Assembly: GCF_025567045.1 (NCBI RefSeq)
Contig: NZ_JAOQJK010000004.1
Location: 1 to 64,000 of the forward strand
Length of the DNA stretch: 64,000 bases
Direction: 5' to 3'
DNA from: Barnesiella propionica
GTDB taxonomy: Bacteria; Bacteroidota; Bacteroidia; Bacteroidales; Barnesiellaceae
Shown: in pieces, positions 1 through 64,000 of the stretch
Numbering within the stretch: position 1 is the first letter of the stretch
Layout of the letters: every line of letters begins with the position of its first letter
Translations under genes and position numbers: made by a program
The notes under the pieces: model-generated
What the model was told of the DNA's origin: nothing
Database searches by the model: none
Seen by the model: only the letters and a program-made list of their open reading frames with translations

Positions 1-123
1 GGATTTGTCACGGAAGGCAATTTCGTATCGGTCAAAGGTATTTCTTCCGGATTATATATATTGAAGATCAGTACTCAGAATGATATTAAGATTACAAAAT
101 TACTTATTAACAGAACTAAATAA
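1..123 (+). CDS. C-terminal end of a T9SS-secreted protein (5' truncated by window edge)
   Basis: An open frame runs from the first base of the window to a TAA at 121-123, giving about 40 residues. The end reads as a type IX secretion C-terminal sorting domain: a short beta-strand pattern with a SGLYILKIST motif followed by a lysine-rich KITKLLINRTK end. Such domains direct export across the outer membrane and are then cleaved. The catalytic part lies outside the window, so the protein's function cannot be known. It is followed on the same strand, 7 bases on, by the next gene, so it is probably the upstream member of the same transcript. Confidence 0.75.
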   Translation, partial: GFVTEGNFVSVKGISSGLYILKISTQNDIKITKLLINRTK

Positions 124-130
124 CCTTTTT

Positions 131-1042
131 ATGAAAACAAAATTGGCAATCGTCTTAATGGCGTGTTCTTTTACGCTTTACGGACAAATTGTAAAAGTTG
201 AAAAACATTATCCGGTCATGCAAAAAACGGAGAGCCGGATGTTTTATCCTGTATTAAGTGACGATGGAATGAAAATGCTTTATACATCGGAAAATTATGA
301 AGGATTAAAAATGTATGATCTGTCAGGGAATTATTCCGAAATTATTACAACAGCTAAAGGGGCAGGTTTTGATCCTATATTTAATGAAAACGGGACGAAA
401 ATATATTATCGTCCGGTTGAATTTATTAATAAACTGCGCTATCAGTCTTTAAATTGCTATGACGTAAAATTAAAAAAAGCGGATCAGATCATATCTTCTA
501 AACGTGAAATGAGTAAACCTATGGCGGTAAATGGCGGTATGACTGTTGCCGCTGACCGGAAACTGATGAAATCGAAGAATGCTTCTGTTTCAAAAAAATA
601 TGTTTACTCTCTTGTAAAAGAAGGCAAGATCGTTGTTTGTGACGGTGCATCTTCAAGAATAATTCGTCCTTATGGTGATCAGGTGCAAAGTTATTTATGG
701 ACAACAGTTTCTCCCGATGGCACTAAAATTCTTACAGTAGCTGTTGGCAAGGGCGTAGTCGTATTGGATATGAAAGGAAATATCTTATCGGAATTAGGCG
801 ATTATGAAGCTCCGGTATGGTATGGTAATGAATATGTCGTAGTAATGAATGCTACTGACGATGGCCACCAGTTTACTTCATCACAACTTAAGTTGATAAG
901 TATTGACGGAAAACGTTCTCAAGACCTTACCCGTCCGGAAAGTATGGCAATGAATCCTACTGCTGCAGGTAATGCCGGTAAAGTAGCTTATTGCACGATT
1001 GACGGGAAAATATATGTAATGGAATTAAGTAATATCAAATGA
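131..1042 (+). CDS. Secreted PD40/TolB-type beta-propeller protein
   Basis: A protein of 303 residues. I chose the ATG at 131 because it begins a clear signal peptide (MKTKLAIVLMACSFTLYGQ); an in-frame start further upstream would overlap the preceding gene and bury the signal peptide. The mature part has repeated blade-like motifs typical of PD40/WD40-like propellers (PVLSDDGMKMLYTSE near residues 40-55, TVSPDGTKILT near 195-205). Such propellers bind ligands or partners and have no catalytic residues I can name. The gene overlaps the amidase downstream by 4 bases (ATGA), so the two are probably translationally coupled. A role helping wall binding or degradation would be guesswork from position only. 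Confidence 0.7.
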   Translation: MKTKLAIVLMACSFTLYGQIVKVEKHYPVMQKTESRMFYPVLSDDGMKMLYTSENYEGLKMYDLSGNYSEIITTAKGAGFDPIFNENGTKIYYRPVEFINKLRYQSLNCYDVKLKKADQIISSKREMSKPMAVNGGMTVAADRKLMKSKNASVSKKYVYSLVKEGKIVVCDGASSRIIRPYGDQVQSYLWTTVSPDGTKILTVAVGKGVVVLDMKGNILSELGDYEAPVWYGNEYVVVMNATDDGHQFTSSQLKLISIDGKRSQDLTRPESMAMNPTAAGNAGKVAYCTIDGKIYVMELSNIK

Positions 1043-3432
1043 AAAATATAATTATGAAAAAGATATTTCTATTATTAAGTATTTTATTGGCATTTACCGT
1101 ACAGGCAAAAGATTTGTCCGGTTTAAAAATATATGTTAATCCTGGTCACGGAGGTTATGATTCGGATGACCGTAATGTTGCCGTATATCCTTATGCACAG
1201 GGTGATACTCTGGGCTTTTGGGAATCATCCAGTAATTTGCATAAAGGACTCATGTTACGCGATTTGCTTCAGGAGCAAGGTGCTGATGTAATGATGTCGC
1301 GTGTTTTAAATCGAACGGAAGATGACAGGGGGCTCGAAACAATAGGACGTGAGGCCAGTGAATGGGGTGCCGATATGTTTTTCTCCATTCATAGTAATGC
1401 ATTGGGATCAGGATCGGAACGTGTAAATTATCCTTTAATGTTATTCAGGGGATATACACAGAATCCTATAAAGCCGGCCGATAAAGTAATGTCTAAAATA
1501 TTATTTAAGCATTTGATCGAAAACGAGGTGGCCTACTGGACCCGTACCGAAGAGTATATTGCAGGTGATTTTGATTTTTATCCCGACTGGAATAATGCCG
1601 GTCTGGGCGTTTTGCGCAGACTGACCGTGCCGGGAATGCTTTCCGAAGGTTCTTTCCATGAATATGTTCCTGAAACATACAGATTGTTGAATATGGACTA
1701 TAAATGGATGGAATCCTGGCATTTTGTAAAAGCTGTAATGGAGTATTTCGAGAGAGACGGTTTTACTAAAGGTAATATCGCGGGAGCTGTTTATGATAGT
1801 CGTATGACCCGTACCGAAACCTATAAACAGTTCGGTAGAGATAAATTGGTGCCTTTAACGAAAGCAAAAGTGACCCTTTTGCCCAATAATATTACTTATA
1901 CAACCGATAACTTATATAATGGTGTATATGTATTTAAGGATCTGGAGCCCGGTAATTACCAAATCAAAGTAGAAGCGGCAGATCATTATGATAAGACTGT
2001 GGATGTTGTGGTTACGGCAGATAAGATAACATATGCGAATATGCCTATGGACCGGATACGCAGTACTCCCCCGGTGGTAACAAAATATTCTCCTGTAATG
2101 GCAGATGATAATGATAGTATAAATTGCAGGACTCCGATTACCTTGGAATTTAATTGGGATATGGATACCGAGTCTGTTATAAATGCATTTTCCATTGAAC
2201 CGGCTGTAGAAGGTGATATTACTTTCGAGGATTCTCAGTATCGCATGATTTTCACTCCGACGCAGCCTTATGAAGTTGCAACAAACTATACCGTTAAGTT
2301 AGCCAAAACAGCTAAACATCCGGGAGAAATATCCATGGAAAATGATTTTTCTTTCAGTTTCCTGACTCAGGGACGTAATAAATTGTCGATGATAGCTGCA
2401 AGTCCTGACGGAGGCGTCATACATTATGCGAAACCGACTGTTGAGTTCCGTTTCGATCATGTATTGGATCCTGTTAATATTAGAAACTATGTTAAAGCTT
2501 ATGATAAAGCAGGCGCGGAGGTTGCATTCAATGCGCGTGCTGTAACTTATAATAAAATAGGTGATGAATTCGGAAACTTTACAGCGACATTCTCGAATGA
2601 CCTGAAAATAGGTGACGATTATGTAATTAAAATCACGGATGGTCTTAAAGATACCGAGGGGCTTAATGCCATTAAAACAATTGAAATACCTTTCAAAGCG
2701 GTAGATGTGCGTACCAATGAGGGTACTGTGGTAGAATCGTTTGAAGGTACGGATTTGTTTGCCTATAATGCGGAACAGAGCACCGGTGTAAAATCGGCTG
2801 CTGCTAAGAGGTATACGACCCAGAAATTGTTCGATGCGTCGTCTTATGACTTTACGTATACATTTGAGGGAACCGAAGGTTCTGTTATGTATGTAGTGTC
2901 TGCTCCATCGGCTGTAACGGCGAAAGGAAATAAGGTGATCGGTCTGCATGTATTCGGCGATCTGACCGGTAATGAAGTTTATTTACAATTTACGTCGGGT
3001 ACTGAGGTACAATTGGTTAAAATTGCTACTTTGAATTTCAGGGGATGGCAATTCCGTGAAGTAAAATTGAATTTGGATTCGTCGAAAGACTATCAGTTTA
3101 CCGGTGTCAAACTTGTTCGTATTAATCATCCATTGGCAGCTACGGGTGATTTCTGCCTGGATAATATGATCGTTTATGATCAGCTCATTAATAGTGTGGA
3201 ACAAACGAAATCCGAAGGTTTGAATGTCTTTCCTAATCCGGCTTCCGAGTTTATCAAAGTGACATCGGAATCTAATATCCGTGCATTAGAATTATATTCT
3301 ATTGGAGGGGCTTTGATTAAGAGAGTGAATGATTCGGCTCTTAAAGTGTCGGATGTTATTCCCGGTACTTATGTGTTAAAAGTTGAAACAGACAAAGGTG
3401 TCGATTCAGTTCCGGTTATTATAGTCAGATGA
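1039..3432 (+). CDS. T9SS-secreted N-acetylmuramoyl-L-alanine amidase (Amidase_3) with Ig-like domains
   Basis: A protein of 797 residues with a signal peptide (cleavage near residue 23, VQA-K). Residues about 28-240 form an Amidase_3 zinc domain: NPGHGG (His37), Glu62 in FWESS, and His118 in FFSIHSNA are the expected zinc ligands, and GMLSEGSFHE near residue 200 supplies the catalytic Glu. This family cuts the amide bond between MurNAc and the L-Ala of the stem peptide. After it come a carboxypeptidase-regulatory-like beta domain (about 255-345), one or two bacterial Ig-like (Big_5 type) domains (about 350-560), a jelly-roll-like stretch and a T9SS sorting tail (about 725-797, NVFPNPASE). 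It overlaps the next gene by ATGA. The long secreted architecture suggests action on external wall material rather than on the cell's own septum; that is inference. Confidence 0.88.
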   Translation: MKNIIMKKIFLLLSILLAFTVQAKDLSGLKIYVNPGHGGYDSDDRNVAVYPYAQGDTLGFWESSSNLHKGLMLRDLLQEQGADVMMSRVLNRTEDDRGLETIGREASEWGADMFFSIHSNALGSGSERVNYPLMLFRGYTQNPIKPADKVMSKILFKHLIENEVAYWTRTEEYIAGDFDFYPDWNNAGLGVLRRLTVPGMLSEGSFHEYVPETYRLLNMDYKWMESWHFVKAVMEYFERDGFTKGNIAGAVYDSRMTRTETYKQFGRDKLVPLTKAKVTLLPNNITYTTDNLYNGVYVFKDLEPGNYQIKVEAADHYDKTVDVVVTADKITYANMPMDRIRSTPPVVTKYSPVMADDNDSINCRTPITLEFNWDMDTESVINAFSIEPAVEGDITFEDSQYRMIFTPTQPYEVATNYTVKLAKTAKHPGEISMENDFSFSFLTQGRNKLSMIAASPDGGVIHYAKPTVEFRFDHVLDPVNIRNYVKAYDKAGAEVAFNARAVTYNKIGDEFGNFTATFSNDLKIGDDYVIKITDGLKDTEGLNAIKTIEIPFKAVDVRTNEGTVVESFEGTDLFAYNAEQSTGVKSAAAKRYTTQKLFDASSYDFTYTFEGTEGSVMYVVSAPSAVTAKGNKVIGLHVFGDLTGNEVYLQFTSGTEVQLVKIATLNFRGWQFREVKLNLDSSKDYQFTGVKLVRINHPLAATGDFCLDNMIVYDQLINSVEQTKSEGLNVFPNPASEFIKVTSESNIRALELYSIGGALIKRVNDSALKVSDVIPGTYVLKVETDKGVDSVPVIIVR

Positions 3433-5897
3433 AGATGAAGATAAGAAGCATGTTGCTTATGGCGGGTATGGTTACGGCCTTATCCGCCGGGGCACAAGCT
3501 CCCGATTGGGGCAAAGGAGATACGATTGAATATTATTCGATAGGCCCCGGAGCCATGTATGCCCGCATTGAGTTTACCAAGAAACCTTTGCATGTATTTC
3601 AAACTACTATAGATTTGAATAATCCGTATAATAATGTTGAGTTATACCCTTCGAATTTGAAGACTCCCGATCCTCAGAGAGAAACTACGTCATCTCAATG
3701 TAAAAGTAATACATATGCAGGTCACCGGTCTTTTTGCGGGGTTAATCATGATTTGTTCCATTACAGTAATCAGACTACGGCGGCAGGTATTAATGCCCGT
3801 AATGGAGAGATCGTGAGCCATTATGGGAATTATGGCAGATCGGTTTTATCAATTAGTAAGGATAAAGTAGCTGAAGTATTCCCTCCGAATTTTAGCGCTT
3901 CTGTCATATTCGGGGATAATACCCGTTTAAATATAGATAATATAAACGAATCGGCTTACGGAATACAAAGTGTTAGAAATTGTGTTTTATTCAATCCGTT
4001 TTGTTCTCTGACTTTGAATGAGAGCGGGACATACGTATTGTTGGAACCGCAGGGCGAATGGATTATAAATGGAGAACCTACCGCTTGTAAAGTAAAAAGA
4101 GTCAGTCAGGAAGCTATTCAGCCTGACAAGAAAAGCCATATACTATTTGTAAGGAGAGAAGCAGAAACTCTCTTTAAATCGAAAGTGTCGGAAGGAGATG
4201 TTATTTATATATCTCAGGAATTCCTGGAAGGACGTTTTCCTAATTCAGGTCTTTCGGTTCCCCCGGCTAAAAATATATTGCAGGTAGCCCATGGCTGGCC
4301 CAGTGTGATACTGAATGGCGAATTGCACGATAAGGAATATAATGACTTTGTCGAACCCGGACGTGAAAATTGGGATTATCCTTGTACTTTGGCCGGTATA
4401 ACTAAAGATGGGAAAAAGCTTTTTCTTATTACGGTAGATAAAGCAACGATGGTCGAGATAGCTTATTATCTTGTTTCCCAAGGGGCCTGGAATGTCGTTA
4501 ATTTTGATGGAGGAGGATCTGCTACCATGGTTGTTAATGGCGATGTAGTCAATAATCCTACAGATGGGAGAGAAAGAGCTGTAATGGATTCATTCCAGGG
4601 TATTTCGTATGCTCCGGCTGATGATGAACTCGGATCAATTACTTTTTCCCGTCCTTCTATAGAAGCAATCCCTTTTGCATCGATACCTTTAAGACTGCTT
4701 TCTCATAATAAATATGGTGAAATATTGGATAGCGATTTAAAAGATGTGGAGTTTGTCTGTCCTGAAAATTTGGGTACTGTCGATTCGAATGGTAATTTTT
4801 TGGCTGGAGGGCAGGAAATGTCGGGAATCGTTACGGCACGTAAAGGAGACAAGGAGTGTGAATTGTTCGTTAATATTGTTCCGGCTGAAAATCCCATAAA
4901 AGTTGAGCCTGTGAATATTTTGATAGATAATATACGGGAATATCCGATAAATCTGACATCTGTCTTTGGGAAAAAAACATATAAGATAAATCCGGCCGCT
5001 TTTGATTGGGTATCTTCCGATCCTGCCTGTTGTATCGTTGAGGATGGAATAGTAAAAGGACTTGCAAATGGAGAAAGCGATTTGACCGGCACTTGTGGAG
5101 ATAATACTTTGTCTTTACATGTAAAAGTGGAAATCGGTATGAATGAAATTGTGTGTGAAGATTTTTCCGATATGGCGGATTATCCTATGAATATGACTTC
5201 GGCGGTTACTAATCTTCATTTTGATAATACAGGTTTACCTGCAGGTTGGAATGACGGCGTGAATATGATATTTAATTTGGGTACTGGTCGCGGACCGTAT
5301 ATAGAAATGAAAAATCCCGTTACATTTTTCGGCCTGCCAGATTCTATTTCATTGGAATTGATGCCTTCAGCCGATTTTGTCCGGAATATAAGCATAACTT
5401 TTTCTTCCAATTTGAAGAAAGACTTTTTGTTTTATGAAATAGTGCCCGAACAAAAGAAGGATTCCATATATGTAGTGCCGTTTAGCACAGAGGACGCTGC
5501 ATACGATATAACTATGTTCCCTATTGTAATGGAGAGTATCAAATTTAATTTGGACCAGCAAAAGAAAGGCAATGATTTGAATATTTTTATGAGGGATCTT
5601 AAAGCTTATTATCCTTTGAAAGGGGATATGAAAGTCGAAAGCGTTTCCCGGCAAAAAGGTTTAAAAGTTTATATTGACGGGGCTGAGAATCTGGTATTAG
5701 AATTACCGGGAATACAGACCGGGGCTGTAAAAACAGAGATTTGCAATATGGAAGGTCGGTTGTTGCTGGCCGATACAGGGAATATATCCTCGGATTCAAT
5801 TTACAGTATACCTGTGTCTGGTTTTGCTCCGGGCATTTATGTGATAAAGGTTTATACCAAAGATTCGATATTTGTTTCCAAATTTCCTGTGAGATGA
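3429..5897 (+). CDS. T9SS-secreted phosphodiester glycosidase (NAGPA family), copy 1
   Basis: A protein of 822 residues starting MKMKIRSMLLMAGMVTALSAGAQ, a signal peptide. Residues about 60-400 match the phosphodiester glycosidase (NAGPA, PF09992) family, whose founding member removes GlcNAc from GlcNAc-1-phospho-6-mannose. Visible motifs are GVNHDLFHY near residue 100, LAGITKDGKKLFLITVD near 320 and the hallmark NFDGGGSATMVVNG near 356-369. A Big_2-like Ig domain region and a C-terminal T9SS tail (APGIYVIKVYT...FPVR) follow. It overlaps the amidase stop by 4 bases and is followed 25 bases later by a paralogue. A plausible substrate is a sugar-1-phosphate diester on a cell-wall polymer or glycan; that is inferred from context, not seen. 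Confidence 0.82.
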   Translation: MKMKIRSMLLMAGMVTALSAGAQAPDWGKGDTIEYYSIGPGAMYARIEFTKKPLHVFQTTIDLNNPYNNVELYPSNLKTPDPQRETTSSQCKSNTYAGHRSFCGVNHDLFHYSNQTTAAGINARNGEIVSHYGNYGRSVLSISKDKVAEVFPPNFSASVIFGDNTRLNIDNINESAYGIQSVRNCVLFNPFCSLTLNESGTYVLLEPQGEWIINGEPTACKVKRVSQEAIQPDKKSHILFVRREAETLFKSKVSEGDVIYISQEFLEGRFPNSGLSVPPAKNILQVAHGWPSVILNGELHDKEYNDFVEPGRENWDYPCTLAGITKDGKKLFLITVDKATMVEIAYYLVSQGAWNVVNFDGGGSATMVVNGDVVNNPTDGRERAVMDSFQGISYAPADDELGSITFSRPSIEAIPFASIPLRLLSHNKYGEILDSDLKDVEFVCPENLGTVDSNGNFLAGGQEMSGIVTARKGDKECELFVNIVPAENPIKVEPVNILIDNIREYPINLTSVFGKKTYKINPAAFDWVSSDPACCIVEDGIVKGLANGESDLTGTCGDNTLSLHVKVEIGMNEIVCEDFSDMADYPMNMTSAVTNLHFDNTGLPAGWNDGVNMIFNLGTGRGPYIEMKNPVTFFGLPDSISLELMPSADFVRNISITFSSNLKKDFLFYEIVPEQKKDSIYVVPFSTEDAAYDITMFPIVMESIKFNLDQQKKGNDLNIFMRDLKAYYPLKGDMKVESVSRQKGLKVYIDGAENLVLELPGIQTGAVKTEICNMEGRLLLADTGNISSDSIYSIPVSGFAPGIYVIKVYTKDSIFVSKFPVR

Positions 5898-5922
5898 ATT
5901 TAATTTTAAAAACGTATTGTTT

Positions 5923-8382
5923 ATGAAACTTTTTAAAGTATTGAAATATGTTGTACTGGGGACGATTCTCCCGTTTTCGGCAGGAGCTGCTGCTCCTGAA
6001 TGGGGGGTAGGAGATACACTGGAAAGCTATACATTAGGTCCTGGTATACAGTATACTAAAATGATTTTTCGTAATTATCCCATGACCGTATGGGTTACAG
6101 AGATAGATCTTTCTAACCCTTATAATAAGATCGAGCAGGTTCATTCGCGGCATGAGGTTCCCGATGTTTATCGCTGGACGGTTCCTCAGCATTTTACGGA
6201 AAATTCTTATCCCGGCCATCAGGTGCGGGTCGCATTTAACCATGATTTCTTTTCTTATGAGGCAGGTGTATGTATAGGGCTTAATATAAGTGAAGGAGAA
6301 ATAGGTTACGGATCGGGCTGGGGACGTTCGTTACTGGCAATAAACAAAGATAAGAAAGCAGGTGTTTTTTATCCGGTTCTTAGTTCTTCATTGATTTTGC
6401 CGGACCAGAGTAAGGTGGGCATAGAATTTTTTAATTCTCAGGCTGCCGGTGTGACAGGAGATTGTGTGCTGTTTAATACTTTGAACTCGAGGATACTGTC
6501 TGAGACGGGAAAATATATAAAATTATTACCTAAGGCAGCCTGGACAGTAAATGGGCCGGATATACCTTGTGAAGTCTTAGAAATATCGGATTCTCCTTTG
6601 CAAACCAGTAAAACGGAGTGTGTAATTTTCTTGCGGGGAAGTAAATTGAATGCCATTGACGGAAAATTAAAAGCCGGTGATGTAGTGTACGTATCGCAAA
6701 AATTTGAAAATGGAAAGTTCGGAACTCCTCTTGAAAATATAACGGCAGCCTTTCATGGATATCCGAGTATAGCACATAACGGAGTGCTCCATGATGGAGA
6801 ATATAATGATTTTGAAGGTGGTCGCGAATATGAGATATCTTCACATGTATTGGCTGGTATTTCCAAAGATAAGACTAAATTATACATTGTTTTGAATGAA
6901 ATGTCTCCTGCCAGCTTGGGTACCGACTGTGTCCAGATGGCAAACTGGATGTTGGCCCATGGTTCCTGGGATATCGTTAATTTCGACAGTGGGGGTTCTG
7001 CTGCCATTGTTGTAGATGCGGAGATGCTTAATTATCCGGCCAGAGGTTCTATTCGTCCAGTAGAAGATGCATTATTGGCAGTATCTTTGGCGCCTGAAGA
7101 CAAGAAGGTAGATCATTATACCTTTTCCCGGCCAAGCATATCTCCTTCTGTTATTTCTGTAACACCTCTATCTTTAATTGCTTTCAACCAATATGATGAG
7201 ATTCTTGAGAAGGATGTGAAAGGATTTACATATACTTGTGTGCCGGAAGAAATGGGATATGTAGATGATGACGGATTATTTCATTCGTCAGCTACGGCTG
7301 TCGATGGAAAAATCATTGCCGAGAAGAATGGGCTCAAGTCCGAAATAAGGGTAACAATGAAAGGTGTTTCCGGGATTAAAGTAGGTTCCGATAATTTATT
7401 GCTTGATGGAAACAGGGAGTATATGATTCCTATCGAAGGCAGTGCTGGGGGGGCGAAATATCAGCTCGATCCGGGTGCATTTAGCTGGACTTCTACAAAT
7501 CCGGACTGTTGTTCGATTAATAACGGTATATTAAAGGGTCTGGCCGAGGGCGAAACCGTATTAACAGGAGTATTTGATACTTTAACTTTGAATATCAATG
7601 TTAAGGTCGAAATGTGTGGAGGAATAAGAGTTGAAGACCATTTTAATGATCTTTCTGCCTGGAATATTACAAGTAGTTCTACAGTAACAAATTTGCGCAG
7701 TGATGCTGCGAATTTACCGGCCGGCTGGAAGAGTGGCACAAACATGAGTTTCGATTTAGGCACAGGCCGTGCTCCTTATATCCTTATGAATTGGGGCAAA
7801 GATTTTTATAGCCTTCCTGATTCGATGTCTTTGCAAATGTGTCCGCAGAATTCGGTTATTAATAAGATGGTATTTACTTTTACTTCACAGAAGAAAAAGG
7901 ATTTCCTGACTTGTGAGATCGTTCCTGAACCGCAGAACGATTCGGTTTATGTGATTCCTTTTACCGAAGAAGGACAAGTATTTGATGTGCCCGTGTATCC
8001 TATAACGCTGGAGAGTATTAAGATAATGCTGGGAAACGCTTCGGCCGGGAAAGATATTAAAATCCCGTTGCGTGATTTTAAAGTGTATTATCCGGGCGAT
8101 GATTCGGGGGTAGACGTATTGACATTTGAAAGTAAACGATTAAATGCGGATATTTCATATCCGGGATATGTCCGGCTTAACTTCGTTCAACCTGTCAGGT
8201 CTGAAGTTTCGGCCGCTATTTGGGATGCTTCCGGAAAACTTGTTTATAACGATCGTTTTGGAACCAAAGAAGTCGGCGATTGTACATTAAATATACCTGT
8301 CGGCGGTTTTAATCCGGGCGTATATATTGTGAAAGTGAAAACGGGAAGTGATATTCTTACCGCAAAATTTCCTGTAAGATAA
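5923..8382 (+). CDS. T9SS-secreted phosphodiester glycosidase-like protein, copy 2 (altered motif)
   Basis: A protein of 819 residues and a close paralogue of the preceding gene along its whole length, including the Ig-like region and the T9SS tail ending KFPVR. I chose the ATG at 5923 rather than a TTG six bases upstream. The signal peptide ends near SAGAAA. The family hallmark is changed: copy 1 has NFDGGGSATMVVNG, while this copy has NFDSGGSAAIVVDA (residues about 353-366), so a Gly, a Thr and the final Gly are replaced. It keeps FNHDFFSY near residue 107 and LAGISKDKTKL near 310. It may have a different substrate or reduced activity. It ends 26 bases before a strong terminator hairpin, so it closes the first operon. 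Confidence 0.8.
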   Translation: MKLFKVLKYVVLGTILPFSAGAAAPEWGVGDTLESYTLGPGIQYTKMIFRNYPMTVWVTEIDLSNPYNKIEQVHSRHEVPDVYRWTVPQHFTENSYPGHQVRVAFNHDFFSYEAGVCIGLNISEGEIGYGSGWGRSLLAINKDKKAGVFYPVLSSSLILPDQSKVGIEFFNSQAAGVTGDCVLFNTLNSRILSETGKYIKLLPKAAWTVNGPDIPCEVLEISDSPLQTSKTECVIFLRGSKLNAIDGKLKAGDVVYVSQKFENGKFGTPLENITAAFHGYPSIAHNGVLHDGEYNDFEGGREYEISSHVLAGISKDKTKLYIVLNEMSPASLGTDCVQMANWMLAHGSWDIVNFDSGGSAAIVVDAEMLNYPARGSIRPVEDALLAVSLAPEDKKVDHYTFSRPSISPSVISVTPLSLIAFNQYDEILEKDVKGFTYTCVPEEMGYVDDDGLFHSSATAVDGKIIAEKNGLKSEIRVTMKGVSGIKVGSDNLLLDGNREYMIPIEGSAGGAKYQLDPGAFSWTSTNPDCCSINNGILKGLAEGETVLTGVFDTLTLNINVKVEMCGGIRVEDHFNDLSAWNITSSSTVTNLRSDAANLPAGWKSGTNMSFDLGTGRAPYILMNWGKDFYSLPDSMSLQMCPQNSVINKMVFTFTSQKKKDFLTCEIVPEPQNDSVYVIPFTEEGQVFDVPVYPITLESIKIMLGNASAGKDIKIPLRDFKVYYPGDDSGVDVLTFESKRLNADISYPGYVRLNFVQPVRSEVSAAIWDASGKLVYNDRFGTKEVGDCTLNIPVGGFNPGVYIVKVKTGSDILTAKFPVR

Positions 8383-8408
8383 CATTTTTTGAGTTGTTTT
8401 TTTAGTTC

Positions 8409-8446
8409 ACAGGTCGGGAATGTAGTATTTCCGGCCTGTGTTTTTT
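8409..8446 (+). terminator. Rho-independent terminator after the T9SS cargo operon
   Basis: A 12-bp stem (8409-8420 pairing with 8428-8439, two G-T pairs) with a 7-base loop is followed by a run of six T. It lies 26 bases after the second phosphodiester glycosidase. Confidence 0.85.
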
Positions 8447-8505
8447 ACATGTAAAATGCCCTGAATATATTCAATTTATCATTTTGTAACAAAAACATGT
8501 GATTT

Positions 8506-8537
8506 TTTGGATGATGTCAAAAGAAATTATATCTTTG
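8506..8537 (+). promoter_or_regulatory. Bacteroidetes-type promoter for the 8619 kinase gene
   Basis: A -33 box TTTG (8506-8509) and a -7 box TATCTTTG (8530-8537) are 20 bases apart, matching the Bacteroidetes consensus TTTG / TAnnTTTG. The start codon is about 75 bases beyond the expected transcript start. Confidence 0.7.
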
Positions 8538-8618
8538 TGAAAACTTGAAAGATAAATATAGATAGAAGAAAAGGGCAAGAGACAAATGTTTTTCCTGCCA
8601 TGAAAATAGTTACATACT

Positions 8619-9458
8619 ATGAAAATTATTGCGGAAAGCGGTTCTACTAGAACTGAGTGGGTTTTGGTTGAAAACAATACCGTCATAGAACATGCATTTA
8701 CAGAAGGAATAAATCCTTTTTTTCAAACCCGGCGTGAAATAAGTCACAGTATTCGCCTCGATTTGCCGGAGTCTTTTTTTAAGAAACGCTGGGAGCAGGT
8801 TTTGTTCTACGGGGCAGGGTGTACCAATGTAGATAAGAAGAAAATACTGGAGGCATCTCTTGTTGCTCAATTTAAATCGCCTGTCATTGTTGAAAGCGAT
8901 TTACTCGCTGCGGCACGGGGATTGCTTATTGACAGGCCGGGTATAGCCTGTATTCTCGGTACAGGTTCCAATTCTTGTATGTATGATGGTACGGTTATCG
9001 TAAAGAATGTACGTTCCCTGGGATATATATTGGGAGATGAAGGCAGTAGTGCCGTAATGGGGAAACATTTCTTGGGCGATTGTCTTAAGAATATGGCTCC
9101 GCGTTATCTGGCGGATGCTTTTTATGAAAAGTTTCGCGTATCTGCCGATGAGATTCTCGACTCCGTCTATAGTAACCCGTCTCCGAACCGTTCTTTGTCA
9201 TCGTTCTCTTATTTTTTAGCGGAACATCTGGATGACGATTATGTATATAGTCTTGTTTATAATAACTTGATGAGTTTTTTCAGGCGGAATATCGCTCAGT
9301 ATGATTATAAATCTTATCCTGTATGTTTTATGGGGTGGGTTGCCGATAATTATGCAGACTTGCTGCAGCAAGTTGCCGATGACTTTGGGGTAACTATCGA
9401 AAAGATAGAGAAAAATCCGATGAACGGACTTATCCAATACCATACGCTGTATAGGTGA
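8619..9458 (+). CDS. BadF/BadG-type amino-sugar kinase, MurK paralogue
   Basis: A 279-residue member of the BadF/BadG/BcrA/BcrD ATPase family, which contains GlcNAc and MurNAc kinases of the ASKHA fold. Visible motifs: the phosphate-binding loop AESGSTRTEW (residues 4-13), ESDLLAAARG near 90, LGTGSNSC near 112-119 and LGYILGDEGSS near 137. It is clearly homologous from end to end to the MurK gene at 23780 (shared NPFFQT, GDCLKN, QYDYK, GLIQYH). Compared with that gene, its first loop has Glu for Asp and Arg for Lys. It stands alone on its own promoter, between a terminator and the long MurNAc operon. It could prefer GlcNAc while the other prefers MurNAc; the sequence does not decide this. Confidence 0.8.
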   Translation: MKIIAESGSTRTEWVLVENNTVIEHAFTEGINPFFQTRREISHSIRLDLPESFFKKRWEQVLFYGAGCTNVDKKKILEASLVAQFKSPVIVESDLLAAARGLLIDRPGIACILGTGSNSCMYDGTVIVKNVRSLGYILGDEGSSAVMGKHFLGDCLKNMAPRYLADAFYEKFRVSADEILDSVYSNPSPNRSLSSFSYFLAEHLDDDYVYSLVYNNLMSFFRRNIAQYDYKSYPVCFMGWVADNYADLLQQVADDFGVTIEKIEKNPMNGLIQYHTLYR

Positions 9459-9835
9459 TATTTGCCTTTTTATTTCATATTTATTAGAAAGTTGTTTTGC
9501 GTGCTAAGCCTGTATTATATTAATATGGGTGGGGTTATGTTATTTTTTCTTGGATAATAGTTAAGCAAAGTTAGTTTTTTCTTTACAACTCGTAGCCTAT
9601 GTTTTTTAATGTGAAATTAGTAGGGGTGAATTGAAAATCACTAAATAAATGTTTCCGATTCTAAAATATTAATTCTATATTTGTTCCGTGTAGAACGCTG
9701 AGGAGGATTTTAATACCTTGAAGAGACAAAAAGTGTTTGATTAATTTTGAAAGGATTGATATACCAAGGGTCTATTTAAAGCTTAGTTCTCAGGAGTTGA
9801 TAATACCAGATAGTCGAAGTTGTAAACCAATGTTT
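9459..9835 (+). promoter_or_regulatory. Intergenic region with the promoter of the MurNAc/wall-recycling operon
   Basis: This 377-base gap has no convincing gene. It contains a -7 box TATATTTG at 9676-9683 with an imperfect -33 box TTTC at 9652-9655, 20 bases apart. A start there would give an untranslated leader of about 145 bases before the ATG at 9836. I see no clear terminator for the 8619 kinase, so some read-through into the operon is possible. No riboswitch class is recognisable. Confidence 0.6.
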
Positions 9836-12800
9836 ATGAAACGCATTATTGTTTTACTGCTACTGTCCGCAGTAGTCGGATTAAGAGGAAACGCTCAGGA
9901 TATTACTGCTTTGCAAAAACAGATTTCATATAAGCTGGCTTCGATGAAACCAGCTAATCTGGCTATAGGAAATATAGAAGTAAAGTCGATTCTGGTTGAT
10001 GACAAAAAGAAAACCGTTTGTGTCGAAATGGGCGATTCTTTTTCTTATATACCTTTAAGAAAAAATAATGTGGCAGAATATTATAAAACAGTAAAAGCTT
10101 TACTGCCGGAAAATTATTCATCTTACAAACTTTCAATAAAATCATCTGGCAATCCGATAGAGAATTTACAACTGTATTCGGATAAAGGGAAAACGTTTAC
10201 GACAAAGTGTGACCGTCCTTTGGTAACCCGTTTATCTTCTCCTTATGTTCCCGAGAAAGGTTTGTCGGGACGTCATATTGCTTTATGGCAAAGCCACGGA
10301 TTTTATTTCGAAGCAAAACTGAACCGGTGGGAATGGCAGCGTGCCCGAATTTTCCAGACGGTTGAAGATCTTTATACCCAGAGTTATGTGATGCCGTTTC
10401 TCGTTCCTATGCTTGAAAACGCAGGTGCATGTGTCCTTACCCCCCGGGAACGTGATATCAATACACATGAGGTTATTGTAGATAATGACCGTAATAGTGA
10501 TTCGTCGTTATATGAAGAGTTTAATGGAACGGCAAAAAATCTTTGGGAGACGGGGGGAACAGGTTTTTCCCATCTTCGTGAATACTATATAGATAATCAA
10601 AATCCTTTCATGGAAGGTACATATCGTCAAATCAAAACAGTAAAAGACGGTAAGAAAGTTAATGATAGCAAGATAAAGTGGACTCCGTTTATTCCCGAAT
10701 CCGGTGAATATGCTGTTTATGTCTCTTATAAGACAGTTGAGAATAGTACCGATGATGCTCATTATACGGTCTGTCATAAAGGAGGTGAAACCGATTTTCT
10801 TGTTAACCAGACTATGGGAGGAGGCACTTGGATATATTTGGGACATTTTACTTTTGATAAAGGAAAAACGGGGTATGTTGAATTAAGCAACCGTTCCCGG
10901 AAAGCAGGTCGTGTATTGACAGCGGATGCCGTAAAGATCGGAGGCGGTTATGGAAATATTGCCAGAAAAGTAGGAAACCGTATTTCCGATAATGTAAAAA
11001 GTGCCGAAGCTGTTGCTAAAGAAAAAGAATCGGAGGTTCCTTCTATTGATTACGAATATGAATTAAGCGGTTATCCCCGTTTCACCGAGGCTGCCAGATA
11101 TTGGCTGCAATGGGCCGGTTTTCCGGAGAAAGTTTATTCTTTAAGCAAAGGCGTAAATGATTATACCGATGATTATAAATCCCGTGGAGAATGGGTCAAC
11201 TATTTGGCCGGAGGGTCTTCGGTATTGCCTGATAGTGCAGGGCTCAATATTCCGGTAGACATGGCATTCGCATTTCATTCCGACGCCGGAACTACTCCGA
11301 ATGACTCGATTATAGGTACTTTGGGAATTTTCTGTACGGGTATTAATGGAGCAGAACCGAAATTTGCCAATAAGATTAACCGCTATGTTTCCCGTGATTT
11401 GGTTGACTTGATCATGACAAATATCGTAAATGATATTCGTCGTTTGCATGAACCGGAATGGACTCGCCGGGGAATGTGGAACCAGTCTTATTTTGAGGCC
11501 CGCGTGCCGCAAGTCCCTACTATGTTGCTGGAATTACTGTCACATCAGAACTTTGCCGATATGCGTTACGGGCTCGATCCTCGTTTCCGGTTTACAGTAA
11601 GCCGTGCCATATATAAAGGAATGTTGCAATTTTTGTCCCATCAATACAATCGTGATTACGTAGTACAACCTTTACCTGTCGATCATCTTAGTTCGGTCTT
11701 GTCCGATGAGGGAGAAGTGTCGCTTCGGTGGAATGCAGTAAACGATCCATTGGAAACTACCGCTGTGCCCGATAAATATATTGTTTACACTCGTATAGGT
11801 GACGGTAGTTTTGATAATGGGGTTTTAGTAGATGATACTTTTTTCCGTAGACGTGTTGAGCCCGGAAAGATATATAGTTTTAAAATAACGGCCGTAAATG
11901 AAGGAGGCGAGAGCTTCCCGTCGGAAATACTTTCGGTTTATCGGGCTCCTCAGTCCAAAGGTATGGTGTTGATCGTGAACGGATTTGACCGGGTGAGTGC
12001 TCCCGATGATTTTGTTTCCGATGGTATAGCTGGTTTTTATGATGAAAAAGATCATGGGGTTCCCTATCTTCGTGATATCAATTATATAGGCAGCCAGTAT
12101 GAATTCCGCCGCCGTATTCCTTGGATGGATGATGATGCGGCCGGTTTCGGAGCGAGCCGTTCCGTTTATGAAGACAAAGTGATTGCGGGTAATACGTTCG
12201 ATTATCCCGCCTTGCATGGCCGTTCTATCGCAAAAGCCGGTTATTCTTTCGTTTCCTCCAGCGATGAGGCTGTTATGGATGGCATGACGGATGTGAATAA
12301 GTACCGGTATATCGACTTAATATTGGGAAAAGAGAAACAAGTAAAGATGGGTCGTGGCGTATATGATGCGCAATTCAAAACATTCCCTGCTGCATTGCAG
12401 AATGCAATTGCCGGTTATTGCCGGCAGGGGGGGCGTATTTTGGTCACCGGAGCTTTTATTGCTACCGATTTGTGGGATAGAGAGGATGCCTTAGAAGAAG
12501 ATAAGAAATTCGCCACGGATATATTACATTATTCTTGGAGAACCGGACAGGCTTCGGTCGAAGGGAAAGTCAAATCTGTAGCATCGCCTTTTAAAATGTT
12601 CGAGAAACAAGCACCTGAATTCTATAATGTTCCGAATGAACAATCATATGTAGTAGAATCTCCTGACGGAATAGAACCTTCCGGCGAAGGTAGTTATACG
12701 ATATTCCGTTACGCCGAGAATAATCTGAGTGCCGGTATAGCTTACGACGGTCAGGAATATAAAACATGTATATTAGGATTTCCTTTCGAATCTATTAAAG

Positions 12801-12868
12801 AAGAAAGACAAAGAGATATATTGATGAAAAGCATATTAAATTTTTTTGAAGAGAATAATACAAAATAG
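9836..12868 (+). CDS. Secreted golvesin-domain N-acetylmuramoyl-L-alanine amidase-like protein
   Basis: A protein of 1010 residues. The ATG at 9836 was chosen because it starts a signal peptide (MKRIIVLLLLSAVVGLRGNAQ); an upstream in-frame start would add 33 non-signal residues. The amidase fold is split: WQSHGFYF (His near 153), VEDLYTQ (Glu near 178), then an inserted golvesin C-terminal-like beta domain (about 210-390), then FAFHSDAGT (His near 480) and the PTMLLELLSHQNF block near 560 that carries the catalytic Glu. A fibronectin type III domain (about 615-705) and a C-terminal Rossmann-like domain (from about 708, MVLIVNGFDRV) follow. Databases often name such proteins xanthan lyase; the zinc-ligand pattern supports a peptidoglycan amidase. 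It is the first gene of an eleven-gene run, so it probably frees glycan or peptide for import. Confidence 0.75.
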   Translation: MKRIIVLLLLSAVVGLRGNAQDITALQKQISYKLASMKPANLAIGNIEVKSILVDDKKKTVCVEMGDSFSYIPLRKNNVAEYYKTVKALLPENYSSYKLSIKSSGNPIENLQLYSDKGKTFTTKCDRPLVTRLSSPYVPEKGLSGRHIALWQSHGFYFEAKLNRWEWQRARIFQTVEDLYTQSYVMPFLVPMLENAGACVLTPRERDINTHEVIVDNDRNSDSSLYEEFNGTAKNLWETGGTGFSHLREYYIDNQNPFMEGTYRQIKTVKDGKKVNDSKIKWTPFIPESGEYAVYVSYKTVENSTDDAHYTVCHKGGETDFLVNQTMGGGTWIYLGHFTFDKGKTGYVELSNRSRKAGRVLTADAVKIGGGYGNIARKVGNRISDNVKSAEAVAKEKESEVPSIDYEYELSGYPRFTEAARYWLQWAGFPEKVYSLSKGVNDYTDDYKSRGEWVNYLAGGSSVLPDSAGLNIPVDMAFAFHSDAGTTPNDSIIGTLGIFCTGINGAEPKFANKINRYVSRDLVDLIMTNIVNDIRRLHEPEWTRRGMWNQSYFEARVPQVPTMLLELLSHQNFADMRYGLDPRFRFTVSRAIYKGMLQFLSHQYNRDYVVQPLPVDHLSSVLSDEGEVSLRWNAVNDPLETTAVPDKYIVYTRIGDGSFDNGVLVDDTFFRRRVEPGKIYSFKITAVNEGGESFPSEILSVYRAPQSKGMVLIVNGFDRVSAPDDFVSDGIAGFYDEKDHGVPYLRDINYIGSQYEFRRRIPWMDDDAAGFGASRSVYEDKVIAGNTFDYPALHGRSIAKAGYSFVSSSDEAVMDGMTDVNKYRYIDLILGKEKQVKMGRGVYDAQFKTFPAALQNAIAGYCRQGGRILVTGAFIATDLWDREDALEEDKKFATDILHYSWRTGQASVEGKVKSVASPFKMFEKQAPEFYNVPNEQSYVVESPDGIEPSGEGSYTIFRYAENNLSAGIAYDGQEYKTCILGFPFESIKEERQRDILMKSILNFFEENNTK

Positions 12869-12894
12869 ATATAAACGAACAAACACTACAAATT

Positions 12895-14358
12895 ATGGGA
12901 AAATTTATCCAATGTTTTGTTCCTTATGCCGATGCGGCACAAGTGAAAGCGACAATAGAAGGACTTAAATCTACCGATCAAGTATCGGATATATTTTTAT
13001 TAGCTACAACCCCCGATGCTGCGCCTGTTGAAGGCTGTGTCGTATTGCCCGTGAAATCACTTAATTCGACCGAGACTATGCGCGCTATTGCTGCTCATGC
13101 TGCGGCCGAATATACAATGATCTATACGAAATATACTACATTGGAGTTAGGAATGTATGCTTTAGAACGTATGGTTCGTTTAGCTCAGGATTCTGGCGCC
13201 GGTATGGTATATGCCGATCATTATCAGGTAACAGGAGAAAAGAGGGTTAATAGTCCTGTTATAGATTATCAGTTCGGTAGCTTGCGTGATGACTTTAATT
13301 TCGGTTCCGTACTACTATATCGTACCGATGCATTGAAAGAGGCTGTTTCACGTATGAAAACCGATTATGAATTTGCCGGTTTATATGATCTTCGCCTGAA
13401 AGTTTCTCAAAAGGCATCGCTGGTACATATCAATGAATATTTATACTCCGAAGTTGAAAATGATACCCGTAAGAGTGGAGAAAAAATATTTGATTATGTA
13501 GATCCTAAAAACCGCGGGGTTCAGATTGAAATGGAAACTGCTTGTACCGAGCATTTGAAAGAGATCGGAGGATATCTGGTTCCTGAATTTGAAAAAATTG
13601 AATTTAGTGCAGGGAATTTTGAATATGAGGCTTCGGTTATTATTCCGGTTCGTAACCGTATTCGTACTATTCGCGATGCGATCCGTTCGGTGCTTAGTCA
13701 AAAAGCCGATTTTAAATATAACCTGATTATTATTGATAACCATTCTACCGATGGTACGAGCGAGGCTATCGACGAATTTGCCGGTGACGAACGTCTTATC
13801 CATATTATTCCGGAAAGAAACGACCTGGGTATCGGCGGATGCTGGAATGTAGGAGTTGCTCACCCTAAATGCGGGAAATTTGCCGTACAACTGGACAGTG
13901 ATGACGTCTATAAAGATGAAAATACCTTAAAGACCATGGTACAGGCATTCTATGATCAGAATTGTGCTATGGTAGTAGGAACTTACATGATGACCGATTT
14001 CAATATGAACATGATTGCCCCGGGTATAATAGACCATAAGGAATGGACTCCTGAGAACGGTCGCAATAATGCATTGCGCATTAACGGTTTGGGAGCTCCG
14101 AGAGCTTTCTATACACCGGTTTTGCGTGATATAAAAGTTCCGAATACAAGTTATGGTGAAGATTATGCACTGGGACTTAATTTTTCCCGCCGGTTTCAGA
14201 TAGGCCGTGTTTACGATGTAGTATATCTTTGTCGCCGTTGGGACGATAATTCCGATGCGTCGTTAGATATTGTGAAGATGAATGCTCATAATACATATAA
14301 AGACCGTATCCGTACATGGGAATTACAGGCTCGTGTTGCATTAAATAAAACGAAATAA
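12895..14358 (+). CDS. Two-domain family 2 glycosyltransferase of unknown acceptor
   Basis: A protein of 487 residues without signal peptide or membrane segment, so cytoplasmic. The C-terminal half (from about residue 245) is a canonical GT2 domain: ASVIIPVRNR start, IIDNHSTDGT near 282, the DxD-type QLDSDD near 330 for metal/nucleotide sugar, and TSYGEDYALGLN near 420 as the likely catalytic acid/base region. The N-terminal half (1-240) also reads as a degenerate GT-A fold (YTMIYTKYTTLELGMYAL, GMVYADHY) with no good DxD. It sits between a secreted amidase and DUF4922, with 26 bases before it and 4 after. A glycosyltransferase inside a wall-degradation operon is unexpected; the donor and acceptor cannot be told from sequence. 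Confidence 0.72.
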   Translation: MGKFIQCFVPYADAAQVKATIEGLKSTDQVSDIFLLATTPDAAPVEGCVVLPVKSLNSTETMRAIAAHAAAEYTMIYTKYTTLELGMYALERMVRLAQDSGAGMVYADHYQVTGEKRVNSPVIDYQFGSLRDDFNFGSVLLYRTDALKEAVSRMKTDYEFAGLYDLRLKVSQKASLVHINEYLYSEVENDTRKSGEKIFDYVDPKNRGVQIEMETACTEHLKEIGGYLVPEFEKIEFSAGNFEYEASVIIPVRNRIRTIRDAIRSVLSQKADFKYNLIIIDNHSTDGTSEAIDEFAGDERLIHIIPERNDLGIGGCWNVGVAHPKCGKFAVQLDSDDVYKDENTLKTMVQAFYDQNCAMVVGTYMMTDFNMNMIAPGIIDHKEWTPENGRNNALRINGLGAPRAFYTPVLRDIKVPNTSYGEDYALGLNFSRRFQIGRVYDVVYLCRRWDDNSDASLDIVKMNAHNTYKDRIRTWELQARVALNKTK

Positions 14359-14362
14359 AAGG

Positions 14363-15307
14363 ATGAAAGAGGTAACTTCAGCACAGGCTTTGGCCCTTTT
14401 AGATGATCAGTTAAAAGTGTGGGAAACCGCACGGAATAACTACGAGGCATTATCATCGGTAAAAGTTAAGGACATTCCTTTCGATGGATTTAATATAAAG
14501 GTACAGTTTAATCCGGCGAGGATTGTTTCCTCGTCGGCTAAAGTTGACACACAGTCTTTGAAAGAGCGCAAATGTTTTCTTTGTGCCGCTAACCGCCCTG
14601 AAATACAAGTCGGGTTGCCGTTTGGAGATAAGTATGAAGTTCTTATCAATCCGTTCCCGATTTTTCCGCGTCATCTCACTATTCCTGATAAGGAACATGT
14701 GGACCAACGTATACGTACGCGGATGGGAGATATGCTGGAATTAGCTAAAAGCCTGGATGAGTTTACCTTATTTTATAATGGTCCGCGTTGCGGGGCTTCT
14801 GCTCCCGATCATATGCATTTTCAGGCAGGGAATAAAGGTTTTATGCCTATAGAAAAAGAGTGGCGTGACCGGGCTAATACCAAGGTAGCGGTACATAACG
14901 GAGCACGTATGACCTTATTGCAGGGTTATCTGAGAAGTGTATTCATGATAGAATCCTCTACTATAGAGGATGCTGTTTTCCTTTTCGATAAGTTATATCT
15001 TTCTTTGGAAATCAAACCTGGTGAAGAAGAACCGATGATGAACGTTCTGGCTTGGTATGAAGCCGGAAAATGGATCGTAGCTGTATTTCCCAGGGCCCAA
15101 CATCGTCCTTCCTGCTATTCGGCAGAAGGTGAGGGTAATTTATTGATCAGTCCGGCTTCGGTAGATATGGGTGCTGTGTTTATTACGCCTCTGGAAAAGG
15201 ATTTTGAGAAGATTACAGCGGCCGATATACGGGAAATATTAGGTGAAGTTTGTCTGGATGAGAGTGAATCCGCAAAAGTGGTGGAACGTATAAAATCTAT
15301 AATATGA
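14363..15307 (+). CDS. DUF4922 protein, HIT-like nucleotidyltransferase/phosphorylase fold
   Basis: A cytoplasmic protein of 314 residues matching DUF4922 families of Bacteroidetes. It has a CFLCAANRP motif (about 71-79) and a DHMHFQAG motif (about 150-157). The H-x-H-x-Q pattern is the active-site signature of the GalT/Ap4A-phosphorylase branch of the HIT superfamily, where the central His forms a nucleotidyl-enzyme intermediate. By analogy it may make or break a nucleotide-sugar or dinucleotide bond. It overlaps the SpoIID gene by 4 bases (ATGA) and lies 4 bases after the glycosyltransferase, so a shared step such as charging a sugar for that transferase is reasonable but not shown. No biochemical function is known to me. 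Confidence 0.72.
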   Translation: MKEVTSAQALALLDDQLKVWETARNNYEALSSVKVKDIPFDGFNIKVQFNPARIVSSSAKVDTQSLKERKCFLCAANRPEIQVGLPFGDKYEVLINPFPIFPRHLTIPDKEHVDQRIRTRMGDMLELAKSLDEFTLFYNGPRCGASAPDHMHFQAGNKGFMPIEKEWRDRANTKVAVHNGARMTLLQGYLRSVFMIESSTIEDAVFLFDKLYLSLEIKPGEEEPMMNVLAWYEAGKWIVAVFPRAQHRPSCYSAEGEGNLLISPASVDMGAVFITPLEKDFEKITAADIREILGEVCLDESESAKVVERIKSII

Positions 15308-16617
15308 ACGAACCGCAAGTAAGTGTGGGCATCATGTCCTCATCCAGTATCGGATTTATTTTAGATGGAGCGTATTCTTTGGGAAATGATTGTTTTACCG
15401 GAGAACAAGAAGCTGTATATCAAGATGGAAAGATCGTATGGCAAGGACGTCTGTGGAATGAACTTTCTTTTTTCCCGAAAAATCCGGCTTCAGACTCTTT
15501 CTATTTGAAAGACGTTACGATAGGAGTTAATTTCCATTGGGAACGAAAGGAAACGCAACGGTTTCGTGGAACTTTGAAACTGATTGTACAGGACGAACGA
15601 ATTATTGCTGTTAATTGTCTTCCTGTAGAAGATTATTTGTTGAGTGTGATATCTTCTGAAATGAGTGCTACGGCTTCTTTGGAATTACTTAAAGCCCATG
15701 CTGTTATTTCACGTAGCTGGTTACTTGCACAGATACAAAAGAATAAAGAATTGCTCCGGGATGACAAGAAAGCCGTGTCGGTTATAGAGACGGAAACTGA
15801 ATTCATCCGCTGGTACGACAGAGAAGACCATACCCTGTTTGATGTATGTGCCGATGATCATTGTCAAAGGTATCAAGGTATAACCCGTGCGTCTACTACT
15901 GTAGTTGCTGAAGCTATCGAGGCTACCCGGGGACAGGTTGTTTCTTATGCCGGTAAGATATGTGACGCGCGTTTTTCCAAATGTTGCGGTGGAGTTGTAG
16001 AAGAATTCCAGACTTGCTGGGAAGATATAAAACATCCGTATCTGGTAAAATTAAGAGACGGTAAAGACGAAACGGATTTTCCTGATTTAAGGGATGAAAA
16101 TAATGCCAGGGAATGGATATGTACTTCTCCCGATGCATTTTGTAATACCACAGATAAGAATATATTATCTCAGGTATTGAATAATTATGATCAGGAAACC
16201 ACCGATTTTTATCGGTGGACTGTAAGTTATTCCCAAGAAGAATTATCGGCTCTTATCCTTAAACGTTCCGGAATTGATTTCGGACAGATATTGGATATGG
16301 TTCCGGTAGAGCGGGGAACCTCTGGACGTCTGGTTAAATTAAAAATCATAGGAACTAAAAAGACCCTTATTGTGGGTAAAGAGCTTGAGATACGCCGTAT
16401 ATTGTCTGCATCACATTTGTATAGTTCTGCTTTTGTTGTAGAAAAGGAAGATGTGCATAGCGGGGTTCCCGGACGGTTTGTTTTGCGGGGAGCCGGTTGG
16501 GGACATGGAGTAGGACTGTGCCAGATAGGTGCTGCCGTAATGGGCGAGCAAGGTTATAAATACGAGGATATACTGTTGCACTACTTTGTAGATGCAGTTA
16601 TTGAAAAATTATATTAA
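15304..16617 (+). CDS. SpoIID/LytB-domain protein lacking a signal peptide
   Basis: A protein of 437 residues. The core matches SpoIID, a lytic transglycosylase of denuded glycan strands in sporulating bacteria: PVEDYLLSVISSEM near residues 105-119 (the Glu of SEM fits the catalytic Glu), LKAHAVISRSWLL near 128, FSKCCGGVVEEF near 222 and the closing GAGWGHGVGLCQIGA near 397-411. The N-terminus (MNEPQVSVGIMSSSS) is not a signal peptide and no membrane helix is visible, so the protein appears cytoplasmic. This organism is not expected to form spores. With an AmpG-like importer next door, it may process imported glycan fragments inside the cell. Its stop and the next start overlap by one base. 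Confidence 0.78.
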   Translation: MNEPQVSVGIMSSSSIGFILDGAYSLGNDCFTGEQEAVYQDGKIVWQGRLWNELSFFPKNPASDSFYLKDVTIGVNFHWERKETQRFRGTLKLIVQDERIIAVNCLPVEDYLLSVISSEMSATASLELLKAHAVISRSWLLAQIQKNKELLRDDKKAVSVIETETEFIRWYDREDHTLFDVCADDHCQRYQGITRASTTVVAEAIEATRGQVVSYAGKICDARFSKCCGGVVEEFQTCWEDIKHPYLVKLRDGKDETDFPDLRDENNAREWICTSPDAFCNTTDKNILSQVLNNYDQETTDFYRWTVSYSQEELSALILKRSGIDFGQILDMVPVERGTSGRLVKLKIIGTKKTLIVGKELEIRRILSASHLYSSAFVVEKEDVHSGVPGRFVLRGAGWGHGVGLCQIGAAVMGEQGYKYEDILLHYFVDAVIEKLY

Positions 16618-18527
16618 TGAAATATACTATGGACAACAAGAAGAAAGTTTCTCCCTGGGCATGGATTCCCTCATTATATTTTGCACAGGGGCTGCCTTAT
16701 GTAGCGGTAATGACAATTTCCGTGATTATGTACAAGCGATTGGGTATTTCCAATACCGATATTGCTTTATATACAGGTTGGTTATATTTGCCTTGGGTTA
16801 TAAAACCTTTTTGGAGCCCTTTCGTTGATTTAATTAAGACTAAACGCTGGTGGACGCTTACCATGCAGTGGATACTGGCGTTTGCTCTGGCGGGTATAGC
16901 ATTTACGATTCCAACTCCGTTTTTCTTCCAACTGACGCTGGCCGTATTCTGGATCGTGGGATTTACCTCTGCCACGCATGATATAGCAGCCGATGGTTAT
17001 TACATGCTTGCTCTTACCGAACATGAACAGTCTTTGTATGTCGGTATCCGCAGTACTTTTTATCGTGTTGCGACGGTTGCCGGCCAGGGATTGCTGGTTA
17101 TTATTGCAGGTTTGATCGAGACAGGTACGGGTCTTGAACCGGCTATGCTGGAAGTACAGGCCGATCCTGCGTATACCAATACGCTTACGCTTCCTACTTT
17201 TAAAGATTCGGTTATAGACAATACGGGAGACATGCATTTTGTATATACTTCGCCTGTGATAAAGGCAGGTGTTAAAGCAATATCGGGCGATTCCGTCGAT
17301 GCGAAAACTCAAATCGCAATGCTCGAAAGGCAGGTTAAAGAGTCGAATATAGCTAATAAATTTGTCCCTGCCGAAGATATAAACGATAATAATAGTGTAG
17401 CGCAGGCTGCAAAAAAAGAGAGTGCTTTTACCACATGGGTGAGAGATATGTTCGGTGAGAAACGTGAGAAGACCGAAGAGGCGATGGATAACATTGCTGT
17501 CGTGGGTGTTCGATTATCTAAACAACCGGCGGCGAATGAGACGAAAATATTGAATGTTACTTTTAAGGATGGTGACCAGAGTATCAAACTGGAACAGAGT
17601 AAACTGTCTACACGTTTTGAATTTACTGCAGATAACTGGGATAAACCGGCATATTTATTGTTTAGAATAGATCATAAAATTAAGTCTACGACTTCGGCGA
17701 CTTTTGAAGGTGCTTCCGGAAATATTCCTTTTGCGTGGCTTATCGTATTCGCTTCACTGTCCGCTTTCTTTTTCCTGGTAAGCATCTATCATAGTTGGGT
17801 ATTGCCGAGACCTGCATCCGATCGTCCGGCAAAAGATGTGACGGCAGGTAATATTATGAAAGAGTTTTTCGATACGTTCAAGAGCTTCTTTACTAAGAAG
17901 CAAGCTTTTGTCGCTATACTATTCATGTTGCTGTATCGTTTGCCCGAAGCTCAGTTAGTAAAACTTATCAATCCTTTCCTGCTCGATCCTATCGATAAGG
18001 GAGGTCTCGGATTAACGACCGGTCAAGTGGGCGTCGTTTATGGTACCGTTGGTATTATCGGATTAACGATAGGCGGTATTATCGGCGGACTTGTAGCAGC
18101 CAAAGGCGGTTTGAAAAAATGGTTATGGCCTATGGCCTGGAGTATGTCTCTTACTTGCCTGACCTTTGTTTACCTGAGCTATGTCCAGGATCACTCGTTG
18201 CTGACCATTAACATTTGCGTGTTTATAGAACAATTCGGTTACGGGTTCGGTTTTACGGCATACATGCTTTATCTTATCTATTTTTCTGAAGGAGAACATA
18301 AGACGGCACATTATGCAATCTGTACGGGTTTCATGGCTTTGGGTATGATGCTTCCCGGAATGGCTGCGGGATGGCTGCAGGAAACGATCGGGTATCGGCA
18401 TTTCTTCCTTTGGACAATGATTTGTTGTGCCGCTACTATTGCCGTATGCGCATTTATTAAAATAGATCCTAATTTCGGAAAAAAAGAGAATGACGTGCTT
18501 GAAGCACAAACAGAAGAAGAACGTTAA
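16617..18527 (+). CDS. AmpG-like MFS muropeptide permease with a large inserted domain
   Basis: An inner-membrane MFS transporter of 636 residues, longer than AmpG (about 490). The AmpG-type signature SATHDIAADGYY lies near residues 119-130 and GLPYVAVMTISV near 22. An unusual hydrophilic segment of about 200 residues (about 165-368) separates the N- and C-terminal helix bundles; it contains no transmembrane stretch. Helices resume at IPFAWLIVFASLSAFFFLV and continue to about residue 620. AmpG imports GlcNAc-anhydroMurNAc muropeptides. Placed between SpoIID and NamZ, it probably imports cell-wall fragments. A second in-frame ATG at 16629 (MDNKKK) could be the real start. Confidence 0.78.
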   Translation: MKYTMDNKKKVSPWAWIPSLYFAQGLPYVAVMTISVIMYKRLGISNTDIALYTGWLYLPWVIKPFWSPFVDLIKTKRWWTLTMQWILAFALAGIAFTIPTPFFFQLTLAVFWIVGFTSATHDIAADGYYMLALTEHEQSLYVGIRSTFYRVATVAGQGLLVIIAGLIETGTGLEPAMLEVQADPAYTNTLTLPTFKDSVIDNTGDMHFVYTSPVIKAGVKAISGDSVDAKTQIAMLERQVKESNIANKFVPAEDINDNNSVAQAAKKESAFTTWVRDMFGEKREKTEEAMDNIAVVGVRLSKQPAANETKILNVTFKDGDQSIKLEQSKLSTRFEFTADNWDKPAYLLFRIDHKIKSTTSATFEGASGNIPFAWLIVFASLSAFFFLVSIYHSWVLPRPASDRPAKDVTAGNIMKEFFDTFKSFFTKKQAFVAILFMLLYRLPEAQLVKLINPFLLDPIDKGGLGLTTGQVGVVYGTVGIIGLTIGGIIGGLVAAKGGLKKWLWPMAWSMSLTCLTFVYLSYVQDHSLLTINICVFIEQFGYGFGFTAYMLYLIYFSEGEHKTAHYAICTGFMALGMMLPGMAAGWLQETIGYRHFFLWTMICCAATIAVCAFIKIDPNFGKKENDVLEAQTEEER

Positions 18528-18544
18528 ATTGAAAATCCTGTATT

Positions 18545-19777
18545 ATGAAAATGAAGAAATATATAATTTTGTCTCTCCTTTTCCTGTTAGCCGGCAGTAT
18601 GTCTGCCCAGAAAGTAATGACGGGACTGGAAGTTTTGAAAAAAGATAATTTTAAGATATTGGAAGGCAAGAGAGTGGGCCTTATTACCAATCCTACGGGT
18701 GTGGATAATTCTTTGAAATCTACAATAGATGTCTTGTTCGAAGCACCTAATGTAAACCTGGTTGCATTATTCGGACCCGAACATGGTGTTCGCGGTAATG
18801 TGCACGCTGGTGATACGGTCGTGAATTCATTCGATGCAACCACGGGACTTCCTGTTCTTTCACTGTATGGAAAGACCAGAAAACCGACTCCGGAAATGTT
18901 GAAAGATATTGACGTGCTGGTTTATGATATACAAGATATCGGTTGCCGGTCTTTTACTTATATAAGCACAATGGGAGTGGCGATGGAAGCAGCGGCAGAA
19001 AACGGTATTGAGTTTGTCGTACTCGACAGGCCCAATCCTATCGGAGGTCTTAAAGTGGAAGGTAATTTGGTAGAAGACGGTTATACATCGTTTGTCAGTC
19101 AGTTCAAGATTCCGTATCTGTACGGACTTACTTGTGGTGAGTTGGCCAAGATGCTTGTAGGAGAACATATGCTGAAAAAAGATTGTAAGCTCACAGTCGT
19201 GCCTATGAAAGGATGGAAACGTAAGATGAATTATACCGATACCGGTTTGCAATGGATTATTTCGTCTCCTCATATCCCGCAGCCCCAGTCCGCTTATTTT
19301 TATCCGGCGACAGGTATTGTGGGTGAATTGGGATATCTTTCCATCGGTGTAGGATATACTTTGCCTTTTGAGTTGTTTGCTGCAGAATGGATCGAGGCTG
19401 ATAAACTTGCCAAGCGTATGAATGCGTTGAACCTTCCCGGCCTTAAATTTCGTCCGATACATATAAAGCCGTTTTATTCAACCGGACAAGGTAAAAATTA
19501 TCAGGGAGTGCAAGTTCATATTATGGACATTAATAAGGCTAAACTTACCGAAGCTCAATTCTATGTTATGCAGGAACTGGCTGCAATGTATCCCGATAAG
19601 ACCGTATTCGATAATGCCAATGAAAAACGTTTCGATATGTTCGACAAAGTGTGCGGAAGCGATCAGATACGTAAACGCTTTTCCCGGAATTACCGGTTTG
19701 ACGATATTCGCGATTACTGGTATAAAGATGTAGATAATTTTAAGAAGCTATCACGTAAATATTATTTATATAAATAA
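18545..19777 (+). CDS. namZ: NamZ/YbbC-type exo-beta-N-acetylmuramidase (DUF1343), secreted
   Basis: A protein of 410 residues with a signal peptide (MKMKKYIILSLLFLLAGSMSAQ). It matches DUF1343, whose members YbbC/NamZ of Bacillus subtilis and Tannerella forsythia release MurNAc from the non-reducing end of peptidoglycan glycans. Conserved blocks: GLITNPTGV near residue 45, LFGPEHGVRG near 77-86, YDIQDIGCRSFTY near 130 and DRPNPIGG near 161. It lies 17 bases after the permease and upstream of MurT/MurK/MurQ, so its product MurNAc is the substrate of the rest of the operon. The function is known for the family; assignment here rests on motif and context. Confidence 0.85.
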   Translation: MKMKKYIILSLLFLLAGSMSAQKVMTGLEVLKKDNFKILEGKRVGLITNPTGVDNSLKSTIDVLFEAPNVNLVALFGPEHGVRGNVHAGDTVVNSFDATTGLPVLSLYGKTRKPTPEMLKDIDVLVYDIQDIGCRSFTYISTMGVAMEAAAENGIEFVVLDRPNPIGGLKVEGNLVEDGYTSFVSQFKIPYLYGLTCGELAKMLVGEHMLKKDCKLTVVPMKGWKRKMNYTDTGLQWIISSPHIPQPQSAYFYPATGIVGELGYLSIGVGYTLPFELFAAEWIEADKLAKRMNALNLPGLKFRPIHIKPFYSTGQGKNYQGVQVHIMDINKAKLTEAQFYVMQELAAMYPDKTVFDNANEKRFDMFDKVCGSDQIRKRFSRNYRFDDIRDYWYKDVDNFKKLSRKYYLYK

Positions 19778-19812
19778 AAATCCCTGAGGAGAGAGGATAT
19801 ATTTGGTGCAAG

Positions 19813-22611
19813 ATGAAAAAAGAATATGTTTCATATCTGAAAGAGGTTTCGGAGTTTATACCTAAAGACAGGATATATACCGACGAACTGCGTTTACTGG
19901 CTTGGGGAACGGATGCCGGTTTCTATAGAATGATACCGCAAGTCGTTATTCGTTCTTCTTCTGAAGAAGAGGTTTCGCGTCTCATGGCATTGGCTCATAA
20001 ATATTCGTTGCCTGTAACATTTCGTGCGGCGGGTACGAGCCTTTCCGGACAGAGTATAAGTGATTCTGTGCTTATCGTGGCCGGGAAAAATTGGGAGAAA
20101 TATACTATATCTCCCGATGCAAAGACCATAACCATGCAACCCGGACTTATAGGTGAACGTGTCAATCAGATATTGAAGCCATTGGGCCGTAAGTTCGCCC
20201 CTGATCCTGCATCGGTGAAATCGGCTATGGTTGGCGGTATCGTTATGAATAATGCCTCGGGTATGAATTGCGGTACGCATGCCAATAGCGATAAAGTCAT
20301 GTTATCGGCCCGTTTGGTTTTGGCTGACGGAACAATACTTGATACAGGAGACGAAAAAAGCCGTTCCGATTTTCGTCGTACACATCCTCAGTTTATTACC
20401 CGGATCGAAGAGATCAGGGACAAGGTTCGTGCCGATGAAGAATTATCGTCACGTATTCGTAAAAAATATTCTATCAAGAATGTGACCGGATTGAATATCC
20501 TGCCCTTTATAAGTCAGGATGATCCGTTCGATATTATAGCTCATTTGATGGTCGGTTCGGAGGGAACATTGGCATTTCTCTCCGAAATAACTATGGCTAC
20601 TGGTCATGATTATCCTTATTCTGCCAGTGCCATGTTGTACTTTAAGGATATGCGTGAAGCTTGCCGTGCCGTGGTAGCTATGAAGCATGGTCCGGTTTTC
20701 GGAGCAGAGATGCTGGATAATAAGTCTTTGGTATCTGTGAACGATACAACGGGCGAAGGACTTACAGCCGTGCTTACCGAAACCAAGGCCGATACTCCTG
20801 AGGAATTGCAGGCCAATATAGATGCAATTAAAAAAATATTGTCTTCATTTGAAACTTATATACCTGTCTATTTTACCGATAAACCAGAAGAGTATTCCAA
20901 ATACTGGGCAATTCGTTCCGGCATATTCCCCTCGGTAGGAGGGACTCGTAAACTGGGTACGACCGTACTTATTGAAGATGTGGCTTTCCATATTGAGGAT
21001 TTACCCGATGCGACTGTCGAATTGCAGGCTATGCTGGCGGAACACGGTTATGATGAGGCTTGTATATACGGACATGCATTGGAAGGGAATTATCATTTTA
21101 TCATCAGTCAGTCATTCGATACGCCCGAACAAGTTAAGCGTTATAAGGATTTGATGGAGGATGTAAAAACCCTTGTCGTTGATAAGTATGACGGTTCATT
21201 AAAAGCAGAACATGGAACAGGCCGTAATATGGCGCCTTTCGTAAAATACGAATGGGGTGAAAAAGCTTATGAAGTCATGAAGGAGGTGAAGTCATTGTTC
21301 GATCCGGAGAGCTTACTTAATCCCGGTGTCATTTTCAATGACGATCCCGAATGTTATATAAAAGGATTCAAGCCGATGCCATTGACGAATGTCCATGTAG
21401 ACCGTTGTATAGAATGCGGTTTTTGTGAAGTAAACTGCCTTACGTGTGGCTTTACTTTATCATCCCGTCAGCGCATTGTTATACAGCGTGAAATATCCCG
21501 TTTAAAGTCTTTGCCCGACCAACAGGAACGTCTTGATACGTTGAAAAAACAATATAAATATCTGGGAAATGCCACGTGTGCGGGAGATGGATTATGTTCT
21601 ATGTCTTGTCCCATGGGTATTAATGTAGGGGATTTGACACATGATATCCGTCAGGAGGAATTGCCTGCAGGCAGTCTGGGATATAAGATAGGGGATTATG
21701 CCGCTAATCATTTTGCCGGAATAAAATCGTCGTTACGTCCCGTCCTTTATCTGGCGAATGTCGCTCATAGCATGTTAGGATCGGGAATGATGACTTCTGT
21801 TGCTAAGGGGTTGCATTCGGCGGGAATGCCTTTATGGACTACGGCTATGCCTAAGCCTTTCAGACTTCATAAAATCGAGCAGAAAGAGGAACCTTTGAAA
21901 GTCGTCTATTTCCCAAGTTGTATCAATCAGACTATGGGAACGGCTAAAAACTCTCCCGATACTACCCCTTTGGTAGAAAAAACAGTACAGTTGCTGCAAA
22001 AGGCCGGTTATGAAGTTATTTTTCCTGAGAAGATGGATTCGCTTTGTTGCGGTACTATATGGGAAAGTAAAGGTATGATGGATATTGCGGATCGTAAATC
22101 TGCCGAACTGGAAACTGCACTTTATAAGGCCAGTGAACAAGGCCGTTATCCTGTGTTGTGTGATCAGAGTCCTTGTCTGCACCGTATGCGCGAAGTAATG
22201 ACTAAGGTCAAACTATATGAACCCGCAGAATTTATTTATACTTTCCTGAGAGAGCGTCTGGAATTCACACCCATCGATACGCCGGTTTCCATACACGTTA
22301 CCTGCTCGATGCGCCGGATGAATCTGGGAAATACGATTATCGACCTTGCCCGTCTTTGCTCCAGGAATGTCTTTGTTCCCGAAGAGGTAGGTTGTTGCGG
22401 ATTTGCGGGAGACAGAGGTTTTACACATCCGGAAGTGAATTCTTATGCATTGCGAAAATTAAAACCCCAGCTTATAAAAGAGGGCATAGAGGTGGGTTAT
22501 TCCAATAGCCGTACTTGTGAAATCGGTTTGACGACCAATGCAGGAATACCGTATGTTTCGATTATATATTTAGTAGATCAGTGCACTAAACCTAAAAATA
22601 GAACACTATGA
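19813..22611 (+). CDS. FAD/iron-sulfur oxidoreductase, probable D-lactate dehydrogenase
   Basis: A protein of 932 residues that fuses a GlcD-like FAD oxidase to an iron-sulfur subunit. FAD_binding_4 lies at about 35-260 (RAAGTSLSGQS near 75; GGIVMNNASGM near 140); the FAD-oxidase C domain runs to about 510, ending FDPESLLNPGVIF. Two 4Fe-4S clusters follow, CIECGFCEVNC near 533 and CAGDGLCSMSC near 589, then two CCG (heterodisulfide-reductase type) domains with CCG near 745 and 860. This layout is known from quinone-linked D-lactate or D-2-hydroxyacid dehydrogenases. MurQ, three genes on, releases D-lactate from MurNAc-6-P, so D-lactate oxidation is the natural role. No signal or membrane segment is visible. 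Its stop overlaps the MurT start (ATGA). Confidence 0.8.
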   Translation: MKKEYVSYLKEVSEFIPKDRIYTDELRLLAWGTDAGFYRMIPQVVIRSSSEEEVSRLMALAHKYSLPVTFRAAGTSLSGQSISDSVLIVAGKNWEKYTISPDAKTITMQPGLIGERVNQILKPLGRKFAPDPASVKSAMVGGIVMNNASGMNCGTHANSDKVMLSARLVLADGTILDTGDEKSRSDFRRTHPQFITRIEEIRDKVRADEELSSRIRKKYSIKNVTGLNILPFISQDDPFDIIAHLMVGSEGTLAFLSEITMATGHDYPYSASAMLYFKDMREACRAVVAMKHGPVFGAEMLDNKSLVSVNDTTGEGLTAVLTETKADTPEELQANIDAIKKILSSFETYIPVYFTDKPEEYSKYWAIRSGIFPSVGGTRKLGTTVLIEDVAFHIEDLPDATVELQAMLAEHGYDEACIYGHALEGNYHFIISQSFDTPEQVKRYKDLMEDVKTLVVDKYDGSLKAEHGTGRNMAPFVKYEWGEKAYEVMKEVKSLFDPESLLNPGVIFNDDPECYIKGFKPMPLTNVHVDRCIECGFCEVNCLTCGFTLSSRQRIVIQREISRLKSLPDQQERLDTLKKQYKYLGNATCAGDGLCSMSCPMGINVGDLTHDIRQEELPAGSLGYKIGDYAANHFAGIKSSLRPVLYLANVAHSMLGSGMMTSVAKGLHSAGMPLWTTAMPKPFRLHKIEQKEEPLKVVYFPSCINQTMGTAKNSPDTTPLVEKTVQLLQKAGYEVIFPEKMDSLCCGTIWESKGMMDIADRKSAELETALYKASEQGRYPVLCDQSPCLHRMREVMTKVKLYEPAEFIYTFLRERLEFTPIDTPVSIHVTCSMRRMNLGNTIIDLARLCSRNVFVPEEVGCCGFAGDRGFTHPEVNSYALRKLKPQLIKEGIEVGYSNSRTCEIGLTTNAGIPYVSIIYLVDQCTKPKNRTL

Positions 22612-23783
22612 CAAAAGTACAGCCAAATAGTCGTTTATTATCTCTGGATGTATTGCGCGGTATTACGATCGCGGGTATGATTATGGTTAATAATCCCGGT
22701 TCGTGGGGACATATATATGCCCCTCTGGAACATGCGCAATGGTTAGGATTGACTCCTACCGATCTGGTATTTCCTTTCTTTATGTTCATTATGGGTATTT
22801 CTACCTATATGTCTTTGAGAAAATATAATTTTCAAATGAGTGCGTCGGCAGCCGTTAAAATTATCCGCCGTACTATTGTGATTTTTGCCATTGGTTTGGG
22901 TATTGCCTGGTTAGGTCTGGCTATGCGCACTTACAATCAACTGGAATCGGAAAACCTGCCGTTTTTTCAGCGTTTGGGTGAAGCGATGTGGAATTTTGAC
23001 CGTATTCGTATTTTAGGTGTAATGCCTCGTTTGGCAATTGCTTATGGTGTTTCTGCACTGATAGCCTTGTCGGTGAAACATAAATACATCCCGGCTTTAA
23101 TATTGACAACTTTGGCTATCTATTTTATTATTCTTATAACAGGAAACGGTTTCGAATTTTCCGAAAATAACATACTATCGGTAGTCGACCGTGCAATACT
23201 GGGTTCTAATCACATGTATCATGACGGAGGGCTGGCGTTAGATCCTGAGGGGCTTTTAAGTACTATACCTTCTATTTGCCATGTGCTCATAGGTTTTTAT
23301 TGCGGTATGCTTATTATGTCGACAAAAGATAATTCCGAACGCATCCAGTATTTGTTTATTGTGGGTGCTATCCTTACGTTCGGCGGATTTCTGCTCGATT
23401 ACGGTTGTCCTATCAGTAAAAAAATATGGTCGCCCACTTTTGTTTTCGCCACTTGTGGTATGGCCTCAACTTTCCTTGCCCTGTTGATATGGATTATAGA
23501 TATTAAAGGGTATAAGGCTTGGAGCCGCTTCTTCGAGGCATTCGGAATAAACCCGTTGTTTATGTATGTGCTCGGAGCCGTTCTTTCTATCCTTATGGGG
23601 AACATTTATGTGACAAGCGGGGGTGAATTGGTTACAATAAAAGGTTTTATATATAACGGCCTTCTTGTCCCTGCATTGGGAGACAAGACTTTTGCTTCAT
23701 TAGTCTTTGCTCTTTTATTTGTAGGATTTAACTGGATAATAGGGTATGTATTATATAAAAAGAAAATATATATAAAGATATGA
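22608..23783 (+). CDS. murT: MurT-type inner-membrane MurNAc transporter (DUF5009)
   Basis: A membrane protein of 391 residues with about ten hydrophobic helices. The start SLDVLRGITIAGMIMVNNPG and the following WGHIYAPLEHA and LTPTDLVFPFFMFIMG are the hallmarks of the DUF5009/acyltransferase-like family, which includes heparan-alpha-glucosaminide acetyltransferase-like proteins and MurT of Tannerella forsythia, shown to carry MurNAc across the inner membrane. The order MurT-MurK-MurQ is the same as in Tannerella. It overlaps both the dehydrogenase upstream and MurK downstream by 4 bases, so translation is coupled. The alternative, an acyltransferase, cannot be excluded from sequence. Confidence 0.82.
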   Translation: MTKVQPNSRLLSLDVLRGITIAGMIMVNNPGSWGHIYAPLEHAQWLGLTPTDLVFPFFMFIMGISTYMSLRKYNFQMSASAAVKIIRRTIVIFAIGLGIAWLGLAMRTYNQLESENLPFFQRLGEAMWNFDRIRILGVMPRLAIAYGVSALIALSVKHKYIPALILTTLAIYFIILITGNGFEFSENNILSVVDRAILGSNHMYHDGGLALDPEGLLSTIPSICHVLIGFYCGMLIMSTKDNSERIQYLFIVGAILTFGGFLLDYGCPISKKIWSPTFVFATCGMASTFLALLIWIIDIKGYKAWSRFFEAFGINPLFMYVLGAVLSILMGNIYVTSGGELVTIKGFIYNGLLVPALGDKTFASLVFALLFVGFNWIIGYVLYKKKIYIKI

Positions 23784-24616
23784 TTATAATTGCAGACAGT
23801 GGTTCTACCAAAACCGATTGGTGTGTGGTAGAAAACGGAAAACTGGTTCACCAGTTTTTTACTAAAGGAACGAATCCCTTTTTTCAGACAGAGGAAGAAA
23901 TAAGCGAGGCCATCGCGACAGAACTTATGCCTCAATTGGGTGATTTGAAAATTGATTCGATTTTCTTTTACGGAGCGGGTTGCGCGTTCCCTGAGAAAAA
24001 TGAGATAGTGCGCAAAGCCATTCATGCACACATTCCTGTTCCTATCGAGGTGGGTAGTGATCTGTTGGCGGCGGCAAGAGGCCTTTGTGGAGATAATGCG
24101 GGTATCGCCTGTATTATGGGAACAGGATCTAACTCTTGTTATTACGATGGCAAAGAGATTGTCAGCAATGTATCTCCGCTCGGATATATATTGGGCGATG
24201 AGGGCAGCGGTGCTGTTCTGGGGAAATTATTGGTAGGCGATTGTCTTAAAAATCAATTGACCCCTGAGTTAAAAGAAAAATTCTTTAAACAGTTCGGCCT
24301 TACTCCTCAGATCATTCTGGACCGAGTATATAAGAAACCGTTCCCGAACAGGTTCCTGGCGACACTTTCTCCGTTCCTTATAGAAAATATAGAAGAACCT
24401 TGCATTCATAGACTGGTTCTTAACGGGTTCAAGAATTTCTTTGTCCGTAATGTTATGCAGTATGATTATAAACATACCAAAGTGCATTTTATAGGTTCTA
24501 TTGCTTATTATTACCGTGAAGTCCTGGCCGAAGCGGCAGATGCATTGCAGGTTGAGTTAGGTACTATTATTAAGAGTCCTATGGAGGGTCTTATTCAATA
24601 TCATTCCAACAATTAA
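23780..24616 (+). CDS. murK: N-acetylmuramic acid kinase
   Basis: A 278-residue BadF/BadG-type sugar kinase with the phosphate loop ADSGSTKTDW at residues 4-13, GSDLLAAARG near 93, MGTGSNSC near 112 and LGYILGDEGSG near 136. Family members phosphorylate the 6-hydroxyl of MurNAc (and often GlcNAc) with ATP. The start overlaps MurT by 4 bases and MurQ begins 10 bases after the stop, so transport, phosphorylation and etherase action are encoded in order. This copy keeps the canonical Asp and Lys of the first loop, unlike the paralogue at 8619. Confidence 0.86.
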   Translation: MIIIADSGSTKTDWCVVENGKLVHQFFTKGTNPFFQTEEEISEAIATELMPQLGDLKIDSIFFYGAGCAFPEKNEIVRKAIHAHIPVPIEVGSDLLAAARGLCGDNAGIACIMGTGSNSCYYDGKEIVSNVSPLGYILGDEGSGAVLGKLLVGDCLKNQLTPELKEKFFKQFGLTPQIILDRVYKKPFPNRFLATLSPFLIENIEEPCIHRLVLNGFKNFFVRNVMQYDYKHTKVHFIGSIAYYYREVLAEAADALQVELGTIIKSPMEGLIQYHSNN

Positions 24617-24626
24617 AAAACGTATT

Positions 24627-25451
24627 ATGGCATTTGTAAAAATAACAGAGCAACCTTCGCTCTATAATAATCTCGAGACAAAATCGGTCCGGGAGATACT
24701 TGATGATATCAATACAGAGGATCAAAAAGTGGCTTTAGCCGTTCAAAAGGCTATTCCTCAGATAGAAAAACTTGTTTCATTAATTGTACCTCGTATGAAG
24801 CAGGGTGGCCGTATCTTTTATATGGGTGCGGGTACGAGTGGCCGTCTGGGAGTTTTGGATGCTTCGGAGATTCCTCCGACGTTCGGTATGCCTCCGACGT
24901 TGATTATCGGGCTTATTGCCGGAGGAGATACGGCTTTGCGTAATCCGGTAGAGAATGCCGAAGATGATACGGAAAGAGGCTGGGAAGAATTGAAGGAACA
25001 TAATATCAATGAAAAGGATACCGTAATAGGGATCGCCGCTTCAGGTACTACTCCTTATGTCATAGGTGCTTTGCATGCTGCCCGTGAACATGGGATACTT
25101 ACAGGCTCTATTTCCAGTAATCCCGATTCTCCTATGGCCGCTGAGGCCGATGTCGCTATCGAAATGGTAGTAGGTCCGGAATATGTTACCGGGAGTTCAC
25201 GCATGAAATCCGGAACGGGTCAGAAGATGATTTTGAATATGATCACTACATCGGTTATGATACAACTCGGACGAGTAAAAGGGAATAAAATGGTTAATAT
25301 GCAACTGTCCAATAAAAAATTGGTAGACCGAGGTTCCCGGATGGTTTCCGAAGAGTTAAATATGGATTATGAACAAGCTAAGCGTCTTTTGCTGATGCAT
25401 GGTTCTGTAAAAAAGGCTGTGGACGCTTATCGTCAGGAACACGCTAAATAA
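24627..25451 (+). CDS. murQ: N-acetylmuramic acid 6-phosphate etherase
   Basis: A cytoplasmic SIS-domain protein of 274 residues. It hydrolyses the lactyl ether of MurNAc-6-P, giving GlcNAc-6-P and D-lactate. Visible motifs: QPSLYNNLE at the N-terminus, GAGTSGRLG with DASEIPPTFG (about 68-87), GIAASGTTPY near 134, PDSPMA near 166 and VTGSSRMKSGTGQKM near 190. Length and motifs are standard for MurQ. It lies 10 bases after murK and 6 bases before the SGNH hydrolase gene. GlcNAc-6-P would feed NagA/NagB, which are not in the window. Confidence 0.94.
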   Translation: MAFVKITEQPSLYNNLETKSVREILDDINTEDQKVALAVQKAIPQIEKLVSLIVPRMKQGGRIFYMGAGTSGRLGVLDASEIPPTFGMPPTLIIGLIAGGDTALRNPVENAEDDTERGWEELKEHNINEKDTVIGIAASGTTPYVIGALHAAREHGILTGSISSNPDSPMAAEADVAIEMVVGPEYVTGSSRMKSGTGQKMILNMITTSVMIQLGRVKGNKMVNMQLSNKKLVDRGSRMVSEELNMDYEQAKRLLLMHGSVKKAVDAYRQEHAK

Positions 25452-25457
25452 ACGAAA

Positions 25458-26123
25458 ATGAAAAAGCTATCTTTATTGTGGACGTTTTTCTTACTGTATA
25501 CATCCGGTGCCTGGGCGCAGGAAGCATATAAATATAATGAGTTTTATTATCAGAGGGCTACGTTATTCGATGTGCTGCCTGTAAGCAGTGAGGATATAAT
25601 TTTTCTGGGCAACAGCCTTACTAATGGCTGCGAATGGCATGAGCTTTTCAATAATGCTCATGTAAAGAACAGGGGAATAAGTTCGGATGTTATCCAGGGT
25701 GTTTATGACAGGTTGAACCCAGTTATAAAAGGGAAGCCTCGAAAGATCTTTTTAATGATAGGCGTTAATGATATATCACACGACCTTTCTGTCGATAGTA
25801 TCGTGGATTCAATAGATAAGATAGTGCGGAAAATAAGAAAGGAGACACCGAATACCCAGTTATATGTGCAAAGTTTGCTGCCTACTAACGATGATTTCGG
25901 ACGGTATAAAAAAGTGATGGGAAAACAACAGGTGATATTGGATATCAATGAACGGTTGAAGAGTGCCGCTTCAGGAAACGGCTATACTTATATAGACCTG
26001 TATTCTCATTTTGTAATGCCGGGTACACAAAAAATGAATCCTGATTTTACGAATGACGGATTGCATCTTTTGGGACCAGCCTATCTTGTTTGGAAAGAAG
26101 TGTTACTTCCTTATATGAAATAA
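25458..26123 (+). CDS. Secreted SGNH/GDSL hydrolase
   Basis: A protein of 221 residues with a signal peptide (MKKLSLLWTFFLLYTSGAWAQ). The SGNH blocks are in order: GNSLTNG near residue 51 (nucleophile Ser), KNRGISSD near 71, MIGVNDIS near 100 and the Asp-His pair in DGLHLLG near 200. Family members are esterases acting on acetylated sugars, lipids or glycans. As the last gene of the MurNAc operon, six bases after murQ and just before a terminator, it might remove O-acetyl groups from MurNAc so that muramidases can act; this is inference. Confidence 0.8.
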   Translation: MKKLSLLWTFFLLYTSGAWAQEAYKYNEFYYQRATLFDVLPVSSEDIIFLGNSLTNGCEWHELFNNAHVKNRGISSDVIQGVYDRLNPVIKGKPRKIFLMIGVNDISHDLSVDSIVDSIDKIVRKIRKETPNTQLYVQSLLPTNDDFGRYKKVMGKQQVILDINERLKSAASGNGYTYIDLYSHFVMPGTQKMNPDFTNDGLHLLGPAYLVWKEVLLPYMK

Positions 26124-26145
26124 TTTTTTTGCTAAAAAATGTAGG

Positions 26146-26192
26146 AATGCAGAGTAAAACACCTTATAACGGCGTTTTACTCTGCATTTTTT
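26146..26192 (+). terminator. Terminator closing the MurNAc operon
   Basis: An 18-base stem with one mismatch (26146-26163 with 26171-26188) and a loop of 7 bases is followed by a T run. It stands 22 bases after the SGNH hydrolase stop. Confidence 0.9.
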
Positions 26193-26268
26193 AGAATAAT
26201 AATTATCAATATATAGTTACCAAAAGTTAATTTTTGGGCAAAAAACAGTATACAGGTTCAATTATTAT

Positions 26269-26276
26269 TACCTTTG
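26269..26276 (+). promoter_or_regulatory. -7 promoter box for the DUF5106 gene
   Basis: TACCTTTG matches TAnnTTTG and lies 25 bases before the start codon at 26302. I see no good TTTG at the -33 distance, so this is a partial match. Confidence 0.5.
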
Positions 26277-26301
26277 TAATCAAGGAAATGTAGCAGACGA
26301 T

Positions 26302-27195
26302 ATGAAGCATATAGTAATGTATACTATTTTATTGGTTATGTGTACTTTATTTGCCGTGAAAAGTGTTGCAGCAGAGAGAGTGGCAGAGCCGTTTGTATAT
26401 CCTGCTATTCCCGATACAATAACAGATCCTTCTTCCCGGGCCGATTTCCTTGTCATGAATTTTTGGAATAATTTCAAAATAGAAGATAAGATTTATTTGA
26501 ATTCTCCCGGTATAGTAGAGCAGGCTTTTACCGACTATATAAATTTATTCGGTCTGGTTCCGCGGGAGACGGTTCTTACCTCGATTGAGAAGTTGCTCAT
26601 ACGGGCTGATATCGATAAACACATATTACAACTGTATGTACGTTTAGCTGAAAAATATTTTTTTAGTCCCGACGCTCCTTATTCGAGTGGAGAAGCTTAC
26701 TTGCCATTTGTGGAAAAGATTCTCGCTGCAAAGGGAGTTGATAAAGAGGAGAGGGCCCGGTACCGCTTACAGCAAAAGATATTGACTTCCAATAACCCGG
26801 GAATGGTTGCCGATGATTTCGAATATGTGACACCCGAAGGGAAAAAGGGGAAACTTAAGAAACTTAATACGGATTTTATTTTGCTTTTCTTTAGTGATCC
26901 CGATTGTGCCGATTGTTCTTTAATGAAGGTTCGTCTTGATGTTTCTCCCGGTGTGCAGAAGATGATAGAATCCGGAAAACTTACGGTTGTATCTCTTTAC
27001 CCCTATGGAAATAAGGAGCCTTGGATTACAAAAGCTAAAGGATATCCTGAAAATTGGATCAATGCAAGTATAAAAGAGGATACTTCTTTTGACTTGAAAA
27101 GATTGCCTGTATTGTATCTTTTGGATGGATCTAAAAAAATAATATTAAAGCATCCTAAACTTGAAGAAGTGGAGAATGCTTTACTACAGGAATAA
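26302..27195 (+). CDS. DUF5106 protein with C-terminal thioredoxin-like domain
   Basis: A protein of 297 residues with a signal peptide ending near VKSVAAE. The N-terminal part (about 30-165) is helical and fits DUF5106, common in secreted Bacteroidetes thioredoxin-like proteins. The C-terminal part is thioredoxin-like, with LLFFSDPDCADCSLMK near residue 193-208; CADC is a CxxC redox motif. PVLYLLD near 272 supplies the cis-Pro element. It probably acts in periplasmic thiol redox exchange. It is a single gene between terminators and has no operon partner. Confidence 0.75.
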   Translation: MKHIVMYTILLVMCTLFAVKSVAAERVAEPFVYPAIPDTITDPSSRADFLVMNFWNNFKIEDKIYLNSPGIVEQAFTDYINLFGLVPRETVLTSIEKLLIRADIDKHILQLYVRLAEKYFFSPDAPYSSGEAYLPFVEKILAAKGVDKEERARYRLQQKILTSNNPGMVADDFEYVTPEGKKGKLKKLNTDFILLFFSDPDCADCSLMKVRLDVSPGVQKMIESGKLTVVSLYPYGNKEPWITKAKGYPENWINASIKEDTSFDLKRLPVLYLLDGSKKIILKHPKLEEVENALLQE

Positions 27196-27200
27196 AAGAT

Positions 27201-27320
27201 AATGTGCCAGACTGTCACGATGCGAATCGTTATTTTTGTATATTAATAACACCTAAATTGTGCGTGAGCATAGTATGATAACAACACCTGAAATAAAATA
27301 AATGAGAGGTCTGGCACATT
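27201..27320 (+). terminator. Long-loop inverted repeat ending in a T run, with an internal promoter box
   Basis: Perfect 12-base arms (27201-27212 and 27309-27320) enclose 96 bases, and the right arm runs into a T tract. It could end the DUF5106 transcript. The loop contains TATTTTTG at 27231-27238, a good -7 box for the DoxX gene, and two AACACCT repeats. A 96-base loop is unusual for a simple terminator. Confidence 0.45.
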
Positions 27321-27396
27321 TTTTATTTATCTATTTGAAAACCGATTAACTATTCGCTGTGTGAATTGTTATTTTGATAAAATAATAAATATAGGT

Positions 27397-27864
27397 ATGA
27401 GAAATAAAAAAGAAGAATTGTTCAATCTTTTGCTGACGGACAGGTATAATAACCTTTCCCGTTTTTTTATCCGTTGTTTTGTAGGCATTATGATGCTTAT
27501 TCACGGGCTGGCTAAAATTTCTCATTTCGATATACTGAAAGATACTTTTTATCCTGCTTTAGGTATGAGCAGCGAAATGTCTCTTATCATGATAATCTTG
27601 GTAGAAGTAGGATGTTCTTTCCTGTTAATTTTGGGATTTATGACCCGTTTGGCTGCTATTCCTTTGATTTTTTCCATGCTTGTGGCCGGATATTTTACTT
27701 TTGAACCTCTCTCTTTAGCAACGGCGGAATTACCTACGATGTATATGGGTATTTATATGTATATATTACTGGCGGGCCCGGGTATGTTGTCCCTTGATTA
27801 TCTTTTTTCCATTAAATTCATTTCTCATAAAAGTATAGCTCCGGAGTTTGGCGGGGAAGAATAA
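27397..27864 (+). CDS. DoxX family membrane protein
   Basis: A protein of 155 residues starting at the ATG at 27397; a GTG 36 bases upstream is in frame but would add residues before the family's usual start. It has four hydrophobic helices and the DoxX motif FFIRCFVGIMMLIHGLAKI near residue 22-40, with VEVGCSFLLILGFMTRLAAIP near 74-94. DoxX proteins are small inner-membrane proteins linked to redox or quinone metabolism, often with unclear substrate. It is monocistronic, ended by a clear terminator. Confidence 0.82.
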   Translation: MRNKKEELFNLLLTDRYNNLSRFFIRCFVGIMMLIHGLAKISHFDILKDTFYPALGMSSEMSLIMIILVEVGCSFLLILGFMTRLAAIPLIFSMLVAGYFTFEPLSLATAELPTMYMGIYMYILLAGPGMLSLDYLFSIKFISHKSIAPEFGGEE

Positions 27865-27886
27865 AATATTAATACAAAACGAAACG

Positions 27887-27929
27887 GGGATTATCTATTG
27901 AATATAAAGATAATCCCTTTTGTTTTTTT
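27887..27929 (+). terminator. Terminator after the DoxX gene
   Basis: A perfect 10-bp stem (27887-27896 with 27908-27917) is followed by TTTTG and a run of T. Confidence 0.9.
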
Positions 27930-27959
27930 AAGTATAGTATAATTTAGAGAAGCTGTTTT

Positions 27960-27988
27960 TTTGTTAACTTGTCTTTTCTTTATTTTTG
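27960..27988 (+). promoter_or_regulatory. Promoter for mnmA
   Basis: TTTG (27960-27963) and TATTTTTG (27981-27988) are 17 bases apart, slightly short for the Bacteroidetes consensus. The mnmA start follows 16 bases after the -7 box, so the leader is very short. Confidence 0.55.
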
Positions 27989-28004
27989 TAGCAAAAATAA
28001 TATT

Positions 28005-29069
28005 ATGAATGTTGCAGCATTAATATCCGGCGGAGTTGATAGTGCCGTAGTCGTGCATAAATTAAAGGAAGAGGGGATAGATCCTGCTCTTTTTTATATT
28101 CGTATTGGTATGGATAACGAAATAGGTGATTGTTCTGCCGAGGAGGATATTGAGATGTGCAAGGCTATTGCCCGGAAATACAGATTACCTTTTGAGGTTG
28201 TATCCTTGCATGACGAGTATTGGGAGAATGTGATGGAATATGCATTAAGAACAGTGAAAGCAGGGCTCACTCCTAATCCGGATATGATGTGTAATAAAAT
28301 GATAAAGTTCGGATTTTTCGAAGAACGTTGGGGTAAAGATTTCGACAGGACAGCTACCGGTCATTACGCCACAACAACGAATGTGGACGGACATATTTTT
28401 CTTTCTACTGCAGCAGACCCTGTAAAAGACCAGACCGATTTTTTAGCTCAGATTGATGCTCTGCAAGTATCGAAGCTCATGTTCCCTTTAGGAAATATGT
28501 ATAAAGAGGAGGTCCGGCGAATAGCCCGGGAGGCCCGGTTGCCCAATGCGAAACGGAGAGACAGCCAGGGGATTTGTTTTTTAGGTAATATCGATTACAA
28601 TGATTTCATCCGTCGTCATCTCGGAGAACATCCCGGCCCTATCGTGGAACTGGAAACAGGAAAAGTTCTGGGCCGGCACAGGGGCATATGGTTCCATACG
28701 ATAGGACAACGAAAAGGATTAGGTCTCAGCGGGGGGCCCTGGTATGTAGTTAAAAAAGATATAGATACGCACACTATATTTGTATCAAACGGTTATGATA
28801 CCGATAAACAATACGGCTATATTCTTCATCTGGCAGATTTCCATTTTATTACGCTGGATCCTTGGAAAGGAGAGAAATTTCCTGTGGATATTACTTTTAA
28901 GAACCGCCATACACCTGAATTCATATCCGGAAAGATATTTAATGCAGGTGGCGGACAATATACTATAGAATCTTCGGTTCCTATCCAGGGAATTGCTCCG
29001 GGACAATTTGCTGTTGTTTACGACAAGGATAGCCGTTTATGTTACGGGAGTGGTGTTATAACACTATAA
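28005..29069 (+). CDS. mnmA: tRNA-specific 2-thiouridylase
   Basis: A protein of 354 residues; the ATG at 28005 starts just before the PP-loop, as in the family. It installs sulfur at U34 of Lys, Glu and Gln tRNAs using ATP. Visible: PP-loop SGGVDSA (residues 7-13), the first catalytic Cys in [14 protein letters not shown] near 95, and the second in QGICFLG near 190, followed by the beta-barrel tail. The inserted acidic region [17 protein letters not shown] near 38 is typical of one of two MnmA forms in Bacteroidetes. It is a single-gene unit. Confidence 0.92.
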
Positions 29070-29150
29070 AATAAGGTAAATAAACGTTTATAGTGCGGGT
29101 AAATATCGCTCTTTTCTTTCTGTAAATTGATGATGAAACAAAAAAACTGT

Positions 29151-29158
29151 TATATTTG
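29151..29158 (+). promoter_or_regulatory. -7 promoter box for the bifunctional nuclease gene
   Basis: TATATTTG matches TAnnTTTG; a weak -33 (ATTG) lies about 21 bases upstream. The coding start is 38 bases downstream. Confidence 0.5.
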
Positions 29159-29195
29159 TTTTTGATATAACAATAACAAATAAAACGTAAATATT

Positions 29196-29759
29196 TTGGA
29201 AAAACGCGTAAAACTCAGAGTTCTGGGAATTACATACAGTCAGGTACAAAATGGTGCTTATGCTCTGGTACTGGCGGAGGAGAACGGTCCCCGGCGTATT
29301 CCTATCATTATAGGGACCGCCGAAGCGCAAGCCATTGCGATACGTCTTGAAAATCTCATACCTCCCCGTCCAATGACACATGACCTTTTTGTAAGCTTTG
29401 CGCATGGTTTCGGCATACGTTTGACGGAAGTTTATATATACCGTTTTGAAGATGGGGTTTTTTCGTCCGAGTTGCTGTTTGATGACGGGGAACGCCAAAT
29501 GAGAGTTGATTCACGTACTTCCGATGCCATTGCTATTGCTTTACGGACCAATGCCGATATTTATACCAGTGAAACGATAGCGGAGCAAGCCGGATTTATT
29601 CTGGAAGACGAGGGTCTGGAAGAAAAACATCAGGAACAAGATGAGGTTCTGGAAAATAAATCGGTAAAGGAATTGGAGGAACTTTTGACAAAAGCAGTAG
29701 AAGAAGAAGCTTATGAACAAGCAGCATATATACAGCAATTAATTCGTCAGAAACGGTGA
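29196..29759 (+). CDS. Bifunctional nuclease (DUF151) protein with UVR motif, TTG start
   Basis: A protein of 187 residues. Residues 1-130 match the bifunctional nuclease domain (DUF151): LRVLGITYSQVQNGAYALVL, RRIPIIIGTAEAQAIA near 31-46 and SRTSDAIAIALR near 109. After an acidic linker, residues about 152-187 form a UVR (UvrB/C interaction) motif: LEELLTKAVEEEAYEQAAYI. The frame has no ATG at the proper place; TTG at 29196 gives the family's normal N-terminus (MEKRVKL). Homologues have RNase/DNase activity in vitro, but the role in Bacteroidetes is unclear. It has its own promoter. Confidence 0.82.
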   Translation: MEKRVKLRVLGITYSQVQNGAYALVLAEENGPRRIPIIIGTAEAQAIAIRLENLIPPRPMTHDLFVSFAHGFGIRLTEVYIYRFEDGVFSSELLFDDGERQMRVDSRTSDAIAIALRTNADIYTSETIAEQAGFILEDEGLEEKHQEQDEVLENKSVKELEELLTKAVEEEAYEQAAYIQQLIRQKR

Positions 29760-29764
29760 ATCCG

Positions 29765-29794
29765 TTTGTTTTTATATAAATTTTCGTAGATTTG
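29765..29794 (+). promoter_or_regulatory. Promoter for the nucleoside transporter operon
   Basis: TTTG (29765-29768) and TAGATTTG (29787-29794) are 18 bases apart, a good Bacteroidetes promoter match, 60 bases before the transporter start. Confidence 0.6.
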
Positions 29795-29854
29795 CCAATC
29801 TCACACAAATGAATGAATAACTATCGAAGAAATTAATCTAAAAATCAAGGTGCT

Positions 29855-31087
29855 ATGAATAATGTAAAATTCCGTTTGATAATAATGAATTTTCTCCAGT
29901 TCTTTATCTGGGGTTCTTGGCTTATATCTTTAGGAGGTTATATGGGGGGCTCTCTTCATTTCGAAGGAGGCCAGATAGGTGCTATCTTTGCTACAATGGG
30001 TATTGCTTCTTTGTTTATGCCCGGTCTTATGGGTATTGTTGCCGATAAGTGGCTAAATGCCGAAAGGTTGCTCGGATTATGTCATATTGTGGGAGCTGTT
30101 TTGCTGTTCTCGGCTTCTACAGTTACCGATTATACTACGATGTACTGGATCCTTTTGCTAAATATGATGGTGTACATGCCGACTTTAGCACTGGTAAATA
30201 CGGTTTCTTATAATGCATTGGAAAAGCATGGTATGGATGTTGTTAAAGATTTTCCTCCTATACGTGTATGGGGTACGGTCGGTTTTATTTGTGCCATGTG
30301 GGCTGTGGATCTAAGTGGAATAGCACGTTCCAACGCTCAGCTTTTCGTGGCGTCAGGGGCAGCTTTATTGCTTGGACTTTATTCGTTTACGTTGCCGGCT
30401 TGCCCTCCTTCGGCGCGGGGAGAACGTAAATCTCTGATGTCTGCTTTAGGCTTAGATGCCTTGGTGCTTTTCAAGCAAAAGAAGATGGCTATATTTTTTC
30501 TGTTCTCCATGCTTTTGGGGGCTGCGTTACAAATAACCAATACGTTCGGGGGATCTTTTCTGGACAGTTTTAAAGCTATTCCCGAATTCGAGCATTCTTT
30601 CGGTGTAGAGCATCCTAATATACTTTTGTCTATTTCGCAAATGTCAGAAACTCTTTTCATTCTGGCAATACCTTTCTTCCTTGGGCGTTTCGGAATAAAG
30701 AATGTTATGCTGATGAGTATGTTTGCATGGGTGCTGCGTTTCGGTTTCTTTGGTATTGGCGATCCGAGTGCGGGCGGTATGGTATGGCTTATCCTCTCTA
30801 TGATTGTTTACGGTATGGCTTTTGATTTTTTTAATATATCAGGTTCCTTGTTCGTGGAAAAATCAACGACACCGGAAATACGCGCCAGCGGACAAGGCTT
30901 GTTCATGATGATGACCAATGGCTTCGGGGCCGTTATCGGCGGATATGCCAGCGGGGCCGTAGTCGATTATTTTACGAAGAACGGGGTGACCGATTGGCCG
31001 GCATGTTGGTATTCTTTTGCTGCTTATGCATTGGTAATAGGTATCTTGTTTGCTTTGGTCTTTAAGTATAAACATGAGCATGCTTGA
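29855..31087 (+). CDS. MFS nucleoside permease (NupG/NHS-like)
   Basis: A membrane protein of 410 residues with about twelve helices. It starts NNVKFRLIIMNFLQFFIWG, and FIWGSWLISLGGYM near 17-30 plus FPPIRVWGTVGFICAMWAVD near 130-149 are characteristic of the nucleoside:H+ symporter family that includes NupG and XapB. It probably imports nucleosides across the inner membrane. It is followed 28 bases later by an unrelated concentrative nucleoside transporter. Confidence 0.82.
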   Translation: MNNVKFRLIIMNFLQFFIWGSWLISLGGYMGGSLHFEGGQIGAIFATMGIASLFMPGLMGIVADKWLNAERLLGLCHIVGAVLLFSASTVTDYTTMYWILLLNMMVYMPTLALVNTVSYNALEKHGMDVVKDFPPIRVWGTVGFICAMWAVDLSGIARSNAQLFVASGAALLLGLYSFTLPACPPSARGERKSLMSALGLDALVLFKQKKMAIFFLFSMLLGAALQITNTFGGSFLDSFKAIPEFEHSFGVEHPNILLSISQMSETLFILAIPFFLGRFGIKNVMLMSMFAWVLRFGFFGIGDPSAGGMVWLILSMIVYGMAFDFFNISGSLFVEKSTTPEIRASGQGLFMMMTNGFGAVIGGYASGAVVDYFTKNGVTDWPACWYSFAAYALVIGILFALVFKYKHEHA

Positions 31088-31115
31088 TATTGAAAAAATC
31101 GGTTTTTAAAAGATT

Positions 31116-32546
31116 ATGATGCAGATAAATAAAATAATAAAGATACAAAAGAGCTCGTTACGGGCTCTTTTGTGTTTTTCTTTTTTGGCGTTCGGTTTTA
31201 CCGTTCATGCCGGGAATACGATCCCTTCTTCGGTTCCATTACCTTTAACGGGTATTACTCCGGAATCGTTCCTTCGGGGTATTTTGGGTATGGCTGGTTT
31301 ACTTCTTATCGGTTGGCTTATGAGCCGGGACCGTAGATCAATTGATTGGAAAGTTGTTGTCGGCGCTTTAGCCGTGCAAATGTTGCTTGCTGTATCGGTT
31401 ATGTATATTCCCGGTATTCAGCAATTGTTCGGTTTTTTAGGAAAATGCTTTGTTAAAATTCTGGATTTTACGCGTGCAGGTTCTATTTTTCTTTTCGGTA
31501 GTTTAGTAGATATGCAGAAGGTCGGTCATATATTCGTATTTCAGGTTTTACCTGCTATTATCTTTTTTGCGGCACTCACTCATCTTCTTTATTATTTGAA
31601 TGTTATCCAGTGGGTAGTACGTTGGCTGGGGAGGGGACTACATAAGATATTTCGTTTGTCCGGCGCAGAAGGTGCTACGGTTGCTGGAAATATTTTTTTA
31701 GGAATGTGCGAAGCTCCTTTACTTGTGAAGGGTTATTTATCGGGAATGAACAAGGCCGAAATATTTTTGGTCATGACTTCGGGAATGGCGACTATTGCAG
31801 GTGGGGTAATGACTACTTATATAGGAATGCTGGGTGGTTCGGATCCTGTTTCCCGGGAATTATTTGCCAAGTACCTGATAACGGCTTCTGTCATGGCTGC
31901 TCCAGGAGCGGTTGCTTTTGCCCGTATGGTTGTTCCTCAAACTGAATTGTCGGTAAAGGATGCTGATGTAAAGCGGGATTCTGTAGGGAATGGTTTGTTG
32001 GATGCTCTATCTAACGGAACTTTGCAGGGAGTGCGGCTGGCTGTCAATGTCGCAGCGTTGTTGCTGGTATTTGTTGCATGTATAGCATTGGTCAATTATT
32101 TACTTGGAGGGATTTTGGGCCGTTATACCGGGCTTAATGAATGGTTATCGGGACTTTCAGGTCATCCTGTTACGTTTGATTTCCAGTATATTGCCGGATG
32201 GATTTTTGCTCCGGTCGCGTGGCTGATGGGTGTTTGCGGTGCTGACGTGCCGGATGTCGCTGCCCTTCTCGGAACTAAAACCATTTTGAATGAATTTGTT
32301 GCTTATGCCGATTTCAGTATGTTGAAAAACGCAGGTGCATTTGTTGAGGAAAAGTCGATAGTTATAGTTACCTTTGCCTTATGCGGATTTGCTAATATAG
32401 GCTCCATAGGCATGCAGATCGGAGGAATAGGTGCTTTGGCTCCTTCTCTGAGACCTTTGATTGCCCGGTATGGATTTGCGGCAATGGTTTGTGGTGCGCT
32501 CACTTCATGTATGTCTGCTACGATGATAGGTCTGTTGTTAGGATAA
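31116..32546 (+). CDS. Concentrative nucleoside transporter (NupC family)
   Basis: A protein of 476 residues. After a signal-like N-terminus (to VHAG near residue 33) it has the CNT fold: FLFGSLVD near 127, EGATVAGNIFLGMCEAPLLVK near 184-204, MATIAGGVMTTYIG near 224 and NEFVAY near 392. CNT proteins import nucleosides with Na+ or H+. An N-terminal secretion-like segment is usual in Bacteroidetes members. It overlaps nothing and precedes rsmE by 12 bases. Confidence 0.87.
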   Translation: MMQINKIIKIQKSSLRALLCFSFLAFGFTVHAGNTIPSSVPLPLTGITPESFLRGILGMAGLLLIGWLMSRDRRSIDWKVVVGALAVQMLLAVSVMYIPGIQQLFGFLGKCFVKILDFTRAGSIFLFGSLVDMQKVGHIFVFQVLPAIIFFAALTHLLYYLNVIQWVVRWLGRGLHKIFRLSGAEGATVAGNIFLGMCEAPLLVKGYLSGMNKAEIFLVMTSGMATIAGGVMTTYIGMLGGSDPVSRELFAKYLITASVMAAPGAVAFARMVVPQTELSVKDADVKRDSVGNGLLDALSNGTLQGVRLAVNVAALLLVFVACIALVNYLLGGILGRYTGLNEWLSGLSGHPVTFDFQYIAGWIFAPVAWLMGVCGADVPDVAALLGTKTILNEFVAYADFSMLKNAGAFVEEKSIVIVTFALCGFANIGSIGMQIGGIGALAPSLRPLIARYGFAAMVCGALTSCMSATMIGLLLG

Positions 32547-32558
32547 TAATATACTGAT

Positions 32559-33266
32559 ATGCATATATTTTATACCCCTGATATTGAACAAGTAAAAGAA
32601 TTACCCGAGGTTGAATCCCGGCATTGTATTAAAGTGCTTCGCTTGGGAGAGGGTGATGAAATAGGTCTTATAGACGGGAAAGGTGTTTATTACCGGGCTG
32701 TAATTTCTGAGGCTCATCCGAAACGTTGCGCAGTGAATATTCTTGAAACGGTTATGTGCCCGAATCCATGGCCTTACCGGTTGGAGATAGCTATTGCCCC
32801 GACTAAAAATCTGGATCGTATTGAGTGGTTTGCCGAAAAGACTACCGAGATAGGTATAGATGCTGTTACTTTGCTGAAATGCCGGTTTTCCGAGCGTAAG
32901 GAAATGAAAACCGAAAGACTGAAAAAAATATTGGTATCGGCCATGAAACAATCTTTGAAAGCAAAGTTACCTGAACTTTCTGAAATGACGGATTACAAAC
33001 ACTTTATTCAGAGATCTTTTAGCGGACGTAAATTTATTGCTCATTGTTATGATGGGGAGGAAAGAAGGTTATTGAGCGAATGTTACAAACCGGGTGAGAA
33101 TGCTTTGGTTATAATTGGTCCGGAAGGCGATTTTAGTCCTGAAGAAGTAGAATTGGCTTTGTCTAATGGTTTCGAACCTGTATCTTTGGGAGATAGTCGT
33201 TTACGTACCGAGACAGCCGGAATAGTGGCTTGCCATACAATACATGTGCTGAATCAAAAAAAATAA
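32559..33266 (+). CDS. rsmE: 16S rRNA m3U1498 methyltransferase
   Basis: A protein of 235 residues. It methylates N3 of U1498 in 16S rRNA using SAM. N-terminal PUA-like part (HIFYTPDI, ESRHCIKVLRLGEGDEI), then the SPOUT knot with IIGPEGDFSPEEVELA near residue 186 and LGDSRLRTETAG near 210. The length is typical. It lies between a nucleoside transporter and kdsA, with 12- and 5-base gaps. Confidence 0.93.
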   Translation: MHIFYTPDIEQVKELPEVESRHCIKVLRLGEGDEIGLIDGKGVYYRAVISEAHPKRCAVNILETVMCPNPWPYRLEIAIAPTKNLDRIEWFAEKTTEIGIDAVTLLKCRFSERKEMKTERLKKILVSAMKQSLKAKLPELSEMTDYKHFIQRSFSGRKFIAHCYDGEERRLLSECYKPGENALVIIGPEGDFSPEEVELALSNGFEPVSLGDSRLRTETAGIVACHTIHVLNQKK

Positions 33267-33271
33267 CTATT

Positions 33272-34087
33272 ATGATATTGAAAAATCTAAAACATAGTGA
33301 GGCCGGGAATTTCTTTTTGTTGGCGGGCCCTTGTGTTATCGAAGGAGAAGATATGGCTCTGAAAATAGCTGAGAAAGTCGTTACGATAACCGATAAGTTA
33401 CAAATACCTTATGTTTTTAAGGGGTCGTACAGGAAAGCGAATCGCTCCAGGATTGATTCTTTTACCGGAATAGGGGATGAAAAAGCATTAAAGATATTGC
33501 GAAAAATAAGAGAAACTTTTGATGTTCCTGTTGTTACGGATATTCATACGGCTGAAGAAGCCCGCTTGGCTGCCGGTTATGTCGATGTCTTGCAAATACC
33601 GGCTTTTTTATGCCGGCAGACCGATCTGTTGGTTGCTGCTGCTGAGACCGGGAGGGTTGTCAATATTAAGAAAGGACAATTTCTTTCTCCTGAAGCAATG
33701 CAATTCGCCTTACAGAAAGTGGTGGATGCCGGAAACCGTCAGGTTGCTGTTACCGAGAGAGGTACAACATTCGGCTATCAGGATTTGGTCGTTGATTTCC
33801 GGGGCATTCCCGAGATGCAGAAATTTGGTTTTCCGGTAATTCTGGATGTTACTCATTCACTACAGAAACCGAATCAGACTTCCGGTGTAACAGGCGGATT
33901 ACCCCAGTTGATAGAAACGATGGCGCGTGCTGGAGTTGCTACTGGAGTGGACGGATTGTTTATGGAAACGCATCCCGAGCCTTCGAAAGCGAAGTCCGAT
34001 GGTGCGAATATGTTGCGTTTAGATTTATTGGAAGGATTATTGACCCGTTTGGTTGCGATACGTCAGGTTCTTAACGAGTTTAAATAG
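33272..34087 (+). CDS. kdsA: 3-deoxy-8-phosphooctulonate (KDO-8-P) synthase
   Basis: A protein of 271 residues. It condenses PEP with arabinose 5-phosphate to make KDO-8-P for lipopolysaccharide. Motifs: LLAGPCVIEGED near 16, FKGSYRKANRSR near 46, LQIPAFLCRQTDLL near 104, ILDVTHSLQKPN near 190 and METHPEP near 230. I chose the ATG at 33272 because an upstream in-frame start lies inside rsmE and would add 14 residues that the family lacks. The gap to rsmE is 5 bases. Confidence 0.94.
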   Translation: MILKNLKHSEAGNFFLLAGPCVIEGEDMALKIAEKVVTITDKLQIPYVFKGSYRKANRSRIDSFTGIGDEKALKILRKIRETFDVPVVTDIHTAEEARLAAGYVDVLQIPAFLCRQTDLLVAAAETGRVVNIKKGQFLSPEAMQFALQKVVDAGNRQVAVTERGTTFGYQDLVVDFRGIPEMQKFGFPVILDVTHSLQKPNQTSGVTGGLPQLIETMARAGVATGVDGLFMETHPEPSKAKSDGANMLRLDLLEGLLTRLVAIRQVLNEFK

Positions 34088-34101
34088 GATTTTCCTGTGC
34101 T

Positions 34102-35259
34102 ATGGAAAAAACAAACACAAAAACATGGATAACGCTGGCCCCGGTATTTTTTGGTTTCTTTATTATGGGGCTGGTAGATGTAGTAGGCATATCGGCCAAT
34201 TATGTAAAGACCGATTTTTCATTGAGCCGTACATGGGCTTCTTTTTTACCGCTGATGGCTTTTATCGGCTTTGCGTTTCTTGCTGTTCCTTCGGGAATAC
34301 TGATGAATAAAATAGGACGTAAGAATACGGTATTGCTGAGTATGGCTATTACATGTATTGCCTTGTTTATTCCTTCTTTTGGATATACATTCGGAGGTAT
34401 GATTACTACGTTTGCCCTGATAGGTATTGGCAATACGCTGATGCAAACCTCACTTAATCCTTTAATGGGGAATGTCGTATCGGGCAGGTTATTGACAACC
34501 AGTTTGACCCTTGGACAGTTTTTTCGTTCTTCTTCTTCTTTTTTGGGTCCCGTACTGGTTACGCTTATAGCCGCAGCGACGGGGAACTGGCGCGATATAT
34601 TCCCCTTATATGCAGGTATAACTTTAGTAGCCGGTCTGTGGCTTTTGGTAACCGGAATACGTAAGGAGCCGGTGGAGCGGACGAGTAAGAATTCTTTTGC
34701 ATCTACTTTTTTACTGCTTAAGAATCCGCGTCTGGCAATATTGTTTTTTTCTCTGTTTATTTATGTGGGAATAGATGTCGGTATGAATGTATATGTCCCT
34801 CAATTCCTTGAAACTCAATGCGGGGTTCCTCTGGAAAAAGCTGTCTTAGGATCGAGTTTATATTTTATAGCTCGTATCGTGGGGTCTTTTACCGGTGCTT
34901 TCCTTTTGTACCGGATGTCGTCGGGAAAGGTTTGGCTCTGGACAATGGTCCTGGCTGTGATAACAACAGGGATTTTGTTGCCGATGCATTCCGCTTGGAT
35001 CGTTTCAGGACTGGTGTTAGTGATCGGTTTTACCTGTGCAAATGTTTTTCCTATTATATTTTCTTTTGCGCTTAACGAAGTACCGGAAAGAGCGAATGAA
35101 GTTTCCGGCCTGTTAATTATGGCTGTATCGGGCGGTGCAGTTGTGCCTTGGTTAATGGGGGTTTTGAACGATCATATTTCTCCTGTAGCCGGTTTTTATT
35201 TGTTGTGGCTGTGTTTTGCTTTGTTGTTGTTTGTTTCAATGCGTTGGCGGCATAGATAG
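34102..35259 (+). CDS. MFS sugar-type transporter
   Basis: A membrane protein of 385 residues with about twelve helices. The start resembles the FucP/GlcP branch of MFS transporters (GISANYVKTDFSLSRTWASF near residue 33-52; PSGILMNKIGRKNTVLLS near 69). The substrate is probably a sugar, but the sequence does not name one. It follows kdsA by 14 bases and is the last gene of the run that begins at 29855. Confidence 0.75.
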   Translation: MEKTNTKTWITLAPVFFGFFIMGLVDVVGISANYVKTDFSLSRTWASFLPLMAFIGFAFLAVPSGILMNKIGRKNTVLLSMAITCIALFIPSFGYTFGGMITTFALIGIGNTLMQTSLNPLMGNVVSGRLLTTSLTLGQFFRSSSSFLGPVLVTLIAAATGNWRDIFPLYAGITLVAGLWLLVTGIRKEPVERTSKNSFASTFLLLKNPRLAILFFSLFIYVGIDVGMNVYVPQFLETQCGVPLEKAVLGSSLYFIARIVGSFTGAFLLYRMSSGKVWLWTMVLAVITTGILLPMHSAWIVSGLVLVIGFTCANVFPIIFSFALNEVPERANEVSGLLIMAVSGGAVVPWLMGVLNDHISPVAGFYLLWLCFALLLFVSMRWRHR

Positions 35260-35298
35260 ATTTGTCTGGAAATATATCTTCAAATAGCGACAAATATC

Positions 35299-35306
35299 TA
35301 TCTTTG
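35299..35306 (+). promoter_or_regulatory. -7 promoter box for the TPR gene
   Basis: TATCTTTG matches TAnnTTTG, 33 bases before the ATG at 35340. No TTTG sits at the right distance upstream. Confidence 0.5.
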
Positions 35307-35339
35307 TTTAGAATTTGAAAATATCAAAAGTAAGTTAAT

Positions 35340-36938
35340 ATGAAGTTTTATAAGATTTGTTCCTGTATTTTCCTTTTCTCTTATTTTCTTAGTCCTCTTA
35401 TTGCCCAGAATAATTATCTTTCAAGCGATTTGGTAAAAGCTATGATGGAAGTTTATGAAGAACAGTTGAAGGAAAACCCCAGAGATTATGTTACATTTCA
35501 GCGGCGTGCAAATGACTATTTCAATTATGGGGAAATGGATAAAGCTTTGGATGATATAACCAATGCAATAAAATATTTTCCGAGAAAGGAGAAAATAGAT
35601 TTGTCCCAGGCATATCTGTTGCGGGCGAAAATTTATGCTGACAGGAAAGAATATAGACATGCTTTTACCGATTTGAATAGTGCTCTTAATTTGAATCCGT
35701 CTTTATCTATGGCTTTGAAAGACCGGGCCGACCTCTTGTATAAAATGGAATTGTATGAGGATTCAAAGAAAGATTATAATACGCTTTTACGCATGGATGC
35801 ACGTAACCAGGAAGCCTATATGGGGCTGGCGCGAATCGAAGCCCGTGAGGGAAATATGGTACGGGCTAAAGATATGCTGTCTGTTGCTGTCAATCTGTCG
35901 CCTTCTTCTCCTGATATATATGTTCGCCGTGCCGAAATATATGATAATATGGGACTCGATGATGATGCTATTGCGGATTTGTTATATGCGATCATTCTGG
36001 ATGACAGCAATACGAACGCTACCCAGGCAATAATAAAGTACGGTAATAGCAATTATGAGGTAACGATGAACGGGCTGAACCAGGCGATAGCGCGTAATCC
36101 CGGTGCCGGTATGCTTTATTACCTCAGAGCCGTAGTGGAAAAGAATAACAATCGTTATTCTTTATCGGCAAAGGACTGGAATACAATAATAGAAAAAAAA
36201 TATTTTTACTATCATACTTTGTTCTATAACCGTTCTTTATGTTATTTTCATTTGGCCGGATACCAATACGCCCTGGACGATATATTGTCTGCTATAACTA
36301 TGGATGCGGGAAACCCGTTATATTATCTTCATAAATCGGCGGTCTTAAGAGCTATGGGTAATTATAAAGAGGCGGTGGCGGCTGCGCAGACAGCTCTTGA
36401 ACAAGATAGTTCTTCAGCGGATGCTGCTATAGAATTGAGCCGGGGTATGTCTGCATTGAAAAATTATGATGAAGCGCGCATGTGTTTGAATGAAGCGATC
36501 GCCAATAATGCAGAACATGCACTTGGTTATTTGATGCGGGGATATCTGACGGAGACTCAATTTAAAGATAAGAAGTCGGCTAATTTGGATTATGAAAGGG
36601 TGGTTAGTCTGGATGTAAATCCTGTGTCTGTGAGAAATTATAAAGGTTTCGCTCTTGCCCGGTTAGGAAGGACGGATGAAGCTGCAGCGTGGATAGACGC
36701 TATTCTGGCAAATCATATATCTAATCCTTCGGGGGAGGATTATTATTATGCGGCGTGTCTTTATGCGCAGTTAGGGGAGACGCAACTGGCTTTAGAGCAT
36801 TTGGAAGAAGCTTTTAAATTAGGTTATGGTGATTTTTATAATGTGCGGGAGAATAATGATCCGGTAGTTTCGTTGGCTCCTATACGAAAAAATCCGAGAT
36901 TCGAAGAGATTTTGTTAAAATACAAGAATATATTTTGA
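35340..36938 (+). CDS. Secreted tetratricopeptide repeat protein
   Basis: A protein of 532 residues with a signal peptide (ends near LSPLIAQ). The rest is nearly all TPR helices: for example YVTFQRRANDYFNYGEMDKA near 45-64, AYLLRAKIYADRKEYRHAF near 85-103 and AYMGLARIEAREGNMVRAK near 155-173, continuing to about residue 520. TPR proteins hold partners together; no enzymatic domain is seen. It is probably periplasmic. No neighbour hints at a partner, and it is closed by a strong terminator shared with the convergent S8 protease gene. Confidence 0.8.
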   Translation: MKFYKICSCIFLFSYFLSPLIAQNNYLSSDLVKAMMEVYEEQLKENPRDYVTFQRRANDYFNYGEMDKALDDITNAIKYFPRKEKIDLSQAYLLRAKIYADRKEYRHAFTDLNSALNLNPSLSMALKDRADLLYKMELYEDSKKDYNTLLRMDARNQEAYMGLARIEAREGNMVRAKDMLSVAVNLSPSSPDIYVRRAEIYDNMGLDDDAIADLLYAIILDDSNTNATQAIIKYGNSNYEVTMNGLNQAIARNPGAGMLYYLRAVVEKNNNRYSLSAKDWNTIIEKKYFYYHTLFYNRSLCYFHLAGYQYALDDILSAITMDAGNPLYYLHKSAVLRAMGNYKEAVAAAQTALEQDSSSADAAIELSRGMSALKNYDEARMCLNEAIANNAEHALGYLMRGYLTETQFKDKKSANLDYERVVSLDVNPVSVRNYKGFALARLGRTDEAAAWIDAILANHISNPSGEDYYYAACLYAQLGETQLALEHLEEAFKLGYGDFYNVRENNDPVVSLAPIRKNPRFEEILLKYKNIF

Positions 36939-36946
36939 TGTTTATG

Positions 36947-37002
36947 TTTTTAAAAAGACGGCTTGATTGAAAATGAATTCAATCAAGCCGTCTTTTTAAA
37001 AA
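36947..37002. terminator. Strong bidirectional terminator between convergent genes
   Basis: A perfect stem of 24 bp (36947-36970 with 36979-37002) around an 8-base loop, with T tracts on both strands. It serves the TPR gene (+) and the S8 protease gene (-). Confidence 0.95.
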
Positions 37003-37008
37003 GTGGAT

Positions 37009-39219
37009 TTATTTTTTGATGATCCGGTACGTTTGGTTGTCATACGGGGTGATGATGTTGACTATATAACTGCCGGAAGAGAGAGCCGAAGTGTTTATTT
37101 TTGTTTCGCTTCCGGACGTTACAGCTTTAATATTTTTATTATATACCAGTATCCCGTTCAGGTTATAAATATAGATGTTCATATATGGGTATTCGTTAGC
37201 TGACAGGATGCGGAAGTTGTCTGATATATGTGTGGGATAAACTGATAACCTGGATATTTTGTCGATATGAGATCCTAAATCCGGTTGTTCGAGAATATAT
37301 TTAATCCCGTTCCAAGCATCTATTTTCCCTCGTCCATACGTATTATTGCTGTTCGGGCCGGTGAAATTATCTTTTTTTGCCGTATGGTCAAGTATCTCTT
37401 TTATTTGATCGGGAGAGAGGGTAGAACTGGCTTGTAACCAGGTAGCGATGATTCCGGCAACGAATGGTGATGCCATGGAAGTTCCTGTCATTTGTCCGAA
37501 ATAGTAATTTTTGTCATTTTTATTGCAGCGGGCTATCGTATTGGCCGAATTATCTTGAAAGAGATAATAATAAGATGAGATGGCCGACATCATCATTCCG
37601 CCCGGTGCGCTGATATCCGGTTTCATTCTACCGTCTGTTGTCGGGCCTTGGCTGGAGAAATAATTTATTTGTCCAATCGGATATTCAAGTACCTGGGATT
37701 GCTGTTTCCCCGAAAAATTGATCCATTTATTTCGGGTAGTATAATTTCCTACCGAAATGATTTTTTTTCCGGTTCCCCCCAGTTCTCCTGCCACATAATC
37801 GGTCGTATAATCTGTCAATCCTTCCATGTTCATACTTGAAAATGTTCCGTATGCTTTATCGGTCCATAAATCTATCCTTTGAGGTTCTCCTTGTATTTCC
37901 AGTATTATATCGCCGCGTTTTAAAAATACATCTGTAAATATAATTTTTGCCTGAAGCTTTGAATTAGGTGCACGGTTGAAATATACCGATACGTTACCCG
38001 ATTTATAGTTGTTCAGTTCGTCAGGTACAGCTTGTATATTATCTTTTTTTTCGGGAGAGGCATCCATTGTCCATAATATTTCATGGCTTATTTTATCCTG
38101 AAACAGAATCGTTACTTGATAACTTGTGCCTGCTCCGCCCCAAGCCTCTATTACTTTAGGGCTTGCCCCGCTGGTGACGAATGCGGTTTTTAAAGAGGTT
38201 TCTTCTGTGGTCAGGTTTTTCCCCGTGTGGGTATGGTTTTTATTTTCGTTGCCTACGGCTCCCACGACAATTCGTCCGGGGCCTTGTATGGCATCCAGTG
38301 CCATGTCGAAAGCCGATGTGCCGTCGTGTGGTCCTGTGAATGTATTGATACTTATATTGACGACAGCGGGCATATTTACCGAATCGGCATAATTGAAAAT
38401 ATAACGGATTCCATCAAGTATATCGTTGTCTTGAAGCGTAGTGCCGACTAAAACAATAGATGCGTCCGGTGCGCATCCGTAGAAAGGATTATTGTTATTC
38501 AGCTCTGTTACGGATGTATTAATACTTCCTTCATATCCTCCGGCTGCTATTCCTGCAACATGAGTACCATGTGTCTGGTCTGCATTATCTGTTCCTGCAT
38601 TTAAAATGCTTTCCTGAGTAACAAACAGAGAGCCTTTTGAAAATCCGGAAGGAGGAGTTCCCGATTCCCGGTTCTGATCCCAGAAACGTATAATGCGGCT
38701 TTTTGTCATATCGTCGGTTTCAAAAAAGGCGGGGTGTCCGGTATCGAAGCCGCAATCGACTATCCCTACTATGACACCTTTTCCGGTGAAAGGAGATTTC
38801 ATTTCTGTTCCATTATGCACATTATCTACATAACAGTCTTCCCTGGCTTTGTCCAGAGAGAGTACAGCGGTTTCCGATACTTGTATATTGATTACACCTG
38901 GTAATTGAGAGAGTTGTGGTAATGTATTAAACGGAATTTGGGCCGTGACTATGTTTTGCCCGTAAATGGCATTTATGGTTATTCCCAAATTTTTTAATTC
39001 ATCCACGACCGATTCGTCCGAGATGTAGATGAATCCGGAAAGTGTTGCTGCCGAAGATTTTTCTTTGGAATATTCTTTTCCGTTGTTTTTTTGTATAAGA
39101 GTAATTGCATGTTGTGTTCCGGCAGACAAATTCCTATAATTGATGTCTTTTGTTTCTGCGTGAAGGGACGCTGTCAGGAGGAGGATAAATAATAAAAATA
39201 AACTTTGTTTTCTTCTCAT
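37009..39219 (-). CDS. T9SS-secreted S8 (subtilisin-like) serine protease
   Basis: A protein of 736 residues with a signal peptide (MRRKQSLFLLFILLLTASLHAE). The catalytic triad is present: Asp in VGIVDCGFDTGHPAF near 154, His in THGTHVAGIAAGG near 217 and Ser in GTSMASPFVAGI near 580. A non-catalytic insert (about 330-480) separates His from Ser, as in many Bacteroidetes S8A proteases. The C-terminus (about 660-736, ending SYIVNIITPYDNQTYRIIKK) is a T9SS sorting domain. It is thus an exported protease, likely for nutrient or host protein digestion. A terminator hairpin separates it from the PCMD gene upstream, and I see no clear promoter box in the short gap. Confidence 0.9.
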   Translation of the reverse strand: MRRKQSLFLLFILLLTASLHAETKDINYRNLSAGTQHAITLIQKNNGKEYSKEKSSAATLSGFIYISDESVVDELKNLGITINAIYGQNIVTAQIPFNTLPQLSQLPGVINIQVSETAVLSLDKAREDCYVDNVHNGTEMKSPFTGKGVIVGIVDCGFDTGHPAFFETDDMTKSRIIRFWDQNRESGTPPSGFSKGSLFVTQESILNAGTDNADQTHGTHVAGIAAGGYEGSINTSVTELNNNNPFYGCAPDASIVLVGTTLQDNDILDGIRYIFNYADSVNMPAVVNISINTFTGPHDGTSAFDMALDAIQGPGRIVVGAVGNENKNHTHTGKNLTTEETSLKTAFVTSGASPKVIEAWGGAGTSYQVTILFQDKISHEILWTMDASPEKKDNIQAVPDELNNYKSGNVSVYFNRAPNSKLQAKIIFTDVFLKRGDIILEIQGEPQRIDLWTDKAYGTFSSMNMEGLTDYTTDYVAGELGGTGKKIISVGNYTTRNKWINFSGKQQSQVLEYPIGQINYFSSQGPTTDGRMKPDISAPGGMMMSAISSYYYLFQDNSANTIARCNKNDKNYYFGQMTGTSMASPFVAGIIATWLQASSTLSPDQIKEILDHTAKKDNFTGPNSNNTYGRGKIDAWNGIKYILEQPDLGSHIDKISRLSVYPTHISDNFRILSANEYPYMNIYIYNLNGILVYNKNIKAVTSGSETKINTSALSSGSYIVNIITPYDNQTYRIIKK

Positions 39220-39261
39220 TAGTGCTGGCTATTAGATCGTGGAATACATGAATATGAAAAG

Positions 39262-39306
39262 AAAAAGATGGAATATATTTCCTTTTGAAGTATATTCCAT
39301 CTTTTT
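39262..39306 (-). terminator. Terminator after the PCMD gene
   Basis: A perfect 16-bp stem (39262-39277 with 39291-39306) around a 13-base loop, with T tracts at both ends. It lies just downstream of the minus-strand PCMD gene. Confidence 0.88.
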
Positions 39307-39316
39307 ATAATATTAA

Positions 39317-40555
39317 TCAAAACAAGATACGAGATACTTTTTCTCCTATTTTGATTATATATAATGAGTTGGTCAATACATCGGGACGGAAGTTTTCTGT
39401 TGCCGAATGAACCGAAACGAGCTGTCCCTGCATATTATATATTTCTACAGGAAGATTCTCCGTATTGCCTTTTATGTATAAGATGCCGTTATTTGCATAT
39501 ATTTTTAAAGAAGCATTATCGATATTCTCAACTGCATCTGTTTTCGTGAAATTCAAAATATATACGGTTTGGGCTCCATCGGCAGCGGTTACGGTTAGTT
39601 TTACTGTATTACCTTCGGTTTCTTTGGAGACTTTGGCATCTTTTCCGTCTGTCTTCCAGGAAATTTCAGGAAAGGCATTTCCTTTCATAGAGAGTCCGTT
39701 GTATTCTAGCGTTTCTTTATCGAATCCTTCTATAGGAGTTCCGTCTAACGTTATTTCTGTTAGTTTATGGTTGTATATAAACTGTAGGTCATCTACTCTG
39801 AGAATATCATTTTCTCCTACAGTGAAAGGTTCATCTTTAGTGAGGAATGAAGATGCGGAAATGTATATGTTCATTTTTTCAGGTATATCGTCGTTTATAT
39901 ACTCGATAGGAATAGCAATGCGCGTCCATTCCCCGATTTTTTCCGATATGAAGTATTCCCCTTTCGATATCAGCATCGCGTTACTATTACCGGACCATAT
40001 ATCTTTCATATTATCTGTTAAGGCAATATCTCCTTTTTCCGAAGTGCTGGTGTGGGTTCCGCTCCAGGAGTATATGCGGATGTGTGCGGCATCGGCAATC
40101 TCGTTAGTTTGTGCAGGGGTGTATTTGAAATATCCGATTAGAGAATCGGGGCGGAATGAAAACTCTATGCCGCCTTGAACTCCTGCGTCGGAAGTCGACA
40201 CGGTAAAGTAAGATGAGTTAATATACAACCATGAATTTCCTAATGTTATGTAGCCCGGGAGAACAAATCCGTAAGAAACTCCCCATTGGCTTCCTCCTGC
40301 GAATTTATTTATAAGTTTCGCATTGTAATTTACGGGAGATTCGGTACGTGTCTCTTGTGACACGAGAGATGCTTTCATTGTGGAACCCCATGCCGATGCA
40401 TTAGCAACGACCGCACTCCATCCGGCAGGTTGCATTCCGACCTGAAGAGCGTCGTCAACCCAGGGTGCGTCAAAATTTCCGTTGTTGATTTGTTGTGCAT
40501 GAACACCTCCGGCAATACTAAATATACCGCATAAAAAGAGTATGAGTTTTTTCAT
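39317..40555 (-). CDS. T9SS-secreted PCMD-domain protein
   Basis: A protein of 412 residues with a signal peptide (ends GGVHAQ). Residues about 20-245 match the putative carbohydrate metabolism domain (PCMD), a beta-sandwich: NGNFDAPW near 25, PAGWSAV near 43 and FEFSFRPDSLIGYFKY near 130-145 with the DDLQFIY end near 255. An Ig-like domain (about 260-335) and a T9SS tail (about 340-412) follow. PCMD proteins are often lipoproteins linked to glycan use; here the anchor is replaced by T9SS sorting. Function is not known beyond likely carbohydrate binding. Confidence 0.78.
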   Translation of the reverse strand: MKKLILFLCGIFSIAGGVHAQQINNGNFDAPWVDDALQVGMQPAGWSAVVANASAWGSTMKASLVSQETRTESPVNYNAKLINKFAGGSQWGVSYGFVLPGYITLGNSWLYINSSYFTVSTSDAGVQGGIEFSFRPDSLIGYFKYTPAQTNEIADAAHIRIYSWSGTHTSTSEKGDIALTDNMKDIWSGNSNAMLISKGEYFISEKIGEWTRIAIPIEYINDDIPEKMNIYISASSFLTKDEPFTVGENDILRVDDLQFIYNHKLTEITLDGTPIEGFDKETLEYNGLSMKGNAFPEISWKTDGKDAKVSKETEGNTVKLTVTAADGAQTVYILNFTKTDAVENIDNASLKIYANNGILYIKGNTENLPVEIYNMQGQLVSVHSATENFRPDVLTNSLYIIKIGEKVSRILF

Positions 40556-40598
40556 GTTAAATGTAGTTATGATGTTTATATTATGTTGAATTCCTTTA

Positions 40599-40606
40599 CA
40601 AAGTTA
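40599..40606 (-). promoter_or_regulatory. -7 promoter box for the PCMD gene
   Basis: On the minus strand the sequence reads TAACTTTG, matching TAnnTTTG, 43 bases before the start codon at 40555. A -33 TTTG is not evident. Confidence 0.45.
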
Positions 40607-40649
40607 CATTTCTTTTTTTATAATACATATATAATGTCAATTTATTTGT

Positions 40650-40657
40650 TATATTTG
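40650..40657 (+). promoter_or_regulatory. -7 promoter box for the lipoprotein gene
   Basis: TATATTTG matches the Bacteroidetes -7 consensus. The lipoprotein ATG at 40766 is 108 bases downstream, so the leader would be about 100 bases. Confidence 0.45.
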
Positions 40658-40765
40658 CTACCAAAATGGTAAAAATATAATTGTGCAGTAATAATTATGT
40701 AGCATTTGAAAGTGCGGCTGTAGAGAATCTAACTAATATATTATTAATTTATAAACCTAAACAAC

Positions 40766-41860
40766 ATGAATAGATCACTTAAATGTTTATTGATGCTTTC
40801 GGTTATTTTATCGGGATATGCTTGTAATAAAGATGAGAATGAACCGTCGGGTAATGGAGGAAATGATGGAACCGGAGAGGAAAATGTAGAAACCAAAACG
40901 CTTGATTTCATAGAAATAGGAAAGGCGGTAAATACAGATTGTGCCGTGTTTTATGAAGAGAATAAACAATACGTATTTGAATCGGATGCGAATCATACCG
41001 ACTATCAAATAAAAGCAATAGATCAGGACCGGGATTCATTGAATATGCGAGTGATAGCAGATAAAAACGGTGCGATTGAAAAAATTATTCTTACTGCTAG
41101 AGATCAATCTAAGAATACAGATCTTTGGAAAAAATATGTCGGCAATGCTGCTGACTATACATTAGGCCGCTTTTTAGGAACAAAATTCAGCCGTATCATG
41201 GCCGACGGAAGTACACAGGGCGGTATAAAGCAAACGGAACAGGAGTCTATTGATTACGTAAATACGGAAGGTACGGAGAAAACATTGGTTTATACGATAT
41301 TCGGAATTAATTCGAAAACATATGCAGCTCCGTGTCTGATACAGGGAGACTTCCGGTTTGAATTTCTAAAGAATTATTTACCGTTGGATTTTTCTCAATT
41401 AGGAACCTTAGTCGGAAGCGATATAGATGAGACGCTAAAACAATATAATCTTATAGCCAATAAGATTCAATTCGGAAATGCGTTGTCTTATCTTTATTTC
41501 GATTCAGCGATCGATAATAAAGGAAACGCTTTCACTGTGAATATGGACTCCGATGCGTCACTTAAAAAGATTAAAGAAATATCTGCTTATGCTCCTGAAA
41601 GACTCTCCGACGATGAAATTATCGCTCTTTGGAAACAATATCTGGCCGGTTATTCCGAGCTGGGGTTGGGCACTTTGAAGGAAATTTTTGTCAATGATGC
41701 TTTTGGTGATAAACTGAAAACGCTGGAGAGCGTGGAAGAAGCCTACGCTATGGTCGAAGAATTCGGGCGTCAATACAGTATCTTGGCTCAATTTTCAAAC
41801 GGAGAACATGAAAATACTCTTGTTCTGAATAAAGATTATTTGTTTATAGTGATCCGGTAA
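40766..41860 (+). CDS. Predicted surface-exposed lipoprotein of unknown function
   Basis: A protein of 364 residues that I do not recognise. The N-terminus (MNRSLKCLLMLSVILSGYAC) ends in a lipobox-like Cys at residue 20, followed by NKDENE; a K-(D/E)-(D/E) pattern just after the Cys resembles the lipoprotein export signal that sends Bacteroidetes lipoproteins to the cell surface. A Gly/Asn-rich linker comes next, then a mixed alpha/beta body with no repeats, no Cys pair and no motif I can name. It is monocistronic, divergent from the PCMD gene and closed by its own terminator. Confidence 0.65.
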   Translation: MNRSLKCLLMLSVILSGYACNKDENEPSGNGGNDGTGEENVETKTLDFIEIGKAVNTDCAVFYEENKQYVFESDANHTDYQIKAIDQDRDSLNMRVIADKNGAIEKIILTARDQSKNTDLWKKYVGNAADYTLGRFLGTKFSRIMADGSTQGGIKQTEQESIDYVNTEGTEKTLVYTIFGINSKTYAAPCLIQGDFRFEFLKNYLPLDFSQLGTLVGSDIDETLKQYNLIANKIQFGNALSYLYFDSAIDNKGNAFTVNMDSDASLKKIKEISAYAPERLSDDEIIALWKQYLAGYSELGLGTLKEIFVNDAFGDKLKTLESVEEAYAMVEEFGRQYSILAQFSNGEHENTLVLNKDYLFIVIR

Positions 41861-41882
41861 GGAATTATTATATATGTATCGG

Positions 41883-41918
41883 CGGCCTCTGCAAGAATAT
41901 GCAGGGGTCGTTTTGTTT
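41883..41918 (+). terminator. Terminator after the lipoprotein gene
   Basis: An 11-bp stem (41883-41893 with 41900-41910, two G-T pairs) and a 6-base loop, then TTTTGTTT. It is 22 bases after the stop codon. Confidence 0.85.
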
Positions 41919-42159
41919 GGAACGCTTATTTTCTTTTTATCGGATAGAAAAATAGGCCTATTGGGTTTATATATAAGTTTATAGATAAGATATTATCGGA
42001 CGAATTGCTTCATTCGTTGTACCCGATAAAGGTAAATAGAATAAAGTATTTATGTGTTAAATGCGGGAGTGTGTGACCGGAAAATAATATATGAGAATGG
42101 TCTTCTTCACTTTATATATAGGTTATTAATGCCGGTGATTTTCTGTTTATGATTTTTAT

Positions 42160-42199
42160 GGAGAAAATAAAAAAGGGAAATCTTCGAAAGGATTTCCCT
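42160..42199 (-). terminator. Terminator after the M23 peptidase gene
   Basis: A 9-bp stem (42174-42182 with 42191-42199) followed on the minus strand by a long T-rich tract. It lies 38 bases past the peptidase stop. Confidence 0.82.
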
Positions 42200-42236
42200 C
42201 TATAAAGAGATCAGAAATTATTGTTTTATTGAAAAA

Positions 42237-43205
42237 TTATTTTAACCTTAGTACTTTTCCCGGTCTTAATTTTGTGTTGCGCGAAATGCCGTTCAGTTTA
42301 CATATCTGATTAATAGTAACACCGTTTCTTTGAGCTATTTTTGATAAATTATCTCCGGATTTAATACGATATGATACGTATTTGGAACCGTTAGAATGGC
42401 TTTTTCCTGCATTTGAACGATAAGATGCTGTCGCTCTGTTCCGGGTATCGTTCGATAGTTTGTTGGGTGTAAATACGAATTGATCGGTATGAGGAACCTG
42501 ATTTTCAAAATCGAAGATCAGTTCAGGATTGATATCCATTCCTAAGAAACGAGTTTCGAAATGAAGGTGAGAGCCTGTAGAACGGCCTGTGTTTCCTCCC
42601 AAAGCTATAGGGTCACCTACTTTTACTATTTGGTCCGGTTTTACAAGGAAGCGGGACAAATGACCGTAAATGGTTTCAAGTCCGTTATTGTGACGGATAA
42701 TAACATAATAGCCATATCCCCTGCGTTCATATTTCGTTAATCTTACTTTGCCCGAGAATGCTGCTCGGATTGTATCTCCTATCTGTACTTTAAGGTCGAC
42801 GCCTCTGTGCATACGGCGGAAGCGGCGACGATAACCGTAACCGGAGGTTATATTAGTAGAATTTGCCGGCATGCAGTAATCCGAAACATCTATTTTTACA
42901 TTATCGGGAAGTTCGCTCAATGATTTTTTATACGGATTTACCCATTCTTGGTCCCAGCTATCACCGTATATGTCCAGAGCGGGAAATTCCGAAGCTTCTT
43001 CTTCCAGTTGACGGGCAAATGCTACGGAATCAATAAGGCTTATTTCACGGTGTATATTTTTCTGACTGGCGAGGAGGTTTTTGTGTTGTTCTTTATGTTG
43101 GAAAGATGATATTTTGTGTGTTGGTTTGTTTTGTGCCGAAACTCCTAACGGAAGAATGGCAACAAGCCCTGAGATCATCAAGTGTTTAATCCTGTAAATA
43201 TTCAT
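42237..43205 (-). CDS. M23 peptidoglycan endopeptidase with C-terminal LysM
   Basis: A protein of 322 residues with a signal peptide (ends PLGVSAQ). Residues about 115-225 are a LytM/M23 zinc peptidase: His and Asp in MHRGVDLK near 133-140 and HLHFE near 212-216. These enzymes cut cross-bridges or stem peptides. The final 45 residues (YRIKSGDNLSKIAQRNGV...) are one LysM domain that binds glycan. All zinc ligands are present, so it should be active. It lies 5 bases after ndk, so the two are co-transcribed. A role in wall growth rather than nutrition is likely because it has no T9SS tail. Confidence 0.9.
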   Translation of the reverse strand: MNIYRIKHLMISGLVAILPLGVSAQNKPTHKISSFQHKEQHKNLLASQKNIHREISLIDSVAFARQLEEEASEFPALDIYGDSWDQEWVNPYKKSLSELPDNVKIDVSDYCMPANSTNITSGYGYRRRFRRMHRGVDLKVQIGDTIRAAFSGKVRLTKYERRGYGYYVIIRHNNGLETIYGHLSRFLVKPDQIVKVGDPIALGGNTGRSTGSHLHFETRFLGMDINPELIFDFENQVPHTDQFVFTPNKLSNDTRNRATASYRSNAGKSHSNGSKYVSYRIKSGDNLSKIAQRNGVTINQICKLNGISRNTKLRPGKVLRLK

Positions 43206-43210
43206 TCGTT

Positions 43211-43681
43211 TTAATCTTGTTTCGCTTCATCCGTAGAATAAATAAACGGAAAAGAAGCCAGCTTATATTCGAATAATTCTTCAGCCTTGAAGAATCTATT
43301 AATTTCTGTTTTTGCAGATTCTATAGAATCGGAGGCATGTATAACGTTTTCCTGAACGCTCATGCTGAAATCCCCGCGAATAGTACCCGGAGCGGCATTG
43401 CGTCCGTTAGTCACACCGGTAAGCGTGCGCACTACGGCTACAGCATCGAGACCTTCGATACAACCGGCAATTACCGGAGTTGCCATCATGCTGGCCTTGA
43501 TTCTCGGAAAAAACGGTTTATCTAATAGGTGGGCATAATGCTCATCGATGATTTCATCGGTAAGTTGCATCATCTTCAGCCCGGCAATACGTAATCCTTT
43601 GTTTTCAAAACGACTGATAATATGACCTATGTGTCCGCGTTGTATAGCAGATGGTTTTAGCAAAATAAGAGTTTTCTCCAT
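43211..43681 (-). CDS. ndk: Nucleoside diphosphate kinase
   Basis: A protein of 156 residues. It transfers phosphate between NTPs and NDPs through a phosphohistidine. Motifs: KTLILLKPSAIQRG at the N-terminus, GLDAVAVVRTLTGVTNG near 78 and the active-site His in NVIHASDS near 115. The standard length and order are present. It precedes the M23 gene by 5 bases. Confidence 0.95.
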   Translation of the reverse strand: MEKTLILLKPSAIQRGHIGHIISRFENKGLRIAGLKMMQLTDEIIDEHYAHLLDKPFFPRIKASMMATPVIAGCIEGLDAVAVVRTLTGVTNGRNAAPGTIRGDFSMSVQENVIHASDSIESAKTEINRFFKAEELFEYKLASFPFIYSTDEAKQD

Positions 43682-43711
43682 TCCTTGACAGCTGTTTTAT
43701 GCACATCTTTC

Positions 43712-43719
43712 CAAAGATA
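43712..43719 (-). promoter_or_regulatory. -7 promoter box for ndk
   Basis: Minus strand TATCTTTG, 30 bases before the ndk start. No TTTG is seen at the -33 distance. Confidence 0.5.
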
Positions 43720-43898
43720 ATAAAATTTCTCAGAAAATAGCTTAGACGATTAACACAATTTATAGAGCTTGTTGTCTCTTTAAGTGAAGTTTTGTGTGTA
43801 AATAGTTGAAAATTAATGGATTATATATTTATATGTTTTGCAACATATTTCCATAAATTAATAACTTCGTTAATAACGAACAACTTACATAGTGATAA

Positions 43899-45995
43899 TC
43901 AACTGATTTGACTCCAATTCACTTGCTTTGCAAACAACCTGTTCAATTCTTTTTTTAAAATATAATGTTGGGGTTGTTCCAGATACGGATCGTTTTCAAT
44001 AATTTCTCTTGCCATATCTCTGGCGAGCTGTAATATCTGGCCGTCTTTGGCAATATTGGCGATTTTAAGGTTGAATGCGATTCCGCTTTGTTGCGTTCCT
44101 TCCATATCGCCGGGTCCCCTCATCTGCAGGTCGGCTTCGGATATGCGGAACCCGTCATTTGTCTCTGCCATGATTTCCAGTCTTTTTCTGGTGTCCTGAG
44201 TGATTTTATAAGAGGTCATTAATATACAGTAAGATTGGTCTGCTCCCCGTCCTACCCGTCCCCTTAGCTGATGTAACTGGGACAGCCCGAAACGCTCGGC
44301 ATTCTCGATAACCATGACAGACGCATTCGGCACGTTCACACCGACTTCTATTACAGTAGTGGCTACCATGATCTGTGCTTCTCCGGAGGCAAATTTCTGC
44401 ATTTCCGTATCTTTTTCCGCCGGCTTCATCTTGCCGTGTACCATACATACTTTGTATTCGGGAAAAACTTCCCGGATATGATTGTAACCGTCATTCAGGT
44501 TTTTTAGGTCGGATTTTTCACTTTCCTGTATAAGAGGATATACGATATAGATTTGCCTTCCCAATTCTATTTGTCGTCGCAGGGATGTATAAAGGGTTGA
44601 GCGCTTATTATCGTATTGTAGAAGGGTTTGTACAGGTTTACGTCCCGGTGGTAATTCATCGATAACGGACACATCGAGATCTCCGTATACAGTCATAGCC
44701 AGAGTGCGTGGAATAGGAGTGGCCGTCATGACCAGTACGTGAGGGGGGATTTTGTTTTTTTTCCATAATTTGGCCCGTTGCGCAACTCCGAAACGATGCT
44801 GCTCGTCTATGATCACCATACCCAGATTTGAAAAATTGACGGTATCTTCAATTAAAGCATGAGTTCCGATAAGAAGATGTATTTCTCCGGTAAGCAGTTC
44901 GTTCAGGAGTGTTTCCCTCTCTTTTTTTCGAGTCGATCCGGTCAATAATCCCGTACGTATCCCTATCGGCTCCGTTAGCTGTCTTATCGTCTCATAGTGC
45001 TGGGTAGCCAGTATTTCGGTAGGAGCCATAAGACAGGCCTGAAATCCGTTATCCAGAGCCATAAGCATGCACATCAAGGCAACCAGTGTTTTACCGCTTC
45101 CTACGTCTCCTTGCAACAACCGGTTCATTTGCCTTCCGCTTCCTACGTCGCTTCGTATCTCTCTGATAACCCGTTTTTGTGCTTCGGTCAGTTCGAAGGG
45201 TAGGACGTCATGGTAGAAGCTGTTGAAGTAATCTCCTATGTGCTTGAATACAAAACCTCCTAATTTCCGGCTTCTTAATTGTGTGTAGCGGAGAATATGC
45301 AATTGCAGATAGAACAACTCTTCGAATTTAAGCCTGAATTCTGCTAGTCTCAGCTTATCTACCGATAGCGGAAAGTGAATGTTGCGTATGGCGTCGTTTA
45401 TTCCTATGAGCCGGGCTCTATTTATGACTTCATCCGAAAGACTTTCCTCAAGAGGACCTTGCAGGCTGTTCCATAGATTGTAGATTATTTTTTGAAGTCC
45501 TTTGGAGTTGAGAAAATTATTTTTCATTTTCTCGGTAGTGGTGTAGTATCCCTGTAGCCCGGTATTACGGTCCAGTATATCGTCCACATGATCCAGTTCG
45601 GGATGGGCGATGTTTATCTTTCCGTTGAACAAGGTCGGCTTGCCAAAGAGGGTATATTCGTTGCCGGGTTTATATTTGTCAGTAATGAACCGTATCCCTT
45701 TGAACCATACGAGTTCCACTGTTCCGGTTCCATCGCTGAATGTTGCCGTGAGCCTGCGTCTGGCTCCTTCTCCTTGGGTGCTGTAAGCCAGTATTCGTCC
45801 CCGCAGTTGTATATAGGGCATATTGCCGTCTATTTCCTTTATACGGTATGTTTTACTGCGGTCGATGTATTTGTACGGGAAATAATACAGCATATCCCGG
45901 TAAGAGTATATTCCTAACTCCTTGTTGAGAAGGTCTGCTTTTTTAGGTCCTACTCCCGGTAGGTATTTTATGTCTATGTAAGCTATATCCGGCAT
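43899..45995 (-). CDS. recG: ATP-dependent DNA helicase RecG
   Basis: A protein of 698 residues. RecG rewinds and reverses stalled replication forks. The N-terminal wedge/OB domain includes LPGVGPKKADLL near 12-23 and the OB fold near 60-150; the helicase core has Walker A LLQGDVGSGKT near 290-300, the DEQH box (IIDEQHRFG) near 398, MTATPIPRT near 425 and QLRGRVGRG near 575. The length fits Bacteroidetes RecG. The gene start overlaps the ispD end by 13 bases, so the two are coupled. Confidence 0.95.
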   Translation of the reverse strand: MPDIAYIDIKYLPGVGPKKADLLNKELGIYSYRDMLYYFPYKYIDRSKTYRIKEIDGNMPYIQLRGRILAYSTQGEGARRRLTATFSDGTGTVELVWFKGIRFITDKYKPGNEYTLFGKPTLFNGKINIAHPELDHVDDILDRNTGLQGYYTTTEKMKNNFLNSKGLQKIIYNLWNSLQGPLEESLSDEVINRARLIGINDAIRNIHFPLSVDKLRLAEFRLKFEELFYLQLHILRYTQLRSRKLGGFVFKHIGDYFNSFYHDVLPFELTEAQKRVIREIRSDVGSGRQMNRLLQGDVGSGKTLVALMCMLMALDNGFQACLMAPTEILATQHYETIRQLTEPIGIRTGLLTGSTRKKERETLLNELLTGEIHLLIGTHALIEDTVNFSNLGMVIIDEQHRFGVAQRAKLWKKNKIPPHVLVMTATPIPRTLAMTVYGDLDVSVIDELPPGRKPVQTLLQYDNKRSTLYTSLRRQIELGRQIYIVYPLIQESEKSDLKNLNDGYNHIREVFPEYKVCMVHGKMKPAEKDTEMQKFASGEAQIMVATTVIEVGVNVPNASVMVIENAERFGLSQLHQLRGRVGRGADQSYCILMTSYKITQDTRKRLEIMAETNDGFRISEADLQMRGPGDMEGTQQSGIAFNLKIANIAKDGQILQLARDMAREIIENDPYLEQPQHYILKKELNRLFAKQVNWSQIS

Positions 45996-46660
45996 TCTTT
46001 AGCTATTATTTCCGCTATTTGCAAATCAAAAGGTACTGTTATTTTTATATTTTCGCGATTACTTTCGATCAGGGAGACGGGATAACCTGCAGCTTCCACA
46101 ACCGATGCGTCATCGGTAAATCTCTCATTATATTCCCTGTTATATGCTTCTTGTAGTATATCGGCCCGGAAAGTCTGTGGAGTTTGCACCGATACGTAAC
46201 GGTCTCTGTCTTTTGCGATATTTTTGTTATCTTCTGTGATCTCACGTATGGAATCGGTCATTTTTAATACGGGAACGGCGGAGCCTTCCGATTCTGCCGT
46301 GCGGAATGCGGCATCTATGACATTGCGGGAAACGAAAGGGCGCACTCCGTCATGAACGGCGATAAGTCCGTGGGAACCGGCCCGGTGTAAACCGTTTTTT
46401 ACAGACTGGAACCGGCTGTTTCCCCCTGAAACTATCTCATGGGGAATATCGAATGAATGTTGTTTGCATAGTTCATTCCAGTAACTTTGTTGTTCTTCCG
46501 GCAATACGAGAATAATACGTATATTTCGATCATACCCGTAAAAAGCAGAGATCGTATGCATAAGCACGGCTTTCCCGCCAACCGGGAGGAATTGCTTGGG
46601 TATCTCTTTTCCCATGCGCGTACCTTTCCCTCCTGCAACTATTATTACGTATTTTTCCAT
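45983..46660 (-). CDS. ispD: 2-C-methyl-D-erythritol 4-phosphate cytidylyltransferase
   Basis: A protein of 225 residues. It makes CDP-methylerythritol in the non-mevalonate isoprenoid pathway. Motifs: VAGGKGTRMGKEIPKQF near 8-24, the middle VHDGVRPFVS near 103 and TPQTFR near 160; the closing ENIKIT near 208 is standard. It is upstream of recG and overlaps it. Confidence 0.94.
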   Translation of the reverse strand: MEKYVIIVAGGKGTRMGKEIPKQFLPVGGKAVLMHTISAFYGYDRNIRIILVLPEEQQSYWNELCKQHSFDIPHEIVSGGNSRFQSVKNGLHRAGSHGLIAVHDGVRPFVSRNVIDAAFRTAESEGSAVPVLKMTDSIREITEDNKNIAKDRDRYVSVQTPQTFRADILQEAYNREYNERFTDDASVVEAAGYPVSLIESNRENIKITVPFDLQIAEIIAKECRI

Positions 46661-47005
46661 TCGGCTATTCTTTTATCTACAAAAATACATAAAAAAACGG
46701 AATAGGAAAATGAGATGGGGCAGCGTCGTGAATATACTACGTTGTTAATTTTTACATGTGCGGGTAGATGAGGAAAAGATATGTATTTATCGTTCGGACA
46801 TGGAAATGTGAGGTAATTCGAGGGAAGTGAAGGGTATGTATGGGATAGTATTATTTGTCTGTTTGTATTTTAATTACATAGAATAGTACTTTCAAGTGTT
46901 ATAGGAAAATAAAAAAGCACTATAATTGAATAGATTATAGCGCTTTGATCAGGTTATCTTTTTAAAGAAGCGGTACGGAATGTACTGTACTCTTTTGTTG
47001 GATAT
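46661..47005 (-). promoter_or_regulatory. Intergenic region with ispD promoter and a terminator
   Basis: There is no gene in this 345-base gap. The minus-strand box TATTTTTG (46680-46687) lies 20 bases before the ispD start and matches the -7 consensus. The terminator at 46905-46946 belongs to the DJ-1 gene. The remaining bases show no structure I recognise. Confidence 0.45.
46905..46946 (-). terminator. Terminator after the DJ-1/PfpI gene
   Basis: A 13-bp stem with one mismatch (46914-46926 with 46934-46946), with a T-rich tract on the minus strand. Confidence 0.82.
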
Positions 47006-47533
47006 TTATTTCAGTGCATCCAGTAATTCGGGCATTAATACTGAAATCGTATGTTCACTTTGTGCCGTGTAGAGGTTACCGTCTACCATTGCTTCTTTAC
47101 CGGTAGCTATGCCTTTTTGGATGGCCGGTTTTGCAAGGGGGTGTATGGATAGTTTACACCCTTCGGTCACACCGGCTATCTCGAAAATCAAAGCTGCCGC
47201 GCAATGTCCCGCCAGTATTTTATTTTTTTCGGCGAATTCTTTGATAACTGCAAGCATATCCTGATTGTAAGTTTTGTCGGCGTGGTTTTGAAAAACAGGA
47301 ACAGCATCGCCACATGCGAAGATCAAAGCATTGTATTCGTCCGCATGTCCTTTCAGATTGCCGACGGTATCGTCTGCCTGCAATGGTATTTTTGAATTTG
47401 TCAGGATGTTTTTTGTATCTGACACGGCGAATACTTTGTAAGAGATACCTTTTTCAAAAAATGTTTCCAGATATTGAAACAGACCGAAACCATTTACCGG
47501 ATTAACGGCCAATACTGCTACTTGTTTTGTCAT
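47006..47533 (-). CDS. DJ-1/PfpI family protein
   Basis: A protein of 175 residues with the DJ-1/PfpI flavodoxin-like fold: VAVLAVNPVNGFGLFQYL near the start, ALIFACGDAVP near 69 and the nucleophile elbow KILAGHCAAALIFE near 105-118, with Cys near 111 as the reactive residue. Family members include chaperones, glyoxalases and proteases; the neighbourhood suggests a redox or reactive-electrophile role. It is divergently transcribed from an HxlR-type regulator across a gap with two long palindromes, so it is very probably the regulator's target. Confidence 0.8.
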   Translation of the reverse strand: MTKQVAVLAVNPVNGFGLFQYLETFFEKGISYKVFAVSDTKNILTNSKIPLQADDTVGNLKGHADEYNALIFACGDAVPVFQNHADKTYNQDMLAVIKEFAEKNKILAGHCAAALIFEIAGVTEGCKLSIHPLAKPAIQKGIATGKEAMVDGNLYTAQSEHTISVLMPELLDALK

Positions 47534-47579
47534 AGTTATAAGTTTTAAATGATATAATAGTTCTTTTTAGTAAGTTTGT

Positions 47580-47587
47580 TATCTTTG
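47580..47587 (+). promoter_or_regulatory. Possible -7 box in the DJ-1/HxlR gap
   Basis: TATCTTTG on the plus strand matches TAnnTTTG. It lies 112 bases before the HxlR start, upstream of both palindromes, so a transcript from here would run through the operator region. Confidence 0.4.
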
Positions 47588-47620
47588 TAGTGTAAAGATA
47601 TGTTTTAATTTTATGAAATG

Positions 47621-47634
47621 CAAGTACGTACTTG
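47621..47634. promoter_or_regulatory. Palindrome 1, candidate HxlR operator
   Basis: A perfect 14-base palindrome, CAAGTACGTACTTG, in the gap between the DJ-1 and HxlR genes. Its TACTT arms are shared with palindrome 2. Confidence 0.55.
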
Positions 47635-47643
47635 ATGATAAGA

Positions 47644-47663
47644 TACTTACATGCATGTAAGTA
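47644..47663. promoter_or_regulatory. Palindrome 2, candidate HxlR operator
   Basis: A perfect 20-base palindrome with arms TACTTACATG / CATGTAAGTA, centred about 26 bases from the centre of palindrome 1, and 36 bases before the HxlR start. HxlR proteins bind as dimers to such inverted repeats, often with TACTT-like arms. Confidence 0.6.
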
Positions 47664-47698
47664 ATACTGGTATACAAATAGATAGAAAGATATAAAAA

Positions 47699-48058
47699 AT
47701 GAAAAATTTTCATTCGTCGGGAATCTGTCCTATAAGGGATGTGCTGAGTCGCTTGGGGAGTAAATGGGCAATGCTCGTATTGGTAACATTGAATGCCAAT
47801 GGAGTGATGCGTTTTGGTGATATACAGAAAAGTATCGGTGATATATCACAGCGTATGCTTACTGTCACATTAAGAATGCTGGAGTCTGACGGATTGGTAA
47901 GCCGTAAAGTATTTCCGGAGATTCCTCCCCGGGTGGAATATTGTTTGACCGAACGCGGACGTAGTCTCATCCCTTATTTGAATCATCTGGTTGAATGGGC
48001 TTTGGCGAATATGCCGGTTATTATCGAAAGACGTAAAACAAATGTTGCGGATGAATAG
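47699..48058 (+). CDS. HxlR-type winged-helix regulator
   Basis: A protein of 119 residues, the usual size. The HxlR domain shows CPIRDVLSRLGSKWAMLVL near 10-28, RFGDIQKSIGDISQRMLT near 39-56 and LTERGRSLIPYL near 92. Cys10 sits at the start of helix 1 exactly where redox- or electrophile-sensing members (YodB, HypR type) carry their reactive Cys. It faces the DJ-1 gene and probably controls it and itself through the palindromes upstream of its start. Confidence 0.88.
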   Translation: MKNFHSSGICPIRDVLSRLGSKWAMLVLVTLNANGVMRFGDIQKSIGDISQRMLTVTLRMLESDGLVSRKVFPEIPPRVEYCLTERGRSLIPYLNHLVEWALANMPVIIERRKTNVADE

Positions 48059-48084
48059 CAAAATCTCCGTATCTGTTTGCCGGA

Positions 48085-48134
48085 GGATTACAAATCCGCC
48101 GGGGTGTCATACCGTTCAATCGGATTTGTAATCC
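48085..48134. repeat. Inverted repeat (REP-like hairpin)
   Basis: Arms GGATTACAAATCCG and CGGATTTGTAATCC pair perfectly around a 22-base loop. Each arm also contains a partial internal palindrome (GGATT...AATCC). Only one copy is seen in this window. Confidence 0.55.
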
Positions 48135-48156
48135 GGCCGTGTCCGTATAAATGTTT

Positions 48157-48240
48157 TTAATCCGCAACGATCACTTTCTGTAATGCTCTTTTCCCGCATA
48201 ATCTACCGCCGAATGATATAAATGTTCTTCCGGTCGGATG
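48157..48240 (-). pseudogene. Possible remnant of a T9SS C-terminal tail
   Basis: A stretch of about 27 codons on the minus strand ends in QKVIVAD and a TAA, preceded by a PTGRTFISFGG block that looks like a decayed Leu-Pro-x-Gly-x-Tyr sorting motif. An in-frame stop lies about 20 codons upstream. The evidence is weak and rests on pattern only. Confidence 0.3.
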
Positions 48241-48454
48241 ACAATCTTTTGTCTTTTTGCTGAGTGCTTTCAGTCTCGGTATTTGAATGGTTTATATGTA
48301 CCTTACGGGAGATGCGGCAATTTTCAAAATTGTGGAATTGGAGGAGTTTTCAATGAGATTGAGAGTATTGTTCAACAGAAGACGTGGCATTCTTTGTCCT
48401 TGACCGGAACAGATAAGGGAAATAAATTCCCTATGTAAAAATGTATAGGCGAGA

Positions 48455-49342
48455 TTATGATTTGCGGTAACGCATAGGGGTGATACCGACAATTCTTTTA
48501 AAATACTTATTAAAGAAACTGTCATTAGGAAAACTCAGTTCGTAAGCTATTTCCGAAATTGACAAGGCACTGAATTTGAGCAGGGCTTTCGCCTCCATTA
48601 TGACTGCCCGCTCAATCCATTTTTTTGCGGTTACACCGCTGAACCGACTTATAATGATACTAAGATAGTTGCGTGTTATACAGAGATTGTCGGCATAAAA
48701 AGAAATAGTCCGTTCTTTGGATGCATTCATATTAACGAGTCTCAAAAAGCTGTTGAATATTTCTTGCTCGCGCGAGAGAGTTTGCTCTTTTCGTTCGTTT
48801 ACGGATTGTCGAATGTTGTCTGCAAAGCGAACGATTGCCCTGATAATATCGTAAGCCGGGAGTTCGTTACCGCTGTGTTCATGGAGAATTTTCAGAATGG
48901 TATCGATCAAAGAGACGGCAATGTCCATTTCAGAGGCATTTAAAGGAATTACGGATTCTGACAGCCGGTCTAATATTTCGGGTTCTTTTTCAGGGAACAA
49001 TATACCGATTAATTCGTCCGACAAGATTAATATGTCGAAAGTGAAATTGTCGGAACATTCCTCCAACTGATATATCGTTTCTCGATTTAGCACTACAATA
49101 TTACCTTGATACAGGTGATTTTTCAGCAGGTTGACAGTAAAGACAGCCTTACCCTTACTTACGAAGCCGAGCATAGTGTAATGTAGTGTAACGGGATTGG
49201 TTTGTAAAAGCATATGGCTTAATAGATGATTGTTGTTGGTAACAACAATAAAATCTTTGCCAAAGTATGTACGATTATTTTCGGTTGTTTTTTGTTTTAT
49301 CGATTCTTTTACCGATTCGAATGTGAGTCGCTGCGGGCGCAT
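48455..49342 (-). CDS. AraC-family transcriptional regulator
   Basis: A protein of 295 residues. The N-terminal part (about 20-185) is a cupin-like sensing region (VTLHYTMLGFVSKGKAVFTV near 51-70), and residues about 195-295 form the AraC HTH pair: ISFYADNLCITRNYLSIIISR near 213 and LSISEIAYELSFPNDSFFNKYFK near 258, ending GITPMRYRKS. It is divergent from the HXXEE gene. A phased pair of direct repeats just upstream of that gene's promoter fits its likely binding site. The inducer is unknown. Confidence 0.88.
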   Translation of the reverse strand: MRPQRLTFESVKESIKQKTTENNRTYFGKDFIVVTNNNHLLSHMLLQTNPVTLHYTMLGFVSKGKAVFTVNLLKNHLYQGNIVVLNRETIYQLEECSDNFTFDILILSDELIGILFPEKEPEILDRLSESVIPLNASEMDIAVSLIDTILKILHEHSGNELPAYDIIRAIVRFADNIRQSVNERKEQTLSREQEIFNSFLRLVNMNASKERTISFYADNLCITRNYLSIIISRFSGVTAKKWIERAVIMEAKALLKFSALSISEIAYELSFPNDSFFNKYFKRIVGITPMRYRKS

Positions 49343-49427
49343 ATTGTTTTTGTATTTTTGAGATAAGCGAATTTAGTAAAAATGTCGTGATTATTTGTGT
49401 AATAACGGGTTAAATCAAATTATAATC

Positions 49428-49461
49428 AATAAAAAGAACATTTTTGCTAATAAAAAGAACA
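49428..49461. promoter_or_regulatory. Phased direct repeats, candidate AraC operator
   Basis: The 13-base sequence AATAAAAAGAACA occurs at 49428-49440 and again at 49449-49461, exactly 21 bases (two helical turns) apart. The second copy ends 2 bases before the -33 region of the HXXEE promoter (GTTG 49463-49466, then TAACTTTA 49484-49491). Confidence 0.65.
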
Positions 49462-49528
49462 GGTTGAAAAAGAATCGAGTGGTTAACTTTACATCATTAA
49501 AGTAAATCATTATTTAACAGAAAAAAGT

Positions 49529-50185
49529 ATGAATTTTTATCGTCGCAACTGGTATTATGTAGGAGGTGTCATATTCGTGGCACTATCCTACTATATGGGA
49601 TTTTTGGGGATAGGTAACATGAGCCATATTCAAGTGATACTTACATATAGTTTTATGGCTATGTTGGTGCACCAATTTGAAGAATACGGCATTCCCGGCG
49701 GATTTCCTGCCATATTTAATATCGCATTTTGGGGGCAGAAGAAGGATGTTGACCGTTATCCTTTAAACGCCAATACGGCCATGATTAATAACGTGTTTAT
49801 GACTTATCCTTTTTATATTCTTGCTATTATTTTCCCGAGTGCTATTTGGTACGGATTGATACAAGTGGGGCAAGGAATGGTGCAGATTATTAATCATGGC
49901 TATTGGAATAATAAGAAAATAGGAAGTTGGTATAATCCCGGCCTGGCATCGGTTATACTATTGCACTGGCCAATAGGAATTTATTATATATGGTATGTTA
50001 CCGCTAACAATATGGCGACTGTAAGCGATTATATTATCGGGTTCGTCGGTTCGTGGTTAACTATGCTTGTCTTGTGGTTAGGGCCTGTAAGATTATTACG
50101 CAACAGAAAATCCAAATACCCATTTACAAATGAACAAATGTACGGATATGCGGAAAAAAAAGTGAAGGATATCTTAAATTCTTAA
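49529..50185 (+). CDS. HXXEE-domain membrane protein
   Basis: A protein of 218 residues with about six hydrophobic helices. The name-giving motif HQFEEYG lies at residues 48-54 (His48, Glu51, Glu52), in the first third, and a GGFPAIFN block follows. The HXXEE family is membrane-bound and of unknown function; the conserved His/Glu may bind metal. It is divergent from the AraC regulator and probably its target, and is closed by a strong terminator. Confidence 0.8.
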   Translation: MNFYRRNWYYVGGVIFVALSYYMGFLGIGNMSHIQVILTYSFMAMLVHQFEEYGIPGGFPAIFNIAFWGQKKDVDRYPLNANTAMINNVFMTYPFYILAIIFPSAIWYGLIQVGQGMVQIINHGYWNNKKIGSWYNPGLASVILLHWPIGIYYIWYVTANNMATVSDYIIGFVGSWLTMLVLWLGPVRLLRNRKSKYPFTNEQMYGYAEKKVKDILNS

Positions 50186-50190
50186 TCAGC

Positions 50191-50232
50191 CGGACTGTAA
50201 CGCCCCGATTCATCGGGGCGTTACAGTCTTTG
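50191..50232. terminator. Bidirectional terminator between HXXEE and Ca2+ ATPase genes
   Basis: A perfect 17-bp GC-rich stem (50193-50209 with 50212-50228) with convergent genes on either side. The T tracts are short. Confidence 0.85.
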
Positions 50233-50241
50233 TAAACGGTT

Positions 50242-53139
50242 TTATTTACGTTTAAAAAGCCGGATCAATTCTCCAATCCACAATACCATGGAAGTACTTC
50301 CTATGATTATGGCCCATGTCTTAATGTCAAGCGGTACTGTACGAAATACTTCTCCTCCGAACGTGACTATCAGGATTTGTCCGATAATAATTAATAAAGC
50401 TACCAGTAAGAACGCTCCGTCGTGATTCAGGTCGTTAAATGCGGATTTTCCGGAGCCGAATGCTTTTGCGTTAAACAGGTTCCACACCTGTAGCATGACA
50501 AATATAGTAAAGAAGCAGGTAAGTTCGTACGGACTGAAAATTTTATCGGCATCATACCAGGTACTATATATCATGTAACCTATCAAGATCAATACGAACG
50601 AGATTCCAACGAATAAGATATTATTGCGCATGACCGGAGTAATGATAAAGTCGCTGTTTTTACGAGGCTTTTCTTTCATTACGTCTTTGTTAGGCGGCAG
50701 AGAGGCCAGGGCGGCGGCCGCAAATGTATCCATAATCAGGTTTACCCACAACATTTGCGTTACGGTCAATGGTAATTCTGTTCCTATTATGGAACCGATA
50801 AATACGATAAGCAAAGCAGCTACGTTTATTGTCAGCTGAAATAGCAGGAACCGCTGGATGTTTTTGTATAAAGAACGTCCCCACATAACTGCGGTTGCGA
50901 TACTTTTGAACGAATCGTCAAGTAATGTAATATCGCTCGCTTCTTTGGCTACGGATGTACCGCTTCCCATTGAAAGTCCTATGTGGGCATGATTCAGGGC
51001 CGGGGCATCATTGGTTCCGTCTCCTGTTACTGCGACGATCTCACCTGTTTGTTGTAAAAGTTGTACCAACCGTTGTTTGTCCGTAGGACGAGCCCGGCAC
51101 ATGATTTTTAATTTCCGGACTCTCTCGAGGGCGACATTATCCGACAACGCCTCGAATTCGACTCCGGTAATGATGTTTTCATCAGTGTCGCTTACATTCC
51201 ATATTCCTATTTGTCTACCTATCTCTCTGGCTGTTCCGGGGGTATCGCCCGTAACTATTTTTACCTGTATTCCGGCGTTAAGGCATTCTGCTACGGCTTC
51301 GGGAACATCTTCACGCACCGGATCCGATATGGCTGTAATACCTAGGAATGTCAGTCCGCTTTCGACCAATTCCTGAATTTTCCCGGTTTCGTTGTCATCT
51401 ACGAATTTATAAGCGAACCCTAATGTTCTCATAGCCATATTCTGATAATCGAACAATTGTTTTTCGATGGCCGCCTTGTATTCCGAAACAGGGAGTTCTC
51501 CGTCTGCCATGCGAATGGTTTTACATTTGGAGAGGACGATTTCAGGAGCCCCTTTTACGTACAGCACTTTTTTATGGAGCAGGGGTGATTGTACCAGTGT
51601 CGCCATATATTTACGTTCTGTCGTGAATGTAAGTTGCTCCAGTATTTGGGCATTGTTCCTTAAAGGATCGTATGGAATCCCGTTACGAAATAACCATAAC
51701 AGGAGTGCGGCTTCAGTAGGGTTTCCCAGAGATTTTACTTGTTCTTCGGAATGGTTGAGGAAGGCTGTTGAGTTGACCGATATGCCTTCTTTTATCAGGT
51801 TTCCGGTTTCATTGGAGCCGGGAATCTGATTGTCTGCCGGTAAACTGTAAAAATTAGTTTTGTGAACCTGCATCTGGTTTTGAGTGAGTGTTCCGGTTTT
51901 GTCCGTACAAATAACAGTGGCGGCTCCCATTGTTTCGCAGGCGTGCATTTTACGTACCAGATTGTTGGTTTTGAGCATGCGTCTCATACTGAGTGCCAGA
52001 CTCAGTGTTACGCTCATGGGCAATCCTTCCGGTACAGCCACTACTATGAGTGTAACCGCTACCATGAAATACTTCAGGACCTTCATTGCTATATCTATAT
52101 TGACCCATGAAGAGGCTTCTATCGGGTTTATCCCGGCAAAATATGCAGGAATACATAGTACTACAAATGTAAGCACGCCCCATAACAACCATTGCATCCA
52201 ACCTCCTTTTTCTACGCGCCGGGGAATATCCCTGTGTATTTTCAAAAGGGACAGAGCATCGTAAAAGATGGGAACCCATACTTTGGACAAGGCTACGGCC
52301 GTTCCGGCAATTGCTGACCCTAATAGATAAAATTGTCCTAAGTGACTTTTGAAATAAAGATAGTCCGTAAACAGGATATCTTTGATAAATAAAGTAAGGA
52401 AGGTAAGTATGGCTAAAGAAAAACCGATTACACTGATGAATTTTGCCAATCCGTTCAATTGTATATTCAGAGGAGTTTCTTCTTCATTTATTTCGGTTGA
52501 CTTTTCGGCAACTTTTCCGTATTGTGTCTGGTCTCCCACTTCTTTTACTTCCATAATGCCGTGCCCGTCCAGTACTTTGGTTCCCCGAAGTACATAGTTG
52601 GAAGGGTAAGTAGCTTCTTTGTCGAATTCGGCGGGATTCGTAGTCTTGTCGATCATTAATTCTCCTGTCAGGCAAGATTCATCTATTTGCAATGAGATAG
52701 CTTCCAGGAGTTCTCCGTCTGCCGGGATTTCCTCTCCTGTGCCTATCATGACTATGTCTCCTACCACGACATCTTTTTTGGGGATTTCGGTGACTACTCC
52801 GTTGCGTACTACAGTTACCATGACATCGTCATTGACCTGGTTAAGAATGTCGAACTTTTTGTTAGCATCCATTTCAAACCAGAATGCGACTCCGGTCGCT
52901 AAAAAAATAGCACAGAATATTCCGATAGTTTCTGCGTATTCGTTATGGATAATGGAGATACCTAATGATAAAAGTGCCGCAATCAGTAAGATACGGATGA
53001 TGGGGTCTTTAAATTTTTCAAGGAAAAGTTTCCACATCGATACTTTTTGTGGAGGGGTGAGGATATTTGCCCCGTGTATTTCCCGGCTTTTTATTACCTG
53101 AGTATCGGTAAGACCGGTAAAATGCTTTTTTTGGTCCAT
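50242..53139 (-). CDS. PMCA-type calcium-translocating P-type ATPase
   Basis: A protein of 965 residues from the ATG at 53139; a TTG four codons upstream is the only other choice. It exports Ca2+ using ATP. Features: N-terminal cation-ATPase domain (GLTDTQVIKSREIHG), TGEL region near 138, the PEGLP motif of helix 4 (VAVPEGLPMSVTL) near 370, phosphorylation Asp in CTDKTGTLTQN near 415 and the hinge GDGTNDAPALNHA near 712. About ten membrane helices are visible. The length fits bacterial PMCA-type enzymes. It is monocistronic. Confidence 0.92.
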   Translation of the reverse strand: MDQKKHFTGLTDTQVIKSREIHGANILTPPQKVSMWKLFLEKFKDPIIRILLIAALLSLGISIIHNEYAETIGIFCAIFLATGVAFWFEMDANKKFDILNQVNDDVMVTVVRNGVVTEIPKKDVVVGDIVMIGTGEEIPADGELLEAISLQIDESCLTGELMIDKTTNPAEFDKEATYPSNYVLRGTKVLDGHGIMEVKEVGDQTQYGKVAEKSTEINEEETPLNIQLNGLAKFISVIGFSLAILTFLTLFIKDILFTDYLYFKSHLGQFYLLGSAIAGTAVALSKVWVPIFYDALSLLKIHRDIPRRVEKGGWMQWLLWGVLTFVVLCIPAYFAGINPIEASSWVNIDIAMKVLKYFMVAVTLIVVAVPEGLPMSVTLSLALSMRRMLKTNNLVRKMHACETMGAATVICTDKTGTLTQNQMQVHKTNFYSLPADNQIPGSNETGNLIKEGISVNSTAFLNHSEEQVKSLGNPTEAALLLWLFRNGIPYDPLRNNAQILEQLTFTTERKYMATLVQSPLLHKKVLYVKGAPEIVLSKCKTIRMADGELPVSEYKAAIEKQLFDYQNMAMRTLGFAYKFVDDNETGKIQELVESGLTFLGITAISDPVREDVPEAVAECLNAGIQVKIVTGDTPGTAREIGRQIGIWNVSDTDENIITGVEFEALSDNVALERVRKLKIMCRARPTDKQRLVQLLQQTGEIVAVTGDGTNDAPALNHAHIGLSMGSGTSVAKEASDITLLDDSFKSIATAVMWGRSLYKNIQRFLLFQLTINVAALLIVFIGSIIGTELPLTVTQMLWVNLIMDTFAAAALASLPPNKDVMKEKPRKNSDFIITPVMRNNILFVGISFVLILIGYMIYSTWYDADKIFSPYELTCFFTIFVMLQVWNLFNAKAFGSGKSAFNDLNHDGAFLLVALLIIIGQILIVTFGGEVFRTVPLDIKTWAIIIGSTSMVLWIGELIRLFKRK

Positions 53140-53173
53140 TTGATAATGCAAATTATTTATTCCAATGAGCTTT

Positions 53174-53181
53174 CAAAGATA
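53174..53181 (-). promoter_or_regulatory. -7 promoter box for the Ca2+ ATPase
   Basis: Minus strand TATCTTTG, 34 bases before the ATG at 53139. It matches TAnnTTTG exactly. Confidence 0.5.
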
Positions 53182-53569
53182 TAGTTTTTTTTTTACATGT
53201 GTTCTGGCGTCTGTTACAATACCATTACATACATAATACAATTATGTTGCATATCTTGTTGAGGCATGTCTTATAATAGGGAATAAACAAAAAAGAGCTT
53301 TTTCGCAAAAGCTCTTTTTTATAGGTTTTCAATAGGTATTAATTTTTAAGGTAAAAAAGATTGTTTTAGGTTAATGCAACAAATATCCTCGTTTTTTTGT
53401 AACCAAACAAATAAAATAATATGTTGTATAATATGTTTTTGCTGATTAAAATATGAGAAGAAGAATGATGTGGTTGTTAAATTGTTGATATGTAATGATT
53501 TAATGTTATATTGCGAAAATTCTTCAAATATTAAAATATTGTTAATTAATTAAAGTGTTGTGTATTATG
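53182..53569. other. AT-rich intergenic region with an isolated terminator hairpin
   Basis: No gene is seen in these roughly 390 bases. The region is very AT-rich. It holds the hairpin at 53289-53320, about 250 bases downstream of the lpxH stop. I found no further open frame, tRNA or repeat. Confidence 0.5.
53289..53320. terminator. Symmetric terminator hairpin
   Basis: A perfect 14-bp stem (53289-53302 with 53307-53320), loop TCGC, with T tracts on both strands. The nearest gene to end here is lpxH, about 250 bases away; it could equally end an unseen small RNA. Confidence 0.75.
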
Positions 53570-54328
53570 TCAATTTGCATTTTCTTGGGTAAAACAATCG
53601 ATAATTAATTCTCCATTTTCTAATACGGCGTATGAAAAATAATTGATCCAATCACCCAATATGACGATACGGCTTTCCCGGTTCAGCATCAGGTCGAGGA
53701 GAATATGCCTATGCCCGAATATAAAATAATTTATGGAATGTTCTTTTAGATATGATTTGGCGAATCGAACCAGATATTCGTTATTTTCTCCCTGATAAGC
53801 TGTTGTTTCCGGGTCTCCGGCTTTTCTGCTGTGTGAAGACCATTTGTGGGCGAAGGGAATTGTCCATCTTGGATGTATGGAGGCGTATAATTTCTGGCAG
53901 GTTTTGTTGCGGAAAATATTTCTGATGAGTTTGAATGTCCAGTCTCTTTTTCCTACGTTATCGCCGTGTGACAGGAAAAATGTTTTTCCTTCTATTTCGG
54001 TGATTACCGTGCCGTCGTGTACGATGACTCCCAGTTCGGACGGAAGGTAATCGAATATCCAGATATCATGGTTGCCTATGAACCAATGTATCTCTATTCC
54101 CCGGTCGGTGAGCTCTGCTATTTTGCCAAAAAAACGGGTATATCCTCGGGGCACAACTGTTTTATACTCATACCAGTAATCGAGTATGTCTCCCAATAAA
54201 TAAATAGTTTTCGCATCCTCTTTGATACTGTCCAGAAAGCGTACGATCCTACGTTCGTTTTCCCGGGGATTTTTCAGATAAGATGCTCCCAGATGAAGGT
54301 CCGATAAAAAATATGTTTTCTTAGCCAT
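53570..54328 (-). CDS. lpxH: UDP-2,3-diacylglucosamine diphosphatase (LpxH-like)
   Basis: A calcineurin-like metallophosphoesterase of 252 residues. LpxH removes UMP from UDP-2,3-diacylglucosamine to give lipid X in lipid A synthesis. Metal motifs: FLSDLHLGA near 7-15, GDILDYWYE near 46, GNHDIWIFD near 85, LSHGDNVG near 119 and GHRHI near 206. The size is typical of the Bacteroidetes form. It follows the MIP18-type gene by 11 bases. Confidence 0.87.
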   Translation of the reverse strand: MAKKTYFLSDLHLGASYLKNPRENERRIVRFLDSIKEDAKTIYLLGDILDYWYEYKTVVPRGYTRFFGKIAELTDRGIEIHWFIGNHDIWIFDYLPSELGVIVHDGTVITEIEGKTFFLSHGDNVGKRDWTFKLIRNIFRNKTCQKLYASIHPRWTIPFAHKWSSHSRKAGDPETTAYQGENNEYLVRFAKSYLKEHSINYFIFGHRHILLDLMLNRESRIVILGDWINYFSYAVLENGELIIDCFTQENAN

Positions 54329-54339
54329 TAATCATTTTT

Positions 54340-54654
54340 TTAAAGAAAACCTAACTCAAGTTTGGCTTCTTCGCTCATCATATCTTTGTCCCATTCTGGC
54401 TCGAAGACCAACTGTATATCCACACTTTTTACCTCGTCGATACTTTCTACTTTCATGCGAACGTCTTCAACGATAAAATCTGCCGCCGGACAATTAGGGG
54501 CGGTAAGCGTCATATCTATTTTAACATTGCCGTCTTCAACGTCTACTTTATATATGAGTCCGAGGTCGAAAACGTTTACCGGGATTTCGGGATCATATAC
54601 TGTTTTCAGCATTTGTACTATTTTTTCTTCTACTGTAAGTTCTTTACTATCCAT
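54340..54654 (-). CDS. SufT-like/MIP18 family Fe-S assembly factor
   Basis: A protein of 104 residues matching DUF59/MIP18: VYDPEIPVNVFDLGLIY near 17-33 and LTAPNCPAADFI near 51-62, where the Cys is the conserved one. Family members assist iron-sulfur cluster maturation. It begins an operon with lpxH; the pairing is not an obvious functional one. A box one base off the -7 consensus (TATCTTCG) lies about 20 bases upstream. Confidence 0.87.
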   Translation of the reverse strand: MDSKELTVEEKIVQMLKTVYDPEIPVNVFDLGLIYKVDVEDGNVKIDMTLTAPNCPAADFIVEDVRMKVESIDEVKSVDIQLVFEPEWDKDMMSEEAKLELGFL

Positions 54655-54819
54655 AATATGTCGTTTATAAAAACGAAGATACTTTTTTTTGCCGGAATTA
54701 CCGGTTGTTTTCGATAAAAATAATAAAATTCAATATTAAAAACCGGAAAGAAACTAAGATAGGACATAGAAATAAGCGAGATCATTTATCAGCCAAAACT
54801 TTTAAAAATAAAGGTATAT

Positions 54820-54851
54820 TTTGTTTTTTCGCAATTTTTAGTTTAAATTTG
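54820..54851 (+). promoter_or_regulatory. Promoter for the outer membrane protein gene
   Basis: TTTG (54820-54823) and TAAATTTG (54844-54851), 20 bases apart, match the Bacteroidetes consensus well. The coding start is 82 bases downstream. Confidence 0.65.
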
Positions 54852-54932
54852 CGTTTGTGTGATAACGTTTTTACTGCTGTTAATGTTATATTAGTTATAG
54901 ATGACTTTATTTATTAAATAAAAAAAACGAAT

Positions 54933-55547
54933 ATGAAAAAACTTGCTGTTTGTTTAATGTTAGTTACAGCCTTTATGATGGCTGTGCCTGCTTCTGCCCA
55001 ATTTAGATTTGGTATTAAAGCCGGTGCTAATATTTCTAAAATGTCATTCAGTACGGATATTTTGAAATCCGATAATATTACCAGTTTTACCGGTGGGGTT
55101 ATGGCAGAATTTATGGTACCTGTCGTGGGATTTGGTGTCGATGCTTCTTTGATGTATACCCGGAAAGGTTCCAAAATAAATTTGGGAACATTGACCGATG
55201 CAGCGGAGGAGGCTTTCGGACATAAGACCCAGCATCTGGATTATATTGATATTCCTATTAATTTAAAATATAAACTGGGTATACCTGCCGTAGGTAATAT
55301 TGTTAAACCGTATATATATGCGGGGCCCAGTTTTGGTTTTTTGGTAGGAAATAATATAAAAGAACAGTATAAAGAAAAGGATTTTGATTTGACGATTAAT
55401 CTCGGTCTGGGGTTGGAATTATTTAAGAAAGTGCAAGTTGCGGCTCAATATGGCTGGGGTGTAACAGAAGCTGTTAAATATCCGTCGATTAATGATGTGA
55501 AGGCTAAAAACCGTTCCTGGACGATTACAGCTGCTTATCTGTTCTAA
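54933..55547 (+). CDS. Outer membrane beta-barrel protein (PorT-like)
   Basis: A protein of 204 residues with a signal peptide (ends PASAQ). It shows alternating strands of an 8-strand barrel: FRFGIKAGANISKMSF near 22-37, GFGVDASLMYTRKG near 71 and an aromatic C-terminal end (SWTITAAYLF). It belongs to the porin-family/PorT-like small barrels. Its role is unknown; it stands alone with a good promoter and terminator, suggesting strong expression. Confidence 0.82.
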   Translation: MKKLAVCLMLVTAFMMAVPASAQFRFGIKAGANISKMSFSTDILKSDNITSFTGGVMAEFMVPVVGFGVDASLMYTRKGSKINLGTLTDAAEEAFGHKTQHLDYIDIPINLKYKLGIPAVGNIVKPYIYAGPSFGFLVGNNIKEQYKEKDFDLTINLGLGLELFKKVQVAAQYGWGVTEAVKYPSINDVKAKNRSWTITAAYLF

Positions 55548-55571
55548 TAAAAATATACAGGGAAACTGCAG

Positions 55572-55626
55572 GCTCCCGGAGAATCGAAAAGATTTAGTTG
55601 TCTTCCGATTCTTCGGGAGCTTTTTA
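55572..55626 (+). terminator. Terminator after the outer membrane protein gene
   Basis: A stem of about 15 bp (55572-55586 with 55606-55620) and a run of T. The promoter box of priA lies just 5 bases beyond it. Confidence 0.88.
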
Positions 55627-55630
55627 TATT

Positions 55631-55638
55631 TATCTTTG
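55631..55638 (+). promoter_or_regulatory. -7 promoter box for priA
   Basis: TATCTTTG matches TAnnTTTG, 26 bases before the priA start. Its -33 region would fall inside the preceding terminator stem. Confidence 0.5.
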
Positions 55639-55663
55639 TATTTATATAACGGAATAATTTTAT

Positions 55664-58129
55664 ATGAGCCAGTTTGCCGACGTAATTTTGCCATTGCCGC
55701 TTTATAAGTATTTTACTTACCGGATTCCGGACGATATGCGATCTTGTTTACAACAGGGGAGCCGGGTTGTGGTTCCTTTCGGCCGAAAAAAATATTATAC
55801 GGCCATAGTGGCGTATCTGCACGATTTGGCTCCGGTTGGTTATGAAACAAAAGAAATTATTTCTTTGCTGGATGATAAACCGGTGTTGCGTCGGCCTCAG
55901 CTACGGTTCTGGGAATGGATTGCAGAATATTATCTCTGTTCGGTGGGAGATGTATATAAAGCCGCTCTTCCTTCGGGCTTGAAATTAGAGAGTGAAACTA
56001 CAGTGACCTTGAATGGAGAATATGAAGAAAGTGAAGAAGTCCGGCTGAAAGACAGGGAGTTAATTTTGCTGGATACCTTGTCCCGGAATGGTAAGATGAG
56101 TCTTTCGGAACTGGAACGGGAAACCGGATTGAAAAATATTCTTCCGGTGGTCAGGGGGTTGTTGGAGAAAGAAGCTTTATTTGTTTCGGAACAAATCAAA
56201 AATAATTATAAGCCGAAAACCGAGGTTTATGTGCGTATGTCTTTTCCTCCCGAAGAGAAAGATTTACTGAAAGAGGTCTTTGATAAAGTGAAATCGGCAA
56301 AAAAACAGGAAGTGCTTTTACTTTCTTATCTGGATCTTTCTTGTTTTATGAGAAAGGGGATGTATCGTGAAGTGTCCCGGAAAGATTTGTTGGAGCGATC
56401 GGCTGTTTCCGTTTCCATATTGAACGCGATGATCGCGAAGGGTATATTTGTCAAGTATAAGAAAGAAGTCAGCCGTTTTGCCTCATTGTCGGTACGATTA
56501 CAGGATATTGCTGAGTTGTCGGAGGTGCAAAAGCGAGCCTATGAACAGATAACGGATTCGTTCCGGACTCATGACGTCACACTGTTACATGGGGTTACAT
56601 CCAGTGGTAAGACTGAAATATATATACATTTAATCAAACAGGTAGTGGATGCCGGACGACAAGTCTTGTACCTGGTACCTGAAATTGCATTGACGACTCA
56701 ATTGACTACCCGTTTACAACGGGTTTTTGGAGATAAACTTATAATTTATCATTCGAAGTTTTCTGATAATGAGCGTGTCGAGATCTGGAATAATCTGCTG
56801 AACGAGAAAAAAACCGGAATTATTCTGGGTGTCCGCTCTTCTATATTTTTGCCTTTTAGGGATCTGGGGTTGGTTATCGTAGACGAAGAGCATGAGAATA
56901 GTTATAAGCAATATGATCCGGCTCCGCGTTATCATGCCCGTAATGCTGCTGTTGTTCTGGCATCTATGCATGGTGCCAAGACTTTATTGGGAACGGCTAC
57001 TCCTTCTATCGAAACTTACTATAATGCCCGCCAAGGAAAGTATGGTTTGGTGGAGCTTCTTTCCCGTTTTGAAGAGTTAGAACTGCCTTTGGTCGAAATT
57101 GCCGATGTGAAAGAACTGAGGAGAAAACGAAGGATGAGCGGTAATTTCTCTCCAGTATTGATAGATAATGCATCTCAGGCTTTGAAACAGGGAGAACAGG
57201 TTATTTTATTTCAAAACCGACGCGGATTTGCTCCTTTGGTTGAATGTAAAGAATGTGCCTGGATTCCGAAGTGCGAACATTGTGACGTAAGCCTTACTTA
57301 TCATAAAAGGTTTAATCAGCTTACTTGCCATTATTGCGGTTATACGTATGAGATACCCCGCGTTTGTCCGGCATGCGGTCAGCCGACTATAGAAATAAAA
57401 GGTTATGGGACGGAACGTATAGAGGAAGATGTACAGGAATATTTTCCCGGATATGAAGCTGCCCGCATGGATCTGGATACGACTCGTTCCCGAAATTCTT
57501 ACGAACAGATTATTTCGGATTTTGAACAACAAAAAACCAGGATACTGGTAGGGACACAAATGGTAACTAAAGGATTGGATTTCGATCATGTGAGCGTAGT
57601 AGGTATCCTGAATGCGGATACTATGATGAATTATCCGGATTTTCGAGCTCATGAAAGGGCTTATCAAATGATGGCACAGGTGGCGGGACGTGCGGGTCGG
57701 AAAAATCACAGGGGAACAGTCGTATTGCAGACATCGGAACCAAATCATCCGTTAATACGGCAGGTCATGGATAATGATTATGAGGGGATGTATAAAACAC
57801 AGTTGTCGGAGCGGAAGCAATTTTCTTATCCTCCTTTCTTTCGGTTGATCTATATTTATATGAAACACAAGGATGAACAAATACTGAATAGTCTTTCAAT
57901 CCAGTATGCCCGGACTCTTCGAGAGGTATTTGGAGAACGTGTACTGGGACCAGATAACCCTCCTGTGGCCCGTGTGCAATCTTTGTATATCCGTAAAATA
58001 GTTTTAAAGGTGGAAGTGAACGCTTCCATGATAAGAGTGAAAGAGATATTAAGGAAAGTATATGAGAATATGCTTACGGACGGGCGCTTTAAATCTCTTA
58101 TCTTATATTATGATGTAGATCCTATGTAA
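55664..58129 (+). CDS. priA: Primosomal protein N' (PriA helicase)
   Basis: A protein of 821 residues. PriA reloads the replisome at stalled forks. The N-terminal 3' DNA-binding domain (ADVILPLPLYKYFTYRIP) is followed by the helicase: Walker A GVTSSGKTE near 311, DEEH near 407, ATPSIETY near 443, and eight zinc-binding Cys between about 527 and 570 (CKECAWIPKCEHCD, CHYCGY, CPACG). LVGTQMVTKGLDF near 628 is helicase motif V. The length fits Bacteroidetes PriA, which is longer than the E. coli protein. Confidence 0.95.
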   Translation: MSQFADVILPLPLYKYFTYRIPDDMRSCLQQGSRVVVPFGRKKYYTAIVAYLHDLAPVGYETKEIISLLDDKPVLRRPQLRFWEWIAEYYLCSVGDVYKAALPSGLKLESETTVTLNGEYEESEEVRLKDRELILLDTLSRNGKMSLSELERETGLKNILPVVRGLLEKEALFVSEQIKNNYKPKTEVYVRMSFPPEEKDLLKEVFDKVKSAKKQEVLLLSYLDLSCFMRKGMYREVSRKDLLERSAVSVSILNAMIAKGIFVKYKKEVSRFASLSVRLQDIAELSEVQKRAYEQITDSFRTHDVTLLHGVTSSGKTEIYIHLIKQVVDAGRQVLYLVPEIALTTQLTTRLQRVFGDKLIIYHSKFSDNERVEIWNNLLNEKKTGIILGVRSSIFLPFRDLGLVIVDEEHENSYKQYDPAPRYHARNAAVVLASMHGAKTLLGTATPSIETYYNARQGKYGLVELLSRFEELELPLVEIADVKELRRKRRMSGNFSPVLIDNASQALKQGEQVILFQNRRGFAPLVECKECAWIPKCEHCDVSLTYHKRFNQLTCHYCGYTYEIPRVCPACGQPTIEIKGYGTERIEEDVQEYFPGYEAARMDLDTTRSRNSYEQIISDFEQQKTRILVGTQMVTKGLDFDHVSVVGILNADTMMNYPDFRAHERAYQMMAQVAGRAGRKNHRGTVVLQTSEPNHPLIRQVMDNDYEGMYKTQLSERKQFSYPPFFRLIYIYMKHKDEQILNSLSIQYARTLREVFGERVLGPDNPPVARVQSLYIRKIVLKVEVNASMIRVKEILRKVYENMLTDGRFKSLILYYDVDPM

Positions 58130-58154
58130 AAGGAATGATATAAGAATAAGATAT

Positions 58155-58188
58155 AAAAATGCGCTGCTTTTTCAGGCAGCACATTTTT
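58155..58188. terminator. Bidirectional terminator between priA and glyA
   Basis: A stem of 12 bp with one mismatch (58155-58167 with 58176-58188), A and T tracts on both sides, between convergent genes. Confidence 0.85.
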
Positions 58189-58212
58189 AATATACGGTTT
58201 GTTTATTTAGAT

Positions 58213-59493
58213 TTAATATGCGAACATAGGGTATTGGTTCATAGTTGTGTTTACTTTATCGCGTACGGATTTGATGATACTTTCGTTTTCAACATGATGT
58301 AAAACCGTGTCTATCATTTCCACGATATCGCCCATCAGTTCTTCTTTTGCTCCGCGGGTAGTTATGGCAGGTGTTCCCAGACGTATTCCGGAAGTCTGGA
58401 AAGGAGAGCGACTGTCGAAAGGCACCATGTTCTTATTTGCCGTAATATCGGCCAGTACGAGGGCTTTCTCTGCAACTTTACCTGTAAGATCCGGCAACTT
58501 AGTTCGGAGATCGACCAAAATACAATGGTTGTCGGTTCCGTTGGAAACGACTTTATAACCTTTGTCCATCAGTGCTTTTGCCATAGCGGCTGCATTTTTC
58601 TTAACTCGCTTTTGGTATTCTTTATATTCCGGTTGTAAAGCTTCTCCGAAAGCTACTGCTTTAGCTGCTATCACATGTTCGAGGGGACCTCCCTGTACAC
58701 CCGGGAATACGGCAGAATCGAGCAGAGCCGACATCTTTTTGATTTCTCCTTTGGGAGTGGTTTTTCCCCAGGGATTTTCGAAATCTTTGCCCAGTAAAAT
58801 GATACCTCCGCGCGGTCCTCTTAGTGTTTTATGTGTAGTAGAAGTAACGATATGAGCGTATTTAAGCGGATTTTCCAACTCTCCCGCCGCAATAAGCCCG
58901 GCCGGATGTGCCATATCTACCATAAATATAGCGCCTATCTCGTCTGCAATTTTACGCATACGGGCATAATCCCATTCACGTGAATAAGCAGAAGCTCCTC
59001 CTATAAGTAATTTAGGATGTTCCCGCAAAGCTACTTCTTCCATCATATCGTAGTCGATATAGCCGGTATCTTCTTTTACGCTATATTCCAGAGGATGGAA
59101 AACCAGTCCGGAAAAGTTTACAGGAGAACCGTGAGAGAGATGGCCTCCATGGGAAAGGTTGAGTCCGAGGAACTTATCTCCCGGATTGAGTACAGCCATG
59201 AATACGGCCATATTAGCCTGAGCACCAGAGTGGGGTTGTACGTTTGCCCATTCGGCCCCAAATATTTTTTTTAACCGATCAATCGCTATTTGTTCGGCTT
59301 CATCTACTACTTCACAGCCACCGTAATAACGTTTACCCGGATAACCTTCGGCATATTTATTGGTAAGGCAGGAGCCCATAGCCTGCATGACCTGTTCACT
59401 GACGAAGTTTTCCGATGCGATCAGTTCGATGCCTTTTTTCTGTCTTTGATGTTCTCTTTCGATGATGTCGAAAATTGCATTATCTCTCTTCAT
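58213..59493 (-). CDS. glyA: Serine hydroxymethyltransferase
   Basis: A protein of 426 residues; the ATG at 59493 gives the family N-terminus [18 protein letters not shown], while an upstream start adds 12 foreign residues. It converts serine and tetrahydrofolate to glycine and methylene-THF. Motifs: [10 protein letters not shown] near 23, [13 protein letters not shown] near 48 and the PLP Lys in [13 protein letters not shown] near 220. It is the last gene of the pyrB-pyrI operon, 29 bases after the outer membrane protein gene. Confidence 0.95.
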
Positions 59494-59522
59494 TGTAATA
59501 ATGTATTTAGTGTATGAATCTA

Positions 59523-60251
59523 TTACCAAAAAAAACCTACCGATATATTTAGTTCGTTAGTCGAGCGTTCAAGTGTGGCTGTAACGGGTGTATAACTGAT
59601 GTCGGACGGAGTGAGTGTATATGTATTGTTCTTGAAAGATGTACAACATATTTCATATCTGAAATCGATATATAACCTTCCGATGGTTGTACTAACGCCC
59701 GCTACGCCGTATATAGCGTAATTTTTGTCGTCATTCATATATTCCAGTCCAAAACGGGGGGACTGGGTATTTTTGCAGTGGTTCGAAAAAATATATTTTA
59801 CTTTCGGGCCGATAAAAAAATTTAACAGATAAGGAGACGATTTCACTATATTGAAACCATATAACAACGGTATATTTATAGATTGAGAATGCTCTCTTAT
59901 TTGTAATAATTGTTTTTGAGGAATCTCCATTTCCGGGAAAAAATCGGAAGGATCAAGTTGTATGGAGGTACGGGAGGTCATATAGGAAACTTCAAGCTGG
60001 ATGAAATTCCGTTTGAAATTATATCTGGAAAAAATGGAACCGACAAATCCCAACTGAGAGTTTGCCTGGGGTTTTGTTTCGGTCTCTCCGCCGATTTTGT
60101 AATCCAGAATGTTCAAGAATGCTCCGTTGCCTCCGGCACGAATTCCCCAATTGAACTTCTTATTGATGTTCAGGTCTTTTAATTTAAACTGTGCTTGTGA
60201 TAACGTGGAAGTTAAAGCCAGTATAATTAAGAATACCAGGATTCTTTTCAT
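59523..60251 (-). CDS. Outer membrane beta-barrel protein (porin family)
   Basis: A protein of 242 residues from the ATG at 60251, which starts a signal peptide (ends STLSQAQ). An upstream in-frame start lies inside the flavin reductase gene. Alternating strands ([16 protein letters not shown] near 42, [18 protein letters not shown] near 74, [20 protein letters not shown] near 191) and a final aromatic (SVGFFW) indicate an outer membrane barrel. The start overlaps the flavin reductase stop by 4 bases, so they are coupled. Its presence among pyrimidine genes is unexplained. Confidence 0.8.
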
Positions 60252-60823
60252 GTTTTTTTGTTCTTTTTTTGAACCGACCATCCGAATTTTCCGATCTCGT
60301 TCCCCAGTTCATGATAGTGACCGTGCGAATATACCAATAAATTGGCTTTCTCCATATTGAAAGCTCCCGTTTCTTTGTCGATGAAGCGCTCGTCCGCTAA
60401 AACATTCACTACGTCCGAGATGAACATGTCATGAGATCCCAATCCTATAATTTCCCTTACTTTACATTCTATGCATAAAGGGGATTCCTCGATATACGGA
60501 GCTTTGACTATAGTCGAAGTTCCCGGAGTCAGTCCCATTTCTTCGAATTTACGATGATCTTTTCCCGACCTTACCCCACACCAGTCTGTCGCGAAGGCCA
60601 TATCTTTTGTCGTGAGATTAATGACGAATTCCATATTATCCCGGATAACAGGATAAGAATGCCGTTCGGGTCTGACCGAGATATAACACATGGGAGGGTT
60701 TGTACAGATAGTTCCTACCCAGCTTACGGTAAGCAGGTTATATTCTTCCGGTTTATTCCCGCAGCTGATAAGCACAGCCGGCAGAGGGTATATCATCGTT
60801 CCCGGTTTCCAGTTTAGTTTCAT
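60248..60823 (-). CDS. Flavin reductase family protein
   Basis: A protein of 191 residues with the FMN-binding split-barrel fold of flavin reductases: PLPAVLISCGNKPEEYNLLT near 13-32, WVGTICTNPPMCYISVRPER near 35-54 and FVINLTTKDMA near 66. These proteins bind FMN and often reduce flavin with NAD(P)H, or act as small oxidoreductases. It sits 17 bases after pyrI and overlaps the barrel gene. The substrate is unknown. Confidence 0.85.
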   Translation of the reverse strand: MKLNWKPGTMIYPLPAVLISCGNKPEEYNLLTVSWVGTICTNPPMCYISVRPERHSYPVIRDNMEFVINLTTKDMAFATDWCGVRSGKDHRKFEEMGLTPGTSTIVKAPYIEESPLCIECKVREIIGLGSHDMFISDVVNVLADERFIDKETGAFNMEKANLLVYSHGHYHELGNEIGKFGWSVQKKNKKT

Positions 60824-60840
60824 TTCAATTCTGTTTCTGG

Positions 60841-61302
60841 TTAGCAGATTTCTATTTCGTCTTTAGTTACGGTTCGTTCGCAATACTGGCATTTTATGGC
60901 TATGTTTTTTTTATCTACGACATGGAAAATTGTGCTCATCGGTTCGTTGTTAGTTATACATTTGGGATTATTACAGCGAACGATATCGTAAATAACATCG
61001 GGCAGTTCTACCTGTCTTTTCTCCGTAACACGATAGTTCCGGATAATGTTTATTTTAGCATTCGGGGCAATAAGGGCGATTTTGTTCAGTTCTTCTTCTT
61101 TAAAAAATACATCCGCTACTTTAATGATCCCTTTTGTTCCTATTTTCTTGCTGGCCAGATTGTTTCCTATGGTTATGCTGTTGCTCAGCTTATCCAGTCC
61201 CAAGAGCGATACTACTTTGAAAAGTTGGCTTGAAGGTATATGATCTATCACGGTTCCGTTCTCGAGGGCTGCGACTTCCAGTTCTTTTTTTTCGACATTC
61301 AT
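60841..61302 (-). CDS. pyrI: Aspartate carbamoyltransferase regulatory subunit
   Basis: A protein of 153 residues. It binds CTP/ATP and controls PyrB. The N-terminal allosteric domain ([15 protein letters not shown]) is followed by the zinc domain with four Cys: CNNPKC near 109-114 and CQYC near 138-141. It begins 21 bases after pyrB. Confidence 0.95.
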
Positions 61303-61323
61303 GATTTCGAATTTTTCGGTGAA

Positions 61324-62238
61324 TTAAATTTCGATACCTAATACTTTGCAAATAATGGCCTGACGGGCATATAAACCGTTCCTGGCCTGTTCGAAATAAT
61401 ATGCTTTAGGATTATTATCCACATCGTAGGATATTTCATTGACCCTGGGTAACGGATGGAGAATGCGCAGGTTGTTTTTGCTGCCGTCAAGCATTTCGTT
61501 ATGCAGGGTATATACGTTTTTGACTTTCTCATATTCCATGAGATCGGTGAACCGTTCCCGTTGGACACGTGTCATATATAATATATCGGCATGGTTGATT
61601 ACCTCTTCCGAAAAATCGCTGTGTTCCTCGTACGGAATATGATTTTTTTCACAGAATAGTTTGTATTCTACCGGCATTTTCAGCTCATCGGGAGCGACGA
61701 AATGGAACGTGGGACTGAAGTGAGACATAGCCATGAGCAGGGAATGTACGGTACGCCCGTATTTCAAATCGCCTACCATCGTGATGTTCAGATTTTCCAG
61801 TGTTCCCTGTGTTTTATAAATGGAATAAAGATCCAGCATGGTTTGTGACGGATGCTGGTTGGCTCCGTCTCCGGCATTGATCACCGGTACCGATGAAATT
61901 TCCGAGGCATAACGGGCAGCCCCTTCCAGATAATGGCGCATAATGATGAGATCTACATAATTGTTTACCATCATAATGGTGTCTTTGAGCGTCTCTCCTT
62001 TTGAAGAGCTGGTGGTGGAAGCATCGGAAAAACCTATGATTCTACCGCCTAAACGGTTCACCGCCGTTTCGAAACTGAGCCGTGTGCGGGTGGACGGCTC
62101 GAAGAAAAGGGTTGCGATTACTTTTCCTTCCAGAACTTTCCGGTCGGGATTTTCTTCAAAACGCCTGGTTTTTTCCAGCAGGTCCAGGATCTCTTCTTTT
62201 GAAAAGTCTGTAATAGATACTAAACTTTCTTGTTTCAT
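61324..62238 (-). CDS. pyrB: Aspartate carbamoyltransferase catalytic subunit
   Basis: A protein of 304 residues. It makes carbamoyl-aspartate, the first committed step of pyrimidine synthesis. Motifs: [12 protein letters not shown] near 48-59, MRHYLEGAA near 102, [14 protein letters not shown] near 128-141 and [11 protein letters not shown] near 262. It is the first gene of a five-gene minus-strand operon whose leader holds an attenuator-like hairpin and a small reading frame. Confidence 0.96.
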
Positions 62239-62277
62239 CGGTTAAGAGCGTAATGGGTTATAATATGTTTTTATATA

Positions 62278-62320
62278 CAAAAAAGCCAATCCGACTTTAG
62301 AGGGCGAACTGGCCTTTTTG
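62278..62320 (-). promoter_or_regulatory. Terminator-like attenuator hairpin before pyrB
   Basis: On the minus strand a 13-bp stem (62308-62320 pairing with 62278-62290, two G-T pairs), a 17-base loop and a right arm ending in a run of T. It lies about 40 bases before the pyrB start and after the promoter, so it would stop transcription in the leader unless prevented. Confidence 0.75.
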
Positions 62321-62407
62321 ACGATATCTTATCGGCAATTGAATGCTTTGGTCTCGAAAAGAGAGCCTGTATTTCAGTAGCTTGTATGTGTTTACAAACA
62401 ATTTCAT
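62297..62407 (-). CDS. Candidate 36-residue pyrB leader peptide
   Basis: A frame of 36 codons begins with ATG (62407) and ends with TAA (62297-62299). The stop codon falls in the loop of the attenuator hairpin, so a ribosome that reaches it would cover the left arm and block the terminator. The transcript contains a pyrimidine tract (CTCTCTTTTC) about 15 codons in, a plausible pause site at low UTP. The ATG lies only about 8 bases after the -7 box, so the message would be nearly leaderless. E. coli pyrBI works this way with a 44-residue peptide; the sequence here is not similar. Confidence 0.55.
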   Translation of the reverse strand: MKLFVNTYKLLKYRLSFRDQSIQLPIRYRQKGQFAL

Positions 62408-62415
62408 AACGAATA

Positions 62416-62444
62416 CAAATGTACAAAAAAAAGTCCATTTCAAA
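62416..62444 (-). promoter_or_regulatory. Promoter of the pyrB operon
   Basis: On the minus strand TTTG (62441-62444) and TACATTTG (62416-62423) are 17 bases apart, near the Bacteroidetes consensus. The leader to pyrB is about 170 bases. Confidence 0.55.
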
Positions 62445-62506
62445 ATAAATCTACTTAAAAAATATTGTTATATTATTTGCCCGTAAAAGGTATCGAATAT
62501 ATTTTG

Positions 62507-62514
62507 TACCTTTG
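62507..62514 (+). promoter_or_regulatory. -7 promoter box for the penicillin-binding protein gene
   Basis: TACCTTTG matches TAnnTTTG, 84 bases before the ATG at 62599. The nearest TTTG is 27 bases further upstream, too far for a standard -33. Confidence 0.45.
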
Positions 62515-62598
62515 TTTTATTAAATGTGCGGTCCGGCCATCAGGATGCTTACTGTGCGGATATAAATGAAATAACGGGCACGTATTATAGGTGACGAC

Positions 62599-64000
62599 AT
62601 GAAAAAGAAGAACAATAAGAAATTGAATACGACGTATGTGATACGTTTTTTATGGGGAGGCTTCATTTTCGGTGTGCTTGCTCTTGTCATATTGTTTTCA
62701 ATGATAGGCAACGGGTACATCGGATATATGCCGCCTATCGAAGATCTGGAAAACCCGAAAGATAAGTACGCTTCTGAAATCTATTCGGAAGATATGCAGG
62801 TTCTGAGCCGTTTTTACCAGAGTAAGAATAATCGTGTATATGTGGGTTATAAAGAGATTTCGCCTTATTTGGTGCAGGCTCTTATTGCTACGGAAGATGC
62901 CCGCTTTACCGAGCATTCGGGTATTGACGTAAAAGCATTATTCCGGGCGATCATCAAGAGGGGCTTGTTCTTGCAGAAAAGTGCGGGAGGAGGAAGTACC
63001 ATCACCCAGCAATTGGCAAAGCTGTATTTCTCTCCGAGTGCCGATAATGTTCTGGAACGGTTGTTTCAAAAGCCTATTGAGTGGGTAATAGCCGTACAGC
63101 TGGAACGTTGTTATACCAAGGAAGAGATATTGAATATGTATCTTAATCAGTTCGATTTCCTGAATAATGCAGTGGGAATACAGTCTGCTGCCGGTATTTA
63201 TTTCGGAACTACTCCCGATAAACTGAAGATAGAAGAGGCAGCCACATTGATAGGAATGTGTAAAAATCCTTCCTATTATAATCCGGTACGGCATAACGAA
63301 CGTTCACGAGGACGGCGCAATACGGTACTTAACCAGATGTATAAAGCCGATTATATTACGGCTGCCGAAAGAGACTCTTTGAAAAATCTTCCGCTAAAAC
63401 TTAAGTTTAGCCGCGTGGATCATAAAGAAGGACTGGCTCCCTATTTTCGTGAACAATTACGTCTGATGATGACGGCGCGTAAGCCGGTACGGTCCGATTA
63501 TCGCGGATGGGAACAGCAGAAGTTCGTAGATGATTCTATTGCTTGGGAGACTAATCCGTTATATGGCTGGTGTGAAAAAAACCGGAAGGCCGATGGTTCC
63601 AAATATAATATTTATACCGACGGTCTGAAGATCTATACGACTATAGATTCCCGTATGCAAAGATATGCCGAAGAAGCAGTAAGAGAGCATTTAGGCGGAT
63701 ACTTACAGCCTCGGTTCTTTTCCGAGAAGAAAGGGCGAAGTTACGGTCCGTTTTCCCGGAGCATATCGGAAAAAGACAGGGCTGCTATATTAGAAAGAGC
63801 TATGAAGCAAAGCGACCGTTACAGGAGTATGCAAAACGACGGTTATTCGGAAAGTGAAATACGAAAAGCATTCAATACTCCTGTGGAGATGCAACTTTTT
63901 TCATATAATGGAATGATCGATACGATTATGACTCCTATGGACTCTATTCGTTACCAGAAGTCTTTCCTGCGTACCGGTTTTATGTCTATGGATCCTCATA
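62599..64000 (+). CDS. Class A penicillin-binding protein 1A (3' end outside window)
   Basis: An open frame of 467 codons runs to the window edge. A cytoplasmic Lys-rich start and a membrane anchor (about 15-38) precede the glycosyltransferase 51 domain: motif 1 EDARFTEHSGID near 100-111, motif 2 GGGSTITQQLAK near 131-142 and motif 3 EEILNMYLNQ near 176. These polymerise lipid II. The start of the linker/transpeptidase region (IYTTIDSRMQRYAEEA near 350) is present; the Ser-x-x-Lys active site lies beyond the window. It is divergent from the pyrB operon. Confidence 0.92.
   Translation, partial: MKKKNNKKLNTTYVIRFLWGGFIFGVLALVILFSMIGNGYIGYMPPIEDLENPKDKYASEIYSEDMQVLSRFYQSKNNRVYVGYKEISPYLVQALIATEDARFTEHSGIDVKALFRAIIKRGLFLQKSAGGGSTITQQLAKLYFSPSADNVLERLFQKPIEWVIAVQLERCYTKEEILNMYLNQFDFLNNAVGIQSAAGIYFGTTPDKLKIEEAATLIGMCKNPSYYNPVRHNERSRGRRNTVLNQMYKADYITAAERDSLKNLPLKLKFSRVDHKEGLAPYFREQLRLMMTARKPVRSDYRGWEQQKFVDDSIAWETNPLYGWCEKNRKADGSKYNIYTDGLKIYTTIDSRMQRYAEEAVREHLGGYLQPRFFSEKKGRSYGPFSRSISEKDRAAILERAMKQSDRYRSMQNDGYSESEIRKAFNTPVEMQLFSYNGMIDTIMTPMDSIRYQKSFLRTGFMSMDPH

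Follow-up and report, generated by a model that had tools for sequence, protein, structure and literature searches.

A probable translation-coupled, UTP-responsive attenuator with a near-leaderless reading frame upstream of pyrBI in Bacteroidales

Attenuation of pyrBI is a textbook case from enteric bacteria, and the occurrence of the same gene pair behind a short reading frame and a terminator-like hairpin in Bacteroidota raises the question of whether it is controlled in a similar way there. We addressed this in Barnesiella propionica using a window, the whole stretch of DNA analysed, of 64,000 nucleotides (GCF_025567045.1, contig NZ_JAOQJK010000004.1, positions 1 to 64,000). On its minus strand lie pyrB, encoding the aspartate carbamoyltransferase catalytic chain (61324..62238; Pfam PF02729, PF00185), and pyrI, encoding the regulatory chain (60841..61302; Pfam PF01948, PF02748), with a transglycosylase gene divergent from the pair. 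Among the matches listed, the window PyrB shares up to 91% identity with relatives of a Candidatus Barnesiella genome and 90% with that genome itself (L001). A preliminary description of this DNA had likened the logic of the leader to that of the E. coli pyrBI attenuator. Frame openness, terminator and spacing support the comparison at the level of anatomy, and the leader is probably a translation-coupled, UTP-responsive transcription attenuator of the E. coli pyrBI kind, built around a near-leaderless frame. We found no report of a pyrB leader attenuator in Bacteroidota in the open-licence literature.

The promoter expected in the leader is present and is of Bacteroidetes type. Reading the minus strand towards pyrB, a -33 element TTTG (62441..62444) is followed by a 17-nt spacer, the -7 box TACATTTG (62416..62423), 8 nt and the leader ATG, in agreement with the Bacteroidetes sigma-A consensus TTTG / TAnnTTTG as given in PMC7366714. 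Because the TAnnTTTG box occupies -12 to -5 according to PMC9723704, the window transcript would start at about 62411, leaving a 5′ UTR of about 4 nt. A transcript start downstream of the ATG would, according to the preliminary description, refute its proposal; judged by box position, the predicted start lies before the ATG. A generic sigma-70 and terminator scan of the window reported neither the leader promoter nor the leader terminator. On the plus strand, a TACCTTTG box at 62507-62514 may be a divergent promoter of the transglycosylase gene.

The leader frame itself, MKLFVNTYKLLKYRLSFRDQSIQLPIRYRQKGQFAL (62297..62407, minus strand), comprises 36 codons plus TAA by ORF reading, as previously described, and its openness and selection were tested in relatives. 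It opens with the ATG at 62407-62405 and closes with the TAA at 62299-62297, which falls, again as described, inside the 8-nt loop of the terminator hairpin (62278..62320, minus strand, from folding). The 3′ arm of this hairpin runs into six T (62284-62279), and pyrB follows at a distance of about 40 nt. Its minimum free energy of -20.2 kcal/mol compares with -7.86 (sd 2.32) in 200 shuffles, none of which is as good (z -5.3). While the hairpin and T run of the preliminary description are both present, its count of 13 bp does not hold: the minimum free energy stem has 17 pairs and one bulge, or 11 pairs when the outer C-G and five A-U pairs are set aside. In other phyla a terminator preceding a pyrimidine gene usually signals PyrR-type or riboswitch control, and the terminator here could on that ground answer to an RNA-binding protein or ligand with the frame incidental. 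We consider this very unlikely, as the window has no Rfam match at gathering, 15 related loci returned one tRNA only at gathering, the leader alone gives weak matches far below gathering scores, and the conserved frame would go unexplained.

To place the putative translation-coupled attenuator in a wider context, pyrB upstream regions were collected from the best 80 of 591 loci in one genome-contig scan and from whole-genome searches that contributed no more than 30 loci each. Removal of copies left 134 distinct upstreams, window included, of which 131 were usable; L127 (under 150 nt) and L010 and L123 (no upstream DNA, and outside the class defined here) were left out, L289-L291 enter no count and L292 starts inside pyrB. 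Class membership required an exact TAnnTTTG box and a terminator, with no exact box between terminator and pyrB, and ignored the frame. By this rule an intrinsic terminator stands between promoter and pyrB in the window and in a class totalling 53 of the 131 usable upstreams, window counted. Attenuators with other boxes may be missed because the class needs an exact TAnnTTTG, which is lacking in 23 upstreams, 12 of them with a terminator near pyrB. Terminators close to pyrB without an exact TAnnTTTG upstream occur in L098, L101, L307 and L310, which are possible attenuators outside the class rule.

In one class member (L096) no ATG lies 40 nt or less from the box, and the frame was tested in the other 52 leaders. 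An ATG lies 4-12 nt past the box in 40 of these (shuffle mean 10.3), and in 39 no stop codon comes sooner than 12 nt before the hairpin (2.27 leaders on average in shuffles, sd 1.45). Of the 40 leaders with such an ATG, 2 are open in the +1 frame and 5 in the +2 frame. Loss of the frame with retention of the hairpin, which the preliminary description had regarded as evidence against its proposal, is therefore not the pattern in these leaders selected on box and terminator. The 39 include L106, with 11 codons only. As the shuffles leave kinship in place, counts were also taken after clustering by PyrB identity, where a near-leaderless open frame is retained in 22/30 (95%), 15/23 (90%) and 6/14 (85% identity) leaders; we count the last of these figures against an attenuator. 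An ATG within 40 nt of the box and at least 60 nt before the terminator is found in 45 class leaders. Frames of 53 and 51 codons run through the terminator in L120 and L122, with the start chosen by eye and the nearest box degenerate; counting these two and longer 5′ UTRs, 47 of the 53 have a frame able to reach the terminator. The leader frame is absent in six of the 53 class members (L014, L096, L097, L103, L105 and L106), which we count against an attenuator.

For background, TAnnTTTG sites were counted across a Barnesiella relative. An ATG follows at 4-12 nt in 13-15% of them and a frame of at least 26 codons in 6%; for boxes with a -33 TTG the figures are 86/641 with the ATG and 38/641 with at least 26 open codons. 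Among pyrB upstreams outside the class with a box within 80 nt, 5/45 have such an ATG. A search for like anatomy elsewhere, covering 2.68 of 3.08 Mb of the Barnesiella relative together with the window, gave 22 candidates, two being the pyrB leaders of that relative and of the window and most others resembling chance intragenic frames. A separate observation concerns G021 (pieces L155-L274), where a minus-strand box ending at reverse-complement position 124495 precedes a 24-codon near-leaderless frame that ends 12 nt before a strong hairpin; the gene 3′ of these is presumably the phosphoglycerate mutase gene gpmI.

In the 39 leaders the ATG falls 5-10 nt past TTTG, which from the box suggests a leaderless-type start. 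Such starts are rare in the phylum: in B. thetaiotaomicron about 3.7% of 5′ UTRs are shorter than 10 nt (PMC7366714), and the leaderless share in F. psychrophilum is 5.5% (PMC9723704), which makes the near-leaderless bias of pyrB leaders notable. The distance from ATG to terminator in the same 39 is 41 to 110 nt with a median of 91, and the stop lies at most 12 nt before the hairpin in 6, inside it in 25 and beyond it in 8. Over 51 leaders, consisting of 45 main-set frames with at least 60 nt and six from two further families, ATG-to-terminator spacing is 91.3 nt (sd 8.9), while box-to-terminator spacing is 102.5 nt (sd 12.1). A family around a Dysgonomonas genome (L057, L304, L305, L308, L311) is instructive, as its ATG is 24-37 nt from the box, and its start codon not within about 5 nt of the predicted transcript start, yet 84-103 nt from the terminator. 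Spacing seems, from these sequences, to be kept from the start codon rather than from the transcript start and therefore points to the ribosome.

Substitution counts point to selection on the frame. For nine Barnesiella-type leaders (L001 and eight relatives, 55 gap-free columns), pN/pS, taken as simple pairwise counts on related rows, is 0.30 in frame and 1.02/1.06 in the other frames; for 16 leaders including the window, gapless over 68 nt, it is 0.53 against 0.94/1.22, with a weaker contrast in the six Coprobacter-type rows alone (0.56 against 0.79/0.95). Values below 1 in the Barnesiella-type leaders would also be expected of a small gene for a stable protein of 30-50 amino acids that has its own terminator and sits 5′ of pyrB by chance. 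That reading is extremely improbable, given that length and end point are kept although the peptide varies by genus and shifts frame in L091 and L094 of the Barnesiella group, that class members lack an exact promoter box 3′ of the terminator and before pyrB, and that the stop is inside the terminator in 25 of 39 leaders. Because peptide sequence varies and the frame shifts in this way, the sequence of the peptide seems less important than frame openness and end point. The peptide is also, compared by eye, unlike E. coli PyrL, as the preliminary description had stated.

A second hairpin upstream of the terminator may provide the site at which RNA polymerase is held. In the window this proposed pause hairpin, GGCTCTCTTTTCGAGACC (62350..62367, minus strand, from folding), lies 40-57 nt after the ATG. 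The pyrimidine tract of the preliminary description is present as CTCTCTTTTC at 62365-62356, inside this hairpin and not past it; we count this against an attenuator, and both hairpin and U-rich stretch are weak in the window itself. In nine Barnesiella-type leaders both hairpins are kept (97.9% of cells paired) with two pairs changed on both sides, and 57/500 shuffles give at least as many. Across 16 leaders the upstream hairpin occupies the same columns of a gapless alignment. It folds in 13 rows, the exceptions being L003, L054 and L087, the last with only three pairs. Pairing covers a modest 76.8% of cells and is highest at zero slide, and four pairs are changed on both sides (109/500 shuffles reach that). 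Strength of the upstream hairpin is significant on 47 leaders in a test that kinship inflates, and in 18 collapsed leaders it is not stronger than in shuffles (66/300); the fold z of the leader 5′ of the terminator, similarly inflated by kinship, has a mean of -1.88 with 36/49 below -1. The U fraction 9-19 nt past the best upstream hairpin is 0.377 against 0.253 (sd 0.018; 0/200 shuffles), and 0.376 against 0.272 in 18 representatives (0/300 shuffles). Pyrimidine runs of at least 7 number 16 against 4.7 expected (0/200 shuffles) and runs of four T 20 against 13.6 expected (6/200 shuffles), although the overall U content of the leaders is not high. This U content, the ordinary strength of the upstream hairpin in the collapsed leaders and its modest pairing speak against an attenuator.

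These features bear on whether UTP or translation itself would be sensed. The trp, his and thr leader-peptide attenuators for amino acids likewise combine a short frame, an upstream hairpin and a terminator, and a translation-coupled attenuator sensing general translation, or an amino acid via leader codons, would account for the frame itself being the conserved feature. It would also fit the leader peptide composition, in which Arg (10.2 vs 7.9/7.2%), His (6.5 vs 4.5/2.7%) and Gln (7.1 vs 2.6/3.7%) are commoner in frame than in the other frames. Amino-acid attenuators, however, have a codon run and an antiterminator, and neither was seen in the pyrB leaders: by eye, no one-codon run is common to several genera of leader peptides, and no competing antiterminator pairing was seen in the inspected leader folds. 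Within the Barnesiella group, an AAGCC arm is common to the upstream hairpin and the terminator and allows about five alternative pairs, and no AAGCC-like shared arm was seen in other genera (both by eye). On the folds inspected a stalled ribosome would leave the terminator free, which is the wrong sign for amino-acid control, and the U excess past the hairpin would be unexplained. Sensing of general translation or an amino acid, rather than UTP-dependent pausing, is therefore unlikely in our judgement. Clues for amino-acid leader-peptide attenuators in Flavobacterium are mentioned in PMC9723704.

The E. coli K-12 pyrL leader serves as a yardstick for the spacing and elements of the UTP-responsive reading. 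Both systems precede the pyrBI gene pair and have a leader frame overlapping the terminator (44 codons in E. coli), and the ATG is 90 nt from the terminator in E. coli and about 91 nt in Bacteroidales. In E. coli the leader between about +32 and +50, counted from the ATG, also folds as an upstream hairpin, and the U/pyrimidine tract TTTTTCTTCCC lies at +60; the U excess past a hairpin in Bacteroidales resembles this to some degree, with a weaker U tract. Sequence and peptide are unlike, the promoter is of Bacteroidetes type, and the near-leaderless Bacteroidales ATG is about 1-6 nt from its predicted transcript start, unlike that of E. coli. The stop lies beyond the hairpin in E. coli, whereas in Bacteroidales it is mostly inside (25/39). 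The E. coli rph-pyrE attenuator, a UTP-sensed, ribosome-coupled terminator with a stop codon near the hairpin, uses a long gene as its upstream frame, in contrast to the dedicated short frame of Bacteroidales pyrB. With peptides unlike by eye and spacing alone in common, the likeness to the enteric leader may reflect convergence or deep common descent, and we keep both in play because the spacing is so alike.

A further element is a positioned CATA motif, which in the window (62385..62388, minus strand) starts 19 nt past the A of the leader ATG. CATA starts 18 or 19 nt after that A in 11/18, 12/25 and 23/47 leaders, against means of 0.32, 0.47 and 0.72 in 100 shuffles each and a maximum of 3 (2 for the 18-representative set). 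The motif was first noticed by eye and tested on the same leaders, which is allowed for by a null taking the best 4-mer at any place; this reached 7. In the Barnesiella relative CATA occupies that place in 14/2334 long frames (first ATG) and in 0/84 frames 4-12 nt past a box, and E. coli pyrL has only CAT there. The motif occurs in two codon phases, with CAT as His or ACA TAT as Thr-Tyr, and therefore the nucleotides seem to matter. We know of no function for a positioned CAUA; our guess is an RNA polymerase pause as the AUG emerges.

Our results suggest a molecular model in which transcript start, leader translation, pausing and termination are all predicted from the DNA, and UTP is suggested as the signal by analogy, gene identity and the U excess. 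RNA polymerase would start a few nucleotides before the leader ATG, a ribosome would load on the nearly leaderless start, and the polymerase would be held at the upstream hairpin and over the U/pyrimidine-rich sequence that follows. Scarce UTP would make this hold long and let the ribosome catch up and cover the stem by the time the polymerase reaches the terminator about 91 nt past the ATG, with its stop codon within, just before or beyond the hairpin, and transcription would read through into pyrB and pyrI. With ample UTP the polymerase would outrun the ribosome, the hairpin would form and transcription would stop. According to PMC4824070, terminators in the first 100 bp or so of a frame, where translation is not yet coupled, are much less suppressed, and a terminator is suppressed by a ribosome that finishes translation close to it; transcription-translation coupling at E. 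coli pyrL is described in PMC5021804.

Class leaders with a frame are found in Barnesiella, Coprobacter, part of the Muribaculaceae, Dysgonomonas and others, and the tree needs few changes and is compatible with either direction of change. None of the 10 Parabacteroides rows and none of the 10 Bacteroides/Phocaeicola-clade rows in the tree belongs to the class, many being without an exact TAnnTTTG; a related box lies close before pyrB in these groups (by eye). In four Parabacteroides upstreams (L036, L043, L045, L073) a terminator-like hairpin stands about 70-40 nt before pyrB, its T run abutting the pyrB promoter region, and is possibly the end of an upstream gene. The Dysgonomonas family of 10 upstreams has the frame in four and five members outside the class; L303 has a terminator but only one codon from its first ATG, which we count against an attenuator. 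In a further family of 10 upstreams, also with five outside the class, L299 and L302 carry frames of 27 and 21 codons, while L294, L296 and L297 have a terminator but 4-13 leader codons, again counted against it. The leaders of these three may be decaying or represent a shorter variant.

Bacteroidota are generally without Shine-Dalgarno sequences. A fuller scenario, which we put forward as tentative and rather doubtful, is that the pyrBI attenuator is ancestral in Bacteroidales and was lost in Bacteroides and Parabacteroides, that CAUA is a UTP-dependent pause as the AUG emerges, letting the ribosome load without a Shine-Dalgarno sequence, and that a second pause at the hairpin and U-rich stretch lets the ribosome draw level ahead of the terminator at about 91 nt. 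If true, the scenario would amount to pyrBI control with two pauses and would imply tight transcription-translation coupling in Bacteroidota. Because the pyrBI layout and a spacing of nearly 90 nt recur in a distant phylum, our analysis suggests that ribosome and polymerase impose this spacing as a physical constraint. The positioned CAUA offers a testable element, and the pyrB leader would be a natural reporter for whether translation closely follows transcription in Bacteroidota.
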